Shown here: one piece after another, positions 1-64,000 of the stretch
Numbering within the stretch: the first letter of the stretch is position 1
Layout of the letters: every line of letters starts with the position of its first letter
IMG/VR virus record: IMGVR_UViG_3300050020_000030
Span: 1-64,000 of that record
DNA length: 64,000 nucleotides
Reading direction: 5' to 3' (one strand)
From: a virus
The notes under the pieces: generated by a model
What the model was told of the DNA's origin: nothing
What the model saw: the letters and a program-made list of their open reading frames with translations, nothing else
Databases searched by the model: none
Position numbers and translations under genes: made by a program

Positions 1-29
1 AGAAATCACCATTTATTTCAACGGTTTAC

Positions 30-58
30 TTGACACGGCTCTTCGCTTGTGATACAAT
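30..58 (+). promoter_or_regulatory. sigma70 promoter of the early operon
   Basis: TTGACA at 30-35 and TACAAT at 53-58 with a 17-base spacer and an extended -10 (TTGTGA just upstream). It matches the other promoters of this phage (4472, 15695, 25082, 36820, 46506). Transcription would start near 65 and read into the gene at 219, leaving a leader of about 150 bases. Confidence 0.8.
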
Positions 59-135
59 GTATTCAGGGTCGAAGAAACCCAATTTCCCAAATAGGGGTAC
101 CGGGATGACCAAATTTAAGGTACCATCCCCCGAAT

Positions 136-203
136 GTAATACACGTAATATGGAATCTCAGGATTAAGACAGTATTAAGACCATATCGGTAATACACGTA
201 ATA
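136..203. promoter_or_regulatory. duplicated 15-bp element in the early leader
   Basis: GTAATACACGTAATA occurs exactly at 136-150 and again at 189-203, 53 bases apart (about five helical turns), between the early promoter and the first gene. The spacing suggests an operator bound by a looping protein or an RNA-level site. Just upstream, GGGATG (103-108) can pair with CATCCC (about 124-129). No matching regulator gene is recognised in the window. Confidence 0.45.
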
Positions 204-218
204 CAAGGATTGGAATTC

Positions 219-992
219 ATGGCAAAGAGCGAGACAGGATTTATCTACTTTATTCGTACAGAATCTTCGGACAGGGTTAAGATAGGATATACCGAGGGAA
301 GTCCTAAGAGACGGTTGATCGAACTGTGTATAGGTTCTTCAGATAACTTAGTACTTGAGGGTGGTATACCCGACGGAACCTTCGGGCATTCGGAAAGGTC
401 GCTACATAAGTTTTTTGAGGAGTTTCATATAAGAGGAGAGTGGTTCCGAAGGGAAGGAAATCTAGCACTGTTTATTGATAAGTGCGTGGAAGGGGATTTA
501 GTATTAGCAGAAAAGCTATCGACGCCTGTCCCTATTCTAGAGACATTGAACCAAACAAAATTCAGTACTTTAAAATCCTTTAGAATCCCAAATGACCTTG
601 TCGAAAGAATGGAAAGGCAGGTAGAGAACACCGGGGAGACCGCTAGCAAGATTATCGTAGACTCCTTATATCAGTACTTCGATAATTCTGATAAGGAGGG
701 AAGATACGAGGCCCTTAATTCTAAAGCACCTGAGCCTTCACTTACTCTGGAGGGTATCCGGAGCATATTTGAGGAGTATCTATCTCCGAGACAGACCAAG
801 ACAAAGCCTTTTAAGGCTATCCCGGAGATTGGGGTCGTGGAAGATCAGTCTGAATCCGTTCCGGTCAGCATTCCGGCTGGACTAAGAAATATTCAAAGTC
901 AACAACATTCTGCTCGGTGCGCGTGCTTTATCTGTAAGCCGCCCAAGGATGCGGTGGCCGAGCCTAAGAAAAAGAAGTGGGGGAAGAAATGA
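219..992 (+). CDS. MUG113/T5orf172-family GIY-YIG-like protein
   Basis: The N-terminal 80 residues fit the T5orf172/MUG113 family, a minimal GIY-YIG-like fold. They show the order FIYFIR, KIGYT, RRL, a run of short strands, then LHKFFEEF and GEWF. The middle and C-terminus (from about residue 85) are unlike that family and end in a lysine-rich tail with a CxCFIC pair that could bind zinc. ATG at 219 is preferred over the TTG at 210 because AAGGA at 205-209 is 9 bases upstream of it. It is the first gene of the early operon and its stop overlaps the next ATG (ATGA). Family members are common in phages; their exact activity is not established, so nuclease function is inference. Confidence 0.7.
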   Translation: MAKSETGFIYFIRTESSDRVKIGYTEGSPKRRLIELCIGSSDNLVLEGGIPDGTFGHSERSLHKFFEEFHIRGEWFRREGNLALFIDKCVEGDLVLAEKLSTPVPILETLNQTKFSTLKSFRIPNDLVERMERQVENTGETASKIIVDSLYQYFDNSDKEGRYEALNSKAPEPSLTLEGIRSIFEEYLSPRQTKTKPFKAIPEIGVVEDQSESVPVSIPAGLRNIQSQQHSARCACFICKPPKDAVAEPKKKKWGKK

Positions 993-1156
993 CAGAGAAA
1001 AAGTTGACTCTTTTGGAAATCGAGATGTTAGAAGCCCTAATTGAGGTTCTTCACGCATACGCGGATTATGGAAAAGCGGCACTCAGAGATAGCGACGAGT
1101 ATACCTCCCTTACTGCGGTACGTCGGGCTATCCGAAATGCGAGGGGGAAGAAATGA
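989..1156 (+). CDS. small early protein, unknown
   Basis: A 55-residue ORF that overlaps both neighbours by 4 bases (ATGA junctions), with GGGGAAGAA as ribosome-binding site. It is mainly helical by eye and charged, ends in RGKK and has no recognised motif. The perfect fit between two genes in an overlapping operon is the main evidence that it is real. Confidence 0.6.
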   Translation: MTEKKLTLLEIEMLEALIEVLHAYADYGKAALRDSDEYTSLTAVRRAIRNARGKK

Positions 1157-1509
1157 GCAAGTACCTTATACCTGACGGGATGCTCCAAGCTGGAAGAGGA
1201 GCGTATGACGCCTACGTGACAGCCGAAGAAGGTTCTCTCCGGATTCTAGAAGCTGGGGCAAAATGGTTGTCCGAAAATCCTATCGTGCCTACTCCCGAGC
1301 AGCTTCAAAGCATCGCAGATAAGAATAATCGGGGTAAGAGCTATCCCGAAGCTATTGAGATGTATGTGATCGGATTTCAGAAGATCATGCTCCTTAAGGC
1401 CGAGCCGGAGATGATCGGGGAAGAAACGGTCGGCCAGTTCTGCGCCCGTCATCAAACCATCGGTAAGGCTGTGATCGAAGCTTACCGGAGAGGAAAGGAA
1501 TCCAAATGA
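1153..1509 (+). CDS. hypothetical early protein
   Basis: 118 residues with no family recognised. The composition is acidic-helical with a basic C-terminal helix (AYRRGKESK). The ATG overlaps the stop of the previous gene, and GGGGAAGAA precedes it. The next gene again starts inside its stop, so it is cotranscribed and probably translationally coupled. Confidence 0.65.
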   Translation: MSKYLIPDGMLQAGRGAYDAYVTAEEGSLRILEAGAKWLSENPIVPTPEQLQSIADKNNRGKSYPEAIEMYVIGFQKIMLLKAEPEMIGEETVGQFCARHQTIGKAVIEAYRRGKESK

Positions 1510-1769
1510 AGTATGCACCCGAAGAACACCGGCAGATGCAGGAAGCCCTCCGAATGCACGAAGGGAAGATCGTAGATACCGTCGTCCTAGATGCAGACGG
1601 CGAAGGAACAAAGTTCACCTTCTTTGGCGGGGGAACGTACTGGCATAGGAATGCTTTTACTGAGGCCGAGCAGCGGCTATACCGAGCGGAGGAAATTATC
1701 CGAAATATCCTACACGATGTTTCTGGAAGCTATGTAGCCGCCGAAGAATTTCTAGAGGAGGCTGAGTGA
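1506..1769 (+). CDS. hypothetical early protein
   Basis: 87 residues. Acidic, with helical ends around a short predicted beta segment (residues 23-47, containing FTFFGGG). No family recognised. It overlaps both neighbours by 4 bases within the early operon. Confidence 0.65.
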   Translation: MKYAPEEHRQMQEALRMHEGKIVDTVVLDADGEGTKFTFFGGGTYWHRNAFTEAEQRLYRAEEIIRNILHDVSGSYVAAEEFLEEAE

Positions 1770-1960
1770 GTATCCAGACCTTTGAATGTCCCAAGTGCGG
1801 GCACCGGCTAGAAAAGATCATCCGGAATTCGGAAAATGCCATTACAGTTACCAGAGTCTATTGTCCGGAATGTATCGCCCGGCTCCAGTTGGAAGAGATG
1901 AAACAAGTTCTGAGTGTCCCATCCCCGGCCATCTGGAATTGTTCTAAGGGGTCTCTATGA
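1766..1960 (+). CDS. small zinc-ribbon protein
   Basis: 64 residues starting at GTG 1766, inside the stop of the previous gene, with AGAGGAGG just upstream. CPKCG near residue 8 and CPEC near residue 33 make a four-cysteine zinc ribbon, a fold common in small phage proteins that bind nucleic acid or host proteins. The target is unknown. Confidence 0.65.
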   Translation: MSIQTFECPKCGHRLEKIIRNSENAITVTRVYCPECIARLQLEEMKQVLSVPSPAIWNCSKGSL

Positions 1961-2142
1961 ATTGCCCCAGATGCTGGACCGATCTCGGTAATGATCCTAA
2001 CCGTCCGCACTATGAGCCGGGGATTGATTATGTTCCTTGCGAACCGTCCCCCGAGGAGCAGGCATTTAAGAGGGAACTGGACTACCGGATGTGGCTAGTT
2101 TCGGAAGCTGTACGGGATATTGAGAGGGGGCTTAAAAAATGA
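1957..2142 (+). CDS. small zinc-ribbon protein
   Basis: 61 residues starting MNCPRC, with a single clear CxxC and a further cysteine near residue 28. The N-terminus resembles that of the next gene (MNCPDC), so the two are probably distant tandem duplicates. Overlapping ATGA junctions on both sides. Confidence 0.6.
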   Translation: MNCPRCWTDLGNDPNRPHYEPGIDYVPCEPSPEEQAFKRELDYRMWLVSEAVRDIERGLKK

Positions 2143-2360
2143 ATTGTCCGGATTGTGGACGGGACCTAGAAAAGATTCCGGAGCAGTACCGGGATTTTGT
2201 ACACTCTATCCCCGGAAAATCGGACTGGTGCTTGCCTCCTGAAAAGTTCTCTCCGGAAGCAGAAGCTGCTCTAGATAAGCAGGCGGAAGCGTTAACAAAA
2301 CAATTTCGTAAGACCCTAGAGGAGGTACTAAATGGTAACATGGTCATATCGTTGGGATGA
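2139..2360 (+). CDS. small zinc-ribbon protein, paralogue of the preceding gene
   Basis: 73 residues starting MNCPDCGRDL, like the preceding protein. It has one N-terminal CxxC and a distal cysteine (SDWC), then a helical tail. It overlaps the next gene by 29 bases, which is more than usual here. Function unknown. Confidence 0.6.
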   Translation: MNCPDCGRDLEKIPEQYRDFVHSIPGKSDWCLPPEKFSPEAEAALDKQAEALTKQFRKTLEEVLNGNMVISLG

Positions 2361-2649
2361 ATCGAAGAAAGGATGGACCCTTCATCGTAGGGTTGACCAG
2401 AAATATCTGGCCCGGACAGGATTTACTTGGCGCGGGCCGAGTTTGTGGTATAATAAACCTATTGGGCCAATCACCCAGTTTAACCACATTCTTAGAGAGA
2501 CGTTGTTGACGAACTACTATTCAAATTCCTTTTTTAGTAAGTCACCGTTTCTTGGCGGGATGAGGATGTGTCTTCCAGTTCATTCGGGAAAGACGATCCA
2601 GTTCTTTACCTACGGCCTGAAGGAGAAAAATGAAACCCACAGTTCCTGA
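2332..2649 (+). CDS. early protein with a C-terminal major-capsid-protein fragment
   Basis: 105 residues. The first 49 or so are unique and rich in W, R and K. Residues 71-96 align with residues 35-61 of this phage's own major capsid protein (22867-25034). Shared are PFLG, then LPxHSG, then IQFFxYxL with one gap, at more than half identical positions. The similarity stops shortly before the C-terminus. GGAGGT lies 8 bases before the ATG. The corresponding capsid segment is the N-terminal arm region before the first intron. It is one of three early proteins with virion-protein fragments (see 4975 and 5842). What it does is unknown; assembly interference or a decoy role is inference. Confidence 0.7.
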   Translation: MVTWSYRWDESKKGWTLHRRVDQKYLARTGFTWRGPSLWYNKPIGPITQFNHILRETLLTNYYSNSFFSKSPFLGGMRMCLPVHSGKTIQFFTYGLKEKNETHSS

Positions 2650-2896
2650 AGTTCTACCGCTTGTCTGGGACCTATATGATAGAAGTCTGGACGGGTGCTG
2701 CCTGCATATCGTTCTGGACGACGGAAACGTAGATGATGCTTCTGTAAAGTTCTGTATGCGATACGCAGAGGAGATGGTCCACTGGGAGTGCCTATGTCTA
2801 GCTGAAACTTTGCTGCACATGAGTAAAACCCAAAGGACTCAGCTATCTAGCCGAGCCTACGAAAGGCAGCATCTGAGATACCACGGAGGAGCCTAA
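2630..2896 (+). CDS. hypothetical early protein
   Basis: 88 residues with GGAGAAAA before the ATG, overlapping the preceding gene by 20 bases. Cysteine-containing (GCCLHI, ECLCL) and histidine-rich near the end, but without a regular zinc-binding spacing. No family recognised. Confidence 0.6.
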   Translation: MKPTVPEVLPLVWDLYDRSLDGCCLHIVLDDGNVDDASVKFCMRYAEEMVHWECLCLAETLLHMSKTQRTQLSSRAYERQHLRYHGGA

Positions 2897-3339
2897 TGGA
2901 AGAAACACGAAACAGTAAGCACTGGCTGGTAAGCCCACCACCGCCCGGAATCCTGATCTCGGTGTTTGATACTCGGGATAATCGCGGGTGGCGCGTCATG
3001 TATCCGGAAGAAATTTCAGCCCGCCTCCCGGAGTATCTTTACTGGAGGGTCACTGGAGTAGGAGAAGAAATGGATCACCCAGCCGTGCCTAATGCCGCTG
3101 CGTACTATATTCTCAAGGTCAAGGACTACGGGGATGTGGTCTTCTACGGTACTGAAGTTGAGGCGGAAGACCTAAAGATGACTTGGGAACTCCGGAGCAA
3201 GAGTAGCGTCTTCCTCAAGAAGGCTACTAAGAGTGATCCTAAACACAAGAAGCTGGTATCGGACGAGATCGAAGCTATCCGGTTGGATCGGTCGTTTGGA
3301 ATCCAGATTCCCCCGGTTCAGACAGATGGGTGGTTCTAA
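2896..3339 (+). CDS. hypothetical early protein
   Basis: 147 residues preceded by GGAGGAG. It looks like a compact alpha/beta protein: beta strands around ILISVFDTRD and YYILKVKDYGDVVFYG, then a basic segment (residues 108-125) and a proline-containing tail. No family recognised. It follows the previous gene by a one-base overlap (TAATG type). Confidence 0.65.
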   Translation: MEETRNSKHWLVSPPPPGILISVFDTRDNRGWRVMYPEEISARLPEYLYWRVTGVGEEMDHPAVPNAAAYYILKVKDYGDVVFYGTEVEAEDLKMTWELRSKSSVFLKKATKSDPKHKKLVSDEIEAIRLDRSFGIQIPPVQTDGWF

Positions 3340-3518
3340 TGCTTACTGAGGAAAGACTCAAAGAAATTTTGGATTACAAGGGCCGCAATCTTGGGGTGTT
3401 TCCCAAGTGTTGTCCTTGGTCGATAGCTACCTACAAAGAAATACTGTCTCTTGCCCAAGAGGTCTTCTGCTGGAGAAACATACAGGATTGGGAAGAGAAG
3501 TACGGGGGAACTAAATGA
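3339..3518 (+). CDS. small early protein, unknown
   Basis: 59 residues. The ATG at 3339 overlaps the previous stop by one base (TAATG), which is preferred over the GTG at 3330. Two cysteines (KCCPW) but no zinc motif. The stop overlaps the next ATG. Confidence 0.6.
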   Translation: MLTEERLKEILDYKGRNLGVFPKCCPWSIATYKEILSLAQEVFCWRNIQDWEEKYGGTK

Positions 3519-3694
3519 AATTCGGTAAAAGTTTTCAAGACGGGGTACTAGAGAATCTCCTCTTCCACCAAGAGCAGGACGCCGTGGCCCACAACAAGAA
3601 GTGGGATAGGATAGCTTTCTGGGGATTTATCTTTGCATGGGCTATGCTTTTTGCTGGGGTAATATGGAGCGATCTAGCAAGAGGAGTCTTATGA
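3515..3694 (+). CDS. small single-span membrane protein
   Basis: 59 residues. A soluble, charged N-terminal half (through NKKWDR, residues 27-32) is followed by one strongly hydrophobic segment at about residues 33-51 (AFWGFIFAWAMLFAGVIW) and a short basic end. It overlaps both neighbours by 4 bases. A small inner-membrane protein of the early operon; superinfection exclusion or host takeover roles are possible but not shown. Confidence 0.65.
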   Translation: MKFGKSFQDGVLENLLFHQEQDAVAHNKKWDRIAFWGFIFAWAMLFAGVIWSDLARGVL

Positions 3695-4023
3695 GTCAGT
3701 TACTGTTTTCTTTAACTTCGAAGGACTTTGTGTTTCAGACTTTTTGTACCGGGGGTAATGGAGGCCAGCATCGTAATGCTAAGCAGAACGGGGTTCGGTG
3801 TATACATCCTCCTTCTGGAGCGAGGGCGGAGCATAGGGACGGTCGGGACCAGCCTAAGAATAGACAGGAGGCATTTCGGAAGTGCTGCGAAACTCCGGAG
3901 TTCAAGGCTTGGCACCGGACGGAAGTTTTTCGGCGTCTTGGCAAGACAAAAGATATAGAACGGATTGTAGATGAGCAGATGGACTCTAAAAACATAAAGG
4001 TGGAATACTATGAGTCTTTATAA
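3691..4023 (+). CDS. GGQ peptide-release-factor-like protein
   Basis: 110 residues from ATG 3691, which sits behind AAGAGGAG and overlaps the previous stop. The core GGNGGQHRNAKQNG is the catalytic GGQ loop of class I release factors and the ArfB/ICT1/PrfH-type peptidyl-tRNA hydrolases. It is followed by the family's VRCIHPPSGA strand, a DGRDQPKNRQEA segment and a basic helix. Domain 2/4 codon-recognition parts are absent, so it should act on stalled ribosomes or without stop-codon reading, hydrolysing peptidyl-tRNA. The C-terminal tail is shorter and less basic than that of ArfB. A reading-frame start upstream (3637) lacks a ribosome-binding site. Confidence 0.8.
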   Translation: MSQLLFSLTSKDFVFQTFCTGGNGGQHRNAKQNGVRCIHPPSGARAEHRDGRDQPKNRQEAFRKCCETPEFKAWHRTEVFRRLGKTKDIERIVDEQMDSKNIKVEYYESL

Positions 4024-4267
4024 AGAAGGCATACACATGATGTTGCCAAGCGAGGACGAGTCTATCCGCAGGCAGGCCGCGCAGTATTTTCACTACATGT
4101 ACGCGGATCAGGAGACTCTTACCTTCGGGCAGGCTATTGAAGCCTTGGTAATCCTCAACAAGGCTCTTACTGAACGGCTCAGAGCGTATGAGAAGGCGGA
4201 ACTAGATCGGGCGATGCTCTCCGTTTCTCCCGTATACATCACGGATGATCCACTCGCAAAAAGATGA
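4010..4267 (+). CDS. hypothetical early protein
   Basis: 85 residues, all-helical in appearance with acidic and basic stretches (ALTERLRAYEKAELDRAM). It overlaps the release-factor-like gene by 14 bases. No family recognised. Confidence 0.55.
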   Translation: MSLYKEGIHMMLPSEDESIRRQAAQYFHYMYADQETLTFGQAIEALVILNKALTERLRAYEKAELDRAMLSVSPVYITDDPLAKR

Positions 4268-4494
4268 ATACTATAAAGCGACGTGTAACTCTAAGGGTTT
4301 GTATGTTTTGCGGGCACCGATGGCGGTACAAGAAATGCCTTCGGGTCCGGTGCCCGGAGTGCCGGAAGAACCAGACTGAAAAAATACAAAAAGTAAAAAA
4401 GATGACACCAGTTCCGGAAACTGGAAACCAGACGCTCGAAAATATTCGAAAAGAATTTCTCCAGAAATACCTTGACAAGGATAAGGACTTGTGA
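4264..4494 (+). CDS. small basic zinc-ribbon protein
   Basis: 76 residues with CMFCGH near residue 13 and CPEC near residue 30, separated by a very basic stretch, then a lysine-rich linker and a C-terminal helix. Probably a nucleic-acid-binding zinc ribbon. The promoter for the next gene lies inside its 3' end. Confidence 0.65.
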   Translation: MNTIKRRVTLRVCMFCGHRWRYKKCLRVRCPECRKNQTEKIQKVKKMTPVPETGNQTLENIRKEFLQKYLDKDKDL

Positions 4495-4500
4495 TATAAT
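4472..4500 (+). promoter_or_regulatory. sigma70 promoter
   Basis: TTGACA at 4472-4477 and TATAAT at 4495-4500 with a 17-base spacer and an extended -10 (TTGTGATATAAT). It lies within the end of the previous gene and would start transcription near 4507, just upstream of the exported-protein gene at 4523. Confidence 0.85.
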
Positions 4501-4522
4501 GTACTTAGACTGGAAAAAAGGG

Positions 4523-4753
4523 ATGATACTTCTAGTTCTCGGGATGGCTTCTGCACAGAGTTCCTTACCTCCTGAGACCTTTCAGTCTGAACTGTTTTTG
4601 TCCTCGGTACAATGTCATATCAGAGATGGCGTTGTCTATAACTGTAGGTTGAACAAGGATAAGAAGCTAGACGACGCTGTACAAGAGCTATACGATCTAT
4701 ATCAATCGAGTCTAGACTCCGGGGATGGTCCAGACGAAAGTGCGCCCGAATGA
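4523..4753 (+). CDS. small exported protein, paralogue of the late gene at 35338
   Basis: 76 residues from ATG 4523 (GGG ribosome-binding site, downstream of the promoter ending at 4500). Residues 1-12 form a short hydrophobic signal peptide (MILLVLGMASAQS) with an apparent cut after A-S-A. The mature part matches the product of 35338-35601: a pattern Cx(I)xDG...xxCxxxxxxxLDDxxxxxxDxY is shared. So one early and one late copy of the same exported protein exist. Both mature forms have two cysteines that could form a disulfide in the periplasm. Function unknown. Confidence 0.65.
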   Translation: MILLVLGMASAQSSLPPETFQSELFLSSVQCHIRDGVVYNCRLNKDKKLDDAVQELYDLYQSSLDSGDGPDESAPE

Positions 4754-4965
4754 TTACCTGCCTTGAGTGCCTAACCCGAGAAGCCTGCCCCGGCTACAGC
4801 CACTGTAAGCAGTGTGAGGGCGCGGGTATTACAGGCGTCGTTCGGTTTGATACTACGGCGCTTTCCAGAGGACTTCGGGAGGAGTTTGATAAATTCGATA
4901 AGCGAATCTACGACCTTGAAGTAGCTCTTGGCCTACGTCAAGGCGTGAACAATAACGAGGGATAA
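4750..4965 (+). CDS. small zinc-binding protein
   Basis: 71 residues. Cysteines at CLEC, EAC, HCKQC within the first 25 residues suggest a zinc site; the rest is a charged helix (REEFDKFDKRIYDLEVAL). It overlaps the exported-protein gene by 4 bases. Confidence 0.6.
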   Translation: MITCLECLTREACPGYSHCKQCEGAGITGVVRFDTTALSRGLREEFDKFDKRIYDLEVALGLRQGVNNNEG

Positions 4966-4974
4966 AAGGAGAAT

Positions 4975-5220
4975 ATGAAATATTCAAGAGAACAATACGA
5001 GCGGGCAGCAAAGTACTATGATACCTATTTCTCTAGGGGTGGTTTTTATTCTGATCCGGATAGGTGGGTAAAACTGTATGAAGAGGTTGGAAACGGGAGA
5101 AGTACTGACACAGAATTACAAGCAAAACTATTCGTAGAAGGTCTATACGGAGGACCTGCTTTCTCTCTTGGACACAGTAACATTGCTCGTACTGCGACTG
5201 GACTGGGGCGGGTTTTATAA
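4975..5220 (+). CDS. early protein ending in a portal-protein fragment
   Basis: 81 residues behind AAAGGAG. Residues 1-62 are unique (tyrosine-rich, acidic). Residues 66-76, GHSNIARTATG, are identical to portal residues 464-474 encoded at 15001-15033. Over those 33 bases the two copies differ at four positions, and every difference is a silent third-position change. The similarity starts and ends abruptly, with five extra residues before the stop. This is the second of three early proteins carrying pieces of virion proteins. A single small recombination event followed by selection on the protein sequence would explain it; the biological role is unknown. Confidence 0.7.
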   Translation: MKYSREQYERAAKYYDTYFSRGGFYSDPDRWVKLYEEVGNGRSTDTELQAKLFVEGLYGGPAFSLGHSNIARTATGLGRVL

Positions 5221-5239
5221 TTTCCAAATGAGGGATAAA

Positions 5240-5446
5240 ATGATATCTTGTGTTTTCAACTTTCCCCTACCCGAAACTCAAGAGGCTATCGACTTCTTGG
5301 TCGTTGAGACTCGTCATGCCGTTCAAAAAGCCCAAGTGGACAACCCGGAGCTTCTAAAGCCCGGAGTGTTTTTTGTAACGATCTCCGCAGGAGATGTTGG
5401 TGTAACCACGGAGGAAGATAAATTTGAGTACCACCCGGAGGGATAG
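5240..5446 (+). CDS. hypothetical early protein
   Basis: 68 residues. ATG 5240 is chosen because GAGGGA lies 5 bases upstream; the upstream in-frame ATGs lack one. It reads as a small alpha/beta protein (VFNFPLP, a long helix, then VFFVTISAG) and could be a ferredoxin-like or dNTP-related fold, but no family is recognised. Confidence 0.55.
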   Translation: MISCVFNFPLPETQEAIDFLVVETRHAVQKAQVDNPELLKPGVFFVTISAGDVGVTTEEDKFEYHPEG

Positions 5447-5826
5447 TGACTCAGGTAAGAGGGTTTAAGCCTTCGGCAAAGTACCAAAGGCTATACAATA
5501 GGTACAACAAATTGTACTTCTCGGGGGAGCTACCACCATGTATAGTGGGTGCTGCGCCTTTGCTAAAGATTGAATACGTCGAGAACAAAGTTTTTGGAAA
5601 GTCTAAAAAAGTGTCAGGAGGGGAATATGCCTTGCTATGCTGGGAAGATGATCAGTCCTATATTATCCTAGATAAAGGAACTACTGTTTTTCATATAGTG
5701 ATCGCAAAGCAGTCGGTTCTTCACGAGCAAATTCATCTATACTTGGGAACACGAGGCCACGGTAAAGAATTCAAGGACCAGATCAGAAGGATCGCTGCTC
5801 TAGGCGCGTTGGATACCCTAATCTAG
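5446..5826 (+). CDS. SprT-like zinc metalloprotease domain protein
   Basis: 126 residues starting at GTG 5446, overlapping the previous stop. The order is a helix with YNRYNKLYFSGELP, a beta hairpin, then LHEQIH (about residues 92-97) and HGKEFKDQIRRI. This is the SprT pattern: HExxH with a third zinc-binding histidine about 20 residues later. SprT-like proteins (Spartan, SprT) cleave proteins attached to DNA. Only the protease domain is present; the C-terminal zinc ribbon of bacterial SprT is missing. It stands beside the early zinc-ribbon genes. Protease activity on DNA-bound or host proteins is inference. Confidence 0.75.
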   Translation: MTQVRGFKPSAKYQRLYNRYNKLYFSGELPPCIVGAAPLLKIEYVENKVFGKSKKVSGGEYALLCWEDDQSYIILDKGTTVFHIVIAKQSVLHEQIHLYLGTRGHGKEFKDQIRRIAALGALDTLI

Positions 5827-5841
5827 AAGGAAAAGGAAACT

Positions 5842-6219
5842 ATGTATACACTCAGTTTGGTACACAATACGGCCTTCCCCGAACCGGGAGAATTTTTCAA
5901 CAACACTAAGAATGGCGGGGTTCTAACAATGTCTCGTCTTCGTCGAGAAGTCTTGCGGGCGAGTGTCGAAGGTCTGGAAACTTTCGAGGATAAAAAGTAT
6001 CGGGGCTGGATTCATCCCTATGTCCTGCACGACGTTCTTAATGATGCCTCCTTTAACGGATTAACAGATATTATAGCACGCGGAGAGAAGAAAGACAAAG
6101 CATTTGTATCAATAACTCTTGCGGGAGTTGAGTTTATTTCAACGACAGACGTTCGGGTCTCTACCTTTATCTTCGGTAAAAACTCTGATCCCCTCGATCT
6201 TAAACTTATCTACATCTAA
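5842..6219 (+). CDS. early protein made of a central major-capsid-protein segment
   Basis: 125 residues. Residues 1-27 are unique. From residue 28 (LTxSxLR) to about 120 the protein follows residues 156-262 of the phage's major capsid protein, including HDVLNDASFNGLTDI against HDIYNDASFNGLTDI in the capsid. Over residues 49-78 the two share 20 of 30 positions. A seven- to nine-residue loop of the capsid is missing, and the copy ends where the capsid continues to its last 65 residues. So this is a domain-sized capsid piece rather than a complete capsid paralogue, with a good ribosome-binding site (AGAAGGAAAAGGAAA) and an intact frame. It could co-assemble into or block capsids; not tested. Confidence 0.75.
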   Translation: MYTLSLVHNTAFPEPGEFFNNTKNGGVLTMSRLRREVLRASVEGLETFEDKKYRGWIHPYVLHDVLNDASFNGLTDIIARGEKKDKAFVSITLAGVEFISTTDVRVSTFIFGKNSDPLDLKLIYI

Positions 6220-6260
6220 AGTAACCAAAATATAGGGTACTAAAGATTTATTTGAAATGG

Positions 6261-6290
6261 TTACTATTCTGGCCGGATTTGTGGTATAAT
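6261..6290 (+). promoter_or_regulatory. extended -10 promoter of the first virion operon
   Basis: TATAAT at 6285-6290 within TTTGTGGTATAAT, the extended -10 used across this phage; the -35 (TTACTA at 6261-6266, 18-base spacer) is weak. It would start transcription near 6297, directly before the folded leader. Confidence 0.65.
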
Positions 6291-6630
6291 AGTACTAGTG
6301 ACAAAAATGTTTATAGGGGGAGAAGCCTCCCGTAGAAGGCTCAAATCCTCCCCCATCGATTTAAGTTACCGGAAATATCCGGCTACCCTGCCTCGGGGGT
6401 TTGTACTGAGGCACTTTTTGATTCAGGTAATACCTGACCACGCGGTTGTTGGAACCGCATCTGAGCAGATGGCGCTGGAGTAACATACTACCCAGGTATC
6501 TGCTCAACAATTTGATTCCGGAAAATGGAATCTGCCAAGCCGCACGTCCGGAGCAACTCCGGGGGATCGGTTGCATTGCAACGGAGGAGGTCGCTCCTCC
6601 TCTATCTCTTTTCGAAAAGGAATAAATCTT
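6291..6630 (+). ncRNA. densely structured leader or small RNA upstream of the virion gene at 6631
   Basis: This 340-base gap holds at least nine stem-loops. They are GGGGGAG/CTCCCCC (6316-6354) with an inner AGCCT/AGGCT, CCGG/CCGG (6369-6382), TGCCTC/GAGGCA (6389-6413) followed by cTTTTT, CAGGT/ACCTG (6424-6436), GCGGTT/AACCGC (6442-6458), ATCTG/CAGAT (6459-6470), GATTCC/GGAATC (6514-6532), CCGGAG/CTCCGG (6548-6562), and a GGAGGA/TCCTCC stem (about 6583-6600). GAGCAGAT (6463-6470) can alternatively pair with ATCTGCTC (6498-6505), so two exclusive folds exist. The ribosome-binding site AAGGA lies in a CTTTTCGAAAAG palindrome. Short ORFs here are not convincing. A leader regulating the next gene, an antiterminator RNA or a free small RNA are all possible. 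Confidence 0.6.
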
Positions 6631-7266
6631 ATGGCCGGTATTCTCACTTCTCAATCTATCAAGAATCTTCCCACAGTGCTCCTCACTACCGCTACCGAGA
6701 CCGCTGTTCTGGTCCCCGCTTCTGGTCTTTACTCTGGCTACCCTTCGCCCATTATGCCCGCAGGTTCCGGCTTCGTCCTGATCTCCGATCCGGATGCGCA
6801 GTCGAGTAACCCCACGGCGGCTACGCCCACGTATAGCAACGCTTCATTGGATGGTCAGCCTTTCATCCTTCGTGCAGTGTTCAACGTGAATACGGCGGGT
6901 TCATACACCTTCGTTCCCAAGATTTATCAGGTTCCCGCTTCGGTGGTTGTGAATAATGCTTCGAGCACTCTCGGGTCTTCGACGCTGACGAACGATCACC
7001 TGATCGTTACCGGCGCTACCCTGACTATCAGCGGTAAGGGCCAGTACGTTCTGGAAACCCAGCTTCTGTGGGATTCAGTCTCGGGCAAGCTGAACGGCGT
7101 GTTCGATTCGATCACGGATGCTACCTACACGGGTCCTGCTGCTAATACCGCGCAGCTTACCACGGTCGGTGCGCTTGATTTGAATTTTGTGCTGAGTGTT
7201 ACTCTAGGAACGGCTAATGCCGCCAATTCTTATACGCTCAAAGAATTTTCTCTCAACCGCATCTGA
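6631..7266 (+). CDS. virion protein, probable jelly-roll decoration or head-fibre protein
   Basis: 211 residues from ATG 6631 (AAGGA 10 bases upstream). Rich in T, S, A and V, all-beta in appearance. It resembles the product of 27726-28436 in its second half: a PFxxR strand, an xxLxTxxxWDSVxxxLxG block and a final xxLxFxxxxTxGxAxxxxxTxxEFSxxxx. The two are paralogous virion proteins. Codon use is more biased (TCC, GCT, GTT, CGT) than in the early genes, as expected for an abundant late protein. The structured leader upstream suggests tight control. The exact position in the particle cannot be told from sequence. Confidence 0.6.
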   Translation: MAGILTSQSIKNLPTVLLTTATETAVLVPASGLYSGYPSPIMPAGSGFVLISDPDAQSSNPTAATPTYSNASLDGQPFILRAVFNVNTAGSYTFVPKIYQVPASVVVNNASSTLGSSTLTNDHLIVTGATLTISGKGQYVLETQLLWDSVSGKLNGVFDSITDATYTGPAANTAQLTTVGALDLNFVLSVTLGTANAANSYTLKEFSLNRI

Positions 7267-7278
7267 TGAACTAACCAC

Positions 7279-7298
7279 GGGCCTACTTCGGTAGGCCC
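7279..7298 (+). terminator. strong UUCG hairpin between virion genes
   Basis: An 8-bp perfect stem (GGGCCTAC/GTAGGCCC) closed by a TTCG tetraloop, 12 bases after a stop codon. No T-run follows, so it is more likely an mRNA 3'-end stabiliser or partial terminator than a full intrinsic terminator. Confidence 0.55.
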
Positions 7299-7308
7299 AG
7301 AGGTCTCT

Positions 7309-7506
7309 ATGGAGTTCTTTCTAATCATTGCTTTGCTTATTGCTCTTGCCCTGTTGTGGCTAGATCGCGCCTCCACTGTTGCAGAACTCAAGACTCTCGC
7401 AGCGGGAGTGGTTATCGATATTGAAAATATTGCGGCTAAGGCCGGTAAGGGTAGTCTCAAGATTGAACTCTCTGCCGCTGTGGAGAAACTTAAAGACAAA
7501 CTCTGA
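7309..7506 (+). CDS. small membrane protein, holin-like
   Basis: 65 residues. One hydrophobic segment (residues 3-18) is followed by an amphipathic helical region ending LSAAVEKLKDKL. The layout (one N-terminal span, soluble helices with a lysine-rich end) is seen in LLH-type phage holins, but no specific motif decides it. The stop overlaps the next ATG. Confidence 0.45.
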   Translation: MEFFLIIALLIALALLWLDRASTVAELKTLAAGVVIDIENIAAKAGKGSLKIELSAAVEKLKDKL

Positions 7507-7727
7507 TGGGTAATTTTTACCGGCTGTACCTAGATTCCGTTAAGCCGGTAAGGTGGGCTGTAGATACCGGCGATCCTTTGTCCTCTAAACACTTTGAAAT
7601 CGTTATACTTAGTTCTCCGGGATCGACCAACTCTGATCCGGAACCGGGGCGTATTCCTAAAGTCTGGCTAGAATTTTATGATGCCGAACTCCGGGAAGAA
7701 GAAGGGATCGGCTACATCGAGGATTGA
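7506..7727 (+). CDS. hypothetical protein
   Basis: 73 residues; beta strands (FYRLYLD, FEIVILSS, VWLEFYDAEL) and an acidic C-terminus. No family recognised. Coupled by a one-base overlap (TGATG) to both neighbours. Confidence 0.55.
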   Translation: MGNFYRLYLDSVKPVRWAVDTGDPLSSKHFEIVILSSPGSTNSDPEPGRIPKVWLEFYDAELREEEGIGYIED

Positions 7728-8485
7728 TGGCTCGGAAGATTAAGTCGTATTGGTGGACGAGGGTTCCAAACTTTGGAGATGGACTGTCCCCCCTTCTTCT
7801 TTCTAGGTTCGCCAATCTGACCCCTGAATGGAGTTCGGTTGAAGAGGCTTCTGTAGTCTCTATCGGTTCTATTCTGGAGCATATCCCCCCGAATTGGGGT
7901 GGTTTTATTCTAGGATCAGGTAAACTCAGAGAAATTTCAGTTCTTAAGTTCGATCCCAAAGATGTAAAGATTCTCTCCCTTCGGGGGCCGTTATCTGCAA
8001 AAGGGATTCCCGGTGATTATTCTCTCGGTGATCCTGGAGTCTTAGCTAACGAACTAGTCGGACCGCAGGAGAAGCAGTGGGACTTGGGAATAGTTCCTCA
8101 CTGGCAGGATGATGAACTTGCCGACAGGTTCTTAAAACTTATTCCCAGTAAGTTCTCTTGCCGGGTAATTAGCCCTTCATCCGACCCTCTGACTGTAGTT
8201 CGGGAGATAGGGGCTTGTAAGAGAATTGTAACATCTTCCTTACATGGGATGATTGTAGCAGACTCTTTTGGGGGAATCCCTCGCCGGGTTGAGTCCTGCG
8301 ATAAGATGAATGTGGACGGTGGGCTATTCAAGTTTAAAGACTATAGCGCCTCCATAAAAACAGAGTTTGAAATTGGAAAAATGATTGAGCCGTCACGGTT
8401 CCGAGTGGAAGATATTAAATTCAATATCTACGACGCTTACCGCCAACTCGGAGGTTACCGTGCGCAGAATCTACGAGACCTGTAA
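7727..8485 (+). CDS. polysaccharide pyruvyl transferase family protein
   Basis: 252 residues from ATG 7727. The family features are in order: YWWTRVPNFGDGLSPLLL near the start, LSLRGPLSAK (around residue 87), GDYSLGDPGVLA, a second Rossmann half, and SSLHGMIVADSFGGIP near residue 170, the nucleotide-binding signature of PS_pyruv_trans (CsaB/ExoV type). These enzymes add ketal-linked pyruvate to sugars. It is followed by a glycosyltransferase overlapping its end, and another lies at 12517. Likely substrates are virion glycans or host surface sugars. Short for the family (usually 280-350 residues) but the main blocks are present. Confidence 0.8.
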   Translation: MARKIKSYWWTRVPNFGDGLSPLLLSRFANLTPEWSSVEEASVVSIGSILEHIPPNWGGFILGSGKLREISVLKFDPKDVKILSLRGPLSAKGIPGDYSLGDPGVLANELVGPQEKQWDLGIVPHWQDDELADRFLKLIPSKFSCRVISPSSDPLTVVREIGACKRIVTSSLHGMIVADSFGGIPRRVESCDKMNVDGGLFKFKDYSASIKTEFEIGKMIEPSRFRVEDIKFNIYDAYRQLGGYRAQNLRDL

Positions 8486-9380
8486 AAGGGTAATTTCCTT
8501 CTACCTATCAAAGTTGTTTCATAGGCGGGGATACGGGATCAGTATCTTGGTTCCTTTATGTTTATCAGATGATGGACCCCGAGCCAGAAACTGGGCTTGG
8601 TTACAAGAGTACTGGAGAGAAAACCTTCCCGGTGCTGAAATTGTAGTTGGAGAAGACGCGGACGTTAAAAAAGGTCTTGCCTTCTCCAAATCCGTCGCTG
8701 TGAATAATGCGGTGAGTAAGGCCCTCGGAGACATCTTTGTAGTTGTAGATGCCGATGGGTACATTTCGGTTGAGTCAGTCTTGCTCTGTGCTAAAGAGAT
8801 TCGAACCGAAAGAAAAAGAGGGTACCGGGTCTGGTTCGTTCCTTACCGCAAATTTTTCCGCTTAACGGAAGAAGCTACGAAGAGGGTTTTAGAATCTGAT
8901 CCAAAAAATCCCCACAAGTTTTCTATTCCTCCCTCCGATGACGAAATTCTAAATAAAGGATTTTATAAAGATAGTCCCGAGGCTTCTATCGGGCACTGGT
9001 ACGGGGCCTTAATTCAGATTATGTCCCGCGAAGCCTTCGAGGAAGTCGGAGGATGGGATTCCAGATTTCGTGGATGGGGCGGGGAAGATCATGCGGCGAT
9101 GCGGGCTATGGATACGCTATACGGCCCTCATAAAACTCTACCAAGTCCTGTTCTACATTTATGGCATCCTATTCAATCTTCTACGATAGGGTCTGCCAAA
9201 AACAGAGTGTGGAACAATCAGACTTCTGGAAGTGTTAACGACGCCCTCTCCGGAAGATATTATTGGTCCCAAGGCAATATCCGGCGTATGCGGAGTCTAG
9301 TAGATGAATTTCGGTTTCTCAAAGTAAAAAAGATACAAGAAGTTCTTCCCGATCCTGTTAATGCAAACTACAGTCGTTAA
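8460..9380 (+). CDS. glycosyltransferase, GT-A fold (GT2/GT7-like)
   Basis: 306 residues starting at GTG 8460, which has GGAGG 5 bases upstream and overlaps the pyruvyl transferase by 26 bases. An N-terminal basic leader is followed by ISILVPL, an NNAVSKALGD helix and VVVDADGYIS, the nucleotide-sugar/metal DxD motif. Then come GGWDSRFRGWGGEDHAAM, the acceptor-site GWGxED block typical of galactosyltransferase-like members, and an HLWHP histidine metal ligand. It transfers a sugar from a nucleotide sugar in the cytoplasm. Context suggests it works with the adjacent pyruvyl transferase. Confidence 0.85.
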   Translation: MRRIYETCKRVISFYLSKLFHRRGYGISILVPLCLSDDGPRARNWAWLQEYWRENLPGAEIVVGEDADVKKGLAFSKSVAVNNAVSKALGDIFVVVDADGYISVESVLLCAKEIRTERKRGYRVWFVPYRKFFRLTEEATKRVLESDPKNPHKFSIPPSDDEILNKGFYKDSPEASIGHWYGALIQIMSREAFEEVGGWDSRFRGWGGEDHAAMRAMDTLYGPHKTLPSPVLHLWHPIQSSTIGSAKNRVWNNQTSGSVNDALSGRYYWSQGNIRRMRSLVDEFRFLKVKKIQEVLPDPVNANYSR

Positions 9381-9394
9381 GTTAAAGAGGTTCT

Positions 9395-9754
9395 ATGGCA
9401 GCGGCAACAGCCTTCACGATCACAATTTCCACAATCTCATCCGGCCCCTTCAGCTTGGCGACACTCCTAAGTACGGGCGTTGCTCCTTCGGGCTGTACCC
9501 TCGGGGTTGGGGCCGTTATCACGCCTTACACCGCTAAACCTATTGCCTATGTCAGCTTCCAGAATGTGAGCGGCGGAACCCTGTACCTCGGGGATTCTAC
9601 TCTTACTGGAAGTACTAACATGGGCATTTCTATTCCTACAGGGGGAGTAGAGCAGATTGTTCCCGGTCGTGGCGGCTCGGCGTGGGCCAACTTTATTTAC
9701 TTCAATGCTAGCGCAGCAACGGTAGTTAATATCACTGTGATCTACGGAACCTAG
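9395..9754 (+). CDS. small virion protein, all-beta
   Basis: 119 residues, rich in T, S, G, I and V and almost lysine-free, with AGAGG before the ATG. It reads as a compact beta sandwich (YVSFQNVSGGTLYLG, then WANFIYFNAS). Composition matches head-decoration or fibre proteins. No family recognised. Confidence 0.5.
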   Translation: MAAATAFTITISTISSGPFSLATLLSTGVAPSGCTLGVGAVITPYTAKPIAYVSFQNVSGGTLYLGDSTLTGSTNMGISIPTGGVEQIVPGRGGSAWANFIYFNASAATVVNITVIYGT

Positions 9755-9761
9755 AGGACGG

Positions 9762-9875
9762 ATGAAAAAGCTGCTTCTGTTCCTGTTCTTTAGTACCGTT
9801 TGCTTTGCACAGTCGAGCATCACCGCATCCAACACGGTAGGTATCTTTCGTAGGCGCTGCAACGCCCTCCCGTAA
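9762..9875 (+). CDS. short exported peptide, possibly the remnant of a tail-fibre start
   Basis: 37 residues with GAGGACGG before the ATG. A complete signal peptide (MKKLLLFLFFSTVCFAQSS, cut after F-A) is followed by only about 18 residues and a basic RRRC stretch before the stop. Its start resembles those of the exported proteins at 16528, 21200 and 31659. It may be a truncated spike N-terminus or a genuine secreted peptide. Confidence 0.45.
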   Translation: MKKLLLFLFFSTVCFAQSSITASNTVGIFRRRCNALP

Positions 9876-9909
9876 AACAAAAATCTTAAAAAAGTGAAAT
9901 AGGTGAACC

Positions 9910-10230
9910 GTGGCAGATTCCGAGAAGTCCCTCAAGAAACCCGAGAAGTCCAAGAAGAAAAGTTCTTCCAAGAAAAAGCGTCATAAAATCCGGTCCATAC
10001 ATATTCAACCTACTGATAATAATGGTTTTATCGCAACTCATGAACACGAACCAGACGAGGATGACGAGACAGGCCAAGCCCCTCCTTCTACTATTCACGC
10101 TCTTGGTAACCTCGACCAACTTCACCAGCACTTGGATGACACGCTCGGCGGCGCACCGGGCGGCGGACAAGCTCCCCCGGCTGCTCAAGAGGCCCCTCCA
10201 GCGGCTGCTGGCGGAATGGCAGGAATGTAA
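9910..10230 (+). CDS. hypothetical protein with basic head and Gly/Ala/Pro tail
   Basis: 106 residues from GTG 9910 (TAGGTGAAC upstream). Residues 1-28 are lysine-rich; the middle is acidic and histidine-rich (THEHEPDEDDE); the end is low-complexity G/A/P/Q. No fold recognised; probably a disordered virion-associated or DNA-packaging accessory protein. Confidence 0.5.
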   Translation: MADSEKSLKKPEKSKKKSSSKKKRHKIRSIHIQPTDNNGFIATHEHEPDEDDETGQAPPSTIHALGNLDQLHQHLDDTLGGAPGGGQAPPAAQEAPPAAAGGMAGM

Positions 10231-10364
10231 TGCCTTTAGCTAAAGGTAAAAGCAACAAGACGGTCGGTAAAAATATTAAGACAGAAATTCTGTCAGGCCG
10301 TCCGCAGAAACAGGCAGTTGCGATTGCGCTCAATACAGCGGGTCGCGGAAGGAAAAAGAAATGA
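10230..10364 (+). CDS. small basic protein
   Basis: 44 residues. The ATG overlaps the previous stop (TAATG). It contains NIKTEILSGRPQKQAVAIAL, a pattern that recurs in small phage proteins near terminase genes (NIKTEMxxGKPQKQAVAIAL), and a lysine-rich end. Function not known. Confidence 0.6.
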   Translation: MPLAKGKSNKTVGKNIKTEILSGRPQKQAVAIALNTAGRGRKKK

Positions 10365-10474
10365 AGAAGCCTGAGAAGCCCTCGAAGGGCAACAAGCCTG
10401 AAATCAAATTGAAAATCAAGGCAAAAGGTAGTCCCGAAGCTGTCAAGGCTGCGGTAAAGAAGATCGTTAAGTAG
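10361..10474 (+). CDS. small lysine-rich protein
   Basis: 37 residues, almost one third lysine, overlapping the previous gene by 4 bases (ATGA). Located just before the terminase gene. A nucleic-acid-binding peptide is possible; nothing more can be said. Confidence 0.5.
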   Translation: MKKPEKPSKGNKPEIKLKIKAKGSPEAVKAAVKKIVK

Positions 10475-10480
10475 GGACCA

Positions 10481-12472
10481 GTGGACCTAGACGAATTTTA
10501 CAGCAAGCACGGAGAAAATCCAGATTGGTCCTCGGTAGACGCCCTAGACTTTTACCTTCTCGTAGATAGTAAGAGGGCAGAGTTCCAAGCTCTTGCGGAC
10601 GAAGGAATCCTCAATCAGCACTATCTCTGGGAGCCTATCCGCCGTAGGACAATTACTGATCTGTACTTTCTGTCCCTCTGCTGCTGGGACTCAATGCCAG
10701 ATGGCGGAATAGAAGTTCCACTATCCGAGAACGTAATGAACCTAGAAAATCACAAAGAGATGATTTCTATGTTCGTAAAGAAAGACCCTGATCTAAGCTT
10801 ATCGAAACAAAAGGGTTTCAAGACTAGACTTATATTATACCCCCGTGGTACCCAGAAGTCGAGTTGGGATTATCTTGATTTGGTTCAGTGGATTCTTCTA
10901 GATCACACCGTTAGGATTCTGGTACTTACCGCCGCTGACGATATGGCGGGCGACACTGTAGATTTAATCAAGGGCTATTTCTTTATAAGAGAGTCCTTTG
11001 TAAGCCTCATGAATCTTTTCTGGCCGGAACACTGCCTACTAGAGAAGGATTCAGGCAAGTCGGGTGACTTTACTACCCCGATGTGGACCAGAAAGCAGAT
11101 CACCCGCAAAGAGCCTACCATCATGGCTCGTGGTATTACCGCCACTATAAGTGGATATCACTTTGAGATCATAGCGGGAGACGATGCAGTTTCCGACAGA
11201 AACTCTTTGACCACGGAACAGTGCGCTGCTGTAAAGAAAAGATACTATCTCACTCGTAAAACTCTTCGCTCTTTCGGTTTCACCAATCTCGTCGGGACTC
11301 GCTACCATGAGGACGATCTTTATGGGGATATAATCTCCAAGACGCAGGTAGGAAATTTCAAGGCAGAGAGCATCAATCTCTGTACAAAGAAAGTTACAAA
11401 CGTCGAAAAGGGTATGGATATCCTGATCGGCGCGGCGATGCAGATCAAGTTAGACTGTTCCGCCGAACTAGCTAAGTTCAATATCCCTCGTCGAGATTGG
11501 TTTAGAAAAGCAGGACGGCTGGGTGTAGAACTAGTCATGCCGGGTAACCCCCACCTGACTTATGATAAGTGGCTAGGCGACTACGAAGATGATCCCGAGA
11601 CCTTCGAGGCGCAGATGAACCAGAATTGCTTGAGCGCAGTTGCCTCCGTCTTTACTGAAGAGCTTCTCCTCAAAGCAGTTATACACTGGAACGAACTTCC
11701 AGTTATGGGTAGACGCTCAATTGCGTTTGACCTTAACGGCGGTAAAGGTAAAAAAGATAATGACTTCGTTGTAGGTAATTGCTGTTTATGGGACGACAAG
11801 GGCATAGGCTATATTATTGATCTAGTTAGGGATGTATTTCCTAATCCCACAGCAATAGCCAAAGCCGTAGTAACATTTTGTACCAAACACCACCCGGACA
11901 TCCTGAGTATTGAAGACGCTCTCGGTTCTAGAATGCTTCAGCCCACTATAGAGGCAGAAGCAGATAAGTATAGAAATCCTAGAACCGGGGAACCAGACGA
12001 GTTCGTGAAAAATCTGGTAAGGCGCATACACTGGAGTCCGATAGACACTAGAGAAGACTCTAAACGAAATAGAATCAACTCCCTCCAACCTTTACTGATG
12101 TATGGCCGGATGCGATTCGTGAACTACCTCCCGTACATGGATCAACTCAAAACTGAGTTTGTCCGGAAGATTACACGCGGGAGTAAAAATGATATTCCAG
12201 ATTCGATAAGTCTCCAAATTCCTTTCATGCCTGTTCCAGCCGCTACTCCTCAGTCGCAAGAAGACAAAGACAAACGGGAGCAAGAACTGAGAAAGCAGCA
12301 GCAGGAAGTCCGAGACAAATCAGCTTGGAATCAAATGTTCGAAGACAGGAATAATATCTGGTATGAAAATCCTGCTCCTCCACAGCAGCAAGAGTACTTG
12401 TTAGATGATTATCAGCAGCCGTCTCACGAGGAGGGACTCGATAACATCCTCGGAGCGGGTTTAATAGGATAA
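10481..12472 (+). CDS. terL: terminase large subunit
   Basis: 663 residues starting at GTG 10481. The N-terminal ATPase has a modified Walker A loop (LYPRGTQKSS, near residue 120), a strand IRILVLTAADDMAG, and Walker B IIAGDDAVSD near residue 232. The C-terminal RNase H-like nuclease starts at AFDLNGGKGKKDNDFV (near residue 416) with its first metal-binding aspartate; the second acid is probably in SIEDALGS (near 478). The protein cuts concatemeric DNA and drives it into the prohead through the portal. The C-terminal 70 residues are glutamine-rich and probably disordered. No obvious small subunit is recognised nearby; the basic small proteins upstream are candidates. Confidence 0.9.
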   Translation: MDLDEFYSKHGENPDWSSVDALDFYLLVDSKRAEFQALADEGILNQHYLWEPIRRRTITDLYFLSLCCWDSMPDGGIEVPLSENVMNLENHKEMISMFVKKDPDLSLSKQKGFKTRLILYPRGTQKSSWDYLDLVQWILLDHTVRILVLTAADDMAGDTVDLIKGYFFIRESFVSLMNLFWPEHCLLEKDSGKSGDFTTPMWTRKQITRKEPTIMARGITATISGYHFEIIAGDDAVSDRNSLTTEQCAAVKKRYYLTRKTLRSFGFTNLVGTRYHEDDLYGDIISKTQVGNFKAESINLCTKKVTNVEKGMDILIGAAMQIKLDCSAELAKFNIPRRDWFRKAGRLGVELVMPGNPHLTYDKWLGDYEDDPETFEAQMNQNCLSAVASVFTEELLLKAVIHWNELPVMGRRSIAFDLNGGKGKKDNDFVVGNCCLWDDKGIGYIIDLVRDVFPNPTAIAKAVVTFCTKHHPDILSIEDALGSRMLQPTIEAEADKYRNPRTGEPDEFVKNLVRRIHWSPIDTREDSKRNRINSLQPLLMYGRMRFVNYLPYMDQLKTEFVRKITRGSKNDIPDSISLQIPFMPVPAATPQSQEDKDKREQELRKQQQEVRDKSAWNQMFEDRNNIWYENPAPPQQQEYLLDDYQQPSHEEGLDNILGAGLIG

Positions 12473-12516
12473 CCTTAAGACTCGGATTAGAGAACTTTTG
12501 AGTCGGAAAAGGCAAT

Positions 12517-13230
12517 ATGGCACAGGTAGGTTTTGCGATAGGACTCCCTTTTGGCGGTCGTCTGGTCCACCCTAAGTGGGCGGTTAGCCTAAAGACGATG
12601 GATTTTCCAGTTAATACCACGCAATCAATAATCATGATCGAGGGTAAGGAAGTAACAGAAGCCCGGAACATGATTGCGAAAGCAGCGATAGAATCCAAGT
12701 GCAAGTATCTGTGGTTTCTAGACGATGACGTTATCTCCCCCCGCTATGCAGTGCAGTACCTCGGATATCTTCTCGACCAGAACGAAGATGAAGGCGTGAT
12801 GGTATCCACAGGGATTTACTGTACGAAGACAGTTCCCCCGGCTCCCGTTATTTACCGTAGGGAAAGTAGCGGGGCGTTCTGGGACTGGAGTCTGAACGAG
12901 GTCTTTGATATAGATGAGTGTGGCGCAGGCTGCATGTTAATCAATATGAAGGTTTTCGATCACCTTGAGTATCCATATTTCCGGGATACAACGGAATATA
13001 AAAACGGCGAAGATGGCCCAGTAATGCACGCTACCAGCGAAGACATCTATTTCTGTCGTTCGGTAAAAGAAAAAGGATTCAGGATTCAGGCTCACGGAAC
13101 CGTTTTGTGCGCCCACTACGACAACAAAAGCAATAGCTTCTTTACTCTTCCGGAAGACAGCAAGCCTGTCAAGCTAGCCCGAAAGAAAGAAGAAGCTGAA
13201 GCTAAACTTGGAATTTTAAAGGACATCTAA
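12517..13230 (+). CDS. glycosyltransferase, GT-A fold
   Basis: 237 residues behind AAAAGG. YLWFLDDDVISPRYAV near residue 64 carries the DDD metal/nucleotide-sugar motif; the front part with TEARNMIAKAAIES is the usual preceding helix, and SEDIYFCRSVKEKGFRI near residue 170 is the acceptor-side ED motif. This type of small phage glycosyltransferase is often found near terminase genes. Together with 8460 and the pyruvyl transferase it makes a small glycan-modification set. Substrate unknown. Confidence 0.8.
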   Translation: MAQVGFAIGLPFGGRLVHPKWAVSLKTMDFPVNTTQSIIMIEGKEVTEARNMIAKAAIESKCKYLWFLDDDVISPRYAVQYLGYLLDQNEDEGVMVSTGIYCTKTVPPAPVIYRRESSGAFWDWSLNEVFDIDECGAGCMLINMKVFDHLEYPYFRDTTEYKNGEDGPVMHATSEDIYFCRSVKEKGFRIQAHGTVLCAHYDNKSNSFFTLPEDSKPVKLARKKEEAEAKLGILKDI

Positions 13231-13550
13231 TGGCAGGCGAAATCATCCAACTTTCCGAAGACCTTATGCACCCGAGAAACTACGTTGCCCCTTCTGCGGA
13301 TAACGACAGGACCGAAGGCAAGGGTAAAGGCCAGATCGCTACTCAGGGTCTGGATCAGATTTATAACAACGATGCACAGTCTAAGGGCGGTCCCGGCGAT
13401 CCCGGAGTCTGGGGCGGTGCGGAACAGTCGGTTAACAAGTCTACAGCCGAAGCGGGTACTTCGGTTGCTCCCGAGTACTTTAATGACTTTACTACAGGTC
13501 AGTGGGGCTGCAAATCAGAGGCTCGTGTCAAGGGCGTTAATCCCCGGTAA
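13230..13550 (+). CDS. hypothetical protein before portal
   Basis: 106 residues; hydrophilic, glycine- and asparagine-rich, few hydrophobic clusters, probably extended. The ATG overlaps the previous stop. Its place between terminase and portal and its late-type codon use suggest a minor virion or packaging protein. No family recognised. Confidence 0.5.
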   Translation: MAGEIIQLSEDLMHPRNYVAPSADNDRTEGKGKGQIATQGLDQIYNNDAQSKGGPGDPGVWGGAEQSVNKSTAEAGTSVAPEYFNDFTTGQWGCKSEARVKGVNPR

Positions 13551-13600
13551 CCGTTCAGTTACTTTACAGACTGTCACCGTTCGGTTCCATTTTCCGGAAT
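13550..13600 (+). promoter_or_regulatory. candidate late regulatory region upstream of portal
   Basis: The gap before the portal holds two near-copies of ACCGTTCxGTT (about 13549-13560 and 13576-13586, 27 bases apart) and the partial palindrome ATTTTCCGGAAT (13589-13600). Related TTCCGGAA elements occur in four other gaps before virion genes (6515, 21636, 26387, 30018). No sigma70 promoter is seen here. Confidence 0.4.
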
Positions 13601-13611
13601 ACTAGGTACCC

Positions 13612-15693
13612 ATGTCTCAGATCGATCCAGCAAACACGCTAGCAGATACACTAACTGAAGAGCAGATCGCCCAAATTCTCCAAACAGGGAAGTGGGCACC
13701 TGACCCTGCTCTTACTCTAGTGCTCCGGGATACCGATAGTGCCGAAACCGCGAAGGCGGCTAAGCAGTGGATCGCGGGGTGGAATTCTGCTAGCATTCTG
13801 TACCAGTCTACGACTACTCCTAAATTTTGGGAAGGCACACAAGTAGAACGGGCTAATGTTCCCTTCTACACCGTGGCTAAAGTTGTGAACTCATTGACGC
13901 CTCAAATTGTCAATGGGCTTTTTTATGACGATCCTCCTTTCATTTTTCAGCCTCGTCCGGGGACAAGTCAAGATACTGTAGAAGCCGTAGCAGATATCAT
14001 TGGATACCAACTCAAAGAAATTGGGTTCAAAGAACAAGTCCGTCTCGGAGTAATGAACGTAGTTCTTTACGGAACGAACATCTGGAAGTGGGGATGGGAC
14101 AGTAAGAAGATTTCTCGTACATACTTCGCCTTGGACGAAAAGAAGGATACTATTCCTTCGGAAATTCCGGGCCAGCCTGATGTAGAATTCCACGATCCGA
14201 ACGCCCCACTAGTTGAAAGAACCGAAGAAATCCGCGTTGAGCAGCCCCGGTTCGAAAATATCACGTCTATCCGAGACGTTTTGGTTGATCCTACGCTTCG
14301 GGTACCCGATATTACCAAGGGAAAGTTTGTAATCCACAGGCTGTATCTCACTTATAATGAGCTAATTGCCCTCAAAGATACCCCCGGATACGACATTCCA
14401 AGCGAGCAAGAAGTCATTTCTTGGTTCACACCCCCGGAAGAAACTGCCCTTCCGGATATGGATGAACGTACCGGAATCAGCCCAATGTGGGATATGCGGG
14501 CCGATCCGAGGTGGGAAAAGGCTACAATTGATCCATTTAATCAGCCTTTAGAGGTTTTAGAGCGTTGGGACAAAGAAAAAGTCATAATCGTAGTCCAGCG
14601 CAAGAAAGTTATCTGTAACGGAAAGAATCCTTACTCCGAAATTCCCTTCCTTTCCTGTAATTTTTGGGATGTACCCGGAGCGTTTTACGGCCTCGGCGTG
14701 GGTCGGACGGTTGGTTCTGAGCAGCGTTTGCAGATGGGAATCGTCAATACTTGGCTTGATTCCGTCGCTCTCTCCCTCTCTGGTGTATACGTTAGGAAGC
14801 GTACCAATAGTATTCCTACCCAGAGTATCCGGATTTCACCGGGCAGGGTTGTTGAACTAGAGAATGTAGAAGACCTGAAGCCTCTCGCCCGTCCTCCGGC
14901 TGTCCCGGAAGCGGCGGAGCACCTCGGAATGTCCGCGAGTCGTGTAGAGCAGAACTCTGGTGCCGGTGAAATATCTTCACAGGGTCAAGCGGGGTCTTCA
15001 GGACATAGTAACATCGCTCGTACCGCGACCGGAGCGGCGGGGCTTCTCCAAGGGCAAGGTATTGGAATCTCAGACCTCGTTGAAAAGTTTTCGTGCAACG
15101 TATTCCTTCCCTTCCTTTACCGCGTGATGGAGATGAACAGAAATCTCCTCCCGGCAGAGACAATTAAAAGAATCTTGAATGATGAACTCCAGAAGGCTTA
15201 TCTCGCAGAAGGCACAGGAACTATTGAAGACATCCGTAAGGCCCGGATGGAGATCGAGATTCAGGCCGGGGCTAAACTCGCAGATCGTAGGGCGGTAAGC
15301 GCGAGTCTTCCCCTCCTAACCTCGTATCTCGGACAGCAGTTTGTTGTTCAAAACCTCGCTACGCAGGGACTCAAAGTAGATCAGAAGATGGTCGTTAAGA
15401 CGATCTTTGAAGCTGCTGGATTCAAGAGCTTCTATAGTCTGATTGTTCCAATGACCGATCAGGAAAAACAGCAGTCGCAAGCTAACTCTCCCGCCGCTAT
15501 GAACCAATCCAAGATTCAGGCAGAATCGCAGATGGCTCTCCAGAAATATCAGGCGCAGTCCCAGCTTAGGGATCAAGAGAATATAGCTAAGGCAGGTATG
15601 GAAGTACTCCGGAAAAATCTCGAAGCCACTAGTACCCCCGAGGCGATGACTGGTCAGGTTGGGGCGAACGAGGGATTCGGATCAAATTTATAA
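13612..15693 (+). CDS. portal protein
   Basis: 693 residues. The size, position after terminase, and architecture fit a podovirus-type portal. There is a helical start with VPFYTVAKVVNSLTPQIVNG, a wing region with WGWDSKK, and a stem/clip region (FLSCNFWDVPGAFYGLGVGR, near residue 350). The conserved GHSNIARTATG loop follows at residues 464-474, then a long glutamine/alanine-rich helical C-terminus that probably forms the barrel or is disordered. Twelve copies form the DNA channel and terminase docking ring. The GHSNIARTATG loop is copied in the early gene at 4975-5220. Confidence 0.85.
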   Translation: MSQIDPANTLADTLTEEQIAQILQTGKWAPDPALTLVLRDTDSAETAKAAKQWIAGWNSASILYQSTTTPKFWEGTQVERANVPFYTVAKVVNSLTPQIVNGLFYDDPPFIFQPRPGTSQDTVEAVADIIGYQLKEIGFKEQVRLGVMNVVLYGTNIWKWGWDSKKISRTYFALDEKKDTIPSEIPGQPDVEFHDPNAPLVERTEEIRVEQPRFENITSIRDVLVDPTLRVPDITKGKFVIHRLYLTYNELIALKDTPGYDIPSEQEVISWFTPPEETALPDMDERTGISPMWDMRADPRWEKATIDPFNQPLEVLERWDKEKVIIVVQRKKVICNGKNPYSEIPFLSCNFWDVPGAFYGLGVGRTVGSEQRLQMGIVNTWLDSVALSLSGVYVRKRTNSIPTQSIRISPGRVVELENVEDLKPLARPPAVPEAAEHLGMSASRVEQNSGAGEISSQGQAGSSGHSNIARTATGAAGLLQGQGIGISDLVEKFSCNVFLPFLYRVMEMNRNLLPAETIKRILNDELQKAYLAEGTGTIEDIRKARMEIEIQAGAKLADRRAVSASLPLLTSYLGQQFVVQNLATQGLKVDQKMVVKTIFEAAGFKSFYSLIVPMTDQEKQQSQANSPAAMNQSKIQAESQMALQKYQAQSQLRDQENIAKAGMEVLRKNLEATSTPEAMTGQVGANEGFGSNL

Positions 15694-15694
15694 C

Positions 15695-15723
15695 TTGACA
15701 GGACACCCTATTTGTAGTATAAT
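15695..15723 (+). promoter_or_regulatory. sigma70 promoter
   Basis: TTGACA at 15695-15700 and TATAAT at 15718-15723, 17-base spacer, extended -10 (TTTGTAGTATAAT). Located just after the portal stop, it would start transcripts near 15730 for the small membrane protein at 15744 and the spike operon. Confidence 0.85.
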
Positions 15724-15743
15724 GTATTTAAGATAAAGGACCC

Positions 15744-16016
15744 ATGAAAACTCTCTCCTCCGCTGTAGCTTTTCTAATCCTATTTGCTATACTCGGTGGA
15801 GTTTTCGCCGTGTATCAGTACAATGTTCTTGTCAACGATATGAACGTAGAATTCTCAGTCCAACAGAAACAGATTCTGAGTCTTGAGAAACAGGTACGCG
15901 ATCTTCAGAAACAGAAACCAGTAAATAAGTTTTACCTCATGCCCCCCTCTCCACAGGCCCAGACTACGGAAAAGCCTAGTTCGTATAGCCCCGACCAATA
16001 TACTTCTAGCCGCTAG
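15744..16016 (+). CDS. membrane-anchored coiled-coil protein, possible spanin-like
   Basis: 90 residues. A hydrophobic anchor at residues 7-28 is followed by a coiled-coil segment (VQQKQILSLEKQVRDLQKQK) and a proline/serine-rich tail. This layout resembles inner-membrane spanins (Rz) but is short, and no partner gene is embedded. It sits right behind a strong promoter. Confidence 0.5.
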   Translation: MKTLSSAVAFLILFAILGGVFAVYQYNVLVNDMNVEFSVQQKQILSLEKQVRDLQKQKPVNKFYLMPPSPQAQTTEKPSSYSPDQYTSSR

Positions 16017-16029
16017 TGGAAAGTGGAAT

Positions 16030-16200
16030 ATGGACCCCCGAATCCAGCTACTTGCTATACTTGAGAACATGCGCCACTTATTTGGGTCTACCTCTCCCCA
16101 GTTCTCTTACTGGAAAAGACGAGTAAATTCTGCTCTAGTGGATGATAAAGACCTATTTATTCTGTTGAAAAATACCCAGGATGGACAATTTCATGACTGA
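16030..16200 (+). CDS. small hypothetical protein
   Basis: 56 residues starting at ATG 16030 (GTGGAA upstream). Helical, with a WKRRVN basic patch. It overlaps the next gene by about 20 bases. No family recognised. Confidence 0.5.
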   Translation: MDPRIQLLAILENMRHLFGSTSPQFSYWKRRVNSALVDDKDLFILLKNTQDGQFHD

Positions 16201-16537
16201 TTACGAAGAGCTTACCCCGGACCAGATCGCGGAAGAGGCTCAAGAACGAATTAACAAAGCGGCTGATCTTCAGTTTACTGTAAATACTAAGGGCTGGAAT
16301 ACTCTGCTTGCTACCTTCGAAGAAATGAAGGACGCCCAGATCGCCAATTTTATGGCAATCCCCCCAGGTTCCGCGAACGAAAAAGATATCATTGCCGCGC
16401 ACAACGTTGCGTATACTACAGCTTTTATTCTAAATGAAGTTGTTAACGCGACTAACCGAGCAATTCAAGATGGGTTCAACGCTCAAGCCGAACTACAATC
16501 TTTTAAGAACCCCGAGGTCAGTTCCGAATGGGAATAA
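16181..16537 (+). CDS. hypothetical helical protein
   Basis: 118 residues, almost all helical by composition (EEAQERINKAADL, NEVVNATNRAIQDGFNAQAEL). The start may be ATG 16181 or ATG 16193; the second has a better-placed AGGATGGA. Overlaps the spike gene by 10 bases. Perhaps a spike chaperone or minor tail protein; not recognised. Confidence 0.55.
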   Translation: MDNFMTDYEELTPDQIAEEAQERINKAADLQFTVNTKGWNTLLATFEEMKDAQIANFMAIPPGSANEKDIIAAHNVAYTTAFILNEVVNATNRAIQDGFNAQAELQSFKNPEVSSEWE

Positions 16538-19500
16538 ATAAACTTATAGTGTTTCTTCTCTTGGCGACAGGACTGTGTTATTCACAGTCTGCCCAGAGGA
16601 TTTCCGTTGCCATACAAAGCCCAGCGGCTGCGGCGGGTTACGCTAGAATTATTCCCCATGCCTCTATCTACGTTTGTACATATAACTCTCAGTTGAACTG
16701 CTCTTCCGGTAATTACCTTTCTATTTATTCGGATGTAGGTCTTACGAGCGGAATTGCACAGCCATTGGTTGCTGATTCTGTGGGTGGTTATCAGTATTAT
16801 ATTCAGGCAGGTACGCAGGTAGTCGAGAAGGTTTGTTATACGGGGGCGCAGTGCCAAAGCTACGCGGTGTATATAGGAACTAGTAACCTATCCATATCCG
16901 GGAATGGCGCTCCTACCCAGACGTGTTCTCTCCCCAATCAAGGTCAAATCTATATAGATAACCTGAATGGACAGATTTATTCCTGCAACGGGACTATCTG
17001 GCAAATAGCTGCCACCACCGCCGTGCCAGCTTCTCCCTCCTTTGCGATACAGTTTGCTAACTCGGGGGCTACACACTTTCAGGCGGACTCATCTATAACT
17101 GTGAATCCAACTACGCACACGTTCACAGCACCGAATGTATCTGCAAGCACCGTCGTGGCTGGCGCTATATCGCCCGGATTTACAGTCTCAATCAAAGACC
17201 CGCGCTGCGGTGGCGCAGTGGATGGGGTAACAGACGATGCAGCCGCCTGGACGGCTTGTATCGCACTGGCGTCGGCAAATAGCGGAACCGTCACAACGGA
17301 TGGATTGTCACTGCTGGAAAGCACACCAACGATTCCGAGCACTGGAAATTTCAAGATCGAAGGCACAACTCCTGGCGCGGGAATGCTTTTCTCAAATCCA
17401 TCGGGATGGGCCAGAACGGTCGTCCTCCCGTGGCTTTATGGATCCACAATCAATGCGGGAATTTACGTGCCCTCTGGTGCTTCTAATATCACGATTGAGG
17501 ATATGGCTTTGACCTGCGCACCATCGAGCGCAACAGGTTGCGGAACGCCAATATTCTTGCTCGATGACAACAACATCACGCTACGTAATAATACCTATGG
17601 GGCTGGGATCTGGAGCAACTACGGAAATGGCATTGAGTTTTTCGGAGGTCACGACCTAACTTTCGATGGGGGAACGATCTTCGGGTATAACTCTGCTGGA
17701 ATCCGAGGCAACTACTCGTCTGGATTGAGCGGCACGTCCCTGAGAGTTCATGCGCGGAATCTGAATATTCAAGGCGCTAATCCATCGAGTATATACACCC
17801 CCGGATCGTTGGAGTTTTTCAATTCCCAATCAAGCGATTTTACCAACAACAATATCGACCAAGGTAATGTGTTGAAACCCGTCTCCAACCCTTGCTGTGG
17901 GTACGGCGGACTGTTCTACACGACTGCCAATCATCACATTCCGATTACGTCGCTCTCTGGCATGGGCCATTCGATGACAGCCACGGTCCCAGGTAGCTCA
18001 CCTATCCCGATCACGTCCATGACCACCTCTGGGACGACGACGACAATTACGGTAGGAAGTACACTCTTTCCGTCAGTTCTCGTTCCCGCCCAGACGGTTC
18101 TTTGTGGAAATTATGGAGTTGTTGGAGGCACCGGCACTTTACCAGCAAACGGGTATTGCACAATCATCGGAACCAATCAGGTAATGTTCCCAACACCCAG
18201 TTATGATGCGACCGGGGCTAATCTGACAAACGCTGTCTTCTGGCTTTACGGATTCCTTCCCGACATCGGCCAGCAGTTTTACGTTGACCTGGCCGGTGTG
18301 TTTAGGGGAAACGCATCCATCAGCAGCCTGACCTACACCGCCTCTTATCTGACTGGGACGTTGAGCACCGGGCATTACTCAGTGCAGGACATTGGCACCT
18401 ATTATGCCTGCACAATTGGGGGCATAACCGCGCCCACGTTGCCAAGCATCACCGCAAACGTAGCTGGTGGAGCAATCACCAGCTACACAGTGGTCAGCGG
18501 CGGAGCAAATGCCACCCAGGATTACAGTTTCACCATCACGGATTCGACAGGCACAGGGGCAACCACGGGCGCACAGACATTTAATTCCAGTGGGGCATTG
18601 ACGGCTTTAGCGGCAGGGACAGCTACAGGGTCGGGTTATACAAGCCCGACTGTTACCGTGAGTGGTGGGGATGGGCTGAGCGGTAATTATAGCTGCACGG
18701 TCGCAAGCGCCGCTCCCGATACATTTACGACTCAGTTGCCGGGGCTGCATTCCGTGATTCCGGCAGCAGCGGTGGCGACTGCCACGGTTTCCAGACAGTT
18801 AGGCGTCTCCACGATGGCAACCGTCACTGGGTATGGTTCTTTTACGTTTGGCTTGGCGGGCGGAGACACAACGGGAGTCAATCTCTCTAATAGCATCCTG
18901 TCCATGACGGGCACGACGACGATCACGGTTACAGTTGGAGCGGGCATCCTCCCTCCAGTTGGCTCGACGTTCGTCGCGAACATCATAGGCGTTACGGGCG
19001 GGACCGGAACCCTGAACGGATATTTCTTCTACTCGACAGTCGCATCGCCGACCACATTCACTTTCCAGCAGTCCAAGGCTTCCGCTGTTGGTGCGAACGT
19101 ATCAAGTGCTTATCTAGTGGCGCAGGCTGGCGTAGTTTCCGCGTTCGATACGTCGAGCGGCAACAAGTACAGTAACACTGGCGGCACGGGGATATACTTT
19201 GCAGATTGCAATTTGTGCAGTTCCGAAGGCGATCACTTTTTCAATATCGATCAGCAAGAGCTAGACACCTCGTTGCCGGTTGGAGCCGTGGCAATGAACG
19301 GCGTCATCGGGGGTGTAATTGATGGGGACGTAGTAAACGGGTCAGCAACAAACTGCTTTGAGGCCGAGATTACCTTTGGGTTGGTCATTTCTGGAAGTTC
19401 ATGCAAAGATGCTACTGAAAGCGGCATCAAACTAGCCGGGGTCTTCAACTACAGCATCGGAGATTATACTCAGACGGGAACCTCAAGGTTTGGCGTCAAT

Positions 19501-21099
19501 ATCAACGGAGTTTCTACGGGTGCAACGGGGACGCTCAACATTTCCGGCACTACCTCTGTCGCCATAAATCCATATGGCAGCGCGTCCAGCAATCTGATCT
19601 TCGGAGGCCCCACGAAGATTTTAGCATCGCAAGGATTTTGCTTGGAGGATAACACTACCGCATCATCCTACACCGGTCTCGATTGCAACGGAGTCCCGCT
19701 GATAGTCAGTGGCACAAACCAGAGTTTCGACAACCTGAGCGTTGAGAACATTCCAGCATCTAGTCCGGCGATTACCTTGTTAAATTCAACGAACGCATCA
19801 TTCACAAACCTGATCGCATCTAATCTGTCGAATCTTTTCTACACTTCAGGATTCAATTCGAATCCCAACATAAACGGAGGCCAAGTTTCCAATGTGGCCG
19901 ATCCATACCTTGAAGCCTACCCGGCCTATGTCACCGGGTCTGTGGCCACTGGGTCCAATGTAATTCAATCCATAAGCAGTACACTTGGCGTGGGCGACAT
20001 TGTTTCTGACGCGACAGTGTTTGGCGGCTCTGGACACATACCAATAGGTTCGGTCGTGCTTTCGGTTAACTCCGGGACGGGTTGCACATCGGCATGTGTG
20101 GTCATATCCAACACGGCAACTGGAACCGTTTCGGGGGATATACTTTACGTTTTTGGCTCGGTGACGACGGGTATGAAGTGGTACAACGTAACAGCCACTG
20201 GCGGCGCCGGAGCGGGCCAGGGATTCTTGGCGTACTCGATTCAAGGGCTAGATATGCAGGGTGGCAGTTTCTCGGGCTACTCTGGAAGTGTAATTGATTT
20301 GCGTGGCACAAGCGGAACCAGCACACCCAACTCAGTGAAGGGTGTCACAATCGCAGGCGGGTCTAGAAGCCTTGGCGTGTCTCAGCAAGCGAGCAATACC
20401 ACTGCAACAGCCAACTCCTTCAGCGGGGCAACGTCCGCCGGAATCTCCGATCTCACATCGAATCTGGGAAACAGTTATCTAGGCAACTTCTTATCTGGCA
20501 TAACTGCGCCAACAGCGATCAGCAATGTCAATGCTGTAGTCACCGGAAACGTGGCAGGGATAGGCACGGGGACACCAACCTCGGCAAGCATCCCATGCAA
20601 CGCGAATAGCGTGTCGAATCTTTATTACCAAGCATCGACCGCCAGCGGCAGACAGCCGTGGATGTGCGATCCTGTGACGGTAACATGGGTACAAGTTCCC
20701 GCTCCTAGTGCGGTGCAATTCAACACCGTTAAAACGGTGGCCAGCGTGCCACTGACAACCTACTCAGGTACGGCTGGTATTGGAACAACTACCCTACGGA
20801 CTCCGAGTGCGACCGGACTTTTCCAACTGTGTGTCTATATGGAAGTAGACACGGTGGGAACCGCCGGAAATTTCCAGTTCGGAGTAGGTTACACGTCGGC
20901 ATTCGGGAGCGCCGCGCACAACAGCAATATCGGGACATCTGTTGCCGTCAGCACACCGCACGCAACTACATTTCCGGGGTCTGCGTGTTCGACATTTGGG
21001 GCTAAAGCTGGCACTAATATCGTGTACCAGATCACGGCTACTAGTGTCACGGGCACACCGACAATCGAGTACGGCGCGACGTTGACGCAATTGCAATAG
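16528..21099 (+). CDS. tail spike with signal peptide and pectate-lyase-like beta-helix
   Basis: 1523 residues. Residues 1-20 are a Sec-type signal peptide (KLIVFLLLATGLCYSQS). Residues 24-125 form a cysteine-rich N-terminal domain shared with the spike at 31659 (SIYVCTYNSQLNC, VVEKVC, CQSYAV) and are probably the tail-attachment part. From about residue 224, DPRCGGAVDGVTDDAAAWTA is the classic entry of a pectate-lyase/glycosidase right-handed beta-helix. Long glycine/threonine-rich repeats follow, then a distinct C-terminal domain from about residue 1380. From about 17190 the base composition and codon use differ from the flanks (more GGC, GCG, ATC), indicating a domain acquired by transfer. 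A signal peptide on a spike is unusual. Probably binds or cuts host surface polysaccharide. Confidence 0.75.
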   Translation: MGINKLIVFLLLATGLCYSQSAQRISVAIQSPAAAAGYARIIPHASIYVCTYNSQLNCSSGNYLSIYSDVGLTSGIAQPLVADSVGGYQYYIQAGTQVVEKVCYTGAQCQSYAVYIGTSNLSISGNGAPTQTCSLPNQGQIYIDNLNGQIYSCNGTIWQIAATTAVPASPSFAIQFANSGATHFQADSSITVNPTTHTFTAPNVSASTVVAGAISPGFTVSIKDPRCGGAVDGVTDDAAAWTACIALASANSGTVTTDGLSLLESTPTIPSTGNFKIEGTTPGAGMLFSNPSGWARTVVLPWLYGSTINAGIYVPSGASNITIEDMALTCAPSSATGCGTPIFLLDDNNITLRNNTYGAGIWSNYGNGIEFFGGHDLTFDGGTIFGYNSAGIRGNYSSGLSGTSLRVHARNLNIQGANPSSIYTPGSLEFFNSQSSDFTNNNIDQGNVLKPVSNPCCGYGGLFYTTANHHIPITSLSGMGHSMTATVPGSSPIPITSMTTSGTTTTITVGSTLFPSVLVPAQTVLCGNYGVVGGTGTLPANGYCTIIGTNQVMFPTPSYDATGANLTNAVFWLYGFLPDIGQQFYVDLAGVFRGNASISSLTYTASYLTGTLSTGHYSVQDIGTYYACTIGGITAPTLPSITANVAGGAITSYTVVSGGANATQDYSFTITDSTGTGATTGAQTFNSSGALTALAAGTATGSGYTSPTVTVSGGDGLSGNYSCTVASAAPDTFTTQLPGLHSVIPAAAVATATVSRQLGVSTMATVTGYGSFTFGLAGGDTTGVNLSNSILSMTGTTTITVTVGAGILPPVGSTFVANIIGVTGGTGTLNGYFFYSTVASPTTFTFQQSKASAVGANVSSAYLVAQAGVVSAFDTSSGNKYSNTGGTGIYFADCNLCSSEGDHFFNIDQQELDTSLPVGAVAMNGVIGGVIDGDVVNGSATNCFEAEITFGLVISGSSCKDATESGIKLAGVFNYSIGDYTQTGTSRFGVNINGVSTGATGTLNISGTTSVAINPYGSASSNLIFGGPTKILASQGFCLEDNTTASSYTGLDCNGVPLIVSGTNQSFDNLSVENIPASSPAITLLNSTNASFTNLIASNLSNLFYTSGFNSNPNINGGQVSNVADPYLEAYPAYVTGSVATGSNVIQSISSTLGVGDIVSDATVFGGSGHIPIGSVVLSVNSGTGCTSACVVISNTATGTVSGDILYVFGSVTTGMKWYNVTATGGAGAGQGFLAYSIQGLDMQGGSFSGYSGSVIDLRGTSGTSTPNSVKGVTIAGGSRSLGVSQQASNTTATANSFSGATSAGISDLTSNLGNSYLGNFLSGITAPTAISNVNAVVTGNVAGIGTGTPTSASIPCNANSVSNLYYQASTASGRQPWMCDPVTVTWVQVPAPSAVQFNTVKTVASVPLTTYSGTAGIGTTTLRTPSATGLFQLCVYMEVDTVGTAGNFQFGVGYTSAFGSAAHNSNIGTSVAVSTPHATTFPGSACSTFGAKAGTNIVYQITATSVTGTPTIEYGATLTQLQ

Positions 21100-21199
21100 G
21101 CAACGCCGTGTTGTGCGGGGCAACGGACACGAGCACTTATAACTACGACATCCTGAACTAAGCACTGAAGCTGGCGGCACAGCGGTACCCCGAGGAGCT

Positions 21200-21620
21200 A
21201 TGAAAAATCCAATTCTACCGATTCTACTGACGATCTTTCTATTTGGTGTTGGGGCCTCTGCCCAGTCTACCTACTGGGTACCTGGTAGCGGTGGCACTGT
21301 AACTAGCGTAGCAGGTACCACCAATCAAATTGATGTGGCTACAGGTACGACCACAGCGATTATATCGCTCGATCCGGCCCTAAATTTGGGAGGTACTTTC
21401 ACGGCGCATCAGTTCTACGGCAACAACCGGAACTATCGCTACTATCAATTTCTCTGCCACTCTAGGAGTGGCCCCCGGATTGTGTATCGTCAGCCAGAAT
21501 GGCGGGGGATCCCTATTTGACGTTGGTCACGGGGTCCCGAGTACCGCATCCTTTACCATTACGGCGGGATTAACGGTGGCAGCATCTACCCTGAATGTAG
21601 ACTACAACTGCATTTTGTAA
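21200..21620 (+). pseudogene. exported spike-like protein broken by a one-base frameshift
   Basis: The first frame (ATG 21200, stop near 21520) encodes a signal peptide (cut after GASA-QS) and a short fibre-like segment up to about AHQFYG. Near 21420 the plausible coding sequence moves to the +1 frame and continues TTGTIATINFSATLGVAPG, through FTITAG to NVDYNCIL and a stop at 21618-21620. The second half has the beta-rich composition of spike C-terminal domains, while the first-frame continuation (NNRNYRYYQFLCHSRSG) does not. The total length is 3n+1, so a one-base indel, a sequencing error or a programmed +1 shift would all fit. Confidence 0.65.
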
Positions 21621-21635
21621 CTTTTTTATAGCAAC

Positions 21636-21653
21636 ATTCCGTTTTCCGGAAAA
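21636..21653 (+). promoter_or_regulatory. 18-bp repeat with TTTTCCGGAAAA palindrome
   Basis: ATTCCGTTTTCCGGAAAA here is identical to 30018-30035. Its core TTTTCCGGAAAA is a perfect 12-bp palindrome, 38 bases before the scaffold gene. Similar elements precede other virion genes. Candidate binding site for a late regulator. Confidence 0.45.
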
Positions 21654-21690
21654 ATAACCGGCTCTGGGATTCAGAGCAGTTAAGGACAAT

Positions 21691-22842
21691 ATGCCAGTAG
21701 ACGAACAGAATGAAGTATTCAATGAGTGGTCTCAGGGAGTTAGCCTAGCTAACTCGGACTACTTCCAAGAGGTCCCGACTGAGCTTGATAACCCCGCAAA
21801 CTTTGTGGTTCCAGATCAACCTGTAGCTCCAGAACAAGTACTTCCCGCTGCGCCAGAACAAGTACTTCCTGTAGATAACGAACCTGAAGTTATCCAGCTT
21901 GAAGATGGGGGAACAGTAACCATCGAGAAAACCAGTAAGGGATGGAAGGCCATTCTGGATAGTGGAACCCCCGGTGTCCCCCAGGAGAATTTTTACGGCG
22001 GAACTTGGCGTCAACTTTTGGCCGGTCTTGCGAAGGGTAAGCTCGAAGCCTCGAAGACTATCAAGAAGCTTAAGAAAGAAAAACTGTTAGGTGGAGATGA
22101 AAATACCCCACTCCCGGCCCCGGTCTCCCGACCCCTTAAAGTGAGCGTTCCTACGGCGGACGAGGTTTACGCAGTCAAGAATAAGTTTGATGAGAATATT
22201 GTTGATGGGTTTGATGAGTACTTCCGGAAACGTTTTGGGGTAGACCCAGAAGTTTTTGCCGAGAAGCTGAAGTCAGCAGACGGCGCGGAACGAATCGTTA
22301 ACGCCCAGATTATCAAGAAGGCAATTGATGAAGTTAATGGGGATTTTGTAAGAGAGAACCCGGACTACGTAGAAAATTATACAGGGTCCGATGTATGGCA
22401 GGAAAATGCCCGACTCCTTATCTCCAGAATTAGCAAGACATATTTGAACAAAAAGATTTCCAAGAAGACTCCGGACGAGGAAGTAGACAACACTGTTGCT
22501 GAACTTTACTCGAAAGGTTTTTGGACAGTAGAGAATTTAGAAACCGCGAAGGATGAGTTGATCGATAGCGAATTGCTTAAGCGTTCAACCAAACCCCACG
22601 TTTCTACGACTCAACCCCAGCAAGTGGCGGCACCTGTAGTGACCCGCCCATCCGAGCAACCCGCCCCGCGTATTGCAGCGACTCCCGGACAGCCAATGGT
22701 TCTAGGTTTCTCAGCTAGCAACAGTTCACCCTCTGCTACACCGGAACCCCGAACGTTGACAGACACCGATCTTCAATCCCTCCCAATGGAGCAGCTACGG
22801 AAAATCGCGGCGGCTCAGATACAAGCGATGAGGGGAAGATAG
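21691..22842 (+). CDS. scaffolding protein
   Basis: 383 residues, directly upstream of the capsid gene. Acidic, low in hydrophobic clusters, with a duplicated APEQVLP stretch near residue 48, a conserved GTVTIEKTSKGWKAILDSG block (residues 74-92), and proline-rich and glutamine-rich C-terminal regions ending in a short basic helix. This is the usual picture of a scaffold that templates prohead assembly and leaves before DNA packaging. Position and composition support the call; no enzyme motif is present. Confidence 0.7.
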   Translation: MPVDEQNEVFNEWSQGVSLANSDYFQEVPTELDNPANFVVPDQPVAPEQVLPAAPEQVLPVDNEPEVIQLEDGGTVTIEKTSKGWKAILDSGTPGVPQENFYGGTWRQLLAGLAKGKLEASKTIKKLKKEKLLGGDENTPLPAPVSRPLKVSVPTADEVYAVKNKFDENIVDGFDEYFRKRFGVDPEVFAEKLKSADGAERIVNAQIIKKAIDEVNGDFVRENPDYVENYTGSDVWQENARLLISRISKTYLNKKISKKTPDEEVDNTVAELYSKGFWTVENLETAKDELIDSELLKRSTKPHVSTTQPQQVAAPVVTRPSEQPAPRIAATPGQPMVLGFSASNSSPSATPEPRTLTDTDLQSLPMEQLRKIAAAQIQAMRGR

Positions 22843-22866
22843 CAACAATAAACAAGGTGGGTCATA

Positions 22867-25034
22867 ATGGCCTATACTCCCGCAGTAAATACAGTTACCA
22901 GTGGTAACTTTCCTAACGCTTTGGCCGTTTACTATGAGCGTAAAGCAATTCCAAACCTTAAAGCAAGCACTCCGTTTCTGGGGGCAACAAAGCAGTGGCC
23001 TTTGCCGAGGCACTCCGGTAACGTGATTCAGTTCTTCTCCTATAACCTCTTGGGCGCGAATGTCTCTCAGACCACCGAGGGTTTCGTGGGTTCTCCTGTT
23101 CCCGAGAGCGCAGTCAAGATTCAGGCGACAATCGGTGAACTTGCTGCTTAACAGCTAACTGGCCGATATAAAATTCCGCTAAATCGGTGAACATCTGTGG
23201 TATAATGGTGTTATGCCAACAGAAAATACCGAGCTAACTCAAATGAAAGATCACACAAAAGCGTATATGGCCGGAGTCCTCGACGGAGACGGTCATCTAG
23301 GAATTCAGAAACACGGGCAGTATAGTCCTAGTATACAGGTTTGTGGTGAGTCTAAATCGCTTATGGAATGGATCGTCCTTAACTTTGGGGGATCAATCCG
23401 CAAAGAAAAAATCAAGAGCGGTAAAGACTTCTACAAATGGATACTCTACGGGAAGAATTCTCAAAAAGATTTCGTAGAAGGTATCACACCTTTTGTGTTC
23501 ATAAAAAGATCACAAGCAGAGATTCTCCAAGAGTTTCTTAATATCAATCGGAGTGACTACGATCCGGAAAAGAGAGAATCTTACTATCTAGCAATTAGGA
23601 AAGCTAGATCATTGAGCAGCGTAGAGACTGACATGCGGAACAAACTAGACAATAAACTGGCTTGCGCTTATGCGGCTGGTCTGGTTGATACAGACGGACA
23701 CATAAATTTATACACGGTTCCCTCGGGAAAGTCTAAAGGTAGCATACGAACAGGAATAGAAATCGTAAATATCTATAGACCTATTCTCGATGAGCTAGCA
23801 AGGCAGTTTGGGGGTCACGTAAGGAAAAGAACAGAAGACGGGTACAAGACTCGGTATCAGTGGTTCGTTACTGATATGAAATCCGAGGAAAAACTCCTTC
23901 TGGCGATGCTCCCTTATATGATTGTGAAGAGAGAAAAAGCAGAAAATCTTCTCAAGCACCTCCGAGAAAGACTTAGTTTGAAGATACAGCCCGAACTCAT
24001 AGGTGACTATGAGAGTGTCCCAGTGGGAACGCTGAAGACCTAAACACGTTTGCAATACGCTGATTACACCAATAGCTCTGACCTGTTCTTGGATACGGCG
24101 ATTGACGACAAGGGCGCACTTAGCTCTTTGGCCGAGGAAATGAACTATCGCCTCGCCCTCACCCTGAATCTGTTGGTCTCCACGGCTGCGGATTCTCTGA
24201 ATGGCATCGACGGTTCTGTGAATCAGCAGTTGGCAGTCGGTACCTATCTTACCGCGTCGAACCTGCGTACCATCGCTCAGCAGCTTGAGTCGGTGAACGT
24301 TCGTCCGTTCGAAGCCAACACCTACGCCGGGGTTATCAATCCTCTGGTTGTGCATGATATCTATAATGACGCCAGCTTCAACGGCCTCACGGATATCATG
24401 AAGCGCCAGTCCGATTCTTCGAAGAAGTTGTTCGAAGGTCTGGATCGTGACGCCCCTCTGGAGTTCGCGGGTATTAAGTTCAAGAGCACCACAACCGCAT
24501 CGGCTGTGACCATCTCTTCGAACATTTACTATCCCACGTACATCTTCGGTGACGATGCTCTTCTAAGTATCTTCCTCGGTCCTAATCCGGCTGACAAGAA
24601 CAAGAAGAACTACTCACTGAATATCCAGATGGCTCCCGAAGGCGGCTCGGTCTCCGACCCGGCTCGCTTGATTGGTGAACTTGCTGCTTAAGCAGCTAAT
24701 CGGCCAATCTAAAACTCAGCTATATCGGTGAACCTCTCCTAAAATTTTAGGAGACAATACCGAGGGAAGACTAGGGAAAGTACCTAAACCTAGAACCCGT
24801 AACGACTAATACGCTGGGCCTTCGAAAGAAGTGAAGATAGAGTCTGAGCTATACGGCGACGTATAGAGTGTCTCCGGGGTGATCCGGGGGTGGATTAAGT
24901 CCACGATGACCTGAAAAGGCATCTCCAAAACGCAACTGGGGTGGATTTCATATAACTGTAAGTTCGTGGTCACGCCTCCGCCCGGAGTAGTTATGAGGGC
25001 ACGCAAGCTCCTGAGCCAGACGTCTTCAAGCTAA
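22867..25034 (+). CDS. major capsid protein, three exons split by two group I introns
   Basis: Exons are 22867-23136, 24053-24676 and 24939-25034, giving 329 residues. Each junction falls between codons. Joined, they restore the conserved ATIG-QYADYTNSSD and RLIG-GWISYNCKF regions known from the HK97-fold, N4 gp56-like capsid family. Unspliced, the frame stops shortly after each 5' splice site (IGELAA and stop). Both 5' exons end in U, paired to G in the intron guide; both introns end in G. The third exon encodes the last 31 residues, ending QTSSS. Codon use is strongly biased as in other abundant virion genes. Pieces of residues 35-61 and 156-262 are copied in early genes 2332 and 5842. Splicing is predicted, not shown. 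Confidence 0.9.
23194..23223 (+). promoter_or_regulatory. P5 hairpin carrying promoter -10 and the endonuclease start codon
   Basis: TCTGTGGTATAA pairs with TTATGCC-ACAGA around a TGGTG loop, with one bulged A. The same bases contain an extended -10 (TGTGGTATAATG, TATAAT at 23201-23206) and the ATG at 23213. In full-length pre-mRNA the start codon is buried in the stem. A transcript starting near 23213 would lack the left arm and expose it. No good -35 is seen. Confidence 0.65.
23213..24043 (+). CDS. intron-encoded LAGLIDADG homing endonuclease
   Basis: 276 residues, monomeric two-motif type: YMAGVLDGDG at residues 18-27 and YAAGLVDTDG at 153-162. The aspartates D24 and about D159 are the metal-binding residues. 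Such enzymes cut intronless alleles at the intron insertion site and spread the intron by repair. The target should span the exon junction near capsid codons 86-96. The ORF lies wholly inside intron 1; its first codons form P4 and P5 strands, codons 138-143 form P7/P3, and codons 259-267 form P7'/P9. No Shine-Dalgarno sequence is positioned before the ATG, consistent with leaderless translation from the internal promoter. Confidence 0.9.
   Translation: MPTENTELTQMKDHTKAYMAGVLDGDGHLGIQKHGQYSPSIQVCGESKSLMEWIVLNFGGSIRKEKIKSGKDFYKWILYGKNSQKDFVEGITPFVFIKRSQAEILQEFLNINRSDYDPEKRESYYLAIRKARSLSSVETDMRNKLDNKLACAYAAGLVDTDGHINLYTVPSGKSKGSIRTGIEIVNIYRPILDELARQFGGHVRKRTEDGYKTRYQWFVTDMKSEEKLLLAMLPYMIVKREKAENLLKHLRERLSLKIQPELIGDYESVPVGTLKT
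24677..24938 (+). ncRNA. group I intron 2 of the capsid gene, compact and ORF-free
   Basis: 262 bases with a complete core. P1: exon GATTGGT (24670-24676) with GCCAATC (24703-24709), U-G at the splice site. P3: CTCAGC (24715-24720) with GCTGGG (24813-24818). P4: CGGT (24726-24729) with ACCG (24759-24762). P5: perfect CTCCTAAAA/TTTTAGGAG (24736-24753). P6: GGG/CCC (about 24764 and 24797). P7: GACT (24804-24807) with AGTC (24841-24844). P8: CTTC-GAAA-GAAG (24820-24831). P9: CTATAC/GTATAG (24849-24866). The last base is G 24938. Sequence near the 5' end (GAACTTGCTGCTTAA) and after P9 matches intron 1, so the two are siblings. Confidence 0.93.
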
Positions 25035-25042
25035 ACAAAACA

Positions 25043-25083
25043 AAGGACTTATAGTTTATAGAAAATATTTTCTATAAGTCCTT
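25043..25083 (+). terminator. long inverted repeat after the capsid gene
   Basis: AAGGACTTATAG (25043-25054) pairs with CTATAAGTCCTT (25072-25083) around an A/T-rich 17-base loop that is itself palindromic (ATAGAAAATATTTTCTAT). It lies 8 bases after the capsid stop. It may end capsid transcripts and insulates the next promoter, whose -35 overlaps its right arm. Confidence 0.55.
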
Positions 25084-25110
25084 GACTCAGTGAAGTTTTC
25101 GTGGTATAAT
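25082..25110 (+). promoter_or_regulatory. sigma70 promoter of the GIY-YIG gene
   Basis: TTGACT (25082-25087), 17 bases, TATAAT (25105-25110) with extended -10 TCGTGGTATAAT. It drives the endonuclease at 25205 with a leader of about 88 bases. Confidence 0.8.
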
Positions 25111-25116
25111 GTAGTT

Positions 25117-25204
25117 AGGATCAAACTTCCGGTGTCATGAACCGGAACACCCGAGGGGAGTTAGCTCCTACTTTCTCCCCTCAAAAATTCTTCTAGGAGG
25201 AAGA
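25117..25204 (+). promoter_or_regulatory. two-hairpin leader of the GIY-YIG gene
   Basis: TTCCGGT/ACCGGAA forms a 7-bp stem near 25127-25147, and GAGGGGA/TCCCCTC a second near 25153-25182, before AGGAGGAAG and the ATG. The promoter-proximal pair of stems resembles the start of the 6291-6630 leader (GGGGGAG/CTCCCCC). Could modulate translation or transcription; not known. Confidence 0.45.
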
Positions 25205-25957
25205 ATGTACGATATTTACGAATATACGAATCTAATTAATAACAAGAAGTATGTCGGGCAGAGTATAGATAAAGATACCCGGAGACGGCAGCACTTATAC
25301 GAGGCTAAAAGGGGTTCTACCTGTCCCTTTCATCGTGCCATAAGAAAATACGGAATAGATAACTTCTCTTTTAGAATTATTGAATCTGTAGATACTCAAA
25401 AAGGCGCTGACGATCAAGAAGACTTTTGGATAAACGAACTAGACACGCGAAGCCGGGATCGAGGATATAATCTCAGGGGTGGGGGGATAGCAGGTCTCTT
25501 AGCTGAAGAGAGTAAGCAAAAAATCAGTAATTCTCTTACTGAGTACTACTCCGATGAAAAGAACCGCGAAACTATTAGGGATTCCTTGAAGAATTACTAT
25601 GAGCAGAACCCGGATCGTGTAGAGAAGATACGGGAGGAGTCCAGAGAGAATATAAAGGAAAGAAAGAGAAATGACTTGGGTCAACTTCTTCCGTCTTCGG
25701 GTGTTCCCGTTCCCGAGAAGACTCCAGAGGAGAAAAAAGCTATTAATAAAAGAAAAAGCGAAATGATGCTTTCCAAGTCTCCCGAAGAAAAGGCTCGGAT
25801 CAGCAAGAAGTTAAGTGATGCCCAGAAAGCCAGATATGCTGCTATGACCCCGGAAGAAAAAGAAGCCTTTTGTAAAAGAAAACGAGAGATTTCAGTTGCA
25901 TATCACGCCAAAAAGAAATCAGGAATCCAATGCACAGTAGCCCAAGAAAATTCGTAA
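25205..25957 (+). CDS. free-standing GIY-YIG homing endonuclease
   Basis: 250 residues. DIYEYTNLINNKKYVGQS (residues 2-19) gives the GIY and YVG strands, followed by the catalytic RRRQHL arginine helix, a tyrosine and an NELDTRSRDRGYNLRGGG segment with the conserved glutamate nearby. The C-terminal half has repeated NUMOD3-like DNA-binding motifs (PEEKARISKKLSDAQKARY). It lies between genes just after the capsid gene and has its own promoter. It probably cuts a site in or beside the capsid gene of competing phages. Confidence 0.88.
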   Translation: MYDIYEYTNLINNKKYVGQSIDKDTRRRQHLYEAKRGSTCPFHRAIRKYGIDNFSFRIIESVDTQKGADDQEDFWINELDTRSRDRGYNLRGGGIAGLLAEESKQKISNSLTEYYSDEKNRETIRDSLKNYYEQNPDRVEKIREESRENIKERKRNDLGQLLPSSGVPVPEKTPEEKKAINKRKSEMMLSKSPEEKARISKKLSDAQKARYAAMTPEEKEAFCKRKREISVAYHAKKKSGIQCTVAQENS

Positions 25958-26124
25958 TATATACGGAGGCTTCCGTTTCTGATCCAGCCTTCGTTGTTGT
26001 AGCGGAGGAAATTTTTCCAGATAAAAGTCCAGTCCGTTATAGCGATTTCAGCGTTTTGAAATCCATCATTGCTCAAGTAGAAGGAACTCCCGGATACAAC
26101 ACCGGGGTGTATTTTAGGAACTAA
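25930..26124 (+). CDS. hypothetical protein
   Basis: 64 residues, overlapping the endonuclease end by 28 bases. Reads as a small beta-rich protein (FVIYTEASVSDPAFVVVAEE). No family recognised, and no strong ribosome-binding site. Moderate support only. Confidence 0.4.
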   Translation: MHSSPRKFVIYTEASVSDPAFVVVAEEIFPDKSPVRYSDFSVLKSIIAQVEGTPGYNTGVYFRN

Positions 26125-26134
26125 AAGGAAACCC

Positions 26135-26278
26135 ATGCCTGACGAAAAAGTTGTAGTTCCCGCAGTGGCTCCGGTTGTAGCGGCTCCCGCCGTTCCCGCC
26201 CCTGAAAAATATGTCACCCTCGAAAAGTTTGCAAAACTGGTAACTCTACTTGCCGATCATGGCATTCATCTGAAGTAG
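26135..26278 (+). CDS. small hypothetical protein
   Basis: 47 residues behind AAAAGGAA. An alanine/proline/valine-rich first half (PAVAPVVAAPAVPAPEK) and a helical end. Probably a short virion or adaptor peptide. No family recognised. Confidence 0.5.
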   Translation: MPDEKVVVPAVAPVVAAPAVPAPEKYVTLEKFAKLVTLLADHGIHLK

Positions 26279-26470
26279 GGCGGTTTCTAGCGGGATTCGA
26301 CAGGGCCTATCCTTGGCCGGTGACTCCCTGAAGATTGTTTGGTCTCGCAAATACATTCCAAGGCTACCGTAGGCACACCGCCTACTATTCCGGAAAATGG
26401 ACTAGCGGGCCAAGACCTTTCAAGACCTCCCGCAAAATTACTCCCCGCCCCTTCAATTTCTTGGAGACCA
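26279..26470 (+). other. non-coding gap with hairpins and a TTCCGGAA element
   Basis: 192 bases without a convincing gene. It holds GGCC/GGCC (about 26309-26323), GTAGGC/GCCTAC (about 26369-26385), GCGGG/CCCGC (about 26405-26433) and ATTCCGGAAAAT at 26387-26398. That element plus following bases (ATTCCGGAAAATGGA) is identical to 6515-6529 in the structured leader at 6291. It precedes an exported-protein gene. It is probably a regulatory leader. Confidence 0.4.
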
Positions 26471-26662
26471 ATGAAAAAGATTTTTATACTGTGCTTCCTT
26501 GCGCTGATCCTCGCCTGTGGGATTAAGGCTAACGCTACCACCTACTGTGTCCACTATACCAAGTGGACTATCGGTTTGGATGGAGTAGACGTGTACCTTA
26601 TGGCGCAGTGCTCCGTTAATGGCATTTGGCAAGACCCTTATGCCATCGCTCAAATCTACTAA
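26471..26662 (+). CDS. small exported protein
   Basis: 63 residues with GGAGACC before the ATG. Residues 1-22 are a signal peptide (KKIFILCFLALILACGIKANA, cut after A-N-A). The mature part is about 41 residues with two cysteines that could form a disulfide. It looks periplasmic or secreted. Function unknown. Confidence 0.6.
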   Translation: MKKIFILCFLALILACGIKANATTYCVHYTKWTIGLDGVDVYLMAQCSVNGIWQDPYAIAQIY

Positions 26663-26672
26663 GAGGTAATAT

Positions 26673-27068
26673 ATGTCCGTTACTGCCCAAGCTGTAGGTT
26701 CCGTAAAACTCACAAATAACTTAACGGGCGCGAACTCGTTCACAACTCCTCTTAACCTCGCTTACGCCGGGACGCTCTCCTCGTATGCTCAGGGATTTGC
26801 TATCGCTTCTACCCCCACGACAATTTCAGTTCCTAATCTGAGCGGGCAGTTTCTGTACATCAAGAACCTCGCATCGATAGCGGGGCAGAATGTTTTGGTC
26901 ACCTGGACGCCACAGGGCGGCTCTACAGAGTCAGCCCTTACTTTGTCCGCAGGAGCCTCGATCATCTTCTGTGAAAGCGATACGACAAACGGGATCACCG
27001 CCCTTTCTCTTACCGCAACAGGAACTACCACCACAGGAACCACCGTCGAATTTCTCTTGGTAGGATAA
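26673..27068 (+). CDS. small virion protein, all-beta
   Basis: 131 residues behind AGAGG. Rich in T, S, A and L; strands such as FLYIKNLAS and NVLVTW alternate with turns, and it ends VEFLLVG. Composition and place among virion genes suggest a decoration or fibre protein of beta-sandwich type. Confidence 0.5.
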   Translation: MSVTAQAVGSVKLTNNLTGANSFTTPLNLAYAGTLSSYAQGFAIASTPTTISVPNLSGQFLYIKNLASIAGQNVLVTWTPQGGSTESALTLSAGASIIFCESDTTNGITALSLTATGTTTTGTTVEFLLVG

Positions 27069-27070
27069 TT

Positions 27071-27685
27071 TTGGACATCCCGGTGCTCTACCTAATCCGT
27101 CACGGACAAACGAAGCCCAACGCCGCCAACCAGTTTCGTGGGGATTCCGATGTCCCTCTGACCCCAAAAGGTCGTAAAGACGCTGAGGACGTTGCCGAAT
27201 TCCTAAAGGGAATCGAGCCTAGCTTTATTATATCATCGGACAGGTCCCGAGCGATAGAAACTACGCAAATTCTTCAGAAATATTTTGATGCTCCCGTACA
27301 TACGTCCCCCGAACTTCGAGCATGGGATGTGGGGGAATTTACCGGAAAGCCCCGCAATAAAGAAAACTTGGCGGAGATTCAGAAGTATATAGATGATCCT
27401 TGTCTCACCGTTCCGGGCGGGGAATCTTTAGCAGAATTTGCATCGCGGACTATGCCCGCGATTGATGAGTGTTTTCAACTAGCCAACTGCCACGGAGTGG
27501 GGTTCGTCGTCGCACACAGTTCGGTAATCCATCAACTGGGTTCTGATCTGTTAGGAAGCCACACGGCCCTAGTGGTAGACCCCGGTGGGGTTGTTCTGGT
27601 AGGACTATCTGGCGAGGGTTGTTCCGAAGCAGAAGCAATCTTCAAACCAATGGAAAAAGAAGAAAATTCAGAAAGTATCTCGTAA
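27071..27685 (+). CDS. histidine phosphatase superfamily protein (phosphoglycerate-mutase-like)
   Basis: 204 residues from TTG 27071 (AGGA 6 bases upstream). The family signature LIRHGQT is at residues 8-14 with the nucleophilic histidine. Further, LTPKGRKDAEDVAEFL, SSDRSRAIETTQIL with its arginine, the ELRAWDVGEF catalytic glutamate region and VVAHSSVIH with the second histidine near residue 145 complete the active site. It removes a phosphate from a small molecule or sugar phosphate. An orphan metabolic gene among virion genes; link to the glycan genes is possible but unproven. Confidence 0.85.
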   Translation: MDIPVLYLIRHGQTKPNAANQFRGDSDVPLTPKGRKDAEDVAEFLKGIEPSFIISSDRSRAIETTQILQKYFDAPVHTSPELRAWDVGEFTGKPRNKENLAEIQKYIDDPCLTVPGGESLAEFASRTMPAIDECFQLANCHGVGFVVAHSSVIHQLGSDLLGSHTALVVDPGGVVLVGLSGEGCSEAEAIFKPMEKEENSESIS

Positions 27686-27725
27686 AGTAGTTCATAGTCG
27701 GTCTGACCGAATAAGGAGAAACATC

Positions 27726-28436
27726 TTGGCAAATTTTGATACAATCGATGCACACGTAGGTGGCACAGGCCGCGAACAAATCAATGTTCTTACCCTTACC
27801 TCCGCAACTGAAACCCTTCTCTTGATGGGTACTGACACTTCCGGTACGACGGTCACCGCCGTTCTTGGAGTTCCCACAGGATCACGTACTGACGCCTCGG
27901 GACATACTCTTCTGTATGGTGCGGGTGCTCCCGTCGAGTTTAACCAGAATGGGGCAGTTAGCTCCCAGAGCAAGGGCCGCAAGGCTTCTGTGTTTACCGC
28001 GTCCCCGAATTTCTCTGTCAGTACGTTTGACTCTGGTCGTCCGTTCCGGATCAGACTTTTTGGGACCGCCTCGGTAGCCGCAGTTACTGTTACTACGGTA
28101 ACTAACTCAATCGTGGTGGCAATTTATCAGGGAACTGCAATCGTGGCTACTCGTCAGGTTTCTATCCTTACAGCGGGCGGAAGCTCTACTAGCACGACCG
28201 CTGCCGCAGTGGGTCAGTTCTTCTTGGATACCACCGTGCAGTGGGACTCGGTAAATCAGGTTCTTGGTGGCTGGTACGGCGGAAACGCTCTTAACACCCT
28301 CACCGCGTTTCACGCGCTGGGTAACGCCGTGTCGGTTACTACGGCCAACAACCTTCAGTTCTGTGCGTCGGCTACCTTCGGTCACGCAGAGGGTGGTACG
28401 GTCACGGTTTCTGAATTCTCGATTGAACAGGTTTGA
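27726..28436 (+). CDS. virion protein, paralogue of the 6631 gene
   Basis: 236 residues from TTG 27726 behind AAGGAGAA. All-beta, T/S/A/V-rich. Shares with 6631-7266 the PFRIR strand, a DTTVQWDSVNQVLGG block and the final strand ending EFSIEQV. Probably a trimeric jelly-roll head or tail decoration protein. The HNH gene follows directly. Confidence 0.6.
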   Translation: MANFDTIDAHVGGTGREQINVLTLTSATETLLLMGTDTSGTTVTAVLGVPTGSRTDASGHTLLYGAGAPVEFNQNGAVSSQSKGRKASVFTASPNFSVSTFDSGRPFRIRLFGTASVAAVTVTTVTNSIVVAIYQGTAIVATRQVSILTAGGSSTSTTAAAVGQFFLDTTVQWDSVNQVLGGWYGGNALNTLTAFHALGNAVSVTTANNLQFCASATFGHAEGGTVTVSEFSIEQV

Positions 28437-28490
28437 TGACTTTAGTAATTACTTTTGATTACTTTAATCTGAACAGTTCTCATAAAAGAG

Positions 28491-28519
28491 TATCATTATA
28501 CCGGAATTTGTGATATAAT
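28491..28519 (+). promoter_or_regulatory. extended -10 promoter of the HNH gene
   Basis: TATAAT at 28514-28519 in TTTGTGATATAATG; the -35 (TATCAT) is poor. Transcription would begin at about 28526, the A of the ATG, so the mRNA would be leaderless. Confidence 0.65.
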
Positions 28520-28525
28520 GGTATA

Positions 28526-29272
28526 ATGAGTAAAATTAAAGATTTGACTAATCAAAAGTTCGGGAAGCTGACGGCAATAAAAAGAATAGGGGCTACGAAG
28601 CAGGGGGCTTCCCTGTGGTTGTGTAAATGCGACTGCGGGGAAACTTCCGAGGTTCGGGCAGCAAGCCTCCTTAACAAATCCACGCAGAGTTGTGGATGTT
28701 CTAAAGTAGAAAACGCCAAGAAGAGGATTCTTGACCTTACCGGACAAAAGTTTGGAAGACTCCTAGTAACAGGACCCACCGATAAACGAGTTACCGGAAG
28801 AATCTGTTGGGAATGCCTATGTGACTGTGGGAAAACAAAAGCAGTTATCTCTAACAACTTGGTACGAGGTATCGCTACGAGTTGCGGGTGCTATAATTTA
28901 GAACTTATACGAGGAAACAAATTTGCCTCCACTCTGGAGTCTGGGGTGAAATATCTTTTAGAAATATACAGAAGTAATGCTCAGACGAAAGACCGGAGCT
29001 TTTGCCTCTCTTTTGAGGAGTTTAAAAATTTAACCTCATCTCCGTGCCATTATTGTGGGTCTATGCCCTCAAAGGTGGCTAAAAGTAGAAAAGCCCGCAT
29101 TCCATATACGTACAACGGGATAGACCGGAAAAACAACGATGTTGGGTACGAAATAGATAATTGTCTTCCCTGTTGTTCGTTCTGTAACCATGCTAAGCAC
29201 ATTTTATCCTATGAAGATTTCCTATCTTGGATTCAACGTTTAGTTCAATTTAACCTTCATCGAGGCAACTGA
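28526..29272 (+). CDS. free-standing HNH homing endonuclease
   Basis: 248 residues. Two tandem zinc-ribbon-like repeats (WLCKCDCG...SCGC near residues 32-58 and WECLCDCG...SCGC near 93-122) are DNA-binding modules often joined to phage HNH enzymes. The C-terminal nuclease has CHYCG (near residue 174), YNGIDRKNND (near 195) and LPCCSFCNHAK (near 216), the treble-clef HNH with GIDR as the metal-binding strand. It sits between two virion-module genes with its own promoter and lacks a ribosome-binding site. Confidence 0.85.
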   Translation: MSKIKDLTNQKFGKLTAIKRIGATKQGASLWLCKCDCGETSEVRAASLLNKSTQSCGCSKVENAKKRILDLTGQKFGRLLVTGPTDKRVTGRICWECLCDCGKTKAVISNNLVRGIATSCGCYNLELIRGNKFASTLESGVKYLLEIYRSNAQTKDRSFCLSFEEFKNLTSSPCHYCGSMPSKVAKSRKARIPYTYNGIDRKNNDVGYEIDNCLPCCSFCNHAKHILSYEDFLSWIQRLVQFNLHRGN

Positions 29273-29916
29273 TGACTGACGATCCGTATGTAAAGCCTTC
29301 ACACAACCTTCTGTTCTCTCCCACTCTTTGTGGTAAAGAATGCCAAGCCTGCCGCCGCGTTCTTCCATACTCAATTTTTCCGACCGATAGTTCTATCAGG
29401 GATGGAAGGGCACTTATTTGTCCAAAATGTAAAGCTACTCCAAGGCTTTCTACAGCCGAGAATGCGTCTCGGGTGCGGGAGGCCAATTTTTCTTCAGACG
29501 CAGTAAGGAAACAGCGTCGAGAGAATGAGGAAGATTTTTTGGACAGGGACCCCCGAGGCCGGGTAATGTACCTCGGGGATTTTGTTCACAAGCTTGAACA
29601 AGCCGGGGTCGTAATTATTGTGGGCGAGGCCCACTTTGCTCAAGAGGTTAGTCTGTACGTTTTTGATCTTCGGCATCCCCCCACAAACGCCTTCTATGTA
29701 GGTTGGCTCCCAACGGGGTTGATTCAAGAATTCTCCGAGTACGAGTACAATAAGTACTCTATTCCCCAGTGGGAAACCGTTCACGGTTACCGGGGAGTTC
29801 TGAAAAATCTTATCAGCAACGGATACCTTACTGAAGATAAGTGTAGCAAAACCTTCGGGCCTTGCGATGAAAAAGTATGGGTCAAGGAAATGTTCGGGAT
29901 TCGTAACAAGCAGTAA
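29272..29916 (+). CDS. hypothetical zinc-ribbon protein
   Basis: 214 residues starting in the stop of the HNH gene (TGATGA). Residues 20-62 have CGKECQACRRVLPYSIF and CPKC, a zinc ribbon of the kind that reads as C-x2-C ... C-x2-C. The C-terminal 100 residues form an alpha/beta domain (VVIIVGEAHFA, FYVGWLPTGLI). No specific family recognised. Confidence 0.55.
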   Translation: MTDDPYVKPSHNLLFSPTLCGKECQACRRVLPYSIFPTDSSIRDGRALICPKCKATPRLSTAENASRVREANFSSDAVRKQRRENEEDFLDRDPRGRVMYLGDFVHKLEQAGVVIIVGEAHFAQEVSLYVFDLRHPPTNAFYVGWLPTGLIQEFSEYEYNKYSIPQWETVHGYRGVLKNLISNGYLTEDKCSKTFGPCDEKVWVKEMFGIRNKQ

Positions 29917-29942
29917 GCGAGTAAATCGCGCCAATAAGGTGT

Positions 29943-29990
29943 ATTATATTGCACGTTAAGTGCCTTAACGTACATTATATTGCACGTTAA
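29943..29990. repeat. paired 17-bp direct repeats with inverted half-sites
   Basis: ATTATATTGCACGTTAA occurs exactly at 29943-29959 and 29974-29990 (31 bases apart). A reversed half-site TTAACGT (29965-29971) lies between, making ACGTTAA-gtgcc-TTAACGT. The three half-sites look like an operator array. It sits in the gap before 30043, upstream of the TTTTCCGGAAAA element. Confidence 0.55.
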
Positions 29991-30017
29991 CTGATTTGTT
30001 GTATAAGGAAACGGGGT

Positions 30018-30035
30018 ATTCCGTTTTCCGGAAAA
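30018..30035 (+). promoter_or_regulatory. 18-bp repeat with TTTTCCGGAAAA palindrome
   Basis: Identical to 21636-21653. It ends 7 bases before the ATG at 30043 and may overlap the ribosome-binding site (GGAAAAGAGA). Confidence 0.45.
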
Positions 30036-30042
30036 GAGATAT

Positions 30043-30636
30043 ATGGCTAAGGAAACTACTACAAACGTCGATACAAACGCCCCGGTTACTTTGTCCGTCG
30101 CGGACCTTCTGACGGTAATTGCTAAGATTCAGGCGGATAATGCCGAAGCTTTGGCTAAGTCCGGGGAGCGGAACGCGGAAGTTTTGTCCTCCTCACTAGA
30201 GAAGTTGAGTCCAAGCTACAAGACTCCGGGCCAGAAGCAGAACGAGCAGCAGCTTAAGCAGGCTTCCCGTGAGGGCGAGCTAAACAAGATTCGCATGAAG
30301 AAGCGTCAACAGCACTTCTGCGATCATGAGATTGGTCAGACTGGTCGGAAGCGACTGGGCGAGGGCGCGTTCTTCCCCATGAAGATGGCTACCGGAGAAG
30401 TGATTGCCGTTTGCTGCTACTGCCAGAAAGTCATTTCCAGTATCAACCCCAAGCATGAGAAGTTCTGGAAGAAGGTCGGCGGAACGATGGGCGAGGCCGG
30501 TCAGATTTCCGGGCTTAACGATCCTATCGAGGCTGCTCTCCAGAGGCTTACTGGTGACGAGCAGGATGCCGTTCGCAAGTCCCGGCTGGAGTATAGGAAG
30601 ATCGTTCCTACGGAAATCGATAACTACGACGACTAA
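30043..30636 (+). CDS. hypothetical virion-module protein with zinc site
   Basis: 197 residues. A helical first half (coiled, ends in KKRQQHFCDHE) leads to a central CDH...CCYC arrangement near residues 94-127 that could bind zinc, then a charged helical end. Highly biased codons suggest high expression. Possibly a head-completion or internal protein. Confidence 0.5.
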   Translation: MAKETTTNVDTNAPVTLSVADLLTVIAKIQADNAEALAKSGERNAEVLSSSLEKLSPSYKTPGQKQNEQQLKQASREGELNKIRMKKRQQHFCDHEIGQTGRKRLGEGAFFPMKMATGEVIAVCCYCQKVISSINPKHEKFWKKVGGTMGEAGQISGLNDPIEAALQRLTGDEQDAVRKSRLEYRKIVPTEIDNYDD

Positions 30637-30659
30637 TACTACAAGTAATTTGAGGTACT

Positions 30660-31394
30660 ATGCCAAGTACGATTCCGCTGTCCAAAACGATAGAGTATGC
30701 TAGACGATTCATATACAATTCCCCCCTTCTGTTTACTAATGAAGGTACGTTGGCGTTCTCTATCGCGGACGATGTTCGACAGTTTATTCTCTCTCCTCCT
30801 TTTTGCTGGAGATGGAATCGTGGAACCGTAGCTCCTATTACCTGTCAAGCCGGTCAAACGGATTATCAGGTAAACCTCCCAGATTTTGGGTGGATCGAAA
30901 GAGCTTGGATTACCTTCCCATCAACAGGTATTGACCCTAATCAGCCCCTCCCCACAAAAGAACTTACTGTCAATTCTACCTTGGCTCAGGAAACTGTCCA
31001 AGGCCAGCCCGCGTTCATAAGTGCATTGCTGGATGATAACAATGGTAACATTACCTTTCGGCTTATGGGTACTCCGGATGACGAATATATTCTGAATATT
31101 ATATATCAGAAAGTCCCGCCCAACTTCTCCTCGGTTACTGATACTTGGTACCCGATCCCGGACTATCTATCCTATCTCGTACAAGCCGGTTTTCTCAGTA
31201 AGGCTTACGAATACAAGGGAGACGAACGCCTCGGTTTCTCGTGGCAGCAATTTCTTAAACAGGTAGTCGCAGCCTCGGACGGCTTGACAGAAGCCGAGAA
31301 AAATATTTTCCTCGAACCTAGAATTGCAGCAGCCCGCGAGCAGGGTGCTTTGCAGACGAGTCAGCAAGCCAGAAGCGCACGCGGAGGTGCATAG
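30660..31394 (+). CDS. head-tail connector / tail-tube-like protein A
   Basis: 244 residues. It shares its plan with the protein at 35724: a helical start (TIEYARRFIYNS), PFCWRWNRG near residue 47, a central beta part, then a VPxxF...YPIPDYLSYLVQAGFLSKAYEYKGD helix block and a glutamine-rich end. The last block (PxPDxxxxLxxxGFLxKxxxxxG) is nearly the same in both. These look like paralogous ring proteins that extend the portal, comparable with podovirus adaptor/tube proteins. The assignment rests on order and pairing. Confidence 0.6.
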   Translation: MPSTIPLSKTIEYARRFIYNSPLLFTNEGTLAFSIADDVRQFILSPPFCWRWNRGTVAPITCQAGQTDYQVNLPDFGWIERAWITFPSTGIDPNQPLPTKELTVNSTLAQETVQGQPAFISALLDDNNGNITFRLMGTPDDEYILNIIYQKVPPNFSSVTDTWYPIPDYLSYLVQAGFLSKAYEYKGDERLGFSWQQFLKQVVAASDGLTEAEKNIFLEPRIAAAREQGALQTSQQARSARGGA

Positions 31395-31675
31395 TGTTTA
31401 AATTTATTTTCGCACATCTCGGAAATCTAGGGACTAGCTTCAAATGGTTTATGACCATGTGCCTCGGAGAAGGCGGAACGATTAGTTTTGGCCGCTCCTT
31501 GAGTGCGTTTTGGAGTCTATATTTTGCTGCTATAGACTGGAATCTATTTGCTAAGTCAGGTCATCTAGTCGATAATGCTACGCTTTTGACACAACTTACT
31601 GTTATTACCACGAGTTACGCGATCACCAAGGCACTGAGAGCAAGCGACGGAGCGAAAGATGATCCTAAAGTTTAA
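31394..31675 (+). CDS. small membrane protein, holin candidate
   Basis: 93 residues from GTG 31394 inside the previous stop. Two hydrophobic stretches (about 33-50 and 62-80) follow an amphipathic start; polar, charged C-terminus (RASDGAKDD). This two-span layout with a short charged tail is holin-like, but no lysin lies next to it. Confidence 0.5.
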   Translation: MFKFIFAHLGNLGTSFKWFMTMCLGEGGTISFGRSLSAFWSLYFAAIDWNLFAKSGHLVDNATLLTQLTVITTSYAITKALRASDGAKDDPKV

Positions 31676-34259
31676 GTACCTTCTTCCCCTACTGTTAGTA
31701 GCCGCCGCTTTCGGTCAGTCCGGGCAGCGGTCTGGGCAGGCTTTGCTTAAAGGTGGGGGGAATTTTGCGATCATCGCCCCCAGCGCCTCTGTGTATGTGT
31801 GCGTATATAACTCCCAGCTTGCCTGTTCTACCCAAGTAGCTACATGGTCGGACCCCGCTCTTACTGTTCCGGTTTCTCAACCTATTATAGCAGATGTGAA
31901 CGGTGTATATAGCTACTATCTCCCGAGTTCCCAGAGGGTAGTGGAAAAGGTTTGTTCTATACAGAACCAGTGTAGCTCCTACGCGGTAAGTATTCCATAC
32001 GGGGCGAGCGGGTCCTCCGGAGCGGTACTTGCGGTATTCGGGAGATACGGGGCAGTTGTAGCGGGTACTGGGGATTATAGCTTCTCCCAAATATCAAGTA
32101 CACTTCTTCACTCTCAGTTGCCTACTCTCCTTAGTGGGGATATTCCAAACAACATTTCTACCGCTGCGCAGCTAACGTCGGCTTTGGCCGCGTGCGGCTC
32201 GGCAACTTGTTCGTTAACTATCATTGGAAACATTGCAATTGCGTCCAATTTGTCAATCCCTTCTAACGTTAGCCTCACCTTTTCAGGGGGTCAGTTACTA
32301 CCTGGATCAGGTGCTACAGTAACGATTCTTGGAAAGATAACGGACACGTCTTCGCAGATATTCGGTGGTGTAGGTTCTATCGCCGGGTTGACTCTTGATC
32401 GACCTGAGTGGTTCGGAACGGGAGCAACGTGCGTAAGCGGTGCGTGCCCGTCGATTAAGACCGCCATCTCAGCGTTAGGTAGTAACGGGGGTACCGTAAG
32501 ACTGGGCTACGCTTTCTACCGTAGCGGATACGAAGCGGGGACAAACCTGACGCTTCCGAATATCACAGTTCAAGGAGTTCAAGAGCCTGCATTTAATACC
32601 GCTACCCCCACTGCTTTGGTGAACGGATCGATTATTCAAGGTACCTTCGGGGTCGCTGCGGGGGCGAATAACCTCACTATTTCCGGTGTTGGCTTTGATA
32701 CTGGGTCGGCCTTCGTCTCCTCGCAGTATGGAGGTACGTCTTCAGATGCCTTCTCCATCTACGTACCCGGACAAACTACAGGTACAACCCCAATATCAAA
32801 TGTCAATATTAGTAACGCAGCGTGCTTGGTCTCAAGTGCTTCGGCGTTATTCCACTGTTTCTTAGCGGAGAATGTTGTCAACTCCACGTTCCGGGATATC
32901 TCAGGATTTTATGGTGTCCACGGGATGATTATCAAGGGCGTGCACGACACGGCGGACGGACTCTATTTCCACGGTCACAACTACGACTGCTTGATTGTTA
33001 AGTCGGACGACTACGCTCCAACCAGTAATATAACAGTGAGTAATATGCACTGCAATAGCGTGATAGCCGGAGATACGGGAGGCGTAATATTGCAGGCTGA
33101 AACGGCCTCGCTAGCTAACGTGTCTTTAAGCAACTTCGCTATTCAGGGAGCGAACTTCGGTGTTTCTACGATTGTTAGTGCATCTGGGGTCTCTAGGATA
33201 TCAGTTGCAAACGGAACCGTTGACTACGGTGGGCTATCTTCTGCTCCGAGTTCTCAGATGTGTATTGGCGACTCCGGAACAGGAACCTATAATTACTCCA
33301 GCTTTACAAACATAGATTGCAATAACTACCAGTACGCCACGTACTTTCCGACCCGCATGGATGCCTCCATGATCTCAAATCTAACCTCAAATAACTCCGC
33401 ACAGGGCATTTGGCTTAACGGGTCAAACACGGTTATATCTAATGTGTTTGAGGAGGCAGACACGGGGTTCAATTCATCGCTTGTTACCTCAAGTGTAGGT
33501 GGATCGAGTATCTCTGTGCAAAATCTTACCGAGTACGGGGCTTATGGGTACTTATCTATCGTGAGCAACGGTGCGCACATTGCGTTCGGTGATTTACTGG
33601 ACGGAACCGGATTATTTCTCCAGCAGACCATAGAAGTTGGAAGCCCGTACACCGTGCGTGGAGGGACCGGAGCTACTAACGACTTTACCGTACAGGATGC
33701 AACGGGAGTTTATAACAACTGGTTGGTGACAGATGCCGGAATTGGTCATCTACGCGGTGATATGTGGGCCAACAGCTATCTAGTACAAGGGCATATAGCG
33801 ATCCCTGCTACGGCTGGTGGTTATTTAGGTCCGGCAACGGGATATGTCCAGCTTGCCCCCGCTCCTTCGGGTGCTGGCTGTCTCTACCAAAACGGCGCTA
33901 GTACCTATTCATGGGCTACGTGCGGCGGTGTTACGCCGCTGGCGACTCCCGCCTCGGCCATTACAATTTCTCTCCCCCACGGGTACGGAGTTTGTACCGG
34001 GACCTGTACTGTAACGCTACCCGCCCCAACAACAGCGGGGGATGACTTCTGTCTGTGGAACGACGTGGGAGTAAGTACTGCAATTACAATTTCAGGACAT
34101 ACAGGTGTTTTCTTTTCTCAAACTGATTTAAGTGCTTACGGGACAACGGGCGGTACCTTTACTGCCACGGCAGCGGCGGGGAACAAAGTTTGCATGGTGG
34201 CAAGGGATACAACGCACTGGATTCCGCTATCCTATGCAGGAACTTGGACGGCCAATTAG
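31659..34259 (+). CDS. second tail spike with signal peptide
   Basis: 866 residues. Signal peptide residues 1-19 (KYLLPLLLVAAAFGQS). Residues 25-120 match the attachment domain of the spike at 16528 (SVYVCVYNSQLAC, VVEKVC, CSSYAV). From about residue 250 the pattern EWFGTGATC...IKTAISALGSNGGTVRL starts a beta-helix; NISNA, NSTF and similar turns follow. The C-terminal 100 residues differ from the other spike (HGYGVCTGTCTVTLP, WIPLSYAGTW). The shared head and different bodies show domain exchange. Probably a host-range protein with sugar-binding or depolymerase activity. Confidence 0.7.
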   Translation: MILKFKYLLPLLLVAAAFGQSGQRSGQALLKGGGNFAIIAPSASVYVCVYNSQLACSTQVATWSDPALTVPVSQPIIADVNGVYSYYLPSSQRVVEKVCSIQNQCSSYAVSIPYGASGSSGAVLAVFGRYGAVVAGTGDYSFSQISSTLLHSQLPTLLSGDIPNNISTAAQLTSALAACGSATCSLTIIGNIAIASNLSIPSNVSLTFSGGQLLPGSGATVTILGKITDTSSQIFGGVGSIAGLTLDRPEWFGTGATCVSGACPSIKTAISALGSNGGTVRLGYAFYRSGYEAGTNLTLPNITVQGVQEPAFNTATPTALVNGSIIQGTFGVAAGANNLTISGVGFDTGSAFVSSQYGGTSSDAFSIYVPGQTTGTTPISNVNISNAACLVSSASALFHCFLAENVVNSTFRDISGFYGVHGMIIKGVHDTADGLYFHGHNYDCLIVKSDDYAPTSNITVSNMHCNSVIAGDTGGVILQAETASLANVSLSNFAIQGANFGVSTIVSASGVSRISVANGTVDYGGLSSAPSSQMCIGDSGTGTYNYSSFTNIDCNNYQYATYFPTRMDASMISNLTSNNSAQGIWLNGSNTVISNVFEEADTGFNSSLVTSSVGGSSISVQNLTEYGAYGYLSIVSNGAHIAFGDLLDGTGLFLQQTIEVGSPYTVRGGTGATNDFTVQDATGVYNNWLVTDAGIGHLRGDMWANSYLVQGHIAIPATAGGYLGPATGYVQLAPAPSGAGCLYQNGASTYSWATCGGVTPLATPASAITISLPHGYGVCTGTCTVTLPAPTTAGDDFCLWNDVGVSTAITISGHTGVFFSQTDLSAYGTTGGTFTATAAAGNKVCMVARDTTHWIPLSYAGTWTAN

Positions 34260-35341
34260 TGAGATATTCTCTCATACTCCTCGTTCTTCTTTGGATTCCT
34301 GGATGCTCTTGGCCCCAGATTCCTGGGGGGCTGATAGGGGGGATCACTCCGGTATCTTCGAATATTTTTTCCCCCGCTGCGGGACATTACAGCACTGCGC
34401 AGAGTGTAACGATCACTGCTCCAGCCGGAACCACTTGTTACTACACCACAGACGGTAGCACTCCAAATATTGCTTCTACCCCCTATACAACTCCAATTAC
34501 TGTTTCAGCAAACACAACCCTGAGTGCCGTATGCGCTGATGTTGTTAAGAGCTACACGAACGTTCAAGCTGACTCGACGCAGGATACCGGCACTAGCAGG
34601 GGTTGGAAGTGTATCACCGCGAGCGGCCTGCCTTCACCTTGCTATTCCGGTGGAGGCGTGGTGGGAACAATCTCGGCGGAATCGCAGACCTATGGTAGTA
34701 CGGGGGTCGAGTCAGCTTCGACGACGGCGAGCACAGGCGAAAATCAACTCCTAGTCGTTTACACACAGTTAGGAGCGGGTGGCCTAGCGTCCGTGCTCGC
34801 AGAAGACAAAATCATTCAACCCTCGCAAGGTTCAACATACGTCGCTAATCAAGAAGCTGATATGAATTTGAACGACTCTACACAGTCTCCTCCCCGGTAT
34901 CATGCAGGAGGTCTTCAGTGTAACCAGCAGTCGGGATCGCTTCAATGGCAGATTGATAATCAGCAGGGAAGTTGGCAAAACATCTCACCGCCCATTACAT
35001 TCGGGTGCCCGTTATCTACCACTCAGGCTACCGAAATCAAATACTCTATGCACTGGACAAACGGAGATACGGGGTGTGGCGGGTATGGATGTGATAGTTA
35101 TGATGTACTAAGTATCTGTGTTGGGGGAACGTGTAACAACTACTCTCTTGGAAGAACACTTGAGGCATACACGGAGACCTGGGGCGACATCATGATTATT
35201 CAGGATCAGACAGACTTGACTAATACAACGCAGTCTGGTGCAAATCCAACTACTTCTACGCGCACCATCACGCAGGATAACATGGCTGCGGGCATTTACT
35301 CAACAATGGTTACAGCTACCGCAGGATATACGATTCCATGA
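34259..35341 (+). CDS. putative lipoprotein with chitobiase C-terminal-like domain
   Basis: 360 residues from GTG 34259, overlapping the spike stop by one base. ILLVLLWIPGCS is a lipoprotein signal with the modified cysteine at about residue 16. Residues about 37-105 match the CHB_HEX_C_1 repeat (SPAAGHYSTAQSVTI, YYTTDGSTPN, PITVSANTTLSAV), a small beta-sandwich that joins carbohydrate-active enzymes. The remaining 250 residues are beta-rich with several cysteine pairs. Either a membrane-anchored phage factor exposed after infection or a spike companion. Confidence 0.6.
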   Translation: MRYSLILLVLLWIPGCSWPQIPGGLIGGITPVSSNIFSPAAGHYSTAQSVTITAPAGTTCYYTTDGSTPNIASTPYTTPITVSANTTLSAVCADVVKSYTNVQADSTQDTGTSRGWKCITASGLPSPCYSGGGVVGTISAESQTYGSTGVESASTTASTGENQLLVVYTQLGAGGLASVLAEDKIIQPSQGSTYVANQEADMNLNDSTQSPPRYHAGGLQCNQQSGSLQWQIDNQQGSWQNISPPITFGCPLSTTQATEIKYSMHWTNGDTGCGGYGCDSYDVLSICVGGTCNNYSLGRTLEAYTETWGDIMIIQDQTDLTNTTQSGANPTTSTRTITQDNMAAGIYSTMVTATAGYTIP

Positions 35342-35601
35342 TACGCGCCCTAGCAATCTTACTGCTCTCGATAAGTATTCCTAGTCACCAGTCTGCTCCT
35401 GTAGCTAGTCTAGTCCAGCCTCCTTCATATCCGCATAATCTTACACTCTATAATCCGAAGGGTGAGCAGGTTATAACCTGTCAAATCGTGGATAACGGAG
35501 ACACCATCAAAGACTGCAAGATTCGGGATGGGTTCACCTTGGACGATGTAATGACATCATGGGCCGATGCTTATAAGGACTTGGAAGGCAAAAAACAGTG
35601 A
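35338..35601 (+). CDS. small exported protein, late copy of the 4523 family
   Basis: 87 residues overlapping the lipoprotein stop by 4 bases. Signal peptide residues 1-18 (RALAILLLSISIPSHQS). The mature part shares with 4523-4753 a C-x-I-x-DG core, a second cysteine and a LDDVMxxWADAYxDL helix. It lies next to spike and lipoprotein genes. Function unknown. Confidence 0.6.
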   Translation: MIRALAILLLSISIPSHQSAPVASLVQPPSYPHNLTLYNPKGEQVITCQIVDNGDTIKDCKIRDGFTLDDVMTSWADAYKDLEGKKQ

Positions 35602-35705
35602 CTCTCGACGTGTTTGTATTTGCGGTTGGACTTATTGGCGGCCTTTTGCTCGCGGGTGTCTTACTCGAAATGTTCTTCACGAAGTTGCTCCAAAAATATT
35701 TATAA
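35598..35705 (+). CDS. single-span membrane peptide
   Basis: 35 residues from GTG 35598 inside the previous stop. Almost entirely one hydrophobic helix (residues 4-24, FVFAVGLIGGLLLAGVLL) with a basic end. Possibly a small holin-like or pinholin peptide. Confidence 0.5.
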   Translation: MTLDVFVFAVGLIGGLLLAGVLLEMFFTKLLQKYL

Positions 35706-35723
35706 GAAAGCAGAGGAGACCCC

Positions 35724-36818
35724 ATTCCCGTCTTTCCAAATCTAGCCCCACCGAGTTCCGTAACTATTCAAAGCGTGGTCGATTACTGCCGAGCGGTGGA
35801 CCCCGCGTGTAACCCTATCCTCCCGGCTGGTGGCTACAACTATGAGCCCGCGCTTACGTTTGCGAATGACGTACTCCAGAAAATCTTGTTTCAAGGAATG
35901 AACTGGAGATGGAATACCTCCTATATTCCGCTGTTCCTTACTAACTGCCTCCAGCAGGATTACATTACGAACGTTAAAGATATTGGTTGGTTTACCTCCG
36001 GCTATATCATCGATATCAATAACTCGACCAACGCCAATAATCAAGCACCTAAACCTATCCGAGGTCTGGAAGTAAACCGGGCAATGGGGATTACTCCCTT
36101 CGCAAATCTTCCTACTGAGTCCTGCTTCATCCTGAACAATCAAGCCAATTTTGGGGTGTGGCAACCTAATACTGCGTACCCCTGTCCTTACGGAGTCGCT
36201 GCTGCCCCGGCTACACCTATCTGCCAAATTGTGGATGGCGTCGGTAACATGCTGTTTTTGGATACCGCGCAGATGGGATTGACGACTAACTCCCCCGGAT
36301 TTCCTAACAATAATTCAATACCCCCGGTCGCGCCCAATAGTCCTTATGGAGTTACAGGAAGCGTAGCACCACTGCTTCCTCCTAACTCTGCTCCGGGTAC
36401 GCAGGTAATTGACGGTACGGTAACGTGGACAGTAGCCGATCCTAACGGGTATGCTATTAGATTTAATCCGCTCCCCGGTCTAGGTGGGCTTGCTTGGCTA
36501 GTGTGGATGGAGTACCAGAGGAAAGCCCCCAAGTGGCTTACTTTACAGAGTACGATTTCTCCTATCCCAGATGACTACGCCTTTTTGTTTCGTCAAGGTT
36601 TCTTGGCTAAGTGCCTGCAAGCGGCAGGGAGCAAGAATGCTCAGGCGGCTTACCAGCAATTCGAAGAGCAGGTAGATCAAGCCCTTCGTGCGTCTACCCG
36701 AGAGATTTCTGCTTTCGGTATGGTTCCGGACAACTCTATGAGTTCTTCCAACAGTTCTATAATGAGCTACCCTGCTGGCCCATCTAATCCGTTTTCCAGC
36801 AATGTCCAGTACTATTGA
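35724..36818 (+). CDS. head-tail connector / tail-tube-like protein B, ATT start
   Basis: 364 residues if translation begins at ATT 35724, which has GAGGAG 5 bases upstream. The frame opens right after a TAA, and the first ATG/GTG/TTG is the GTG at 35775 with no ribosome-binding site. The extra 17 residues (PVFPNLAPPSSVTIQS) extend the helix that corresponds to the start of 30660. Shared blocks: MNWRWN near residue 60 and IPDDYAFLFRQGFLAKCLQAAG near residue 285. A long proline/asparagine insert in the middle is not in the other copy. Confidence 0.6.
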   Translation: MPVFPNLAPPSSVTIQSVVDYCRAVDPACNPILPAGGYNYEPALTFANDVLQKILFQGMNWRWNTSYIPLFLTNCLQQDYITNVKDIGWFTSGYIIDINNSTNANNQAPKPIRGLEVNRAMGITPFANLPTESCFILNNQANFGVWQPNTAYPCPYGVAAAPATPICQIVDGVGNMLFLDTAQMGLTTNSPGFPNNNSIPPVAPNSPYGVTGSVAPLLPPNSAPGTQVIDGTVTWTVADPNGYAIRFNPLPGLGGLAWLVWMEYQRKAPKWLTLQSTISPIPDDYAFLFRQGFLAKCLQAAGSKNAQAAYQQFEEQVDQALRASTREISAFGMVPDNSMSSSNSSIMSYPAGPSNPFSSNVQYY

Positions 36819-36819
36819 T

Positions 36820-36848
36820 TTGACGAGATCAGAACTATGTGATATAAT
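36820..36848 (+). promoter_or_regulatory. sigma70 promoter of the second GIY-YIG gene
   Basis: TTGACG (36820-36825), 17 bases, TATAAT (36843-36848) with extended -10 TATGTGATATAAT. Predicted start at about 36855-36856, the A of the ATG, giving a leaderless mRNA. Confidence 0.8.
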
Positions 36849-36855
36849 ATAGATA

Positions 36856-37746
36856 ATGGAAAATATAGAACAAAAGCCGTACGGGATTATCTACTTTGCT
36901 TTGAACAAGTTGAATGGAAAGTGCTACGTGGGACAGTCCATCCAAGCCGAAGGGAAAAGGTGGAAGCAGCATATATCCTCCAGTCGCCATAGGGGAAGTA
37001 AACTATATTTTCATAAAGCCATTCACCACTACGGACCCGAAAACTTCGAGTTTCGTACTATCCTATCCTGCCCCGATCAAGCGTCTCTAAACTCCGCTGA
37101 AACCTATTTTATAGAATTCTTCGGTTCTATAGACCCCAAAATAGGATACAATAGTACCCTCGGAGGGGACGCGGAAGTTCCTAGCGAGCAGACCAAAAAG
37201 AACATGATTACTGCTTGGGCTAAGCGCCGGGGAGGGGATATCCCGGATACAGAAACCCTGATTAGGGATTATAAGTCAGGGCTATCTTCCGTTAAGATTG
37301 CAAAAAAATACGGGATATCCAAGTTCTGTGTACTCCGTAGATTTAAAGTGGTGGGGTTTGATACACGATCTAATTCTGAGTCTAAAAGACTGCCCGGAAT
37401 ACCGTCGCTAGGGGATGAGTATCTGGCAGGAAAAGACCTCGGGGTTCTGGCCGAAAAATACGGGGTAACTCCTTCGTGGGTGTGGGGTCAACTAAAACAG
37501 AGCAACGTGCCCCTGAGAACGGCTACGGCCTCCCGCACTCTCAATATGGAGAAAACCGGAGAATTAAGTACACTACCCTCCCCCGAAGATTTGGCAGAAG
37601 AATACCTATCTGGAGTATCTTCCGTAAAGCTTTCGAAGAAGTACAATACAACTAAAACTAGGATATTAGCCTACCTCATCAAGAGTGGAATTACCCTTCG
37701 GACTAAATCCGAGGCTTGGGTAGGGCGAAAACAAAGCAAAACATAA
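36856..37746 (+). CDS. free-standing GIY-YIG homing endonuclease
   Basis: 296 residues. GIIYFALNKLNGKCYVGQS (residues 8-26) is the GIY-YIG core, followed by the KRWKQHI arginine/histidine helix and a glutamate near residue 91. The C-terminal two thirds has three similar helix-turn-helix segments (SSVKIAKKYGISKFCVLRRF, DLGVLAEKYGVTPSWVWGQL, SSVKLSKKYNTTKTRILAYL), a repeated DNA-binding module. It lies between the connector and the large tail protein; no ribosome-binding site. Confidence 0.88.
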   Translation: MENIEQKPYGIIYFALNKLNGKCYVGQSIQAEGKRWKQHISSSRHRGSKLYFHKAIHHYGPENFEFRTILSCPDQASLNSAETYFIEFFGSIDPKIGYNSTLGGDAEVPSEQTKKNMITAWAKRRGGDIPDTETLIRDYKSGLSSVKIAKKYGISKFCVLRRFKVVGFDTRSNSESKRLPGIPSLGDEYLAGKDLGVLAEKYGVTPSWVWGQLKQSNVPLRTATASRTLNMEKTGELSTLPSPEDLAEEYLSGVSSVKLSKKYNTTKTRILAYLIKSGITLRTKSEAWVGRKQSKT

Positions 37747-37755
37747 AAGGATAAA

Positions 37756-40700
37756 ATGCCTAACCAGCTTAGCATAGCAGGCGCGAATCCGGGAAAACAA
37801 ACCAAGAGAACTGCACTTTGGACGGCCCGCTGGTCAGATGGGCTTTTCACGAACTCTGGTGCCCTTAGAGACGTGTCTTCAAGGATCGAAGAGCATTATT
37901 ACGGTGCTCACAATGGCCGTCTTATCGAACCTAGCGAAAATGTCGAGATTACCTCCAAACTGACTCTCAAGAGACGGTATGGTAATTCTGTTTGGAATAG
38001 TAACACCTGGACCGACCTAAATTCTTTCTACGAGTTTCGCCAGTTTAACGCAAACGAAGAACAAATCAAGGTCATGGTTGATACCCAAGGCGCGTTGTAT
38101 GACGCCTCAAATAACCAGCAATTGAATATCTGGTCCAAGGTTCCCACTAGTGGTCAGTCCTATATGCAGAGTGTAGGAAACACTCTATTTTGGGGGGACG
38201 GATACGACCGTAAAAAGTGGCTGACTACCCTGCTCGATAGAATCCCATACAAGGTAAGTCCCTTCCCCGAGCCGCAGAATCCCTATAACTTCACTCCGTA
38301 TAACCTAAACTCCTTTATCATAGATACCAACGGGGATACCGAACAGCTTATCGGTACCGTTTTACAGTTATCTAGCTTCTATATCTTAAATGACACTATT
38401 GTATTCTCCCTGTTATCTACCAAGAACGGACACGCTCTTCCTAGCGCGTATGAAATCTTGGTTCCCGGATTACAAATTTTCTTCCCCGCTGACTCCCAAG
38501 TCTCTCAAACTCTCGGTGAGCCTAACGGGGTAACTTTGTCTATAGGGAGTCTTGTCGGCGGAATAGAGGCCGCGTCGGTTACCTTTGGAGGGTCTGGATA
38601 CACTATTGGAGACATCGTTGCAGTAAACCAGACTTCGCCTCTGGGTAGCATGAACGGTACCCTAAAAGTTCTGAACGTCGGGGCAGCAGTCGGAACAGGA
38701 TATAGTACAGCCACAGTTCCTACTACCACGAAGGGCGGGGGGTCCGGAGCGACCCTGAATATTGCCGCCCCTACGGGATACCTTGTCTCAGCCACTGTGG
38801 GAGCGGGCGGAACCGGATACGTAAACGGGGACTATATTATACCTACGCAGGCAAACGCCTCTGGAGGGTATTTTAAAGTTGTAAGTACCGGGGGTGGCGG
38901 GAGTGTAGTTACCGTAGCCGTAGCTACGAATGCGGCAACAAGTTTAGGAATCCAGACAGCGGGGGAGGGGTACTACAATGCTACCGGAATTCCGGTTTCC
39001 GGAGGAACAGGAACCGGACTTACTGTAAGTATCGTTGACGACGAAACACAGTTCAATGCTCCGTTTACCTACGGCGGTGGACCTGTAGCTACGGTTACTG
39101 TCACCACGCCCGGATCGAACTATAACATCGGGGATGTTATCGTGCCACTTGAGAGTACCCAGACCACTTCTGGAGGGGCGCAGTTTACGGTTACCAACGT
39201 GACCGGAGCGGCTTCTGGAGCAGGTCTTACCTACGGTGGTGCTGCGGTTGCGGGGTACGCTCTAGGCGCAGCCAGTGTATGGCAGACCTCCGGATACGGT
39301 ACCAGTGCAGCTATGACTATTACTGGTGTGTCTGGCGGAGTAATCACCTCGGCTACTACAGCTTATGGGGGGTCTGGGTACTCGTCCGGAGACTTGTTAT
39401 ATATTTCTCAGGGTCCTGTTCGCGGTGCAACTCTTATAGTAAGTACCACGGGAGGCGGAGGGGCAGTTGCCCTTGTCACCGTGCTTAACGGGGGTCCCAC
39501 AGCGTATACTCCAGCTACAGGGGTCGCCACATATACATCCGGGGGAGGCAACGGGGCTACAATAGATATTACCACGGTATCTTCCGGACAGATCACGGCA
39601 GGAGTTTTGAATGCCGGGGGTACTGGATATACTATAGGAGACTTGTTGTACGTTGTACAGACGGGAACTGCCGGGGATGCTTATTTTACAGTAACATCCG
39701 TAACTGCCACGGGCGCAGGAGGGATCACGGGTCTAAGCATTCTTACTCCGGGACACGGCTATATTCAGGAAAGTGGAGTTGTAACTACCGCGCAGACGGG
39801 TACGGGAACGGGAGCTATACTTACCCTCGGGGTAGGCGCAGCGTCTTTCTTCCCACCTTTCGCGCTTTCGGATACACCTACGGTGTTTTCGGGCGGTAAC
39901 CCTATCTCCGACGCGAGAACCAATGCACATATAACATGGGCCGGGGTTGGACAAGAGACTATTGACGGCTCCGCTTTGTGGGTCAACAGGGGAGTATCGA
40001 TAGACGGCGGACCCGTGTATAACTGGGGGATGGCGGGCGGGACTAACGCCCCCTCGGTTGTAGTAAACAACGCAATTGGCGGGTGGGTTGCGGATACTTA
40101 CTACTCCCGCTGGGACTTTATTATAGTTACCGTTTCAGGAAGCAATTACCTGATGCAGGTAGAAGGAAGTGGAAAATCCGGAGCCGCCGCGCCTACGTGG
40201 AATACAGTTGTCGGGCAGAAAACTACCGATGGTACAGTAACATGGATGTGTATTGCAAACGACGGTGATACCTCCTTTACTTGGGCGGCAACTCATACAT
40301 ACACTCCGGGCCACGTTATTGAGGCTACGGTAAGTTCGCTGTCCTGTGTTTTTCGGCTACAGTCCTATTCTGGAATCATGACACAAGGAGTTATTCCTGC
40401 GTATTGCTGGCAACTCGGCTCGCAGTTCGGGACAGACGTAGGGGCCGCAGGAGAGATAAACGTAGGTGGAACTAATGCACCTATGGCTCAGAACGGCGGT
40501 CAGTCTCTAGCTACTGCCACCTATACGGGAAACATGAGCGGGCTATTCCTGACCTCTGGCTCAGGAACTGTAGGAACCCCCGCTGTCTCGGGAAATGGCT
40601 CAGTAGCGGGATCAAGTCCCCAATTGTTCCCGGCTACCTCCGATCTAAATATTGGGATGTTCCCCCAGCTAGTTATTCCCGCAGCAGGGACCTATACGTT

Positions 40701-43101
40701 TACAATCGGTCATCAGGTTGCGATGTTCTGGGGAATAGGTAGTGGAAGTCTAAGTCTGAATGTTACTTCAGTTCAGGTACGTGGTGGAACTCTAACAATC
40801 GTAGCTGACCGGGATTTGACGACTCTTCTTACCCCAGCGGTTAGCCTAACCTTTAATGGGCTGTTGTCTTCTACTTGGCTAAATGGGACTACGGTTGCAG
40901 TTAGTACGGTGACCGGAAATACTTTTACTGCGAATCTTGCTCATGCAAATTACGGGCCTATCACCGACACAGGCACGGCTACTACCGGAGCTACGCTATC
41001 CCCGACTCCTGTTAGTGGGCCGATGACATGGAAAACGGGTAGTCCGAATACCTATAATTTCTCTACGGGTACTCCTGTAAAAGGATATCCGATCATGAGT
41101 GCAAACTACCCCTCATCCGGAGGAACGGTTGTTGAGGATTCTGTTCAGATTTCTTTTCCATCTGCTGGAGTCTACCCCGCTGAGATTCATTATGGAGTCT
41201 GGTACCACACCACGAGTGGGTATACCGCTCCCGTAACTTCTCCTACTCTCCCCGGAACTCCGTTTAGTTTCTATATGGTGTACACCCCTCCGGGGAGCAC
41301 TACTAAATACAATATCCTCCCCGAGTCCCTCGCATGTAGCTCAGCCGGAGCACCTGCATTTCCCGCATGGCCTACTTCGGTAGTTAACATCCAAGCTATC
41401 TCTCCCGCGTATCCGTCTGTAGTAGAAGCCTCGGGGAACTTTACTTGGTGGAATCTTGGTCCTACCTCCCAGCTTGGGTGGACGGCGAATACTAATTACA
41501 CGACCCAAGAGTTCGTTGTAGACCAGAACTCTAACCAAGAAGCGGCGTATGAACCGGGGATAAGTGGAACCGCAATACCTCTGTTCTCTACCACTCTTAA
41601 TGGGGTTACCGCAGATACTATCACTACGGGATCAACGGGACTTCTCTGGGTAAATACTGGCCCAGAAGGGAGTACTCCCACCGGAACTCTTGCTACGACC
41701 CAAGGAGGGTGGAGCTACGCTGTCGCGCTGGTTAATACCCTAGATGACACCGTAAGTAACGCTAGCCCCATATCGGCATATACGGGGAACTTCTTCGCAT
41801 CTACCGGCGTCTATGTTAGCGGAGGTCTCCCCTCAGTTATCGACCCACAGGCCGATTATGTGGCTATTTTCCGCACGCAAGATGGCGGTGCGACCTATTA
41901 CCTGATTCCGGGGCCAATTTCCGGAAATGGGAATACGGAGTATACTCTTCCTCTCAGCGTTTACGAGTCTCAGGGATTCACAGATACTACTCTGGATTCT
42001 GGACTCAATACTCTCTTACAGGCTCCTCTCTCGAAGCAGAACTCAGTTCCGCCGAAGGGGATCATCAACCTTGCCTTCCATGTTAGCAGAATTTTTGGTA
42101 GTGTTGGCAACGTGGTATACTGGAGCACCGGACCAGACACCCCCGTTGGTAACGGGTACAATGGTTTTGCCCCGAATAACTTCGCGGAAGCTCCATCCTT
42201 AGTTACCAAGATCGTTCCCCTGAATGCCGGAACTCTAATCTTTACAGTATCCGATATTTATATTCTTTCGGGTGACGGAACTCCCGGAAACCCATTTATA
42301 CTAGAACCCTACCTGCAAAGGATCGGACTTCTCAGTTACAACGCCCTTACAGTAAATGGAAGCATCGTTTACTTCATGACTACCGACAATCAGATAGTCG
42401 AGCTAAACGTTCATACCGGCGTAAGCGGAATTGGAACGCCTATCGCTGATTTGATAAGCGCCAATATGTCTCCTTCTAAGAGCTATCTAACGTGGCATAC
42501 GAGTGGATACCAGGATCAGTGTTTGTTTGCCGCAGACGGAAGTACCGGCTGGTACAGGATGCTTCCCACGGTCCCCCCTGAGCAGGGGATGCCGTGGTGC
42601 CCGAAGGCGAATATTATTGGCGGGGTTGGCGCAGTACAGTCCGTCGAAACTCTCCCCGGTAACATCCAACTCCTGATGGGTCCTCCTCCTGCTATCTCCG
42701 GTCCCATTCTGTTCAGGGATTACACTACTTATCAGGATAACGGCGCGAACTACCCGGCCAACATTACCTTTGGTCCTATCGTTCTTGCTCATCCGGGCCA
42801 GTTAGCGAGCATCGAGTTTATCACGGTAGATTCCCATAAGTTTACTGGAGCGGTTCCTCTTACCCTAGCTGTCCTTCTCGGGGAACTGTACGGGACCTTT
42901 GAACCCCTAACGGAATACGATTACGATCCGCCCCAACTGGGTCCGAGCGAGTCGGTAAACAACCAGAGGTTCTATCTCTCCCAAAGTAATGACTCGGTTG
43001 AGTGCCGGTACTTCCAACTACAGGTTATCTGGCCTCCCCAGAACTTCGCGGATGAGGTGGAAAGTTTAAGCCCAGTCGGCGGCTACAGCCAGGAAAGTTA
43101 A
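37756..43101 (+). CDS. giant tail nozzle-like protein with repeat insertion
   Basis: 1781 residues behind AAAGGA. The first 200 residues and last 400 residues look like a podovirus tail nozzle (T7 gp12-like): start with a RWSDGLFTNSGALR loop, and end with beta-propeller-type strands (VYWSTGPD, VSDIYILSGDG, NGSIVYFMTTDNQIVEL). Between about residues 270 and 700 lies a glycine-rich repeat series with units like GGSGYTIGDIVAV and GGTGYTIGDLLYV, then variable beta domains. The repeats are probably a surface-exposed insertion. The connector genes upstream support the placement at the tail. Confidence 0.6.
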   Translation: MPNQLSIAGANPGKQTKRTALWTARWSDGLFTNSGALRDVSSRIEEHYYGAHNGRLIEPSENVEITSKLTLKRRYGNSVWNSNTWTDLNSFYEFRQFNANEEQIKVMVDTQGALYDASNNQQLNIWSKVPTSGQSYMQSVGNTLFWGDGYDRKKWLTTLLDRIPYKVSPFPEPQNPYNFTPYNLNSFIIDTNGDTEQLIGTVLQLSSFYILNDTIVFSLLSTKNGHALPSAYEILVPGLQIFFPADSQVSQTLGEPNGVTLSIGSLVGGIEAASVTFGGSGYTIGDIVAVNQTSPLGSMNGTLKVLNVGAAVGTGYSTATVPTTTKGGGSGATLNIAAPTGYLVSATVGAGGTGYVNGDYIIPTQANASGGYFKVVSTGGGGSVVTVAVATNAATSLGIQTAGEGYYNATGIPVSGGTGTGLTVSIVDDETQFNAPFTYGGGPVATVTVTTPGSNYNIGDVIVPLESTQTTSGGAQFTVTNVTGAASGAGLTYGGAAVAGYALGAASVWQTSGYGTSAAMTITGVSGGVITSATTAYGGSGYSSGDLLYISQGPVRGATLIVSTTGGGGAVALVTVLNGGPTAYTPATGVATYTSGGGNGATIDITTVSSGQITAGVLNAGGTGYTIGDLLYVVQTGTAGDAYFTVTSVTATGAGGITGLSILTPGHGYIQESGVVTTAQTGTGTGAILTLGVGAASFFPPFALSDTPTVFSGGNPISDARTNAHITWAGVGQETIDGSALWVNRGVSIDGGPVYNWGMAGGTNAPSVVVNNAIGGWVADTYYSRWDFIIVTVSGSNYLMQVEGSGKSGAAAPTWNTVVGQKTTDGTVTWMCIANDGDTSFTWAATHTYTPGHVIEATVSSLSCVFRLQSYSGIMTQGVIPAYCWQLGSQFGTDVGAAGEINVGGTNAPMAQNGGQSLATATYTGNMSGLFLTSGSGTVGTPAVSGNGSVAGSSPQLFPATSDLNIGMFPQLVIPAAGTYTFTIGHQVAMFWGIGSGSLSLNVTSVQVRGGTLTIVADRDLTTLLTPAVSLTFNGLLSSTWLNGTTVAVSTVTGNTFTANLAHANYGPITDTGTATTGATLSPTPVSGPMTWKTGSPNTYNFSTGTPVKGYPIMSANYPSSGGTVVEDSVQISFPSAGVYPAEIHYGVWYHTTSGYTAPVTSPTLPGTPFSFYMVYTPPGSTTKYNILPESLACSSAGAPAFPAWPTSVVNIQAISPAYPSVVEASGNFTWWNLGPTSQLGWTANTNYTTQEFVVDQNSNQEAAYEPGISGTAIPLFSTTLNGVTADTITTGSTGLLWVNTGPEGSTPTGTLATTQGGWSYAVALVNTLDDTVSNASPISAYTGNFFASTGVYVSGGLPSVIDPQADYVAIFRTQDGGATYYLIPGPISGNGNTEYTLPLSVYESQGFTDTTLDSGLNTLLQAPLSKQNSVPPKGIINLAFHVSRIFGSVGNVVYWSTGPDTPVGNGYNGFAPNNFAEAPSLVTKIVPLNAGTLIFTVSDIYILSGDGTPGNPFILEPYLQRIGLLSYNALTVNGSIVYFMTTDNQIVELNVHTGVSGIGTPIADLISANMSPSKSYLTWHTSGYQDQCLFAADGSTGWYRMLPTVPPEQGMPWCPKANIIGGVGAVQSVETLPGNIQLLMGPPPAISGPILFRDYTTYQDNGANYPANITFGPIVLAHPGQLASIEFITVDSHKFTGAVPLTLAVLLGELYGTFEPLTEYDYDPPQLGPSESVNNQRFYLSQSNDSVECRYFQLQVIWPPQNFADEVESLSPVGGYSQES
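38580..39840 (+). repeat. protein-level repeats inside the giant tail protein gene
   Basis: At least five units of the form GGxGYxxGDxxxVxQ, followed by a TGGGG-V-xVTV block and GxGYxxxxG(V/I)xTTxGTGTGA, can be followed across this stretch, each about 80-110 residues. At the DNA level they have diverged, so they arose by old duplication. Similar GSGYTS motifs appear in the 16528 spike. Confidence 0.6.
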
Positions 43102-43116
43102 TAGAATCAATAACTT

Positions 43117-43890
43117 ATGAGCGCATCTAAGAGGAATATAACGCACTGCAAATACGGCCACGAGTTTACTCCCGAGAACACTAGAATAAATAAAGGAGGA
43201 AAACGGTCGTGTAAAATCTGCGAGTTTTATAAACACCTAAAGAAACAGTACGGAATATCCCCTCAAGAATACCAGCAGGTTATTGATACACAAGGCGGTA
43301 AGTGCCCTCGGTGCGGGATCATTCTATCCGACCCAAACGTTGTCTTCGATAGGGAGACCAAAAAGGTAGAAAGCATTAGATGCTATGCTTGTAGCAGGAT
43401 CAGAGGCGAGTTTAAAATACCTACCCACTGTAGTAAAGGACATGAGCTTACAGAAGATAACCTATTTGTTTACCCGGAAAAACGTATATGGTTTTGCCGA
43501 GAGTGCGGAAGAGCTAACGGCCAAAGGTGGAAAAAAGATAATCCGGACAAAGTAAGATTATCTAACAGTACTCCCGAGGCGCGAGCGAGCCAGAAGCGAA
43601 AAAGAATGAAGAGAAATGCTAAATTTCCTAGATACTATAAAGGAAGAGACCTAAAGAAGTTCTATAAGATGACCCTAGAAGACTGGGATAGGATGTATTC
43701 TGAACAAAAGGGACTCTGCGATATATGTAAGACAGAAGTCGAAAATCCAGTAGTCGATCACAATCACCTAACTGGAAAAGTTCGCGGACTACTCTGCCGA
43801 ACCTGCAATCTAGGTATAGGACACTTACAGGAATCTCCCGAAGTACTTCTGTCTGCCATAGAGTACCTTCAGAAACACAAAGAGTCATGA
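43117..43890 (+). CDS. recombination endonuclease VII-type HNH protein
   Basis: 257 residues. The C-terminal 85 residues match Endonuclease_VII: MTLEDWDRMYSEQKGLCDIC, VVDHNHLTGKVRGLLCRTCN and IGHLQESPEVLL, with the CxxC...CxxC zinc site and the DHNH catalytic histidines. The N-terminal part holds two further CxxC pairs and a shortened copy of the same kind (ISPQEYQQVIDTQGGKCPRC), so the gene looks like an internal duplication. T4 gp49-type enzymes resolve DNA branches; copies between genes behave as homing enzymes. It lies between tail genes without a promoter of its own. Confidence 0.85.
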   Translation: MSASKRNITHCKYGHEFTPENTRINKGGKRSCKICEFYKHLKKQYGISPQEYQQVIDTQGGKCPRCGIILSDPNVVFDRETKKVESIRCYACSRIRGEFKIPTHCSKGHELTEDNLFVYPEKRIWFCRECGRANGQRWKKDNPDKVRLSNSTPEARASQKRKRMKRNAKFPRYYKGRDLKKFYKMTLEDWDRMYSEQKGLCDICKTEVENPVVDHNHLTGKVRGLLCRTCNLGIGHLQESPEVLLSAIEYLQKHKES

Positions 43891-43905
43891 TAAGAAAGGA
43901 GTTAT

Positions 43906-44145
43906 ATGCCATCAATCTCTAAGTCCCTAACATCTACTCTGGATATGTCTAAGTATAAGCCTTTGGAACCGGCTCCGCCGTCTGCTCCTTCTTCCTTTGG
44001 CACGGCGGAAATTACTCAGAGGAACGCCTTTCTTAGATGTCCAGTTCCCTCCATAAGTAGCTCGGCCACCTCTGATGACCTTAGACAGTTTTACCAAAAC
44101 TCCAGAATCCCACAGTATCGCTCGTTCGTCGGACCCAAGAAATAG
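43906..44145 (+). CDS. hypothetical tail-region protein
   Basis: 79 residues behind AAAGGAG. Serine/proline-rich and largely extended (EPAPPSAPSSFG, PVPSISSSATSD), with aromatic ends. Probably a small structural or linker protein. No family recognised. Confidence 0.5.
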   Translation: MPSISKSLTSTLDMSKYKPLEPAPPSAPSSFGTAEITQRNAFLRCPVPSISSSATSDDLRQFYQNSRIPQYRSFVGPKK

Positions 44146-44151
44146 GATAAC

Positions 44152-44517
44152 ATGACAGATATCTATCAGAAGACCGCGCTTACGGGAGGCAGATTCCAAG
44201 ACTCACAGGGAAATCCTCTGTCACTCGGATATCTAGTCTTCAAACTCAGCCATGATAGTAATGTAGCCGTATTCGGAAGTCCCACAGGAGAGCAGGTTGT
44301 CGCGGGCAGGAATACAAAGATGTATCTAAACATGAACGGTTCTTTGAACTCCGGATATTCTATCTGGGCAAATAATATATTGGCACCATCAGGTTCTTTT
44401 TACGGGGTGCGTGCATTTAACTCGTCGGGTTTAGAAGTGTGGAGTTCGCCTCAAATATTCCAGCTTACCTACGCTCCGACCCTAGACATCGGATCGGTTC
44501 AGCCCGTAACTCCCTAG
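44152..44517 (+). CDS. beta-rich virion protein
   Basis: 121 residues behind AGGA. Repeated beta strands; the first part YQKTALTGGRFQDSQGNPLS and VFKLSHDSNV read like a fibronectin-III- or carbohydrate-binding-like sandwich. Probably a tail-surface protein. Located with small membrane and ejection genes. Confidence 0.5.
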   Translation: MTDIYQKTALTGGRFQDSQGNPLSLGYLVFKLSHDSNVAVFGSPTGEQVVAGRNTKMYLNMNGSLNSGYSIWANNILAPSGSFYGVRAFNSSGLEVWSSPQIFQLTYAPTLDIGSVQPVTP

Positions 44518-44545
44518 CCTTGGGCCTCCGTTAACAGGAGATTGC

Positions 44546-44887
44546 ATGAACGAGTTTCTTAACGCCTTCTCGTATTTTTCAGATCACGTTCATATCGTGG
44601 GCTGGACATTCATCATAATCATCGCAATTAAAGTATCGTGGAAATTCTCTGCCTTCAAACTATACGTCGAGGGTCTGGTAGCTAAAGCTCAAGAGGTCGA
44701 GAATACAGTAGACCTTTTAGCCACTAATCATTTGCCCCATCTTCAGGCGGGGCTGGACGCAAATATCGAGTCTAATAAAGAGGTGGGAAGATCGGTAGAT
44801 AACCTGCGAACAGACCTTCTTGCGGAGCTTCGCGGTCTTAGGGGCGATATCCTGCAATATGCTTTGAATGACGCGAGGAAGAAATGA
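44546..44887 (+). CDS. membrane-anchored coiled-coil protein
   Basis: 113 residues. One membrane span (about residues 17-31, IVGWTFIIIIAIKVSW) after a short exposed start, then a long coiled-coil region (VENTVDLLATNHLPHL...NLRTDLLAELRGL). Layout fits spanin- or holin-associated proteins or a tail-associated membrane factor. Confidence 0.5.
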   Translation: MNEFLNAFSYFSDHVHIVGWTFIIIIAIKVSWKFSAFKLYVEGLVAKAQEVENTVDLLATNHLPHLQAGLDANIESNKEVGRSVDNLRTDLLAELRGLRGDILQYALNDARKK

Positions 44888-45309
44888 TTTTTGTCAGGCC
44901 AACCCGACCGGAAGACTCAGAGAAGTTTACTGAGTGGTATTCTAAGCACCCGAGTTTTGATCCAGATGTTATCCGTTTTCCGGAAACTTATACCCTCTGT
45001 GCGTACCGCGCTCCTAGATGTAAAGATGGTAACGGAAAAATTATTGGCTTTATGCCCGTCCAGAGTTTGAGTTTTGTTTCCTCTCAGGTTCTGGACTCTT
45101 TGATAATAAACCCCGAGGCTACTAACCTCGAAATTGCAGAAGCTATGAGAGAGCTAGTTAAACAAGCAATATTTTTAGGCCACCTAAAAGGCTGTGGGAT
45201 GGTTTACTTTGTGGGCGATCATCCAGAAACAAATAAGATAGCCGAAAAGATTTTTGAAAAAGTAGAGTACCCCGTATACAGGCTACGTCTCAAAGATTTG
45301 GAAGGATGA
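44884..45309 (+). CDS. GNAT-like acyltransferase fold protein
   Basis: 141 residues overlapping the previous stop. VRPTRPEDSEKFTEWY at the start, IIGFMPVQSLSFV and a LDSLIINPEATNLEIAEAMRELVKQAI helix, then GMVYFVGDHPETNKIAEKIFEKVEY, follow the order of GNAT acetyltransferases. The acetyl-CoA loop is not clear. Such proteins are often encoded near ejection proteins in podoviruses. Confidence 0.6.
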   Translation: MIFVRPTRPEDSEKFTEWYSKHPSFDPDVIRFPETYTLCAYRAPRCKDGNGKIIGFMPVQSLSFVSSQVLDSLIINPEATNLEIAEAMRELVKQAIFLGHLKGCGMVYFVGDHPETNKIAEKIFEKVEYPVYRLRLKDLEG

Positions 45310-45310
45310 C

Positions 45311-46090
45311 ATGGGAAACGGCGCATCAAAGGGACAAACAGATATTGCAGCCAGCCAGAAGAACTTTGCTAGCTCTCTTCAGGCTGATTTTGGTACGGCT
45401 TTTGCGGGCCAGCAGAATATCCTTAATGGGCTTACCAAGTCCCTTACGAGTACTCTCGCGGGGGGTCCCAGCCAGTTCGGATTCTCTGAACCGGAGAATA
45501 CCGCTATGAAGACACTGGCTACCTCCGCTAATTCCCAAGCCTACCAAAACGCTAAGGCTGCGGCAGGAGAAGCGGCTGCTGCTGCGGGTGGGGGAGGAGC
45601 CGTTCTTCCTACGGGTTCTCAAGGACAGACCCAAGCAGACCTCGCTTTAAAAACCGCCCAGAACCAGAGTAACTCTTTACTGGGAATTCAGGAAGCCGGG
45701 TACAAGCAGGGTAATGCAAACTACAATGAAGCTGTTTCCGGACTTCAAGGAACTGCTAGTTTAGAGAATCCTAATGGTCTAGCCAGTAATGCAAACTCCG
45801 CAGGGAATGATGCTTTCAACTCTGCAACTACTATCCAGAAAACTAATGCTGCTGCCAGTCCTTGGGCGCAGGTTGGTGGTTTGGTAGGGTCTCTCGGGGG
45901 AGCAGCACTTAATGCCTTTGTCCCCGGAGCAGGAGCTTTGGGAAAAATATCTAATCCCATGTCTGGAACCTCTGCGGCTTCGTTAGGCGGGCTAGGAAAC
46001 GCTCCGGGTGGTAATATCAATATGTCTGGACTAGGAAGTTCTCCCGATCTGTCTATGTTCAATACCTCTTATAATGTTGGTCAGGGGTGA
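45311..46090 (+). CDS. internal virion (ejection) protein, small
   Basis: 259 residues. Alanine/glycine/glutamine/asparagine-rich with almost no aromatic residues; a hydrophobic glycine-rich stretch near residue 195 (VGGLVGSLGGAALNAFVPG) may insert into membranes. It resembles gp14-type ejection proteins of T7-like phages in composition and place, before two larger ejection-type genes. Confidence 0.6.
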   Translation: MGNGASKGQTDIAASQKNFASSLQADFGTAFAGQQNILNGLTKSLTSTLAGGPSQFGFSEPENTAMKTLATSANSQAYQNAKAAAGEAAAAAGGGGAVLPTGSQGQTQADLALKTAQNQSNSLLGIQEAGYKQGNANYNEAVSGLQGTASLENPNGLASNANSAGNDAFNSATTIQKTNAAASPWAQVGGLVGSLGGAALNAFVPGAGALGKISNPMSGTSAASLGGLGNAPGGNINMSGLGSSPDLSMFNTSYNVGQG

Positions 46091-46092
46091 TT

Positions 46093-46476
46093 ATGGTAAA
46101 CAAAATCGAAGCATTGGCTGACGCCCTCATGACCGTCCACGGGTACTTTAAACCCGACTCGGAGAGCTACAAACTTCGTAACCCCCTCATGCTACGCTCG
46201 TGGGGCCGAGCGGGTAAACACGAAGTTACTGAGGACGGAGTGCGTATATTCCCTAGCTTCCTCGGGGCGTATCGCGCCGGAATTTTCGATATTGAAAAAA
46301 AATTGAGCGGAGAGTCAAACTCGGGAATCCAGAAAACGGATAAACTGAAGAACCTCTTAGGAGTATACGGCGTAAACCAAGAAAAAGATATTCTCGTTGT
46401 GGTCTCCTTCTTGAGGAAGGCTTTGGGGGACCCCTCTATTTCTATCTCTACCCCGCTGTCCTATTTTGCAGTATAG
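46093..46476 (+). CDS. lysozyme-like virion protein, uncertain
   Basis: 127 residues from ATG 46093. IEALADALMTVHGYFKPDS, YKLRNPLMLRSWG and GVRIFPSFLGAYRAGIFDI follow the layout of virion muralytic domains (helix with glutamate, NPxxLR segment, VFPSxxxG segment). The catalytic glutamate of lytic transglycosylases is not obvious, so activity is uncertain. Confidence 0.5.
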   Translation: MVNKIEALADALMTVHGYFKPDSESYKLRNPLMLRSWGRAGKHEVTEDGVRIFPSFLGAYRAGIFDIEKKLSGESNSGIQKTDKLKNLLGVYGVNQEKDILVVVSFLRKALGDPSISISTPLSYFAV

Positions 46477-46505
46477 TTCAATTTTGGAACTAAATTGACA
46501 TAAAC

Positions 46506-46534
46506 TTGACATATACGTAAAAATGTGTTATAAT
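46506..46534 (+). promoter_or_regulatory. sigma70 promoter of the ejection gene set
   Basis: TTGACA (46506-46511), 17 bases, TATAAT (46529-46534), extended -10 ATGTGTTATAAT. A second, overlapping TTGACA lies 12 bases upstream. Drives 46550 onward. Confidence 0.85.
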
Positions 46535-46549
46535 GTACTTGGAGTGAAA

Positions 46550-47251
46550 ATGGGATTCATGGATAGCTTATCGGGCCTTCACCCGGACGCTCAAAAATTC
46601 TTCTCCGAGCTAGGTCCCTCCAGCGGTCCTCAGTCTAAAGTAGATACTTCTTTTCCTCGGAACCAAAGTAAACCTACTGGGTACTCGGATGTTCTGAACG
46701 ATGTAGCCGAAACCTACCCTGCACTCGCGCCTCACGCCAAAAATGCAATCGTGTACGATGCCCCTCCCCCCGCAGAAAATGCTACCGCAAAGTATCCTAA
46801 AGGCTTAGAAACCTATCCTCCGTGGGAAGACTGGAACCCCCATCCCGGAAAGACTACGGTAGAACTTTACAAGTCCTTCCAAAGTAGAGCACAACTTCGG
46901 GATGTTCTGGCCGGGGACATGATCCATATAGCAGGGGCAATTCATCCGGAAACCGGAAAGCCTGTTGACCCCGTTTACTACGGACTTAAGCAGCAGGTAA
47001 AAAAGGCTAGGAGTTCCGAGCAGATTGCTATGGACTACAAAGCATATAAACAGGACCAGAAAGATGGGGAAGATCGTTCCTTTAGCAAATGGTTCAATGA
47101 TAGCCGATCTGAAGCGTATGTTAGGGGAAAACTATTTCCAGACGAAAAAGATGAGTGGAAACATGTCTACGAGAAAAATCCCAAACTAGCTAGCACCATA
47201 GACCGAATTGGAAGTTACCTACGAACAGGTAAAGACATAAAGGAAAAATAA
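46550..47251 (+). CDS. virion protein of the ejection region
   Basis: 233 residues from ATG 46550 (GGAG 5 bases upstream). Helical, highly charged, with a proline-rich segment (residues 80-115, YPKGLETYPPWEDWNP). The C-terminal half has several YxxK/KxxD helices. No family recognised; by place it belongs to the internal virion set. Confidence 0.5.
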   Translation: MGFMDSLSGLHPDAQKFFSELGPSSGPQSKVDTSFPRNQSKPTGYSDVLNDVAETYPALAPHAKNAIVYDAPPPAENATAKYPKGLETYPPWEDWNPHPGKTTVELYKSFQSRAQLRDVLAGDMIHIAGAIHPETGKPVDPVYYGLKQQVKKARSSEQIAMDYKAYKQDQKDGEDRSFSKWFNDSRSEAYVRGKLFPDEKDEWKHVYEKNPKLASTIDRIGSYLRTGKDIKEK

Positions 47252-49230
47252 TGGCTTTTCTTGATACCCTCGGACCCGACCCGGACGCTACCTCTAGTAT
47301 TCCTTCTCCGACAACCCCTGCTTCAGGAACTCCTCCGGTGGCGGGAATGTCTATGCCGGGTCAGCCTTTATCCTCACCAGCTACACCCCCTCCCGCCCAG
47401 CCTCAGTCAGAACAGGCTGCACAGGCACATAAGCACATCTGGGATAGCATCGGTAAAGGCGTAGATACTGAGTACAACATCGATCCGCAAACCGGAAAGA
47501 CGGTAGCTACCCAGACTCCTCAGAAGCCGGGGCAGTTCTTCAGGAACATTTTGGCGGCTGCGGCTACTGGAGCAGCGGGTATCGGCCCGAATCACGGAGA
47601 ACAGAACTTCGCACAAGGCTTGATGGCGGGCCTCGGCGGGGGCGTCATGGCCTCAAACAACCTTACCGACAAGCAGAACGCAGAGAAGCGTGCTCAGGCC
47701 CAGCAGGACTACCAGAACCAGCTTAAAGCACAGGAAGAGCAGCGGAAGACGAACGAGGAAACCCGTCAGGTAAAGCAATTCGACTACCAGCAGCAGATGG
47801 ATAAAATCATGCTGGCGAATGAAAAGATCAAAGCGGTCGGTCTCGCCCAGATCGCCCATCAGGGAGAATACGATAGAACTTTGGAGGGCCAAAGCGCGGG
47901 TGTGAATATGCTCATGGTTCATGACAAGGTTAAGGTAGACGCCTACGATAAGGCGGGAATGAAACCTATCGCCACCTATCGGGCGGACGAGCTTGTGGAC
48001 CCCAAAACTGGCGGGATGAGCGAGGAGTTCAAGAAGGCTCATCCGAATTATCTGGGGTACGATCAAGCGGTAATTGGCTCTGAGAAAGTCCCCGTCTTAG
48101 ACGCGGCGGGAAACCAAGCCAAGGATGCAAACGGTATCCTCCAGTACAGGAACGAGGCTGTGTACGCCCTGTATAACCCTCTCGCGGTAGTTACCGATGA
48201 TATGGTTAGTAATGCTAAGTCCAAGGGAGTTGATAAACAAAACCCCAATATGTTCAAAAAGATGGAAGCCATGAACAAGGCTTGGCATACAAACGGTTCC
48301 CCCGACCCGAACACAGTAAAAGCTGAGGACCCCGCGAACAAAGTGTTCACTGTTGGCTATCAGGATATGGGAAATTTCCTCGGGCAGATTCAGAAGTCCA
48401 CCGACCTCCAGAAGCAGCAGGACGACCACCTCGATAAAGTAGCTACTAGGCAGAGATCACAAGCCGAGGCTGCGGACTCCTGGACAAGAAATGCCCTTGC
48501 TAAGAGACAGGTCCTGAAGGAGGATCAGGCAGATCAGGCCAGTAAAGATTCTATCCTGCTTTTCGATAATCAGGGAAATATGAATGACATTGGCAAGAAA
48601 CTTTTAGATAGTACCAAGGACCCCAAGCTTACCGAGGCCCAGAGGAAGCAGGCTACTGAGAGACTCACTAACCTAGAGCAATACCAGACAATGAATAAAG
48701 AAGGCTTGGCGGAAAAACTAGACAAAGGTAAGACGTGGAATAAAGACCAGAACAAGTGGGAATATGCCGATGACTTCGACGTGTTTCACTCCATGCTTAC
48801 TAACTCCAGCAATAAGCTGAGTTCTCTCCAGAATGGTGGCAAAGCGGCCCCATTTTCCGGAGTCGGAGTCGGAGTAGCGTCTAAGCAGCCCTACATGGCT
48901 CAACTTCCTGAAATATCCGCACAGGCTTTTGATACAGTAACAAACGACGAAAAAGGGAATTTAGTCCCCACGGAGTCTGTGGCTTTAGATAACCTGAGAA
49001 AACTCGCGGCAACTCCGGGATTTAGCTCACACGGAGTAGATACAACTCAGGTAGCTAGACAGATTTCCGCTTTCTATAAGGGGAGAGCGCGGGAGACTCA
49101 GGCGGCAAAGGAAGAGGCACTAGCCACAGACGAAAAGGCAAAAGCGGATATCGAAGCTAGTCAGCCCCCCTCATTCTTTAATCCTAGATCGCTAACCGAT
49201 GAAGATGTTTCTCCCTATAATAAGAAGTAG
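47251..49230 (+). CDS. internal virion (ejection) protein, middle
   Basis: 659 residues. A proline/serine-rich start, a short alanine/glycine hydrophobic section (about residues 93-108, ILAAAATGAAGIG), a long glutamine/lysine-rich coiled-coil (residues 145-200, KAQEEQRKTNEETRQVKQF) and an extended helical rest. This is the general pattern of gp15-type ejection proteins that form the trans-envelope channel. The call rests on composition and context. Confidence 0.55.
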   Translation: MAFLDTLGPDPDATSSIPSPTTPASGTPPVAGMSMPGQPLSSPATPPPAQPQSEQAAQAHKHIWDSIGKGVDTEYNIDPQTGKTVATQTPQKPGQFFRNILAAAATGAAGIGPNHGEQNFAQGLMAGLGGGVMASNNLTDKQNAEKRAQAQQDYQNQLKAQEEQRKTNEETRQVKQFDYQQQMDKIMLANEKIKAVGLAQIAHQGEYDRTLEGQSAGVNMLMVHDKVKVDAYDKAGMKPIATYRADELVDPKTGGMSEEFKKAHPNYLGYDQAVIGSEKVPVLDAAGNQAKDANGILQYRNEAVYALYNPLAVVTDDMVSNAKSKGVDKQNPNMFKKMEAMNKAWHTNGSPDPNTVKAEDPANKVFTVGYQDMGNFLGQIQKSTDLQKQQDDHLDKVATRQRSQAEAADSWTRNALAKRQVLKEDQADQASKDSILLFDNQGNMNDIGKKLLDSTKDPKLTEAQRKQATERLTNLEQYQTMNKEGLAEKLDKGKTWNKDQNKWEYADDFDVFHSMLTNSSNKLSSLQNGGKAAPFSGVGVGVASKQPYMAQLPEISAQAFDTVTNDEKGNLVPTESVALDNLRKLAATPGFSSHGVDTTQVARQISAFYKGRARETQAAKEEALATDEKAKADIEASQPPSFFNPRSLTDEDVSPYNKK

Positions 49231-49235
49231 GAAAA

Positions 49236-52200
49236 ATGCCAGAAAACCCATTTACAAATCTATTATATCCCGGAGCACCGACTCCCGGAGAAAGTTCTCA
49301 AGGTACCACGCAGGGGGCGGGGGGAACTTCGTCTGGAAATCCCTTTACAAGTATGCTCTACGGGCGGGGTACTGGCGGTTCTGGGCAATCGTCCCCCGGC
49401 TCTCCGCTTTCCGGAATTAACCCGGAGTCTGGACACGACGAGTCTGACCGCTTCACTCAAGAAGACCCTAACGACAACTGGCTCCAAAAAGGCTGGTCTG
49501 CTCTAAACAAGCCGTTGAGTGAAACTATTGGAACATGGGTGACAGGGAAACCTTTTGGGCAATACCGTTCTGGGGCGGGCGGTCTAGAACGCGGAGCGGA
49601 GAAAGTTCTCTCCGGGATTACCTCCCCTCTCAGCTTACTGACTCTCGCTGCATTCGCACCAGCGAGCATTGGGGAATCCGTCGCCGGAACTGCTATCAAA
49701 GAAGGGCTGATGAGCGAAGTTGCTCCTCTCCTTGGCGAAGGTATGGACGCGGCTAAGGCCGGGAGTACAGTAGAAACCTACGCCAAAGCTTTGGGCGCGG
49801 CTAAGAAAGCCCTAGTAGCAAATACCAATATTGACGAAGCAGTAACCGCTGCTGGCATGGACCCGGCTCACTATACCAAGATTGGAGAATTCCTCCGGTC
49901 TCAGGGTCTCAAAGAAGACGATATGCTGGCCGAAGGTACTGTCCGGAGAGTGGCCGCGCAAGGACTTAAAAAGGCCGGGGTATCTGCTGCCGGTTCCGTG
50001 GCTATCGCTAAAGGCGCGGAAACTCTAGTTAACGCCGGATTTGCCTACCAGCAGATTCAGAGCGCCGTGTACTCTTTCCCCCGATTTACAGACCTAATGG
50101 AGCATGGACAATATGACGAGGCCGGGGAGTACCTTGTTACCGGTGGGGCGGGAGTTCTGTTTGGCGGACTAGGAGCAGCACACTCTCTTCACAGTTTGGA
50201 TACTCTGGTTCCCGGACTAAACGAAAAAGGGGAACTCCAGTATACCGAAGCTAACCGAAGTATGATGAATTTAGTCAAGGGCCGGGATGAAGAAATGGGC
50301 ACGGGAAATACCCGCGTAAATACCCAAGCTAGCAATCTGCACCGAGAAGCCTTTAAACTTGCCGGGATAGATATCCCCGAATCTTTACAGTACAAAGAGG
50401 TTCCTTCTGATTTTGCGGGGCAGGCTAAACAATTCTTTGAGTCCCTCGTAGGGTCGGTCGCCAAAGTCAAAAGTGATGTACTCCACAACTCCCCGGCCAA
50501 CGATCCGCGCTTACAGGCGTTTAGAAAGAAGATCAACTTTTCCATACAAGCCGGAGGGGATAGGAATTCTCTATTCCAGCAGGGAGATGCACTCGCACAC
50601 GCTATGGGTCCGGAGGCGGAAAACGCTTGGCACGCATTTACAAAAGACTATGTTAAGCCCGAAAGAACTGTAGAAAACATCATTGCTCGGCAAACAGAGG
50701 ACTTACAACTAGTCAAGAAACAGGTAGCCACCGGGCAAGAGAACATCAAGTCTCTTTCAGACTCTGTGGCCCGGAAGACTCTAGATCGGGATAGGGCGAA
50801 AAGCCCGGAAGCGAAGGCAGAACACCAAAAAGTTTTGGACGAGTTTCAAGACCAACTTTCGCAAGCTAGAGACACCCAAGAAGCCGCTCAGCAGAAGTTT
50901 GAAAGTCTCCGGAAGTGGGAAGGAAATCCTGATGAGGCTCTTAAGGCCCATCACCAAGACCTAGTACACCAGTTCTACGAAGCAAGGGAGCACCAGCCTT
51001 CTACCGAACCTTCTCCGGAAAATGGAACTGCCCTAGACGAGTTTAACCGCCGCGCTAATCTGATGGGTCGCGTAGGACGAGATGCCCAGATTATTCAGGA
51101 AGCCCACCCCGAATGGTTCAAAAATCAAGAACCTGTCGTTTCTTACCCAGAAAAAGGAACTGAAGGTAAAGTACCAACCTCCGAAGAGCAGACGGCGGAA
51201 GTAAGGCCAGAAGCTAAGTTACAGACTGTCCTCCCCGAAGACCTCGAAGGCTTTCAAGGAAGCAAGAACGCTACGTGGGAACAAGGCCCCCGCCATCCCG
51301 ATCTTCCTGATGACCTCGAAGAACGCGTGGAAAAAGCCAAACCCAAGTTTCAAGAGATGGCTAGGAAAACTCCGAAGGAGTACCAGCACCGCCTAGATAT
51401 CCTCAAGGGGTACGCTGATGCTGCGCGTGGACTCTCCCCGGAAGAACAGGCTTTCGCAGACAAGATCAAGGAAATGGATTTTGAAACCTGGGCTGCTGGA
51501 AGCAATAATAACCTCCTCAAAGGCTTCATAGAGAACCATCTTTACCGCGACTGGAGTAAGGACTCCGGGGTAGGAAATGAACTCCTCGCACAGTCCCGTG
51601 CAGGAAACTTTGCTACTAATGTTATTCAGGCCCGCCATCGTACATTCCAAACCCCGCTAGAGGGTTTTCTCAAAACCAAGAGGATGACGAACTACGACCC
51701 AGTTGAGATGGTTCGCAAGAACGCAAACTGGATTGTAGATGCTGCGGCGAATAGAAAAGTTGTCCATTCCCTCTTGAAGTCCGGACTCACCAACTCTAGG
51801 GGTATGCCCCTGTTTTTACTGAAGGGTTCCGGTAATGTGGCAGAGGGTGTGGATGGAAAACCGTCCGCTGCTATGGTTAACCCCGACAAGGTAATGCCTA
51901 CGGATATTACTCCAGAACAAAAAGCCCGCATGTACGCCAACGGGCAATGGGAGGCTTTACTCGCCACTAGGGAAGTTATAGATCGTACACCTTATGTATC
52001 TCTAGATAACATACCAGAGTGGATCAATTCTGTCAAGAAGAAAATCGCAAAGCTAGAACAAACTAATCCTCTCCTCGGAAATGGGATGACGGAAGCAGCC
52101 CGCCATAAAGCTAGCTGGGAAGAGATAGGAACTTTTGTCAAGGATAGAGCGGCTCGGTCTGCCCAGTATATCCGCGCCACTCTGAAAGCAGCGAAAGCTG

Positions 52201-54467
52201 ATGGCGGTCGAACTTCTACGGACGTTCCTTCCGATATCGCAGTAACTCCCTACATAACCAAGATACTCCACTCGGGGGGAGTCCTGTCCGATAGAGATAT
52301 TCTTCGGGCGAGTCAGCACGCAGATAAACTTGAAACTCAGGCAGAAGGCGCAAGTAGTTCTGCTCACTGGAGGAATCCTAAAGAAGGAGTTATCCGTGCT
52401 CCGGAAGTCGGGGAACTCCTGCGTATGAACAAAAAATTCATCCCCCCCGAACTCCAGAAGTACCTGGATGAACAACACGACAAATTTGCCTACGATAAAG
52501 ACGGTAAGCCTATTCGTACCGCCGATGGTAACTGGGATACCAAGGGTTTAACCAAAGCTATGCAGGCCGTCGAGCACGCCGCGAATAGCGGGGAGTACCC
52601 TCAACTACAGCTAGACCTCAAGGACTTAAGTGAAATTCATGAGAAATACTCCTCAGTAAATCCAATCTCCCAAGCGAATGCTCGACCCGAGGCGGAAAAA
52701 CTTCTTTCGGATATAAACTCTCGCCAGCCCGGAAAATTTCAGTTCGCCCCCAAGCCCGGAGACTATCAGGAGATCGACCACCCTGCATTCCAAAACTGGA
52801 ACTTCATGACCTCTACCCCAGACGGTACCTCAGTACTAGCTAAAACAGGGGTAATGGTAGACAAGAGTATCCATAATTATATTGTAAACAGACTGGGGTT
52901 AGAAACCTCGGCTCTCCGGAAAACGGAAGGGATCGGTAAGCTAACTGCTCCTATCCTCAAGGGCGGGGCTGAAGCTAAATCCCTGCTGTTGAGCGGCTCA
53001 CCTTTCCACGTCATCCAGGAAATGATTCGCGGACTTATGCTGGGGATTAACCCCCTGATCCGTCCTAATCCGGTAGCTGATCTTACTGCAAAGTTCAATA
53101 CAGTACGGGGGGAAAAAGCCCTCTATCAGCTTGGAGTTAGAAACGGTCTAACTATCGGAGGTTCCCACGAAGGCTCGCTATTTTCTGAGGGACTGGCTTC
53201 ACCCTCAAAGCTCGTAGCTAAGATTCCGGTCTGGGGTCCGATCTCGGATGAAATCCATTCGATGTTATTTGATCGATACATTCCTGCACTTAAAGCTTCT
53301 GCTTTCAAGAAGATGTTCGATAAGTACGCTACGGCTCACCCAGACTGGGAAGACGACGCCGTAGCAGAGCACGCGGCTAAACACGTCAACAACGCTTTCG
53401 GTGGGCAGAACTGGAAGGAGATGGGCCGGTCAGCTACCACACAAGACTGGTTCAATCTTGTATCTCTCGCACCTGACTGGCTGGAATCTGAAATGAGATT
53501 CGCGGCTAGCACAATGAACAATGCAGGACTAGGTGCCGGTAAGTACAGAGAAGAAGAAGGCAAGAACTTCTCCCGCCAGCAGGTAGCTGTTATGGCGGCG
53601 GGAACCTACATGATGGCCCGCGTCCTGAATGGTCTGTACTCCGGAGACCCTCATTTTGAAACACCGTTCGGGCTAGCCACTAAGGATAAGGACGGAAAAA
53701 CGATAGAGTTCGGAGTAAGGACTTTACCGGGGGATATCCTGCACATGGCGAGCGATCCTAAAGGATTCCTCACCGGACGCGAAAGTCCCTTTGTCCGCAC
53801 TGCCCAAGAACTTGTTACCGGACGAAACCAGTTCGGTCAGAAGCTCACGGACGGTGAAAAGTTTGCTGATGTGGTTTCCCAGTTCTCGCCAATCGGTTTC
53901 CAGAATGTAATGAAAACTGTCACAGGCACAACCACAGGAACCGACGTTGGTACCCCCGCTCAGATAGCAAAATCCTCCGGCGCAACCGCCTCGGTCTACA
54001 GGTCTCCTGCGCAAAAGTTGGCCGCTAACCTAGCCGCCGAGAGAAGCGAGGAAGGCGCAATGTCTCCACAAAAGGTAGCAAAGCATCGTGTCATTCTTAA
54101 GCTTGAGGAGGATATCAAGGCGGGCAGGCTCACCGGGCAAGGTCTTCAGGACATGGCGGATAGCGGACAGTTAGATCAAGACTCGGTAAAGAACATCCTC
54201 AAGGTCGTAAAGGAGACCGCAGGACTGGACCCAGAAAACACTCGACTATACTCCCGCGTTTCTAGACTCGATGCTCAAGGGGCTATGGATGTGCTTAAGG
54301 ACGCTAACTCTTCTGAACGGCAGATTCTCCTACCCCTGGTGGAGAAAAAAGTGAAGGCTTATTTGAAAAAGAGTAGAACCGGGTCGGTTCCAACAGAAAG
54401 AATGTCAGACCCTACTTTTCTTGAGGCTCGGAAAATGTTCCCACAAACAGTTGAAGCCCCTGATTAA
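49236..54467 (+). CDS. giant internal virion (ejection) protein
   Basis: 1743 residues behind AGGAAAA, the last plus-strand gene. NPFTNLLYPG and NPFTSMLYGRG form a short repeat at the start. Two hydrophobic helical stretches are near residue 135 (LLTLAAFAPASIGESVAG) and near residue 255. The middle is helical and charged (coiled-coil near 490-560), and the end contains a long alpha-helical domain with RQILLPLVEKKVKAYLKKS. No polymerase motifs (as in N4 virion RNA polymerase) or peptidase motifs are visible. Size and place fit a gp16-like injected protein. Confidence 0.55.
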   Translation: MPENPFTNLLYPGAPTPGESSQGTTQGAGGTSSGNPFTSMLYGRGTGGSGQSSPGSPLSGINPESGHDESDRFTQEDPNDNWLQKGWSALNKPLSETIGTWVTGKPFGQYRSGAGGLERGAEKVLSGITSPLSLLTLAAFAPASIGESVAGTAIKEGLMSEVAPLLGEGMDAAKAGSTVETYAKALGAAKKALVANTNIDEAVTAAGMDPAHYTKIGEFLRSQGLKEDDMLAEGTVRRVAAQGLKKAGVSAAGSVAIAKGAETLVNAGFAYQQIQSAVYSFPRFTDLMEHGQYDEAGEYLVTGGAGVLFGGLGAAHSLHSLDTLVPGLNEKGELQYTEANRSMMNLVKGRDEEMGTGNTRVNTQASNLHREAFKLAGIDIPESLQYKEVPSDFAGQAKQFFESLVGSVAKVKSDVLHNSPANDPRLQAFRKKINFSIQAGGDRNSLFQQGDALAHAMGPEAENAWHAFTKDYVKPERTVENIIARQTEDLQLVKKQVATGQENIKSLSDSVARKTLDRDRAKSPEAKAEHQKVLDEFQDQLSQARDTQEAAQQKFESLRKWEGNPDEALKAHHQDLVHQFYEAREHQPSTEPSPENGTALDEFNRRANLMGRVGRDAQIIQEAHPEWFKNQEPVVSYPEKGTEGKVPTSEEQTAEVRPEAKLQTVLPEDLEGFQGSKNATWEQGPRHPDLPDDLEERVEKAKPKFQEMARKTPKEYQHRLDILKGYADAARGLSPEEQAFADKIKEMDFETWAAGSNNNLLKGFIENHLYRDWSKDSGVGNELLAQSRAGNFATNVIQARHRTFQTPLEGFLKTKRMTNYDPVEMVRKNANWIVDAAANRKVVHSLLKSGLTNSRGMPLFLLKGSGNVAEGVDGKPSAAMVNPDKVMPTDITPEQKARMYANGQWEALLATREVIDRTPYVSLDNIPEWINSVKKKIAKLEQTNPLLGNGMTEAARHKASWEEIGTFVKDRAARSAQYIRATLKAAKADGGRTSTDVPSDIAVTPYITKILHSGGVLSDRDILRASQHADKLETQAEGASSSAHWRNPKEGVIRAPEVGELLRMNKKFIPPELQKYLDEQHDKFAYDKDGKPIRTADGNWDTKGLTKAMQAVEHAANSGEYPQLQLDLKDLSEIHEKYSSVNPISQANARPEAEKLLSDINSRQPGKFQFAPKPGDYQEIDHPAFQNWNFMTSTPDGTSVLAKTGVMVDKSIHNYIVNRLGLETSALRKTEGIGKLTAPILKGGAEAKSLLLSGSPFHVIQEMIRGLMLGINPLIRPNPVADLTAKFNTVRGEKALYQLGVRNGLTIGGSHEGSLFSEGLASPSKLVAKIPVWGPISDEIHSMLFDRYIPALKASAFKKMFDKYATAHPDWEDDAVAEHAAKHVNNAFGGQNWKEMGRSATTQDWFNLVSLAPDWLESEMRFAASTMNNAGLGAGKYREEEGKNFSRQQVAVMAAGTYMMARVLNGLYSGDPHFETPFGLATKDKDGKTIEFGVRTLPGDILHMASDPKGFLTGRESPFVRTAQELVTGRNQFGQKLTDGEKFADVVSQFSPIGFQNVMKTVTGTTTGTDVGTPAQIAKSSGATASVYRSPAQKLAANLAAERSEEGAMSPQKVAKHRVILKLEEDIKAGRLTGQGLQDMADSGQLDQDSVKNILKVVKETAGLDPENTRLYSRVSRLDAQGAMDVLKDANSSERQILLPLVEKKVKAYLKKSRTGSVPTERMSDPTFLEARKMFPQTVEAPD

Positions 54468-54783
54468 GGAGGCTTCATACTTATTAGATGTAACAGAACT
54501 CAAAAGGATTCAAAAAGTTTTCAAAATAAAAGCCCACCCCTAAAAGGTGGGCTTTGTTCTGGTCTCGCTCTCGGTGGTCTGGGAAAGTTAAGAATTCTTT
54601 CGGCCAAAACTCAAGGGTACTCCGCTTTCTTTCTGGTATCAATATAGATTATTCTACTGTGCCTTGCGGGTGAGTGCATGTTTTTCTCCTATACCCTATT
54701 AGATGTAGGTTAGGAGAAAAGGTATACTTGCAGTTCAAAAAATGAGTAATAAAAGTAGTAGTAAAAAGCCCCCTTTCGGGGGC
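54468..54783. other. convergent intergenic region with terminators
   Basis: The 316 bases between the plus-strand virion module and the minus-strand module hold two hairpin terminators (54529-54556 and 54763-54793), a repeated ATTAGATGTA (about 54483 and 54698), and no convincing gene. Transcription from both sides converges here. Confidence 0.6.
54529..54560 (+). terminator. intrinsic terminator of the virion module
   Basis: AAAGCCCACC and GGTGGGCTTT form a 10-bp stem around a CCTAAAA loop, followed by TGTTCT; preceded by an A-run, so it can act in both directions. It lies 62 bases after the last virion stop codon. Confidence 0.8.
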
Positions 54784-54793
54784 TTAGTTTTTG
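54763..54793 (-). terminator. bidirectional terminator at the end of the minus-strand operon
   Basis: AAAAAGCCCCC-TTTC-GGGGGCTTAGTTTTT: a strong stem with A-run on one side and T-run on the other. The stop codon of the gene at 54784 lies inside its right arm. Confidence 0.85.
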
Positions 54794-55113
54794 TCTACGT
54801 GTTTTCTTAGTTGGTCCCAAACATCTTGCGATACCATTAGAGTCCTTGGCGGGAGCCAGTCGTGTACCCGAATTGTCCACCCTTCAAAGCCTCCTTCAGC
54901 CACTACGTCTGAATACTCTTTTTTCCTTCTTTCATACTCTTCTTCCCAGAACTGGGTATTAGCTTCTCCGGGAGTATCTGCTCTAGGGCCGGTGAGCAGA
55001 CACCTAGAACACACACTGTAGTAGTCTTTTTTCTTAGTTGGATTCCACAAAGGGGTAACGGTTTCAACATTCTCTACAAGGTAATCAGCCCCGCAAGTAT
55101 GAAAACATCTCAT
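54784..55113 (-). CDS. hypothetical protein with zinc-finger-like start
   Basis: 109 residues. ATG at 55113 is chosen because AGGAGG lies 6 bases upstream. CFHTCGADYLVENVE and VCSRCLLTG give four cysteines with paired spacing, a possible zinc ribbon; the C-terminal part ends with a helix (QDVWDQLRKHV). Last gene of the minus-strand operon. Function unknown. Confidence 0.6.
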   Translation of the reverse strand: MRCFHTCGADYLVENVETVTPLWNPTKKKDYYSVCSRCLLTGPRADTPGEANTQFWEEEYERRKKEYSDVVAEGGFEGWTIRVHDWLPPRTLMVSQDVWDQLRKHVDKN

Positions 55114-55310
55114 TATAGTCCTCCTACATCCCACCTACGGTTAATCTCGTGGTTGTCTTGCGTGCCGTAAATTTCTGAGACCACCCACACCCTATCGTCG
55201 CCTTTGAGAGAAATCCTCATGGCGACTTTTAGTTTGTATTCGTCACTGGGTAGCCAACAAGTCATTTCGGTTCCCGGCTCACTGAATAGTTTTACTTGGG
55301 TGATTTTCAT
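55113..55310 (-). CDS. small hypothetical protein
   Basis: 65 residues, beta-rich (KITQVKLFSEPG, YKLKVAMRISLKGDDRVWVV). It overlaps the reductase gene by 4 bases and the next gene at its stop. A reductase partner such as a thioredoxin is not indicated: no CxxC is present. Confidence 0.55.
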   Translation of the reverse strand: MKITQVKLFSEPGTEMTCWLPSDEYKLKVAMRISLKGDDRVWVVSEIYGTQDNHEINRRWDVGGL

Positions 55311-58126
55311 CGTAGTGGGCAGGCCCCTCCTTCACATTCCATCCCGTCAATCAAACCACCTTCTCCCACGTCTTCGAAGTCAATAGGCTTGATTTTCTTG
55401 GATAGCTTCTCGTACTGTTCCCTCGTGATTGCTTCCTTCGGTGCCTGAACAAATCCGTGATCGCTGGCGCAAAGAAAGCTAATAGACTTGATGTACTGAA
55501 GATTCTCCGCGAGCCAAATCTTCAGCTTAGGGATATCTTCCCGCTTGTAATACACGGTAACAGATACGGCTTGATCCGACCAATGCTTCTGAGCGAACTT
55601 CAGAACATCAAGCTGCTTCCATGTATCCCAGTCTTCGTCTGCTACGGGGAACCCGTCCGGAGCCTTCTGATAGAAGTCTACAACCATCGTATTCGGGTTA
55701 ACCTCCCCAAAGTTGTTCTGAGGCTCCATGTAGTGCCCCGCTGCCCGGAGTTTAGGAATCAGGGGGTCACTTGAGCCGAACCTAACTCTCTGGATCATGT
55801 ACCGGCTATATGCTGCGTGTATCCCCTCGTACCCCATACAGTCAAGAACCTTGCTCATAGTTCCGCTTGGCTTGACCAACGTAGTTCTCTTACTGAGTGG
55901 AATTCCTAGTTCCGCGCTATACTTTCGGTCCTCGTCCTGAACTGCCTCGTAAACCCTGTCTAGTGTACTTGCATTAAAAAGAGGCGAAGCCAGACACCCG
56001 GTAATGCCGATACCCGTCCTGCGGTTCCTCTTAATAACCTCATCGGACAGCTTGTGGTGGTACTTCTCCATAGTAACCCGCTTGGTGTACCTCTGCATTA
56101 GGCGGGCGATTTTTTCAAACTCTTCTTCTGAGTCTACATTCGGGAGAGGGATTTCCGCCAGATTACAGCTTTCCCCATTCTCTAGTTGCGATTCAACACA
56201 CTGCCCAGTAACTACCCCCTCGAAGCATCCTGTGCCATTTTTGGGGTCTGTAAAACAGTAGACCTTCTCGGCAAACCCGGAGTCTTCTACAGATACTACA
56301 GTTACAAATCTTCCTGCATTTCTTTGGGGAGAGAACCCTTCCAGAGGTAGCCTCTCACAGTGTAGTCCGATGCTTACTAATTCCTGCATTTCCTGAGAGC
56401 CAACTAGTAGTCTCCAAGAGTCTTGACAGTCAAAAAGCCTAGTTCCTCCCCGTCCATTGGGCATCAGCCTCTTCCCCGCGAGATTAGCTAGAGTAACCTT
56501 TGTATTTACTCCCAGAGTTGTTAACATCTTTTGGGTGTCAAGAAGAAAAGTTTTATCGACAGAGCATACTTGGGTACCCCCCTCTTTTAGAAGAGTTCCG
56601 TCTCCATCCAACAAACCCGCAAACCAGTTCAGTCGAGAATCTACGTCCCAAACAGTATCTGGGACAAAGGACTTCTTTAGCTTCTGGTAGGTGGGTATTA
56701 CCGTGGCTCTTTCTTGAGATTCTTTATATTCTTTTGCCTCTGCCTGAAGACGGGAAATGCACATAAACTTCGGTCTGTACACATAGAAGTACTTGTAGTC
56801 ATCCATCCCCTCTGCCGAGAGAAAACCCTGTGTATACGCAAAATCATAGTTATACTTTCCGGGAACTATGGGCATATCAAACTTAGCTAAAGGAGTTCCT
56901 ATCGCCAAATCTTTTGCTTTAACTTTTTTTGTCGCCCCGGTATACCCAATAGCAGTTACGAATTCATGGTAGAGGGTGCATGTAAGACTTTGACCAGAAG
57001 AAAGGATAACTTTTACGAGAGGCTGGTTTCCCCCTGTAATCCCCGGACGTACTTTGGAGAATTCAATGCCATTCCAAACTTCTACTTCCTGTCCGATAAG
57101 AGAGTCAATTCTCCGGTACCCCTCTGAGGTAAGAATCTCCGTGTATCCCGGAACGCAAGGATTAAACCCAATCGCCGCGTCGGGTTTCAGTTCTCCCATA
57201 CGCCCGTACTTCTGGGCGTTCTTGATGTTGATAATCCCAAAAGGCTCTCCCTGCTCATAGGTCTTCCAGAACAAGGGATGTAGGTCCTCTATGTCCTCAC
57301 ACACGATACTGTAGTTTGCATTGCTCCTGTGGGGAGGAATCTGCCCAAGGTCCCACCTCTTAGCCTTCAGATACTCCTTGTCCCAGCAGTCCCCTTGGAT
57401 TAGAATCGCGCTTCTGCGAACATTGCCGCTTACTACTAGTTGACCTGTTGCTGTAAGGATATCCGCCGCGTCTATCGGTCTCATATTCTTCCCTTCTCGG
57501 GAGACGAAGATAGCACATAGGTTTTTAACAAATTCAATTAGGGGAAGAGGCCCAGAGGCCGTCCCGCCAAACCCAATAATAGCTTCGTCCCTCCCCCGCA
57601 GACAGATAGTGGAGTAACTGAAACTCTTGCCCGTAACAAAGAAACTTTCAAGAATCCTGTGGAAAAATTCTCCCCACCCTTCTCTACTATCCGGAATAAT
57701 AAAGTCTGCGTCCTTGGTGGGCTTGTGGATAATCACAATACCCTTCTTCACCTTCGGGAGTTTACTGGTGTATTTATGTTCCACACTCATCCCGACCCCT
57801 CCCCCCAGCATGAGGAGGTCGAGAGCGATTACAAAGTTGTACCAGTCTGCCGCTGTCAGGAACCAGCAGTTACAGCACGCGGCTCCGCCCACCTTCTGGT
57901 GGCTAGGTGCCCCCGAGAACCAATACCCCCGTCCTGCGGGACCCCCTTTTCGTTCCTGCCCAATCCTGATAAGCTCTTTGATCTCACTTTCCGGTACGTT
58001 CTTTCCTTTAACATTTCCCATTACGGAACGCTCTACGGTCTGATCCCAGTTCTCTAGGACTCCGGAGTCCTTGCGGGCGTAAGTTCGGCGGTAGACCACA
58101 CGAGCCAAATTGCTCCAATCTTTCAA
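55307..58126 (-). CDS. nrdJ: adenosylcobalamin-dependent (class II) ribonucleotide reductase with intein
   Basis: 939 residues before splicing, about 620 after. The start (YRRTYARKD, ENWDQTVERS) and LMLGGGVGMSVE resemble monomeric NrdJ (RTPR type), which reduces ribonucleoside triphosphates using a cobalamin-generated thiyl radical. CCNCWFL near residue 84 holds one redox cysteine and ESCNL near 654 its partner. The catalytic N-P-C-x-E motif is split: NP at 322-323 and CVE at 643-645, joined only after the intein (324-642) leaves. The end CEGGACPLR holds the C-terminal relay cysteine pair. It supplies dNTPs for phage replication without oxygen dependence. Confidence 0.92.
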   Translation of the reverse strand: MKDWSNLARVVYRRTYARKDSGVLENWDQTVERSVMGNVKGKNVPESEIKELIRIGQERKGGPAGRGYWFSGAPSHQKVGGAACCNCWFLTAADWYNFVIALDLLMLGGGVGMSVEHKYTSKLPKVKKGIVIIHKPTKDADFIIPDSREGWGEFFHRILESFFVTGKSFSYSTICLRGRDEAIIGFGGTASGPLPLIEFVKNLCAIFVSREGKNMRPIDAADILTATGQLVVSGNVRRSAILIQGDCWDKEYLKAKRWDLGQIPPHRSNANYSIVCEDIEDLHPLFWKTYEQGEPFGIINIKNAQKYGRMGELKPDAAIGFNPCVPGYTEILTSEGYRRIDSLIGQEVEVWNGIEFSKVRPGITGGNQPLVKVILSSGQSLTCTLYHEFVTAIGYTGATKKVKAKDLAIGTPLAKFDMPIVPGKYNYDFAYTQGFLSAEGMDDYKYFYVYRPKFMCISRLQAEAKEYKESQERATVIPTYQKLKKSFVPDTVWDVDSRLNWFAGLLDGDGTLLKEGGTQVCSVDKTFLLDTQKMLTTLGVNTKVTLANLAGKRLMPNGRGGTRLFDCQDSWRLLVGSQEMQELVSIGLHCERLPLEGFSPQRNAGRFVTVVSVEDSGFAEKVYCFTDPKNGTGCFEGVVTGQCVESQLENGESCNLAEIPLPNVDSEEEFEKIARLMQRYTKRVTMEKYHHKLSDEVIKRNRRTGIGITGCLASPLFNASTLDRVYEAVQDEDRKYSAELGIPLSKRTTLVKPSGTMSKVLDCMGYEGIHAAYSRYMIQRVRFGSSDPLIPKLRAAGHYMEPQNNFGEVNPNTMVVDFYQKAPDGFPVADEDWDTWKQLDVLKFAQKHWSDQAVSVTVYYKREDIPKLKIWLAENLQYIKSISFLCASDHGFVQAPKEAITREQYEKLSKKIKPIDFEDVGEGGLIDGMECEGGACPLR
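56201..57157 (-). other. intein with LAGLIDADG endonuclease inside NrdJ
   Basis: 319 residues (324-642 of the precursor). Block A starts CVPGYTEILTSEGYRRIDSL with nucleophilic C324. Block B has LTCTLYHEF (residues 381-389), where an H-E pair replaces the usual TxxH spacing. The central endonuclease has FAGLLDGDG (near residue 502). Block F/G is KVYCFTDPKNGTGCFEGVVTGQ followed by Cys 643. The usual His-Asn end is Gly-Gln here; glutamine-ending inteins are known and can splice. The +1 residue is the thiyl-radical cysteine of the enzyme. Confidence 0.9.
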
Positions 58127-58127
58127 T

Positions 58128-58487
58128 TTACTTAATCTCCTTGATACTTATATTTCGTCGGGCGGCTACCATCGCTATGGCGGTGGACTCAATTGCACAC
58201 TCTACGTGTGGGTTAAATTTTCCGGTATGCGGAGTACAGTAAAAGAATCGTAAATGAAGTAGCTCGTGAACTACCGTGACTTCCAGATCATGAACAGCCG
58301 TATGAGTTTCGTCCATGAACTCCGGGTCCAAGACTTCCATCAAGACTGTATTCTGCATAGGCTTAATAGTAGAGCACCCATAGCTAGCGGGGTCTTGTGT
58401 TATTACCGGGGTGATAGCCCAATCTGTTAATCGGAGAGCTTTCTGCCAGTAATGGGTGTGTGCTTTTACTTCCGAGATCAGGCTAAT
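58128..58487 (-). CDS. phage zinc metallopeptidase-like protein, probable ATT start
   Basis: 119 residues if started at ATT (58487-58485), which has GGAGG 6 bases upstream and overlaps the stop of the previous gene. No ATG, GTG or TTG lies between the upstream stop and the internal ATG at 58358, yet the extra 43 residues are clearly coding-like: HYWQKALRLTDWAITPVI reads like the WQ-xxLxLxDWxI helix-strand common before such peptidases. VVHELLHLRFFY carries HExxH. CTG at 58481 is an alternative start. Resembles uncharacterised phage minigluzincin-like peptidases. Confidence 0.65.
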   Translation of the reverse strand: MSLISEVKAHTHYWQKALRLTDWAITPVITQDPASYGCSTIKPMQNTVLMEVLDPEFMDETHTAVHDLEVTVVHELLHLRFFYCTPHTGKFNPHVECAIESTAIAMVAARRNISIKEIK

Positions 58488-58686
58488 TTTGGGCCTCCGC
58501 TCTTCGATTCCAGCCTGTAGACACTTTTAGGGGGTCCCAGTGGCCCATCTCGGCAGGGCACTCAGTACAGCGTATTGAGTAAATAAAGGAGCCACCTATT
58601 CCTTCTTGGGAGGTGAGGTCTGTGGTATTCCATATTTTACTACTTCCACAAAAAGGGCAAGGTTTAATACCCGGTGTATATGCCAT
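58483..58686 (-). CDS. Lar-like restriction-alleviation zinc-ribbon protein
   Basis: 67 residues. IKPCPFCGSSKIW at the start, IRCTECPAEMG in the middle and STGWNRRAE at the end are the three conserved parts of the Lar family (Rac prophage), named for relieving type I restriction. The four cysteines bind zinc. Overlaps neighbours by one to five bases. The defence role is by family, not shown here. Confidence 0.75.
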   Translation of the reverse strand: MAYTPGIKPCPFCGSSKIWNTTDLTSQEGIGGSFIYSIRCTECPAEMGHWDPLKVSTGWNRRAEAQN

Positions 58687-59258
58687 TAGTTGTTTGCCTC
58701 CCCCTGTAAGTAGTTAAGTAACGCCCCCGCTTGGGCTTCAAGCAGCTTTGTCTGACCTTTCTTTACCGTCAGAAAGTAGTCAGCCTCAATATCGTGTGTC
58801 CCTGTTTCCGAGATATGGTTAGGGTCCCTATCTTGACTAATGTAGGAAATCCCGTCCTTGACCAAAGCTGTTACCCGGACAATAGCCGAAGTCCCTGTAG
58901 GACCTACGCAATATTGCTCCTGAATAAAGGTAGCTTCATTAGGAAACCGCACGTTTGGAATAATCGCCACGTCCCAGAAAGTATTCTCAAGGTCTTCCTC
59001 AAGGAGTTCAACCCAATGATCTACGTTCTCCGCACGGCGGGACATTCCCCTTTCGACCAGTAAGGATACATTGTCCTTGAGGTCTTCTCGTGTAGCCGAC
59101 TTAGGAACTAGCCCGTCACTTTTCAGATCGGCTAGAACGTAGTCAGACAACTCAAAAATCTTGGCCGTAAGACCTTTAGCTTCAGCGGCCTTGAGAATTC
59201 CAAGGGCCACCATAGACTTCCCACTTTTTGCGCGGCCAGTTATCCCCAGCAAAATCAT
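58686..59258 (-). CDS. deoxynucleoside monophosphate kinase-like P-loop protein
   Basis: 190 residues. GITGRAKSGKSMVA (residues 5-18) is the P-loop; FELSDYVLADL, a lid-like helix region with RRAENVDHWVELL, and VAIIPNVRFPNEATF near residue 97 are the pattern of phage dNMP kinases (T4 gp1-like), where VRFPNE is well conserved. It feeds dNDP synthesis next to the reductase gene. Substrate range cannot be read from sequence. Confidence 0.8.
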   Translation of the reverse strand: MILLGITGRAKSGKSMVALGILKAAEAKGLTAKIFELSDYVLADLKSDGLVPKSATREDLKDNVSLLVERGMSRRAENVDHWVELLEEDLENTFWDVAIIPNVRFPNEATFIQEQYCVGPTGTSAIVRVTALVKDGISYISQDRDPNHISETGTHDIEADYFLTVKKGQTKLLEAQAGALLNYLQGEANN

Positions 59259-59704
59259 TGAATTTCCTTTCCGGTTTCCGAAAATTCTTTAAACCTAACT
59301 TTGTAGTCCTTGAGGTCATCGAAGTAGGGGTAAGTATAGGTCACGTAGGGTGCTTGCCACCCCCACGTCCACTTTTCGCTTTGAACCTGATCGACCGCCT
59401 CATTAACGATATTAGAGCCTGTGATAGTCCCGCCAGACTCGACACTGGCCCCCTCAGTATCCTTTACCGCGTCTTTGGTTATTCCTGTAAACACAGTACC
59501 AACCTCGTTGATACTAATTATATCATAGAACTGGTAAGGACCGTCTTGACCGACAGCTTCGGCATAGTCTTCTGCAAGTTCATTTGCTTCTCGAAGGCTA
59601 TTGGCTAGGATTTGGACTTCTTCCTCATCTTGGCTATCTTGGTCGGCTGACTTGTACTTTCGGATTGTAACGTCGTAGAGGGTGCTGAAATTTGGCTCGG
59701 ACAT
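59255..59704 (-). CDS. hypothetical protein
   Basis: 149 residues, acidic. A ferredoxin-like start (LYDVTIRKYKS) with an acidic helix and a tryptophan-rich centre (SEKWTWGWQAPYV). No family recognised. Overlaps the kinase gene by 4 bases and the preceding gene by 100 bases. Confidence 0.55.
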   Translation of the reverse strand: MSEPNFSTLYDVTIRKYKSADQDSQDEEEVQILANSLREANELAEDYAEAVGQDGPYQFYDIISINEVGTVFTGITKDAVKDTEGASVESGGTITGSNIVNEAVDQVQSEKWTWGWQAPYVTYTYPYFDDLKDYKVRFKEFSETGKEIQ

Positions 59705-59955
59705 GTTTTGGTCTCCAGTTTGACTACTGATTCTATTCTAACACAGTCTCTTCCCTGTGTCAAGTCCAGCCAAGAATTTAATCCAGACTTTGCCTGTTCT
59801 AGCGAGTCTGCCGGAAAGTATACTTCGGCCAAAAGCCGCCCTTTCTTGGTACCATCCGGTTGCTCGGTAAGAGCGCGGTAAAGGTACTTAAACTGAGCGG
59901 CTTGAGGGGTTATCTTAAGATAGAATTCCGGGGTCACTCCTGATTCCCAAGGCAT
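59605..59955 (-). CDS. hypothetical protein, long overlap with the next gene
   Basis: 116 residues. The start (TPEFYLKITPQAAQFKYLYRAL) and EVYFPADSLEQAKSGLNSWL look like a small alpha/beta domain similar in plan to its two neighbours (LYDVTIRKY..., IYEVTINA...). The last 35 residues overlap 59255-59704 and are serine/threonine/lysine-rich, as expected from out-of-frame sequence. Confidence 0.5.
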   Translation of the reverse strand: MPWESGVTPEFYLKITPQAAQFKYLYRALTEQPDGTKKGRLLAEVYFPADSLEQAKSGLNSWLDLTQGRDCVRIESVVKLETKTCPSQISAPSTTLQSESTSQPTKIAKMRKKSKS

Positions 59956-60197
59956 ACTTCGCGGTCGCAGTTTGGGTCTGGTTCTTCCGGATCGGGGTCA
60001 GCTTCTGAGGACCAAACAAAGTCAATCTCGTAGATCGCCTTGATGTCGTAGTCCTCCTCATCAAACCCGTAGTCTTCCAGAGCGACCTCATGGGCTGTTG
60101 ATACCGCGTGTTCAAAACAACACGCACTCACAACGAAGGTTGCATCTTCTTCGTCAGCATTGATAGTTACTTCATAAATCTTGTTCAGATTGAGCAT
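59934..60197 (-). CDS. hypothetical acidic protein
   Basis: 87 residues from ATG 60197 (GGGGAG upstream). IYEVTINADEEDATFVV then a helix and a very acidic tail (EADPDPEEPDPNCD). Highly acidic proteins can mimic DNA, but nothing specific is seen. Overlaps its neighbours slightly. Confidence 0.5.
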   Translation of the reverse strand: MLNLNKIYEVTINADEEDATFVVSACCFEHAVSTAHEVALEDYGFDEEDYDIKAIYEIDFVWSSEADPDPEEPDPNCDREVCLGNQE

Positions 60198-60724
60198 TAC
60201 CAAGTCTCCCCTGTATGTTTTTGAACCTGTGATTTAATGTCTTCTAGTGAAATTGGCGTGTAGCCAAGAGTCTCAACGCACACTGAAAAATATTTGTCCC
60301 CCACCAGCCACTGATCCTTCTGGTGGGAATGTCCGTGAACGCAGGCGTGATTTTTCCCAAGGCTGTTTGGGTGGATAGGTATGTGTGTAAAGATCATCCT
60401 ATCCAGTAAGCGGCTAGAATAGATAGCCTCGAAGTACGGAGTGTACAACTGGACTTTCCCCCGGTCGTGGTTTCCGAGGATTAGGCGACCGTGGCCGTTC
60501 ATCCTTTTTAAAAACTGAAGTCCGGAGTCCTTCATTGAAACGTCTCCAAGACAGTACCATTTATCTTGCGGACGGACCACGGAGTTGTGCCTATCGACCA
60601 TGTACTCGTCCATCTCCTCTACCGATCCGAAGTCTCGCATAGGGGAGCCGTCGGCCCGCTTGAACGAAAAGATCGTCGCTGCGTGGCTGAAATGGTGGTC
60701 GCTACTCACAAAAACATTTGGCAC
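60197..60724 (-). CDS. calcineurin-like metallophosphoesterase
   Basis: 175 residues. Motifs in order: SSDHHFSH (residues 7-14), CLGDVSM (near 58), LILGNHDRG (near 81), FTHIPIHP (near 111) and VHGHSHQ (near 129). All metal ligands of the family are present. This compact type is frequent in phages and is thought to act on cyclic nucleotides, phosphodiesters or nucleotides. It ends 2 bases after the larger esterase gene. Confidence 0.85.
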   Translation of the reverse strand: MPNVFVSSDHHFSHAATIFSFKRADGSPMRDFGSVEEMDEYMVDRHNSVVRPQDKWYCLGDVSMKDSGLQFLKRMNGHGRLILGNHDRGKVQLYTPYFEAIYSSRLLDRMIFTHIPIHPNSLGKNHACVHGHSHQKDQWLVGDKYFSVCVETLGYTPISLEDIKSQVQKHTGETW

Positions 60725-60725
60725 G

Positions 60726-61877
60726 TTAGTCCTTTTCCGTATGGAATACTATTGAGATAAGTCCTTCTTCCCTGTCCCAGACATAGGCTTCCGCACTGCG
60801 CTTGTTGCCTACGAAGGCATTCTGGGCGTGCCAATCATCCGCTGCACATAATGCTGGGAGTACTCGAACTCGAACGCCGTGCTGCTCGTCTAGCTGGGTC
60901 TTATGAGTATGCCCTGTATGGCATTCCCGATGAGTAGTCTCTCCGAACATGCGTGGCTCCTCTGTTGCCATGACCAGCGGGTAGTCCGACTTCTTACCTT
61001 TATCACCGTGGGTAAAACACAACATCACCTTACCGTGCTGGTGATACTTCCTAGCCCGTGGTCGGTTGTCAATAGTAATCTTATCGTCATTCATGAAGAA
61101 CATCTCGACGCTATCTGCGAGATGCCAGCTACTAAGCTGATCGTGGTTTCCATAAACCGGAATAACCTTTACCGGGGCGAGTTGTTTAAGCCGTTGTATA
61201 GCCTTGATGGTCATAGTCCGAGCTACAGCAAAGGTCTTATGGTACCGAGCGTCAGAACTCACGTAGGTTCCTGCGGTTGTGCGGCCCTCGATGTCATCTG
61301 AATTGAGCAGGTCATTGCCTAAAATATAGATTACCTGATCGAACTTATATCCGGATACCCTGTCGATGAGAGTTTCGAGAGAGCGGTTGAAGGTGGCTTC
61401 CGCAATCTTCACATCGTAGTTCGGCCCACCAGTCTCCGTTCCCCAGGCGAGCTTGCCAATATGTAAATCTGGCGTATTTATTTCCAACATAAGTCCAGAG
61501 GGCTTACGCGGCCTCTCTCGGAGGAGTTCCTGGGGCCACGGAAACTCTATGGCCAGTTTCTTGAGGCTCTCAATCTCCTTCCTGATATTCTCGACTTCTA
61601 CTTTCTTCTTCAAGAACGCCTTGACTTGGAACAAAGGCTCCGTCTTGACCTTAGCGTTGTCCCCTTTACCAACCTTGATTCCCACTTCCCATTTATTAAC
61701 TTGGAATTTTTCCACGGCCCACACAGACTCGTCCACCTTGCAGTAATCGAGGAGTTGGGGGAGAGTATGAATCCTAGTCTTAGGGAGCGAGATAGCCCAC
61801 GTATCCCCAGTAATTTCACTGGTCTCCACTGGACCCTTGCCAACAACATCTTCAGTTTTCAAGCTTTGCCACCTCAA
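60726..61877 (-). CDS. metallophosphoesterase with N-terminal coiled-coil
   Basis: 383 residues. Residues about 90-115 form a coiled-coil (EVENIRKEIESLKKLAI). The phosphoesterase follows: INTPDLHIGK, YILGNDLLNSDD, VIPVYGNHDQ, LCFTHGDKGKK and CHTGHTHKTQ, with the GDxxN replaced by GNDLLN. Such proteins are found in phage replication modules and annotated as DNA repair exonuclease-like. Role in DNA processing is inference. Confidence 0.8.
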   Translation of the reverse strand: MRWQSLKTEDVVGKGPVETSEITGDTWAISLPKTRIHTLPQLLDYCKVDESVWAVEKFQVNKWEVGIKVGKGDNAKVKTEPLFQVKAFLKKKVEVENIRKEIESLKKLAIEFPWPQELLRERPRKPSGLMLEINTPDLHIGKLAWGTETGGPNYDVKIAEATFNRSLETLIDRVSGYKFDQVIYILGNDLLNSDDIEGRTTAGTYVSSDARYHKTFAVARTMTIKAIQRLKQLAPVKVIPVYGNHDQLSSWHLADSVEMFFMNDDKITIDNRPRARKYHQHGKVMLCFTHGDKGKKSDYPLVMATEEPRMFGETTHRECHTGHTHKTQLDEQHGVRVRVLPALCAADDWHAQNAFVGNKRSAEAYVWDREEGLISIVFHTEKD

Positions 61878-62121
61878 AAAGTTTCTTGTGTTTCTTCTTA
61901 AATTCTTTTATTACGGATTTCGCTCCGTAGTATTCTACTCCCCGGAATTCTACGCACCATCCGTTAAGTAGCGGGGAGGTCTGAACATCCCAACAAGGTA
62001 CAGAAGTTTCTCTACTCAGGTCTTCGCTCCTATACATTTCTGGCGCATTTACTTCCAGATAAGTAATGACCTTTTGGATGTGGTCCGGAAAAGGCTGGCT
62101 AAGAATCTCATCAATCTTCAT
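61852..62121 (-). CDS. small winged-helix-like protein
   Basis: 89 residues from ATG 62121. Homologous in plan to the gene upstream (62111-62350): KIxxIL..., a helix IxxVITYLE, YRSEDLSRETSV recognition part, then VEFRGVEYYGAKSVIKEF. Two tandem paralogues with a helix-turn-helix character. Possibly DNA-binding regulators of the minus-strand operon. Confidence 0.55.
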   Translation of the reverse strand: MKIDEILSQPFPDHIQKVITYLEVNAPEMYRSEDLSRETSVPCWDVQTSPLLNGWCVEFRGVEYYGAKSVIKEFKKKHKKLFEVAKLEN

Positions 62122-62350
62122 TTTGCTGGTCCTCAAACGCAGTAATCGCAGAACTTGACCCGAAATAATTTTTGCCTTGGAAGTTAGTCCTGAACGCTCG
62201 AAGAGTGCTAGAACTCTTGATGGTGCTCTCAGCTACCCCAAACCGTTCAAACAACTCCTGCACTGTGTACACCTCGTCGTCCGGGGAGGTCTCCAAAAAA
62301 GAGATGATACTCTTGATACTCCCACCCTTAATCACGTCTGATACTTTCAT
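62111..62350 (-). CDS. small winged-helix-like protein, tandem paralogue
   Basis: 79 residues from ATG 62350 (GGAGGAAG upstream). KVSDVIKGG, a helix IKSIISFLE, YTVQELFERFGVAESTI (a helix-turn-helix) and NFQGKNYFGSSSAITAF. The last block matches the downstream gene (FRGVEYYGAKSVI). Likely DNA-binding. Confidence 0.6.
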   Translation of the reverse strand: MKVSDVIKGGSIKSIISFLETSPDDEVYTVQELFERFGVAESTIKSSSTLRAFRTNFQGKNYFGSSSAITAFEDQQNED

Positions 62351-62511
62351 TCTTCCTCCAAGGGTTCGAAGCTCACAATATTCGCCACTAGGGTAGTTGG
62401 AAGACCTTCTTCGAGGGCCTCCGCAATCCACAGTTCTATATCGTCCCCTTCAGCTTCTAGGGAATAGTCAGTCACTTCAAGAGTGAGCGCGTACACGCGA
62501 GGGGCGGGCAT
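62347..62511 (-). CDS. small acidic protein
   Basis: 54 residues, ATG 62511 overlapping the preceding stop (TAATG) and its own stop overlapping the next ATG. Acidic (EGDDIELWIAEALEEG). No family recognised; the tight fit in the operon supports it. Confidence 0.55.
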   Translation of the reverse strand: MPAPRVYALTLEVTDYSLEAEGDDIELWIAEALEEGLPTTLVANIVSFEPLEEE

Positions 62512-63272
62512 TACTTGAACACCCCTGTTAGGAACCCGGCGATGAACCCAAGACCGAAACTCTTCAATGTGCTTTTCAAATTATGTGCCTTCAGTACTTT
62601 AATTTGAGCCGTACACTCTTTCTGCTGATCTACAATCTGAGTGTTAAGACCCTTATTAAGATTATCGCAAACCAACCCTTGACTTGTCAAGCCCAAAATT
62701 TGCTTATCATCATTAGACTTGATAAGTATATCGGAGGCTACCTGCTCCTTGAGGGCCGGAATCGTATCTAGGGTAGTCGTCACTCCAACACTTTGGTCGT
62801 GCGTAAGAGTGACCCCGTTAGGGTTAGACTGTATTCCCTGCTGATTCGTTAGCGCGTCGAGCCTTGCAGCGAGTTGATCGTTGTTAAGTCGTTGATCCGA
62901 AGCAGCTTGAGCCGCTGCTGCTTTGTAAGCGTTCGCTGCCTGTTGCGCAAGGGTAGCATTCTGGGCCTGTAGCTGGGCATTAGCCTGCACTGTTTGTATC
63001 TGTAGGGCTGCGTAGCTGGTTTGCAGAGCCTTATTAGACTCCTGCTGGTTGGCAAGAGTTTGCGCGGTAAGAGATTCCTCTGCCTTAACGGAGTTGTAAT
63101 GTCCGTCGATGAATTTATATCCGAGGAACAAAATGAGAAGCAAAACAAAAGTGGTCAGAATGAACTTCTCATGAATGATTAGCCAGCTAATGCCTCCCTT
63201 GATTTCCACCTGTGTCACGCCCGGAATCTCCTGAGCCTGTTCTTTTACCGTATCCAAAAATCCTGCTCCCAT
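62511..63272 (-). CDS. membrane-anchored coiled-coil protein, possible spanin
   Basis: 253 residues. A hydrophobic span at about 37-54 (FILTTFVLLLILFLGYKF), then a glutamine/alanine-rich coiled coil (QANAQLQAQNATLAQQAANA) and a final glycine-rich hydrophobic segment (LGFIAGFLTGVF). The layout resembles an i-spanin or a phage membrane scaffold; its place in the nucleotide/DNA module argues against a lysis role. Confidence 0.5.
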   Translation of the reverse strand: MGAGFLDTVKEQAQEIPGVTQVEIKGGISWLIIHEKFILTTFVLLLILFLGYKFIDGHYNSVKAEESLTAQTLANQQESNKALQTSYAALQIQTVQANAQLQAQNATLAQQAANAYKAAAAQAASDQRLNNDQLAARLDALTNQQGIQSNPNGVTLTHDQSVGVTTTLDTIPALKEQVASDILIKSNDDKQILGLTSQGLVCDNLNKGLNTQIVDQQKECTAQIKVLKAHNLKSTLKSFGLGFIAGFLTGVFK

Positions 63273-63766
63273 TACTCCCCCTCGAATCCGTTCCGGTAGT
63301 TTGATTCTCCCGCCAGAAACTTTTGATAATTCCTGATATACTTGGCCGCGTTTTCCAAATACTCTGGGTTATCTTGCCATTTTCTGAGTCCCGAATTAGC
63401 CAGCCAACTGAGTATACCTCTGACACTTAACCGCTTGAGTCGGGCCTTGACCTTGGCCCTAGAAACTGCTTTCAGCCTATCAAATTCTACGAACTTGAGT
63501 CTGCCAATCCCGGAATCCTGCCTGCCATATCCTTTCGGCCAAGAATACCAAACCCCTTGTCCCTTCTCGGATACGATCTTCCACCGCTCAATCTTATGGT
63601 CGTGGTCCACATGAAGACTTACCGTACCTGGGGGGTTACCTGTTATCGAGCACACCCCTCCATTCTTGCGAAGAGCGTCATTGTATTCTTTCTCCGAGAT
63701 CAGAAAGTTCCTGCGAAGGTACTTCTCCCTCTTGGATGCGGGGTTAATCGTTCTTGGCTTCCTCAT
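63272..63766 (-). CDS. endonuclease VII-like HNH protein
   Basis: 164 residues. YLRRNFLISEKEYNDALRKN, GGVCSITGNPPG and LHVDHDHKIERW follow the Endonuclease_VII plan with a DHDH catalytic site. One of the usual zinc cysteine pairs is replaced (CSITG), and the second pair is not visible, so the zinc site may be lost. May be the phage's DNA-branch resolvase or a homing-type enzyme. Confidence 0.65.
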   Translation of the reverse strand: MRKPRTINPASKREKYLRRNFLISEKEYNDALRKNGGVCSITGNPPGTVSLHVDHDHKIERWKIVSEKGQGVWYSWPKGYGRQDSGIGRLKFVEFDRLKAVSRAKVKARLKRLSVRGILSWLANSGLRKWQDNPEYLENAAKYIRNYQKFLAGESNYRNGFEGE

Positions 63767-63905
63767 TAGTCTCCTCGTGTAGTTTTTTCAGTGAAGGGTA
63801 GCGGGCGGATATCCTAACTATGTGAGAATGGCAGTTCGGGCACGTATCGGTCATTACCCCCTCAAAGAGTATCATACAGTAATCGCAGCGAATAGTCTCT
63901 ATCAT
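63744..63905 (-). CDS. small zinc-ribbon protein
   Basis: 53 residues. IRCDYCMILFEG and TCPNCHSHIV form a CxxC...CxxC ribbon. AAGGAAGG precedes the ATG. Overlaps the endonuclease start by 23 bases. Confidence 0.6.
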   Translation of the reverse strand: MIETIRCDYCMILFEGVMTDTCPNCHSHIVRISARYPSLKKLHEETNEEAKND

Positions 63906-64000
63906 CCTTCCTTCCCCTCTGCTTTGTCCAGGGCTAAATCGATAGCTTTACAAGCCGCCTTCCATCCGAAGTCAGCCATCCAGTTTCCAGAAAGAATTAT
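63902..64000 (-). CDS. partial gene at the window edge
   Basis: An open frame enters from beyond 64000 and ends at TGA 63904-63902, overlapping the next ATG. Its last residues are helical (KAACKAIDLALDKAEGKEG). An internal ATG at 63979 would give only 25 residues. Identity unknown. Confidence 0.4.
   Translation of the reverse strand: MILSGNWMADFGWKAACKAIDLALDKAEGKEG

Follow-up and report, generated by a model that had tools for sequence, protein, structure and literature searches.

The window analysed here comprises bases 1-64000 of a soil phage record of 88,639 bases. Close to its left end lies an ORF encoding a protein of 105 aa, which by its sequence features looks like a gene: it opens with ATG, a ribosome site (AGGAGG, 2320-2325) is located six bases 5' of that ATG, it is overlapped by both the preceding ORF (end 2360) and the next ORF (start 2630), and codon preference fits frame 0 in its head as well as in its tail. 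The features of the window needed below are as follows.

2332-2649, + strand: the 105-aa ORF
2332-2469, + strand: its head, residues 1-46, with no known relative; a beta-hairpin is weakly predicted in a low-confidence model
2442-2455, + strand: TTTGTGGTATAATA, an extended -10 promoter-like motif inside the 105-aa ORF, with an identical copy at 6278
2536-2619, + strand: capsid-like segment, residues 69-96 of the 105-aa ORF, matching capsid 33-61, the putative strand before the E-loop
5842-6219, + strand: second ORF, capsid-derived, 125 aa, wholly capsid-like (capsid ~124-258, E 4e-14)
22867-23136, + strand: major capsid gene exon 1, residues 1-90, its boundary inferred from intronless relatives
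22969-23049, + strand: capsid residues 35-61, the counterpart of the segment in the 105-aa ORF, by tblastn and a 68-sequence profile
23137-24052, + strand: intron 1 with a LAGLIDADG ORF (23213-24043), by comparison with relatives
24053-24676, + strand: major capsid gene exon 2, by profile and relatives
24939-25031, + strand: major capsid gene exon 3, by profile

Searches of Pfam, PHROGs, NCBIfam and PADLOC gave zero matches to the 105-aa protein, which was not recognized as a member of the N4-gp56 capsid family (TIGR04387, PHROG 1357) or of any other family at E<=1, and its predicted structure was uninformative (pLDDT 41). When the protein was compared by tblastn with all six frames of the window, it found itself first and then 22963-23076 on the + strand, within capsid exon 1, where residues 69-105 matched at 42% identity (32.7 bits, E 5e-5); no other match was better than E 0.68. 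A profile of relatives' capsids, used in a six-frame search that covered the window, G000 64001-84000 and G001 1-40000, aligned ORF residues 69-101 with capsid 33-66 (E 4e-4). The first-pass annotation had proposed that residues 71-96 match capsid 35-61 and had suggested a profile comparison; the same limits were returned by a 68-sequence capsid profile searched against 1.04 million aa of ORFs (i-E 0.011). Furthermore, when the 105-aa protein was searched against all ORFs of 17 genome sets, two capsids were the only matches at E<=0.01 (E 1e-4 and 2e-4). These comparisons confirmed, at the level of sequence, that a non-capsid ORF holds in frame a genuine segment from the N-terminal region of the capsid (~33-66). 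Of a full-length HK97 fold, only the equivalent of capsid 33-66 was detected, and there the ORF ends. The last nine codons fall within the ribosome site and the beginning of the following gene (2630), so that the capsid homology stops near residue 96. The segment is joined to an unrelated head, as had been claimed, the head being without database relatives.

It could be argued that a 26-residue stretch resembles the capsid by chance, as the match is short and the wide family profile scores 10 bits only. Nevertheless, the relatives'-capsid profile gave the ORF 17.9 bits, which none of 5000 shuffles attained (best shuffle 4.5), the E of 5e-5 was obtained within the window itself, a second piece, certain to be capsid, is found at a distance of 3.2 kb, and capsid pieces recur in other phages. 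Chance resemblance is thus strongly disfavoured, and we regard it as highly improbable.

The three-exon structure of the window's capsid gene was deduced from relatives in viral contigs. The matched segment lies in exon 1, as the first-pass annotation had stated, and this exon precedes the intron with the LAGLIDADG ORF. No RNA family reached the Rfam gathering threshold in the window, intron 1 included. The starts of the two capsid introns (junctions 23131-23151 and 24671-24691) have 21 bases in common at 95% identity, and the two introns may be related to each other. In relatives, capsid genes are split into up to five exons (L068), with insertion points at many residues (L068, L059, L062-L067, L057, L009 and L012). 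The published description of the Cluster J mycobacteriophages, as far as its available parts go, reports capsid genes split in a similar manner by introns and endonucleases (PMC3706429); it differs from the present case in that its subject is how introns are spliced from capsid and tail genes, and not pieces in other proteins.

The nearest named phage is Tunturi_3, described in the available part of its report as a phage of an acidobacterium (PMC11924767). The match of its capsid to TIGR04387 (E 1.7e-9) falls below the curated cut-off of that model, and the capsids of Tunturi_3 and L010 match PHROG 1357. No match was obtained in a PDB sequence search with the capsid profile. The capsid of one relative was modelled at low confidence (pLDDT 50), and the best Foldseek match of the model was the N4 capsid 9e99 (E 8e-11). 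In this model IQFFSYNL forms a strand, ATIGQYADY about 20 residues on forms another, and a long helix follows; in terms of the HK97 fold we take the first to be the strand that precedes the E-loop, the second the hinge and the third the spine helix. A model of this confidence does not allow capsid interfaces to be mapped. Although the segment of the 105-aa ORF is homologous to residues 33-66 of a same-genome member of the N4-gp56 family, the ORF differs from that family in having only ~34 (perhaps 55) of its residues, in lacking the E-loop, the spine and the P- or A-domain, and in matching none of the family models.

The second capsid-derived ORF, at 5842-6219, was placed in the clade of the window's capsid in a midpoint-rooted tree of 77 tips (support 96), on a long branch of 1.2. 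The two pieces do not overlap (capsid ~33-66 and ~124-258), in keeping with the original claim; the implication that the second is also a fusion did not hold, as this ORF aligns to the capsid from its first residue. In two relatives, ORFs named HNH-like endonucleases from reading their sequences occupy the position of 5842-6219. A search of the window, G000 64001-84000 and G001 1-40000 with the close profile turned up no third capsid piece, and neither did a profile search of the whole record. We considered whether the pieces at 2332 and 5842 could be exons of one split second capsid gene, which is unlikely because the intervening genes (2896, 3637 and 5446) keep their synteny in relatives without the pieces.

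The first-pass annotation had suggested looking for the fusion in related phages, where it was not found to be kept. Among ten records searched, two (G000 and G001) have it at 100% identity, the near-identical G001 being the sole other holder found. In seven of the ten the only match was at the capsid gene, apart from one weak intron stretch in G006, and Tunturi_3, also among the ten, had no match. A search of 50,697 phage records yielded nothing credible. As far as these data go, the fusion is private to its lineage, and as the only homologue is identical, selection on the ORF after capture is beyond measurement.

Other pieces of capsid do recur in related phages. With an N-arm profile, 8 of 51 records had a non-exon match at E<=0.002, compared with ~0.1 expected (G026, G021, G029, G001, G000, G022, G031 and G028, G000 and G001 being one case), which upholds the view that recurrence speaks against chance. 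A hinge profile run on 25 records matched at E<=0.004 in G030 (two places), G026, G010 and, weakly, G020. In the 17 genome sets (1.47 Mb; G026, G025, G004 and G000 incomplete), 13 non-exon ORFs in 9 sets matched capsid segments, a share that is not a prevalence, the sets having been partly picked for having matches. Several of the 13 are weak singly (i-E 0.01-0.04), and the G028 ORF (55 aa) overlaps a longer ORF. At i-E<0.05, the number of such ORFs was 7 for capsid 1-67, 3 for 60-110, 1 for 100-150, 2 for 150-215, 0 for 205-270 and 1 for 265-343, while shuffled-column controls gave 0 or 1 match in total over 10 runs per segment. One further candidate, GQEIKFFTYAIPE at 3998-4030 of L012, is a peptide within a capsid-gene intron, followed by a stop (E ~0.1); it probably arose by chance and was not counted. 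A profile search of genome contigs with the capsid alignment found one locus, the capsid gene of a MAG contig, and no extra N-arm piece.

One of these cases is found in G026, in which a 104-aa ORF carries capsid 2-67 after a leader (E 1.8e-14, capsid profile of 29 records); the leader resembles a twin-arginine signal, its Pfam TAT_signal match (E 0.003) falling below the cut-off of that model. G026 also encodes a 115-aa capsid-piece protein with an 80-aa relative in Tunturi_3 that stops just before KATIGQWADY, and it is possible from this alignment that the Tunturi_3 protein represents the state before the piece was gained. A capsid-like protein of 163 aa is encoded in G025 ~2.3 kb 3' of the capsid gene (L150 6493-6984, reverse complement); it has the N-arm, hinge, spine and C-terminal strand and is without E-loop and A-domain, the boundaries having been set by eye.

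Four phages (G021, G022, G030 and G031) carry their pieces at one locus, with a metallophosphatase, a protein X with a GRKFR-like tail, called zinc-type from reading of its cysteines and histidines, and a capsid-piece protein in that order; G021 has the piece and X joined in a single protein. Each phage has a different piece (8-36; 13-34 plus hinge; ~53-130 without the E-loop; 9-39 plus hinge; limits set partly by eye). Besides X, G024 has a homologue of the G022/G031 protein that is without the capsid piece, so that there the piece is dispensable. The locus is absent from the window, in which the X profile had no convincing match; two small ORFs gave weak scores only, with a profile search of few sequences. 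GRKFR or GRRFR ends were seen on several unrelated proteins per phage, namely on 26 ORFs in 8 of the 17 sets (L158, L166, L168, L182 and L203-L206, of G022, G031, G021, G024 and G017), compared with 9 ORFs that have the pattern in a mid-protein stretch. This end looks like a shared C-terminal tag.

In order to compare the capsid with other genes, we took the 13 Tunturi_3 gene families that occur in 8 or more sets, divided them into 99 segments of at most 67 residues and searched these alike. The capsid had 16 local-only subjects, 3 of which are true exons, leaving 13 that are not. Terminase, portal, gp12 and gp13 had 1, 1, 6 and 1, and the remaining eight families 3, 1, 3, 0, 8, 2, 1 and 2; by inspection, most of these 29 non-capsid subjects are split genes, RecA-like or other shared P-loops, diverged full-length relatives or decoration-like domains. 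This comparison of sequences showed that capsid pieces recur more strongly than pieces of the 12 other conserved families. As for the age of the copies, the 105-aa ORF and the capsid have 15 identical residues, with third bases in common in 4 of the 15, and no near-identical second capsid DNA was found in the 17 sets, the longest such stretch being 133 bp at 65% in G026. The few common third bases, together with the lack of a near-identical DNA copy, indicate that the copies are old or come from another phage. For much of that time they were kept as protein, either in the capsid of a donor or in an accessory protein.

A serious rival to mimicry, and the main one, is that the pieces are neutral relics of recombination, in which breaks in capsid genes rich in introns and homing endonucleases scatter DNA, and some pieces, having ended up in gene-dense regions, persist in ORFs without having a function. 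We consider this quite possible, though doubtful. It would agree with the five-exon capsid gene of L068, with the piece at 5842-6219 occupying the spot of HNH-like endonuclease ORFs in two relatives, and with the varying extent of the pieces between phages. It is less easily reconciled with the absence of a near-identical or recent capsid copy in the 17 sets, with the open frames in which pieces from six-frame searches sit, with the use of one locus by four phages, with third bases that are saturated while residues are kept, or with the excess of the capsid over 12 other conserved families, compared regardless of the introns of those families. At 2332-2649 nothing like intron or endonuclease sequence was seen.

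We tentatively favour the explanation that the 105-aa ORF is a translated accessory protein whose tail was copied long ago from the capsid of the same phage (~33-66) and has since diverged, as one instance of recurrent mimicry in this phage group. The first-pass annotation had taken a wide spread of the segment in non-capsid proteins as a sign against its claim; such a spread was found in part, in other non-capsid proteins of the same phage group, and we read this recurrence as mimicry at the protein level rather than as a refutation. Accessory proteins in the group would repeatedly gain short capsid segments, drawn from the N-arm helix, the strand before the E-loop, the hinge after it, the spine helix, the A-domain and the C-terminal strand, and retain them as peptides. 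Assuming that the capsid-piece ORFs are translated, the segments might mimic the capsid by occupying a partner of capsid protein that is newly made and still unassembled. That such capsid-like peptides are useful to the phages is the simplest account of the recurrence, the capsid preference, the open frames and the shared locus.

The likeliest partner would be a capsid-sensing factor of the host, for which the mimic might act as a decoy; almost equally likely is that the partner is the capsid lattice or a factor for assembly. The decoy is our first choice because sensing of freshly made capsid protein by the host CapRel system has been documented, as the available portions of two reports describe (PMC9712102; PMC11578894). 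According to these portions, one host sensor, CapRel SJ46, can bind newly made capsid protein as well as a small phage protein of another kind, which resembles the present case, but in that system both phage proteins act as triggers and the smaller has no structural relation to the capsid (PMC9712102; PMC11578894). Here, the small protein itself bears capsid sequence, and the sensor is hypothetical. PADLOC gave no match relevant to capsid sensing. Recognition of a short capsid segment by a host defence is also seen with the Gol peptide of T4 and the Lit protease; Gol, in contrast, sits in the capsid protein itself and is not copied into another protein. The more far-reaching proposal, that a group of soil phages maintains under selection a shifting repertoire of capsid mimics attached to unrelated accessory proteins, in several of them at one locus, to titrate or block a factor recognising unassembled capsid, we hold to be rather unlikely as a whole. 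Among the papers listed in literature searches, no title or opening part of an abstract gave an account of capsid fragments in other phage proteins, which does not prove that there is none.

Alternatively, the pieces might bind the capsid lattice as minor components, assembly regulators or tags for packaging into the virion. In favour of this, segments of the kind copied are expected to contact neighbouring subunits in the HK97 fold, and the multi-segment protein of G025 is encoded near the capsid gene; most pieces, however, are far from structural genes and adjoin genes for phosphatases, ligase-like proteins or zinc proteins, and we judge this role unlikely. Bacterial immunity is known to use the capsid protein as an alarm signal. 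If capsid mimicry does occur, the copied segments would mark the surfaces read by a host sensor or by the assembly line, they would be ready-made peptides for finding that partner, and they would make a clear case of a virus that imitates its own parts and not those of its host.

Further observations concern other features of the window. Sites of the TTTGTGGTATAATA type, with at most 2 mismatches, number 7 in the window (2442, 6278, 15711, 23194, 25098, 28507 and 36836) compared with 0.31 expected, and four of the 7 directly precede homing-endonuclease ORFs. The motif inside the 105-aa ORF allows that this region is partly non-coding. The small protein at 3637-4023 has relatives in G007 and Tunturi_3 (63-66% identity) and contains a GGQ stretch like the motif of peptide-release factors. 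Finally, the C-terminal part of the protein at 6571-7266 is shared with a protein of the structural region (27726-28436), and from this similarity the two are possibly fibre or decoration paralogs.

Follow-up and report, generated by a model that had tools for sequence, protein, structure and literature searches.

The major capsid gene of the uncultured soil phage studied here is interrupted by two functional group I introns, a reading to which we assign a probability of about 0.9. The window, the whole stretch of DNA analysed, comprises bases 1–64000 of an 88,639-base IMG/VR virus record. Its capsid gene lies in three exons which, when joined, give 990 nt without an interrupting stop and encode a major capsid protein (MCP) of 329 aa. 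We infer splicing itself from the anatomy of the two introns. The features of the locus are as follows.

22867–23136, + strand: MCP exon 1, codons 1–90, 3′ end ...AUCGGU, matching PHROG 1357 (major head protein)
23137–24052, + strand: group I intron 1, 916 nt, starting GAACUU and ending ...UUUG, placed by its core helices and by precise insertion relative to L005, L007, L008, L010 and L017
23162–23167, + strand: internal guide of intron 1, GCCGAU, forming P1 with exon AUCGGU (23131–23136), with U·G at the splice site
23174–23179, + strand: P3 5′ strand of intron 1, UUCCGC, by complementarity
23184–23232, + strand: P4–P5 of intron 1, with P4 strands UCGGU (23184–23188) and ACCGA (23228–23232)
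23196–23206, + strand: extended −10-like motif TGTGGTATAAT in the P5 loop of intron 1, by motif
23243–24043, + strand: two-domain LAGLIDADG homing endonuclease ORF, 266 aa from the ATG at 23243, by Pfam, alignment, AF2 and Foldseek
23618–23640, + strand: P6-3′ AGC (23618–23620), P7-5′ GACUG (23626–23630) and P3-3′ GCGGAA (23635–23640) of intron 1, inside the interdomain linker of the endonuclease
23987–24013, + strand: P7-3′ CAGCC (23987–23991) and P9 hairpin (23996–24013) of intron 1, encoding the endonuclease C-terminal tail, disordered in the model
24053–24676, + strand: MCP exon 2, codons 91–298, 3′ end ...GAUUGGU
24677–24938, + strand: group I intron 2, 262 nt, no ORF, starting GAACUU and ending ...ACUG
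24703–24709, + strand: internal guide of intron 2, GCCAAUC, forming P1 with exon GAUUGGU (24670–24676), with U·G at the splice site
24715–24866, + strand: core of intron 2, comprising P3 (24715–24720/24813–24818), P4 (24725–24729/24759–24763), P6 (24764–24766/24796–24798), P7 (24804–24807/24841–24844) and P9 (24849–24866)
24939–25034, + strand: MCP exon 3, 31 codons and stop

A blind splice test, in which a splice-aware dynamic-programming protein-to-DNA alignment was guided solely by the protein of the intron-free relative L005, recovered all four junctions to the base, arriving at the same exon coordinates as an earlier sequence-only reading of the window, which had also correctly held that the reading frame is kept across the junctions. 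The joined protein contains the junction peptides IQATIGQYADYTNSSDLFLDTAIDDK and LIGGWISYNCK and matches PHROG 1357 with an E-value of 4.6e-15, compared with 2e-5 and 3e-4 for the separate fragments. Among named proteins it is closest to the major head protein of Tunturiibacter phage Tunturi_3 (35% identity). An AF2 model of the L005 capsid, examined for an HK97-type fold, was of low confidence (pLDDT 41.6). Both insertions are absent from the five close relatives named in the feature list, whose capsid proteins are 82–85% identical to that of the window and whose codons are joined exactly at the proposed junctions; in relatives the gene is a single 329-codon ORF. The same split gene with the same two introns is present in three further assemblies (L011–L013; four in all) and is therefore not an assembly accident. 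All three exons are conserved in L004, in which DNA identity to the window is 79–83% and protein identity 93%.

A search of the 88.6-kb record found no intact second MCP gene. Two short capsid-like ORFs on the + strand lie far from the capsid gene, one (2332–2649) matching residues 33–70 at 43% and the other (5842–6219) residues 148–240 at 41%; these are possibly capsid-derived fragments rather than an intact second copy, and matches to the latter outside the window phage are mostly loci already identified as capsid genes. Since an uninterrupted capsid gene with 60% identity sits in an Acidobacteriota metagenome-assembled genome (Candidatus Sulfotelmatobacter), the host of the phage is probably an acidobacterium.

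Both gaps have the anatomy of group I introns, as the sequence-only reading had maintained, including its P1 helices of 6 and 7 bp, the U that closes each 5′ exon and the G that closes each intron. The P1 pairing exceeds chance, since other exonic T positions pair equally well with the same intron in 3.6% of cases for intron 1 and 1.6% for intron 2. In the 64 kb there are exactly two copies of each of the core motifs AAGATASAGYCYG and GACTRAYAYGC, one per intron, compared with expected numbers of 0.01 and 0.23, respectively. In intron 2 all helices are present (P3 CUCAGC/GCUGGG, P4 UCGGU/ACCGA, P6 GGG/CCC, P7 GACU/AGUC and P9), and the Rfam model Intron_gpI (RF00028) aligns end to end (24677–24866, model positions 1–253) with 46.3 bits (E 5.8e-10). 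For intron 1 only the 3′ part is matched, with 18.6 bits (E 0.11). The covariance-model check suggested earlier thus yields a match for intron 2 and a weak one for intron 1, both under the gathering score of 50, which is a curation threshold and not a defining property; sibling introns of the same gene pass it, reaching 63.8 bits. A scan of the whole window at E ≤ 1 yielded intron 2 and, beyond it, just one weak match of no relevance; intron 1 was not recovered.

The other half of the intron 1 core was located through the complementarity of P3 (UUCCGC/GCGGAA). Pairing is complete in P1, P3, P4, P6 and P9, whereas P7 (GACUG/CAGCC) has a single A·C mismatch at its second pair, a position that is A·C in two sibling introns and the isosteric G·U in four. 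The layout of intron 1 recurs in nine other large introns of the capsid gene in relatives, and in most of these P3 covaries completely (for example CCUUGC/GCAAGG, CUGUUC/GAACAG and UCUAGC/GCUAGA). In an alignment of the core helices P3, P4, P6, P7 and P9 from 17 sibling introns, 96.8% of the cells were paired and covariation was strong, with a score of 0.573 as against 0.167 ± 0.018 for shuffles and at most 0.116 for slid partners. This alignment omits the homing endonuclease gene (HEG) introns of L015, L044 and L063, in which P4-3′ and P6-5′ were not reliably placed by script, and has P4-3′ placed by hand in L060 and L065; these choices favour the structure somewhat, and the P3 and P7 columns are independent of them. 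The two window introns are 85% identical over their first 61 nt (P1–P2 and the start of P3), and because of these shared 5′ ends both unspliced ORFs end in GELAA*. For these 61 nt the L006 intron at codon 298 is the next best match, and the remainder of intron 1 resembles HEG introns from other sites. The simplest reading of the likeness would be a shared, possibly exchanged, guide module. Neither this kinship nor the sub-gathering Rfam scores featured in the sequence-only reading, which had also passed over the ORF in intron 1.

That ORF nearly fills intron 1 and encodes a LAGLIDADG homing endonuclease with the two motifs MAGVLDGDGH and AAGLVDTDGH and Pfam matches above the cut-offs (PF00961 and PF14528). 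Alignment to relatives makes the ATG at 23243 its most likely start, the mechanical ORF beginning at 23213. Its AF2 model (pLDDT 83.4, pTM 0.81) is matched best in Foldseek by single-chain I-CreI derivatives, monomerised I-MsoI and I-OnuI, and also by I-AniI and bI3 maturase; an IMG/VR search with the endonuclease as query returned identical copies only. Domains 1 and 2 occupy the P6 and P8 loops, respectively. Codons 126–133, the interdomain linker, double as P6-3′, P7-5′ and P3-3′, and codons 249–257, in the C-terminal tail, double as P7-3′ and P9. The model falls below pLDDT 50 in two stretches only, residues 125–133 and 248–266, which are the ribozyme-coding parts. The threading of the ORF through the ribozyme is shown jointly by base pairing, by covariation and by the protein model. 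Some sibling introns lack an ORF, and in others either one or both LAGLIDADG motifs precede P7-5′, a range compatible with stepwise acquisition of the endonuclease.

In the P5 loops of the introns in L049, L054, L060, L065, L068 and L069 a promoter-like motif of the type TTGAC...GGTGTGGTA recurs upstream of the endonuclease start, and intron 1 retains just its extended −10. Judging by this motif, a promoter in the P5 loop probably expresses the endonuclease of intron 1; across the region promoters are counted as often as in shuffles. Directly after capsid exon 3 lies a free-standing GIY-YIG endonuclease ORF (25205–25957, + strand), which is preceded by a sigma-70-like promoter (TTGACT-17-TATAAT, 25082–25110, 11/12 consensus) whose −10 region resembles that in the P5 loop of intron 1.

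Three other accounts of the locus deserve consideration. It is barely credible that the gaps are something other than introns, with the capsid protein made in separate pieces or by way of frameshifting, bypass or an intein-like process: the locus does present three separate ORFs as sequenced, and two short MCP-like ORFs lie elsewhere in the window, but both gaps carry a group I core, a P1 and the U/G boundaries, and relatives have the gene as one 329-codon ORF. An intein is excluded because the gaps hold in-frame stops, and frameshifting or fragment expression was rejected on account of these stops together with the group I core. It is also very improbable that intron 2 is active while intron 1 has decayed and no longer splices, leaving the capsid gene a dead or dying allele. 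The low Rfam score of 18.6 bits, a core split by the endonuclease and the A·C mismatch in P7, which could weaken splicing, speak for such decay; against it, no other core pair in P1, P3, P4, P6 and P9 is disrupted, nine sibling introns share the architecture and two of the siblings the A·C, the downstream exons are intact and conserved, and four assemblies share the allele.

Somewhat less remote, though still unlikely, is that splicing of intron 1 depends on its own LAGLIDADG protein, which would then be a bifunctional endonuclease and maturase. A core interrupted by two inserts of several hundred nucleotides and a weak P7 pair would suit such dependence, and the fold search also returned bI3 maturase and I-AniI, which is both endonuclease and splicing factor. 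However, the proteins that resemble the intron 1 product most in structure and sequence act purely as endonucleases (I-CreI fusions, I-MsoI and I-OnuI), and the fold is one that cannot separate the two roles.

If both introns are functional, as we favour, the exon end AUCGGU or GAUUGGU in the late transcript would pair with the internal guide to form P1, with U·G marking the splice site. A P7-bound guanosine would attack there, the freed exon would then attack after the terminal G of the intron, and two such ligations would yield the 990-nt mRNA for the 329-aa capsid protein. Intron 1 would be a mobile element, its predicted endonuclease cutting capsid alleles that lack the intron, at the insertion site or close to it, so that the intron may be copied into the cut allele during co-infection; the ORF-less intron 2 would be an immobile or trans-mobilised relative.

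An IMG/VR profile search identified 269 capsid relatives, of which the 80 kept form the basis of a census of introns. Roughly half of the relatives examined have uninterrupted capsid genes and the others contain one to six introns, so that the two in the window, described as uncommon in the sequence-only reading, are a modest number for this clade. L078 has six introns and seven exons (one of 18 nt) encoding 327 aa without a stop, L055 has five, and L063, L069 and L073 have four each. In the multi-intron loci independent Rfam matches coincide with the predicted introns, several of them above the gathering score. Mapped to window codons, the raw insertion positions number 34, but we refer to about 30 dependable sites in this ~1-kb gene because some census junctions are either wrong or imprecise by a few bases (the first intron of L018, which the script split in two, the first three of L072, L055 5298, L062 4899, L042, L064 4567, L063 4559/4819 and L074 4871). 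Sites cluster at nt 64–284 and 558–936 of the gene, and none was found in any relative in the ~270 nt between them (window-equivalent nt 285–557), both flanks of which are rich in sites. L073 and L068, with 98% identical proteins, have no intron positions in common, and L060 and L069, with 99% identical proteins, differ in one intron.

We tentatively propose, at somewhat less than even odds, that the capsid gene of this clade is a landing pad for introns, with about 30 sites, up to six introns and turnover that outpaces protein divergence. Introns would have spread partly by exchange of P1–P2 guide modules between sites in the same gene, and some LAGLIDADG proteins would have co-evolved with their ribozyme, using the catalytic core as interdomain linker and possibly acting as maturases.

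Capsid introns are known from other phages. The available text of one report describes a single major capsid intron in the Cluster J mycobacteriophage LittleE, with splicing proven by RT-PCR and N-terminal sequencing, and cites a capsid intron in lactococcal phage Tuc2009 (PMC3706429). Like the window gene, that of LittleE has a group I-like intron, with U at the exon end and G at the intron end, and a putative homing endonuclease; unlike it, this unrelated phage has one intron, and no core-threaded LAGLIDADG ORF is seen in that text (PMC3706429). The MCP of Zeta-group crAss-like phages, known from metagenomes, lies in five fragments and so offers a published precedent for several predicted group I introns in one major capsid gene; these are gut Bacteroidetes phages with four interruptions, and the accessible account, in contrast to ours, contains neither base-level junctions nor a census of sites across relatives (PMC7886860). 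The huge Jug phages (terL, nrdD) have intron-rich genomes with splicing supported by metatranscriptome reads and, as here, several introns per gene, but their infestation is genome-wide, whereas in the window phage Rfam group I matches are confined to the capsid gene (PMC12363816). Overlap of endonuclease ORFs with the ribozyme has been termed 'core creep', with T4 td/I-TevI and a Synechococcus lividus LSU LAGLIDADG in P8 as examples (PMC3073962), and Bastillevirinae introns overlap nuclease genes (PMC11878797). In intron 1, too, endonuclease codons double as P6, P7, P3, P8 and P9 strands; it differs from the core-creep cases in that its LAGLIDADG ORF encodes two domains, one in each of the loops P6 and P8, and the core segment between these encodes the interdomain linker (PMC3073962). 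Multi-intron capsid genes (in crAss-like phages) and endonuclease–core overlap are thus already published, whereas the intron density of the clade's capsid gene and the threading of the endonuclease appear to be new; in the open-access literature searched, we found neither a phage capsid gene with six introns nor a LAGLIDADG protein of two domains that has the core as its linker.

Near-identical viruses here carry up to six introns in a single ~1-kb gene that needs very high expression, and the clade forms a natural series for rates of intron gain and loss, target change and cost. In the threaded endonuclease, the same bases meet coding and ribozyme constraints in protein segments modelled as disordered. 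With up to six introns at about 30 sites, ordinary gene-finders would misread the gene, and in this soil group annotation is prone to render capsid genes as truncated pieces, with consequences for marker-gene surveys and structure prediction.

Several further observations were made in relatives. L006 has a 25-nt exon (1392–1416) between two group I introns, at codons 298 and 306. In L018 (4970–4982) a 10-nt insertion (TTATAATTTG) in a capsid exon just before the conserved IGGW causes a frameshift and a stop, for which an intron scar, an assembly error or something removed are candidates. Rfam abiF RNA matches lie near the capsid region in L068 (6928–6964, 37.8 bits, just above the cut-off) and L069 (8439–8475, 32.9 bits, below it).

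Follow-up and report, generated by a model that had tools for sequence, protein, structure and literature searches.

A LAGLIDADG endonuclease frame threaded through the core of a group I intron that interrupts the major capsid gene of a phage

The capsid gene and its two introns

The window, that is the whole stretch of 64,000 nt analysed here, is part of a virus record of 88,639 nt and carries a major capsid gene in three exons on the plus strand, the strand of every feature of the window described below. Exon 1 (22867-23136, with the 3' end AUCGGU) and exon 2 (24053-24676) are separated by group I intron 1 (23137-24052), and exon 2 and exon 3 (24939-25034) by its ORF-less sibling, group I intron 2 (24677-24938; RF00028, 46.3 bits, E 7e-10). 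Joining the exons restores a protein of 331 amino acids that matches the PHROG major head protein and shares 36% identity with the protein annotated as major head protein in Tunturiibacter phage Tunturi_3. The relatives L010-L015 are intron-less at the site of intron 1 and so fix its boundaries, which, together with the spliced frame, shows that the earlier note on this DNA had placed both ends correctly. An in-frame TAA (23149-23151), seen in the sequence, lies in the path of ribosomes entering from exon 1. The GIY-YIG ORF at 25205-25957 is located outside intron 2, 3' of the capsid stop.

Introns 1 and 2 share 85% identity over their initial 61 nt (23137-23197 and 24677-24737) despite their different insertion sites, suggesting that these 5' ends are the product of gene conversion or of recent descent. 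The capsid gene is also an intron hotspot in L036 (record G008), L066, L125, L034 and L215, where it contains several group I introns at differing positions, some of them in tandem.

The Rfam search of the window at the gathering score returned no match, and both introns were revealed under the E-value setting. Intron 1 falls below the RF00028 gathering score (50 bits, which is a threshold of detection and not a biological trait) with a partial match of 18.6 bits that covers the part 23973-24013. Its relatives score 46-61 bits, and the low score of intron 1 is probably due to its interruption by two long loops.

The ribozyme core and the frame that runs through it

Judged by its nucleotides, intron 1 is a group I intron, with a P3-P8 and P4-P6 core and the P7 G-C pair that binds guanosine. 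P1 forms between the AUCGGU of the exon and the guide GGCCGAU of the intron (23162-23167), with a U.G at the 5' splice site, and this U.G and the last base of the intron, G24052, are those of group I splice sites. The core helices (P3, P4, P5, P6, P6a, P7, P8 and P9) were placed using intron 2 and ORF-less relatives. P3 (UUCCGC/GCGGAA, 23174-23179 with 23635-23640, the 3' strand being codons 141-143) and P7 (23624 and 23626-23629 with 23988-23992, A23625 being bulged) lie where they had been proposed before, with a single A.C in P7, and the joining segment J7/3 (23630-23634) is 5 nt long as in intron 2, so that the identical GACT-to-P3 spacing claimed for the two siblings also holds. Four further placements were absent from the earlier note: P4 (23184-23188 with 23228-23232, from core placement and family covariation), P6 (GCU/AGC, 23233-23235 with 23618-23620), P6a (23238-23242 with 23612-23616) and P8 (CAAACUAG/UUAGUUUG, 23641-23648 with 23973-23980, supported by pairing permutation). 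J8/7 (AAGAUAC) occupies 23981-23987 and P9 pairs 23996-24002 with 24007-24013; P7' and P9 are inside the C-terminal codons of the ORF, as had been noted.

In total 38 of the 39 proposed core pairs (P3, P4, P6, P6a, P7, P8 and P9) form, the exception being A23627.C23990 in P7. The guanosine-binding G-C pair is present in all 75 introns of the family described in the next section, and the A.C beside it, in place of the usual A-U, in eight of them, one of which (L036-74, also in a capsid gene) has no ORF. A Pro codon forcing the A.C was considered and rejected on the grounds of this ORF-less intron, by which the mismatch is tolerated rather than forced by the protein code.

The open frame 23213-24043 encodes a two-motif LAGLIDADG homing endonuclease (PF00961 and PF14528 above curated cut-offs) and passes through P6', P7, P3', P8, J8/7, P7' and P9 to end 9 nt before the 3' splice site, and these helices covary in relatives, so that the earlier observation of an endonuclease frame encoding core strands is upheld. 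It contains 67 of the 78 paired core nucleotides, or about 54 if translation starts at 23243. What had not been recognised is that the two LAGLIDADG halves sit in two separate loops with the core as linker between them. Loop L6 (23243-23611) codes for the first half (motif AYMAGVLDGDG, codons 17-27) and loop L8 (23651-23971) for the second (motif AYAAGLVDTDG; PF00961 at 155-233), while the strand P6a'-P6'-P7-J7/3-P3'-P8 5' (23612-23648) supplies codons 134-146 for the linker and the strand P8'-J8/7-P7'-P9 (23973-24013) supplies codons 254-267 for the tail, which belong to a disordered C-tail (KIQPELIGDYES).

AlphaFold, run on an alignment of 13 sequences, gave a pLDDT of 83.9, with values above 90 for most of residues 11-130 and helices and strands of the second half at residues 147-253. 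The order of the predicted elements is that of alpha-beta-beta-alpha-beta-beta-alpha repeats, and the acidic residues of a two-motif LAGLIDADG enzyme are present. Values below 50 were confined to residues 1-8, 136-143 and 258-276, which are the codons of P5', P4' and P6, of P6', P7 and P3', and of J8/7, P7' and P9 onward, respectively. The conflict of protein and RNA constraints over most of the core that the earlier note implied is not supported. The core is coded in three short stretches that are mostly of low confidence and non-folding, and the conflict is therefore milder than was thought: according to the model, ribozyme sequence falls for the most part on residues that do not have to fold, and the folded domains lie wholly in L6 and L8.

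The best fold and sequence matches were to single-chain I-CreI (3mxa; Foldseek E 1e-14) and monomerised I-MsoI (3fd2), with I-AniI and the bI3 maturase also among the fold matches. Some LAGLIDADG proteins are maturases, and the interleaving could then reflect co-evolution of an RNA with a protein that mainly aids the splicing of its own intron, a reading for which the bI3 and I-AniI matches and a P7 weakened by its A.C could be adduced. The acidic residues of both motifs are however retained in 12 of the 13 aligned relatives, and the ORF-less L036-74 has the identical A.C, and we consider a primarily maturase role quite improbable. We regard as far less probable still, to the point of near dismissal, that the ORF is a decaying pseudogene open by chance, in an intron that is a splicing relic. 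Reading through P7 does need only one frame of three, and that frame happens to contain no stop in the conserved core; against this, the 276 codons are open and identical in separate metagenome contigs, relatives at 28-47% identity retain the frame and both domains, L8 has a length divisible by three in 17 of the 19 two-domain introns and 42 of the 49 single-domain ones versus two of the seven others, and the capsid protein can be obtained only by removal of the intron.

A family of related introns and the origin of the pairing

Searching viral contigs with the protein yielded solely copies that are 100% identical, and divergent relatives were recovered through core DNA motifs and the records of motif matches. 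The resulting family, the size of which is conditioned on the core since its members were found by core motifs, comprises 75 cores, of which 49 have a single LAGLIDADG half (in L6), 19 have halves in both L6 and L8, and seven have none that is recognised. The scan of genome contigs found LAGLIDADG proteins at 22-36% identity and did not contain a copy of the core. Matches in Streptomyces phages were discarded as relatives, the single case inspected being a free-standing nuclease. Loop 6 lengths of 1157, 1160 and 1329 (L066+1671, L031-1225 and L032+4448) and of 163 (L033+7223) are artefacts of a misplaced P4; P3 is identical between neighbouring introns in the first three of these, and in L066+1671 the strands counted are letter-identical to those of its own intron despite the misplacement.

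All 19 two-domain introns come from contigs whose capsid gene matches that of the window or that of Tunturi_3, at no fewer than seven insertion positions. In each of them half 1 lies in loop 6 and half 2 in loop 8, with the strand P6'-P7-P3' coding for the inter-domain linker; the arms of P8 stand 300-414 coding nucleotides apart, and in nearly all the capsid frame is taken up again about 70 nt past J8/7. The linker contains SVTTET, SVETDM or IVETDT, residues coded by P7 and P3'. In 40 of the 49 single-domain introns the frame continues beyond P7', with the tail SVTTNT...KIESEL.GD.ES.

Other arrangements were also seen in the family. A further ORF apparently lies in loop L5 of L011, L012 (exon 1 intron) and L030 (P7 at 2043, minus strand), where one intron would appear from its sequence to carry coding sequence in L5 besides L6. 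In L089 (P7 at 4318, minus strand) L6 contains both LAGLIDADG halves, after which the frame goes on through P7; this is an alternative route to a two-domain protein. The single-domain read-through tails of L016 and L208 have stretches of CxxC type (CPKCKEYL in L016, for example) that are encoded in L8 or beyond P9 and possibly form a small zinc-binding tail.

Examination of the pairing against three kinds of controls excludes that the pairing of intron 1 arose by chance. None of 20,000 synonymous re-codings of the ORF reached the native 38 of 39 pairs (mean 24, maximum 35). Aligning homologues for covariation, the check proposed in the earlier note, gave two-sided changes in P3, P6 and P9 among the 19 two-domain introns, five of the six P3 pairs having two-sided changes and none one-sided ones. 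In the same introns 98.4% of cells were paired versus 27-41% with partners slid by 1-3 columns, 107 cells had changed on both sides versus 3-22, and the covariation score was 0.605 versus 0.05-0.11. When arms were swapped among the 19 relatives, P3, P4, P6, P6a, P8 and P9 paired worse in 5000 of 5000 permutations, a result to be read bearing in mind that the permutation does not remove relatedness, the sequences not being independent, and that P3 and P4/P6 pairing served to locate the elements and is hence conditioned, whereas pairing in P6a, P8 and P9 was not selected on. In these alignments, core codons are fixed at the nucleotide level: the codon of T139 is ACT in all 19 two-domain introns, though ACT makes up about 32% of Thr codons.

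Expression and evolution of the endonuclease

The starts of relatives align with Met11 at 23243, and most do not support the upstream ATG at 23213; by this alignment the endonuclease probably starts at ATG 23243. That the first codons supply P5' and P4', as had been claimed, is consequently correct in that the frame is open from 23213, but the strands P5' and P4' are probably leader and the N-terminal codons doubtful as coding sequence. The segment made of P4', the 5' strand of P6 (GCU) and the 5' strand of P6a (23228-23242) has in most relatives the ribosome-binding-site-like CGAGGAAA (equivalent to P4'/P6), and in most two-domain introns the conserved start follows it, 11-16 nt past the beginning of P4'. 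Upstream, in L5, is an extended -10 promoter-like site, TGGTATAAT (23198-23206), for which no -35 of good quality was seen in intron 1. By motif count, its motif TGnTATAAT occurs in 10 of the 19 two-domain introns versus 0.1 expected. The sequence TGGTATAATG occurs three times in the window (23198, 25102 and 28519) versus 0.09 expected, each time at or just before a nuclease ORF (LAGLIDADG, GIY-YIG and HNH), as if the selfish genes of the window shared a type of promoter.

Taking the results together, we consider it very probable that the major capsid gene of this phage contains, as intron 1, a mobile group I intron whose endonuclease frame is threaded through the ribozyme so that L6 codes for the first half, L8 for the second, the strand P6', P7, J7/3, P3' and P8 for a flexible linker, and J8/7, P7' and P9 for a floppy tail. 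In the full-length capsid transcript, the TAA 13 nt into the intron would halt host ribosomes, and the RNA would fold with L6 and L8 hanging off the core during splicing. The protein would probably be translated from RNA starting inside the intron at the L5 promoter-like site; such RNA, having neither P1 nor the 5' strands of P3 and P4, could not fold as a ribozyme and so would be translatable. The enzyme itself is likely, from its family and fold, to be a single-chain pseudo-dimer that cuts intron-less capsid alleles. The layout probably arose once, from a single LAGLIDADG frame in L6 that already read through P7-P9, as it does in 40 of the 49 single-domain relatives, the second half later becoming established in L8 in the same frame. 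In the domain tree all first halves form one clade (support 95/94), and the second halves require one or two changes, so that a single origin is not rejected.

ORF extension into the ribozyme core has been described as core creep (Edgell et al. 2011, PMC3073962), and intron 1 is a case of it insofar as its ORF contributes nucleotides to core helices. Nothing more may have happened than that an ordinary ORF ran into the core, the two domains being an accident of where the stop codon lies, and the read-through of P7' in single-domain relatives agrees with such a process. Loss of a stop codon accounts for a tail, though not for a second complete LAGLIDADG half in L8; that loop, 303-414 nt long, contains one half in each of the 19 introns, and the first halves are one clade. 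Stop positions vary among the single-domain relatives and 13 of the 19 two-domain ORFs end at one place; in the latter the core-coded linker is internal and not a dispensable end of the ORF, and AlphaFold leaves the C-tail disordered. Plain core creep is unlikely as the whole account, although it is the strongest of the alternatives considered here.

We put at slightly better than even the broader proposal that a natural single-chain LAGLIDADG enzyme has a ribozyme core for its genetic linker, the half in L6 and the half in L8 of one intron being fused in frame through P7/P3, and that a promoter inside the intron sets translated RNA apart from splicing RNA. If true, the core as linker would be a direct route from homodimeric to monomeric endonucleases. 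Both the overlap of ORF and core and the shift from homodimer to two-domain monomer are usually argued from single cases, while here one family, with 19 introns of the two-domain kind, 49 of the single-domain kind and a few that lack an ORF, is found in relatives of one capsid gene. The steps, namely a frame past P7, a second half in L8, a floppy linker and a core kept through covarying codons, lend themselves to comparison and to reconstruction in the laboratory. The system also offers natural linkers coded by P7/P3, and it is a clear test case for keeping translation and splicing of one RNA apart.

Single-chain I-CreI and monomerised I-MsoI have, like the enzyme of intron 1, two I-CreI-type halves in one chain; they are laboratory fusions, whereas in intron 1 the halves are joined naturally, by DNA that is the ribozyme core. 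I-AniI, I-OnuI and similar natural two-motif enzymes are pseudo-symmetric monomers with the same fold, and we know of no such ORF split between L6 and L8 around P7/P3. In the rRNA intron L1917 of Synechococcus sp. C9 an ORF runs through P6-P7-P3-P8-P9 (Haugen et al. 2007, PMC1995217), but with one LAGLIDADG motif, a presumed homodimer and no domain in L8, in contrast to the two domains and the capsid gene of intron 1. The examples of core creep, which include T4 td/I-TevI and S. lividus LSU, have listed overlaps of up to 81 nt (PMC3073962) and resemble intron 1 in that the endonuclease ORF supplies nucleotides to P6a, P7, P3, P8 or P9. They differ in that their ORF sits in a single loop and overlaps the core at one of its ends or at both, while in intron 1 two folded halves occupy two loops and the core is an internal linker. 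Our search of open-access papers turned up no account of a LAGLIDADG pair divided between two loops with the core between them. A frame that passes through the core was already known; its division into two domains with the catalytic core as the linker appears to be new.
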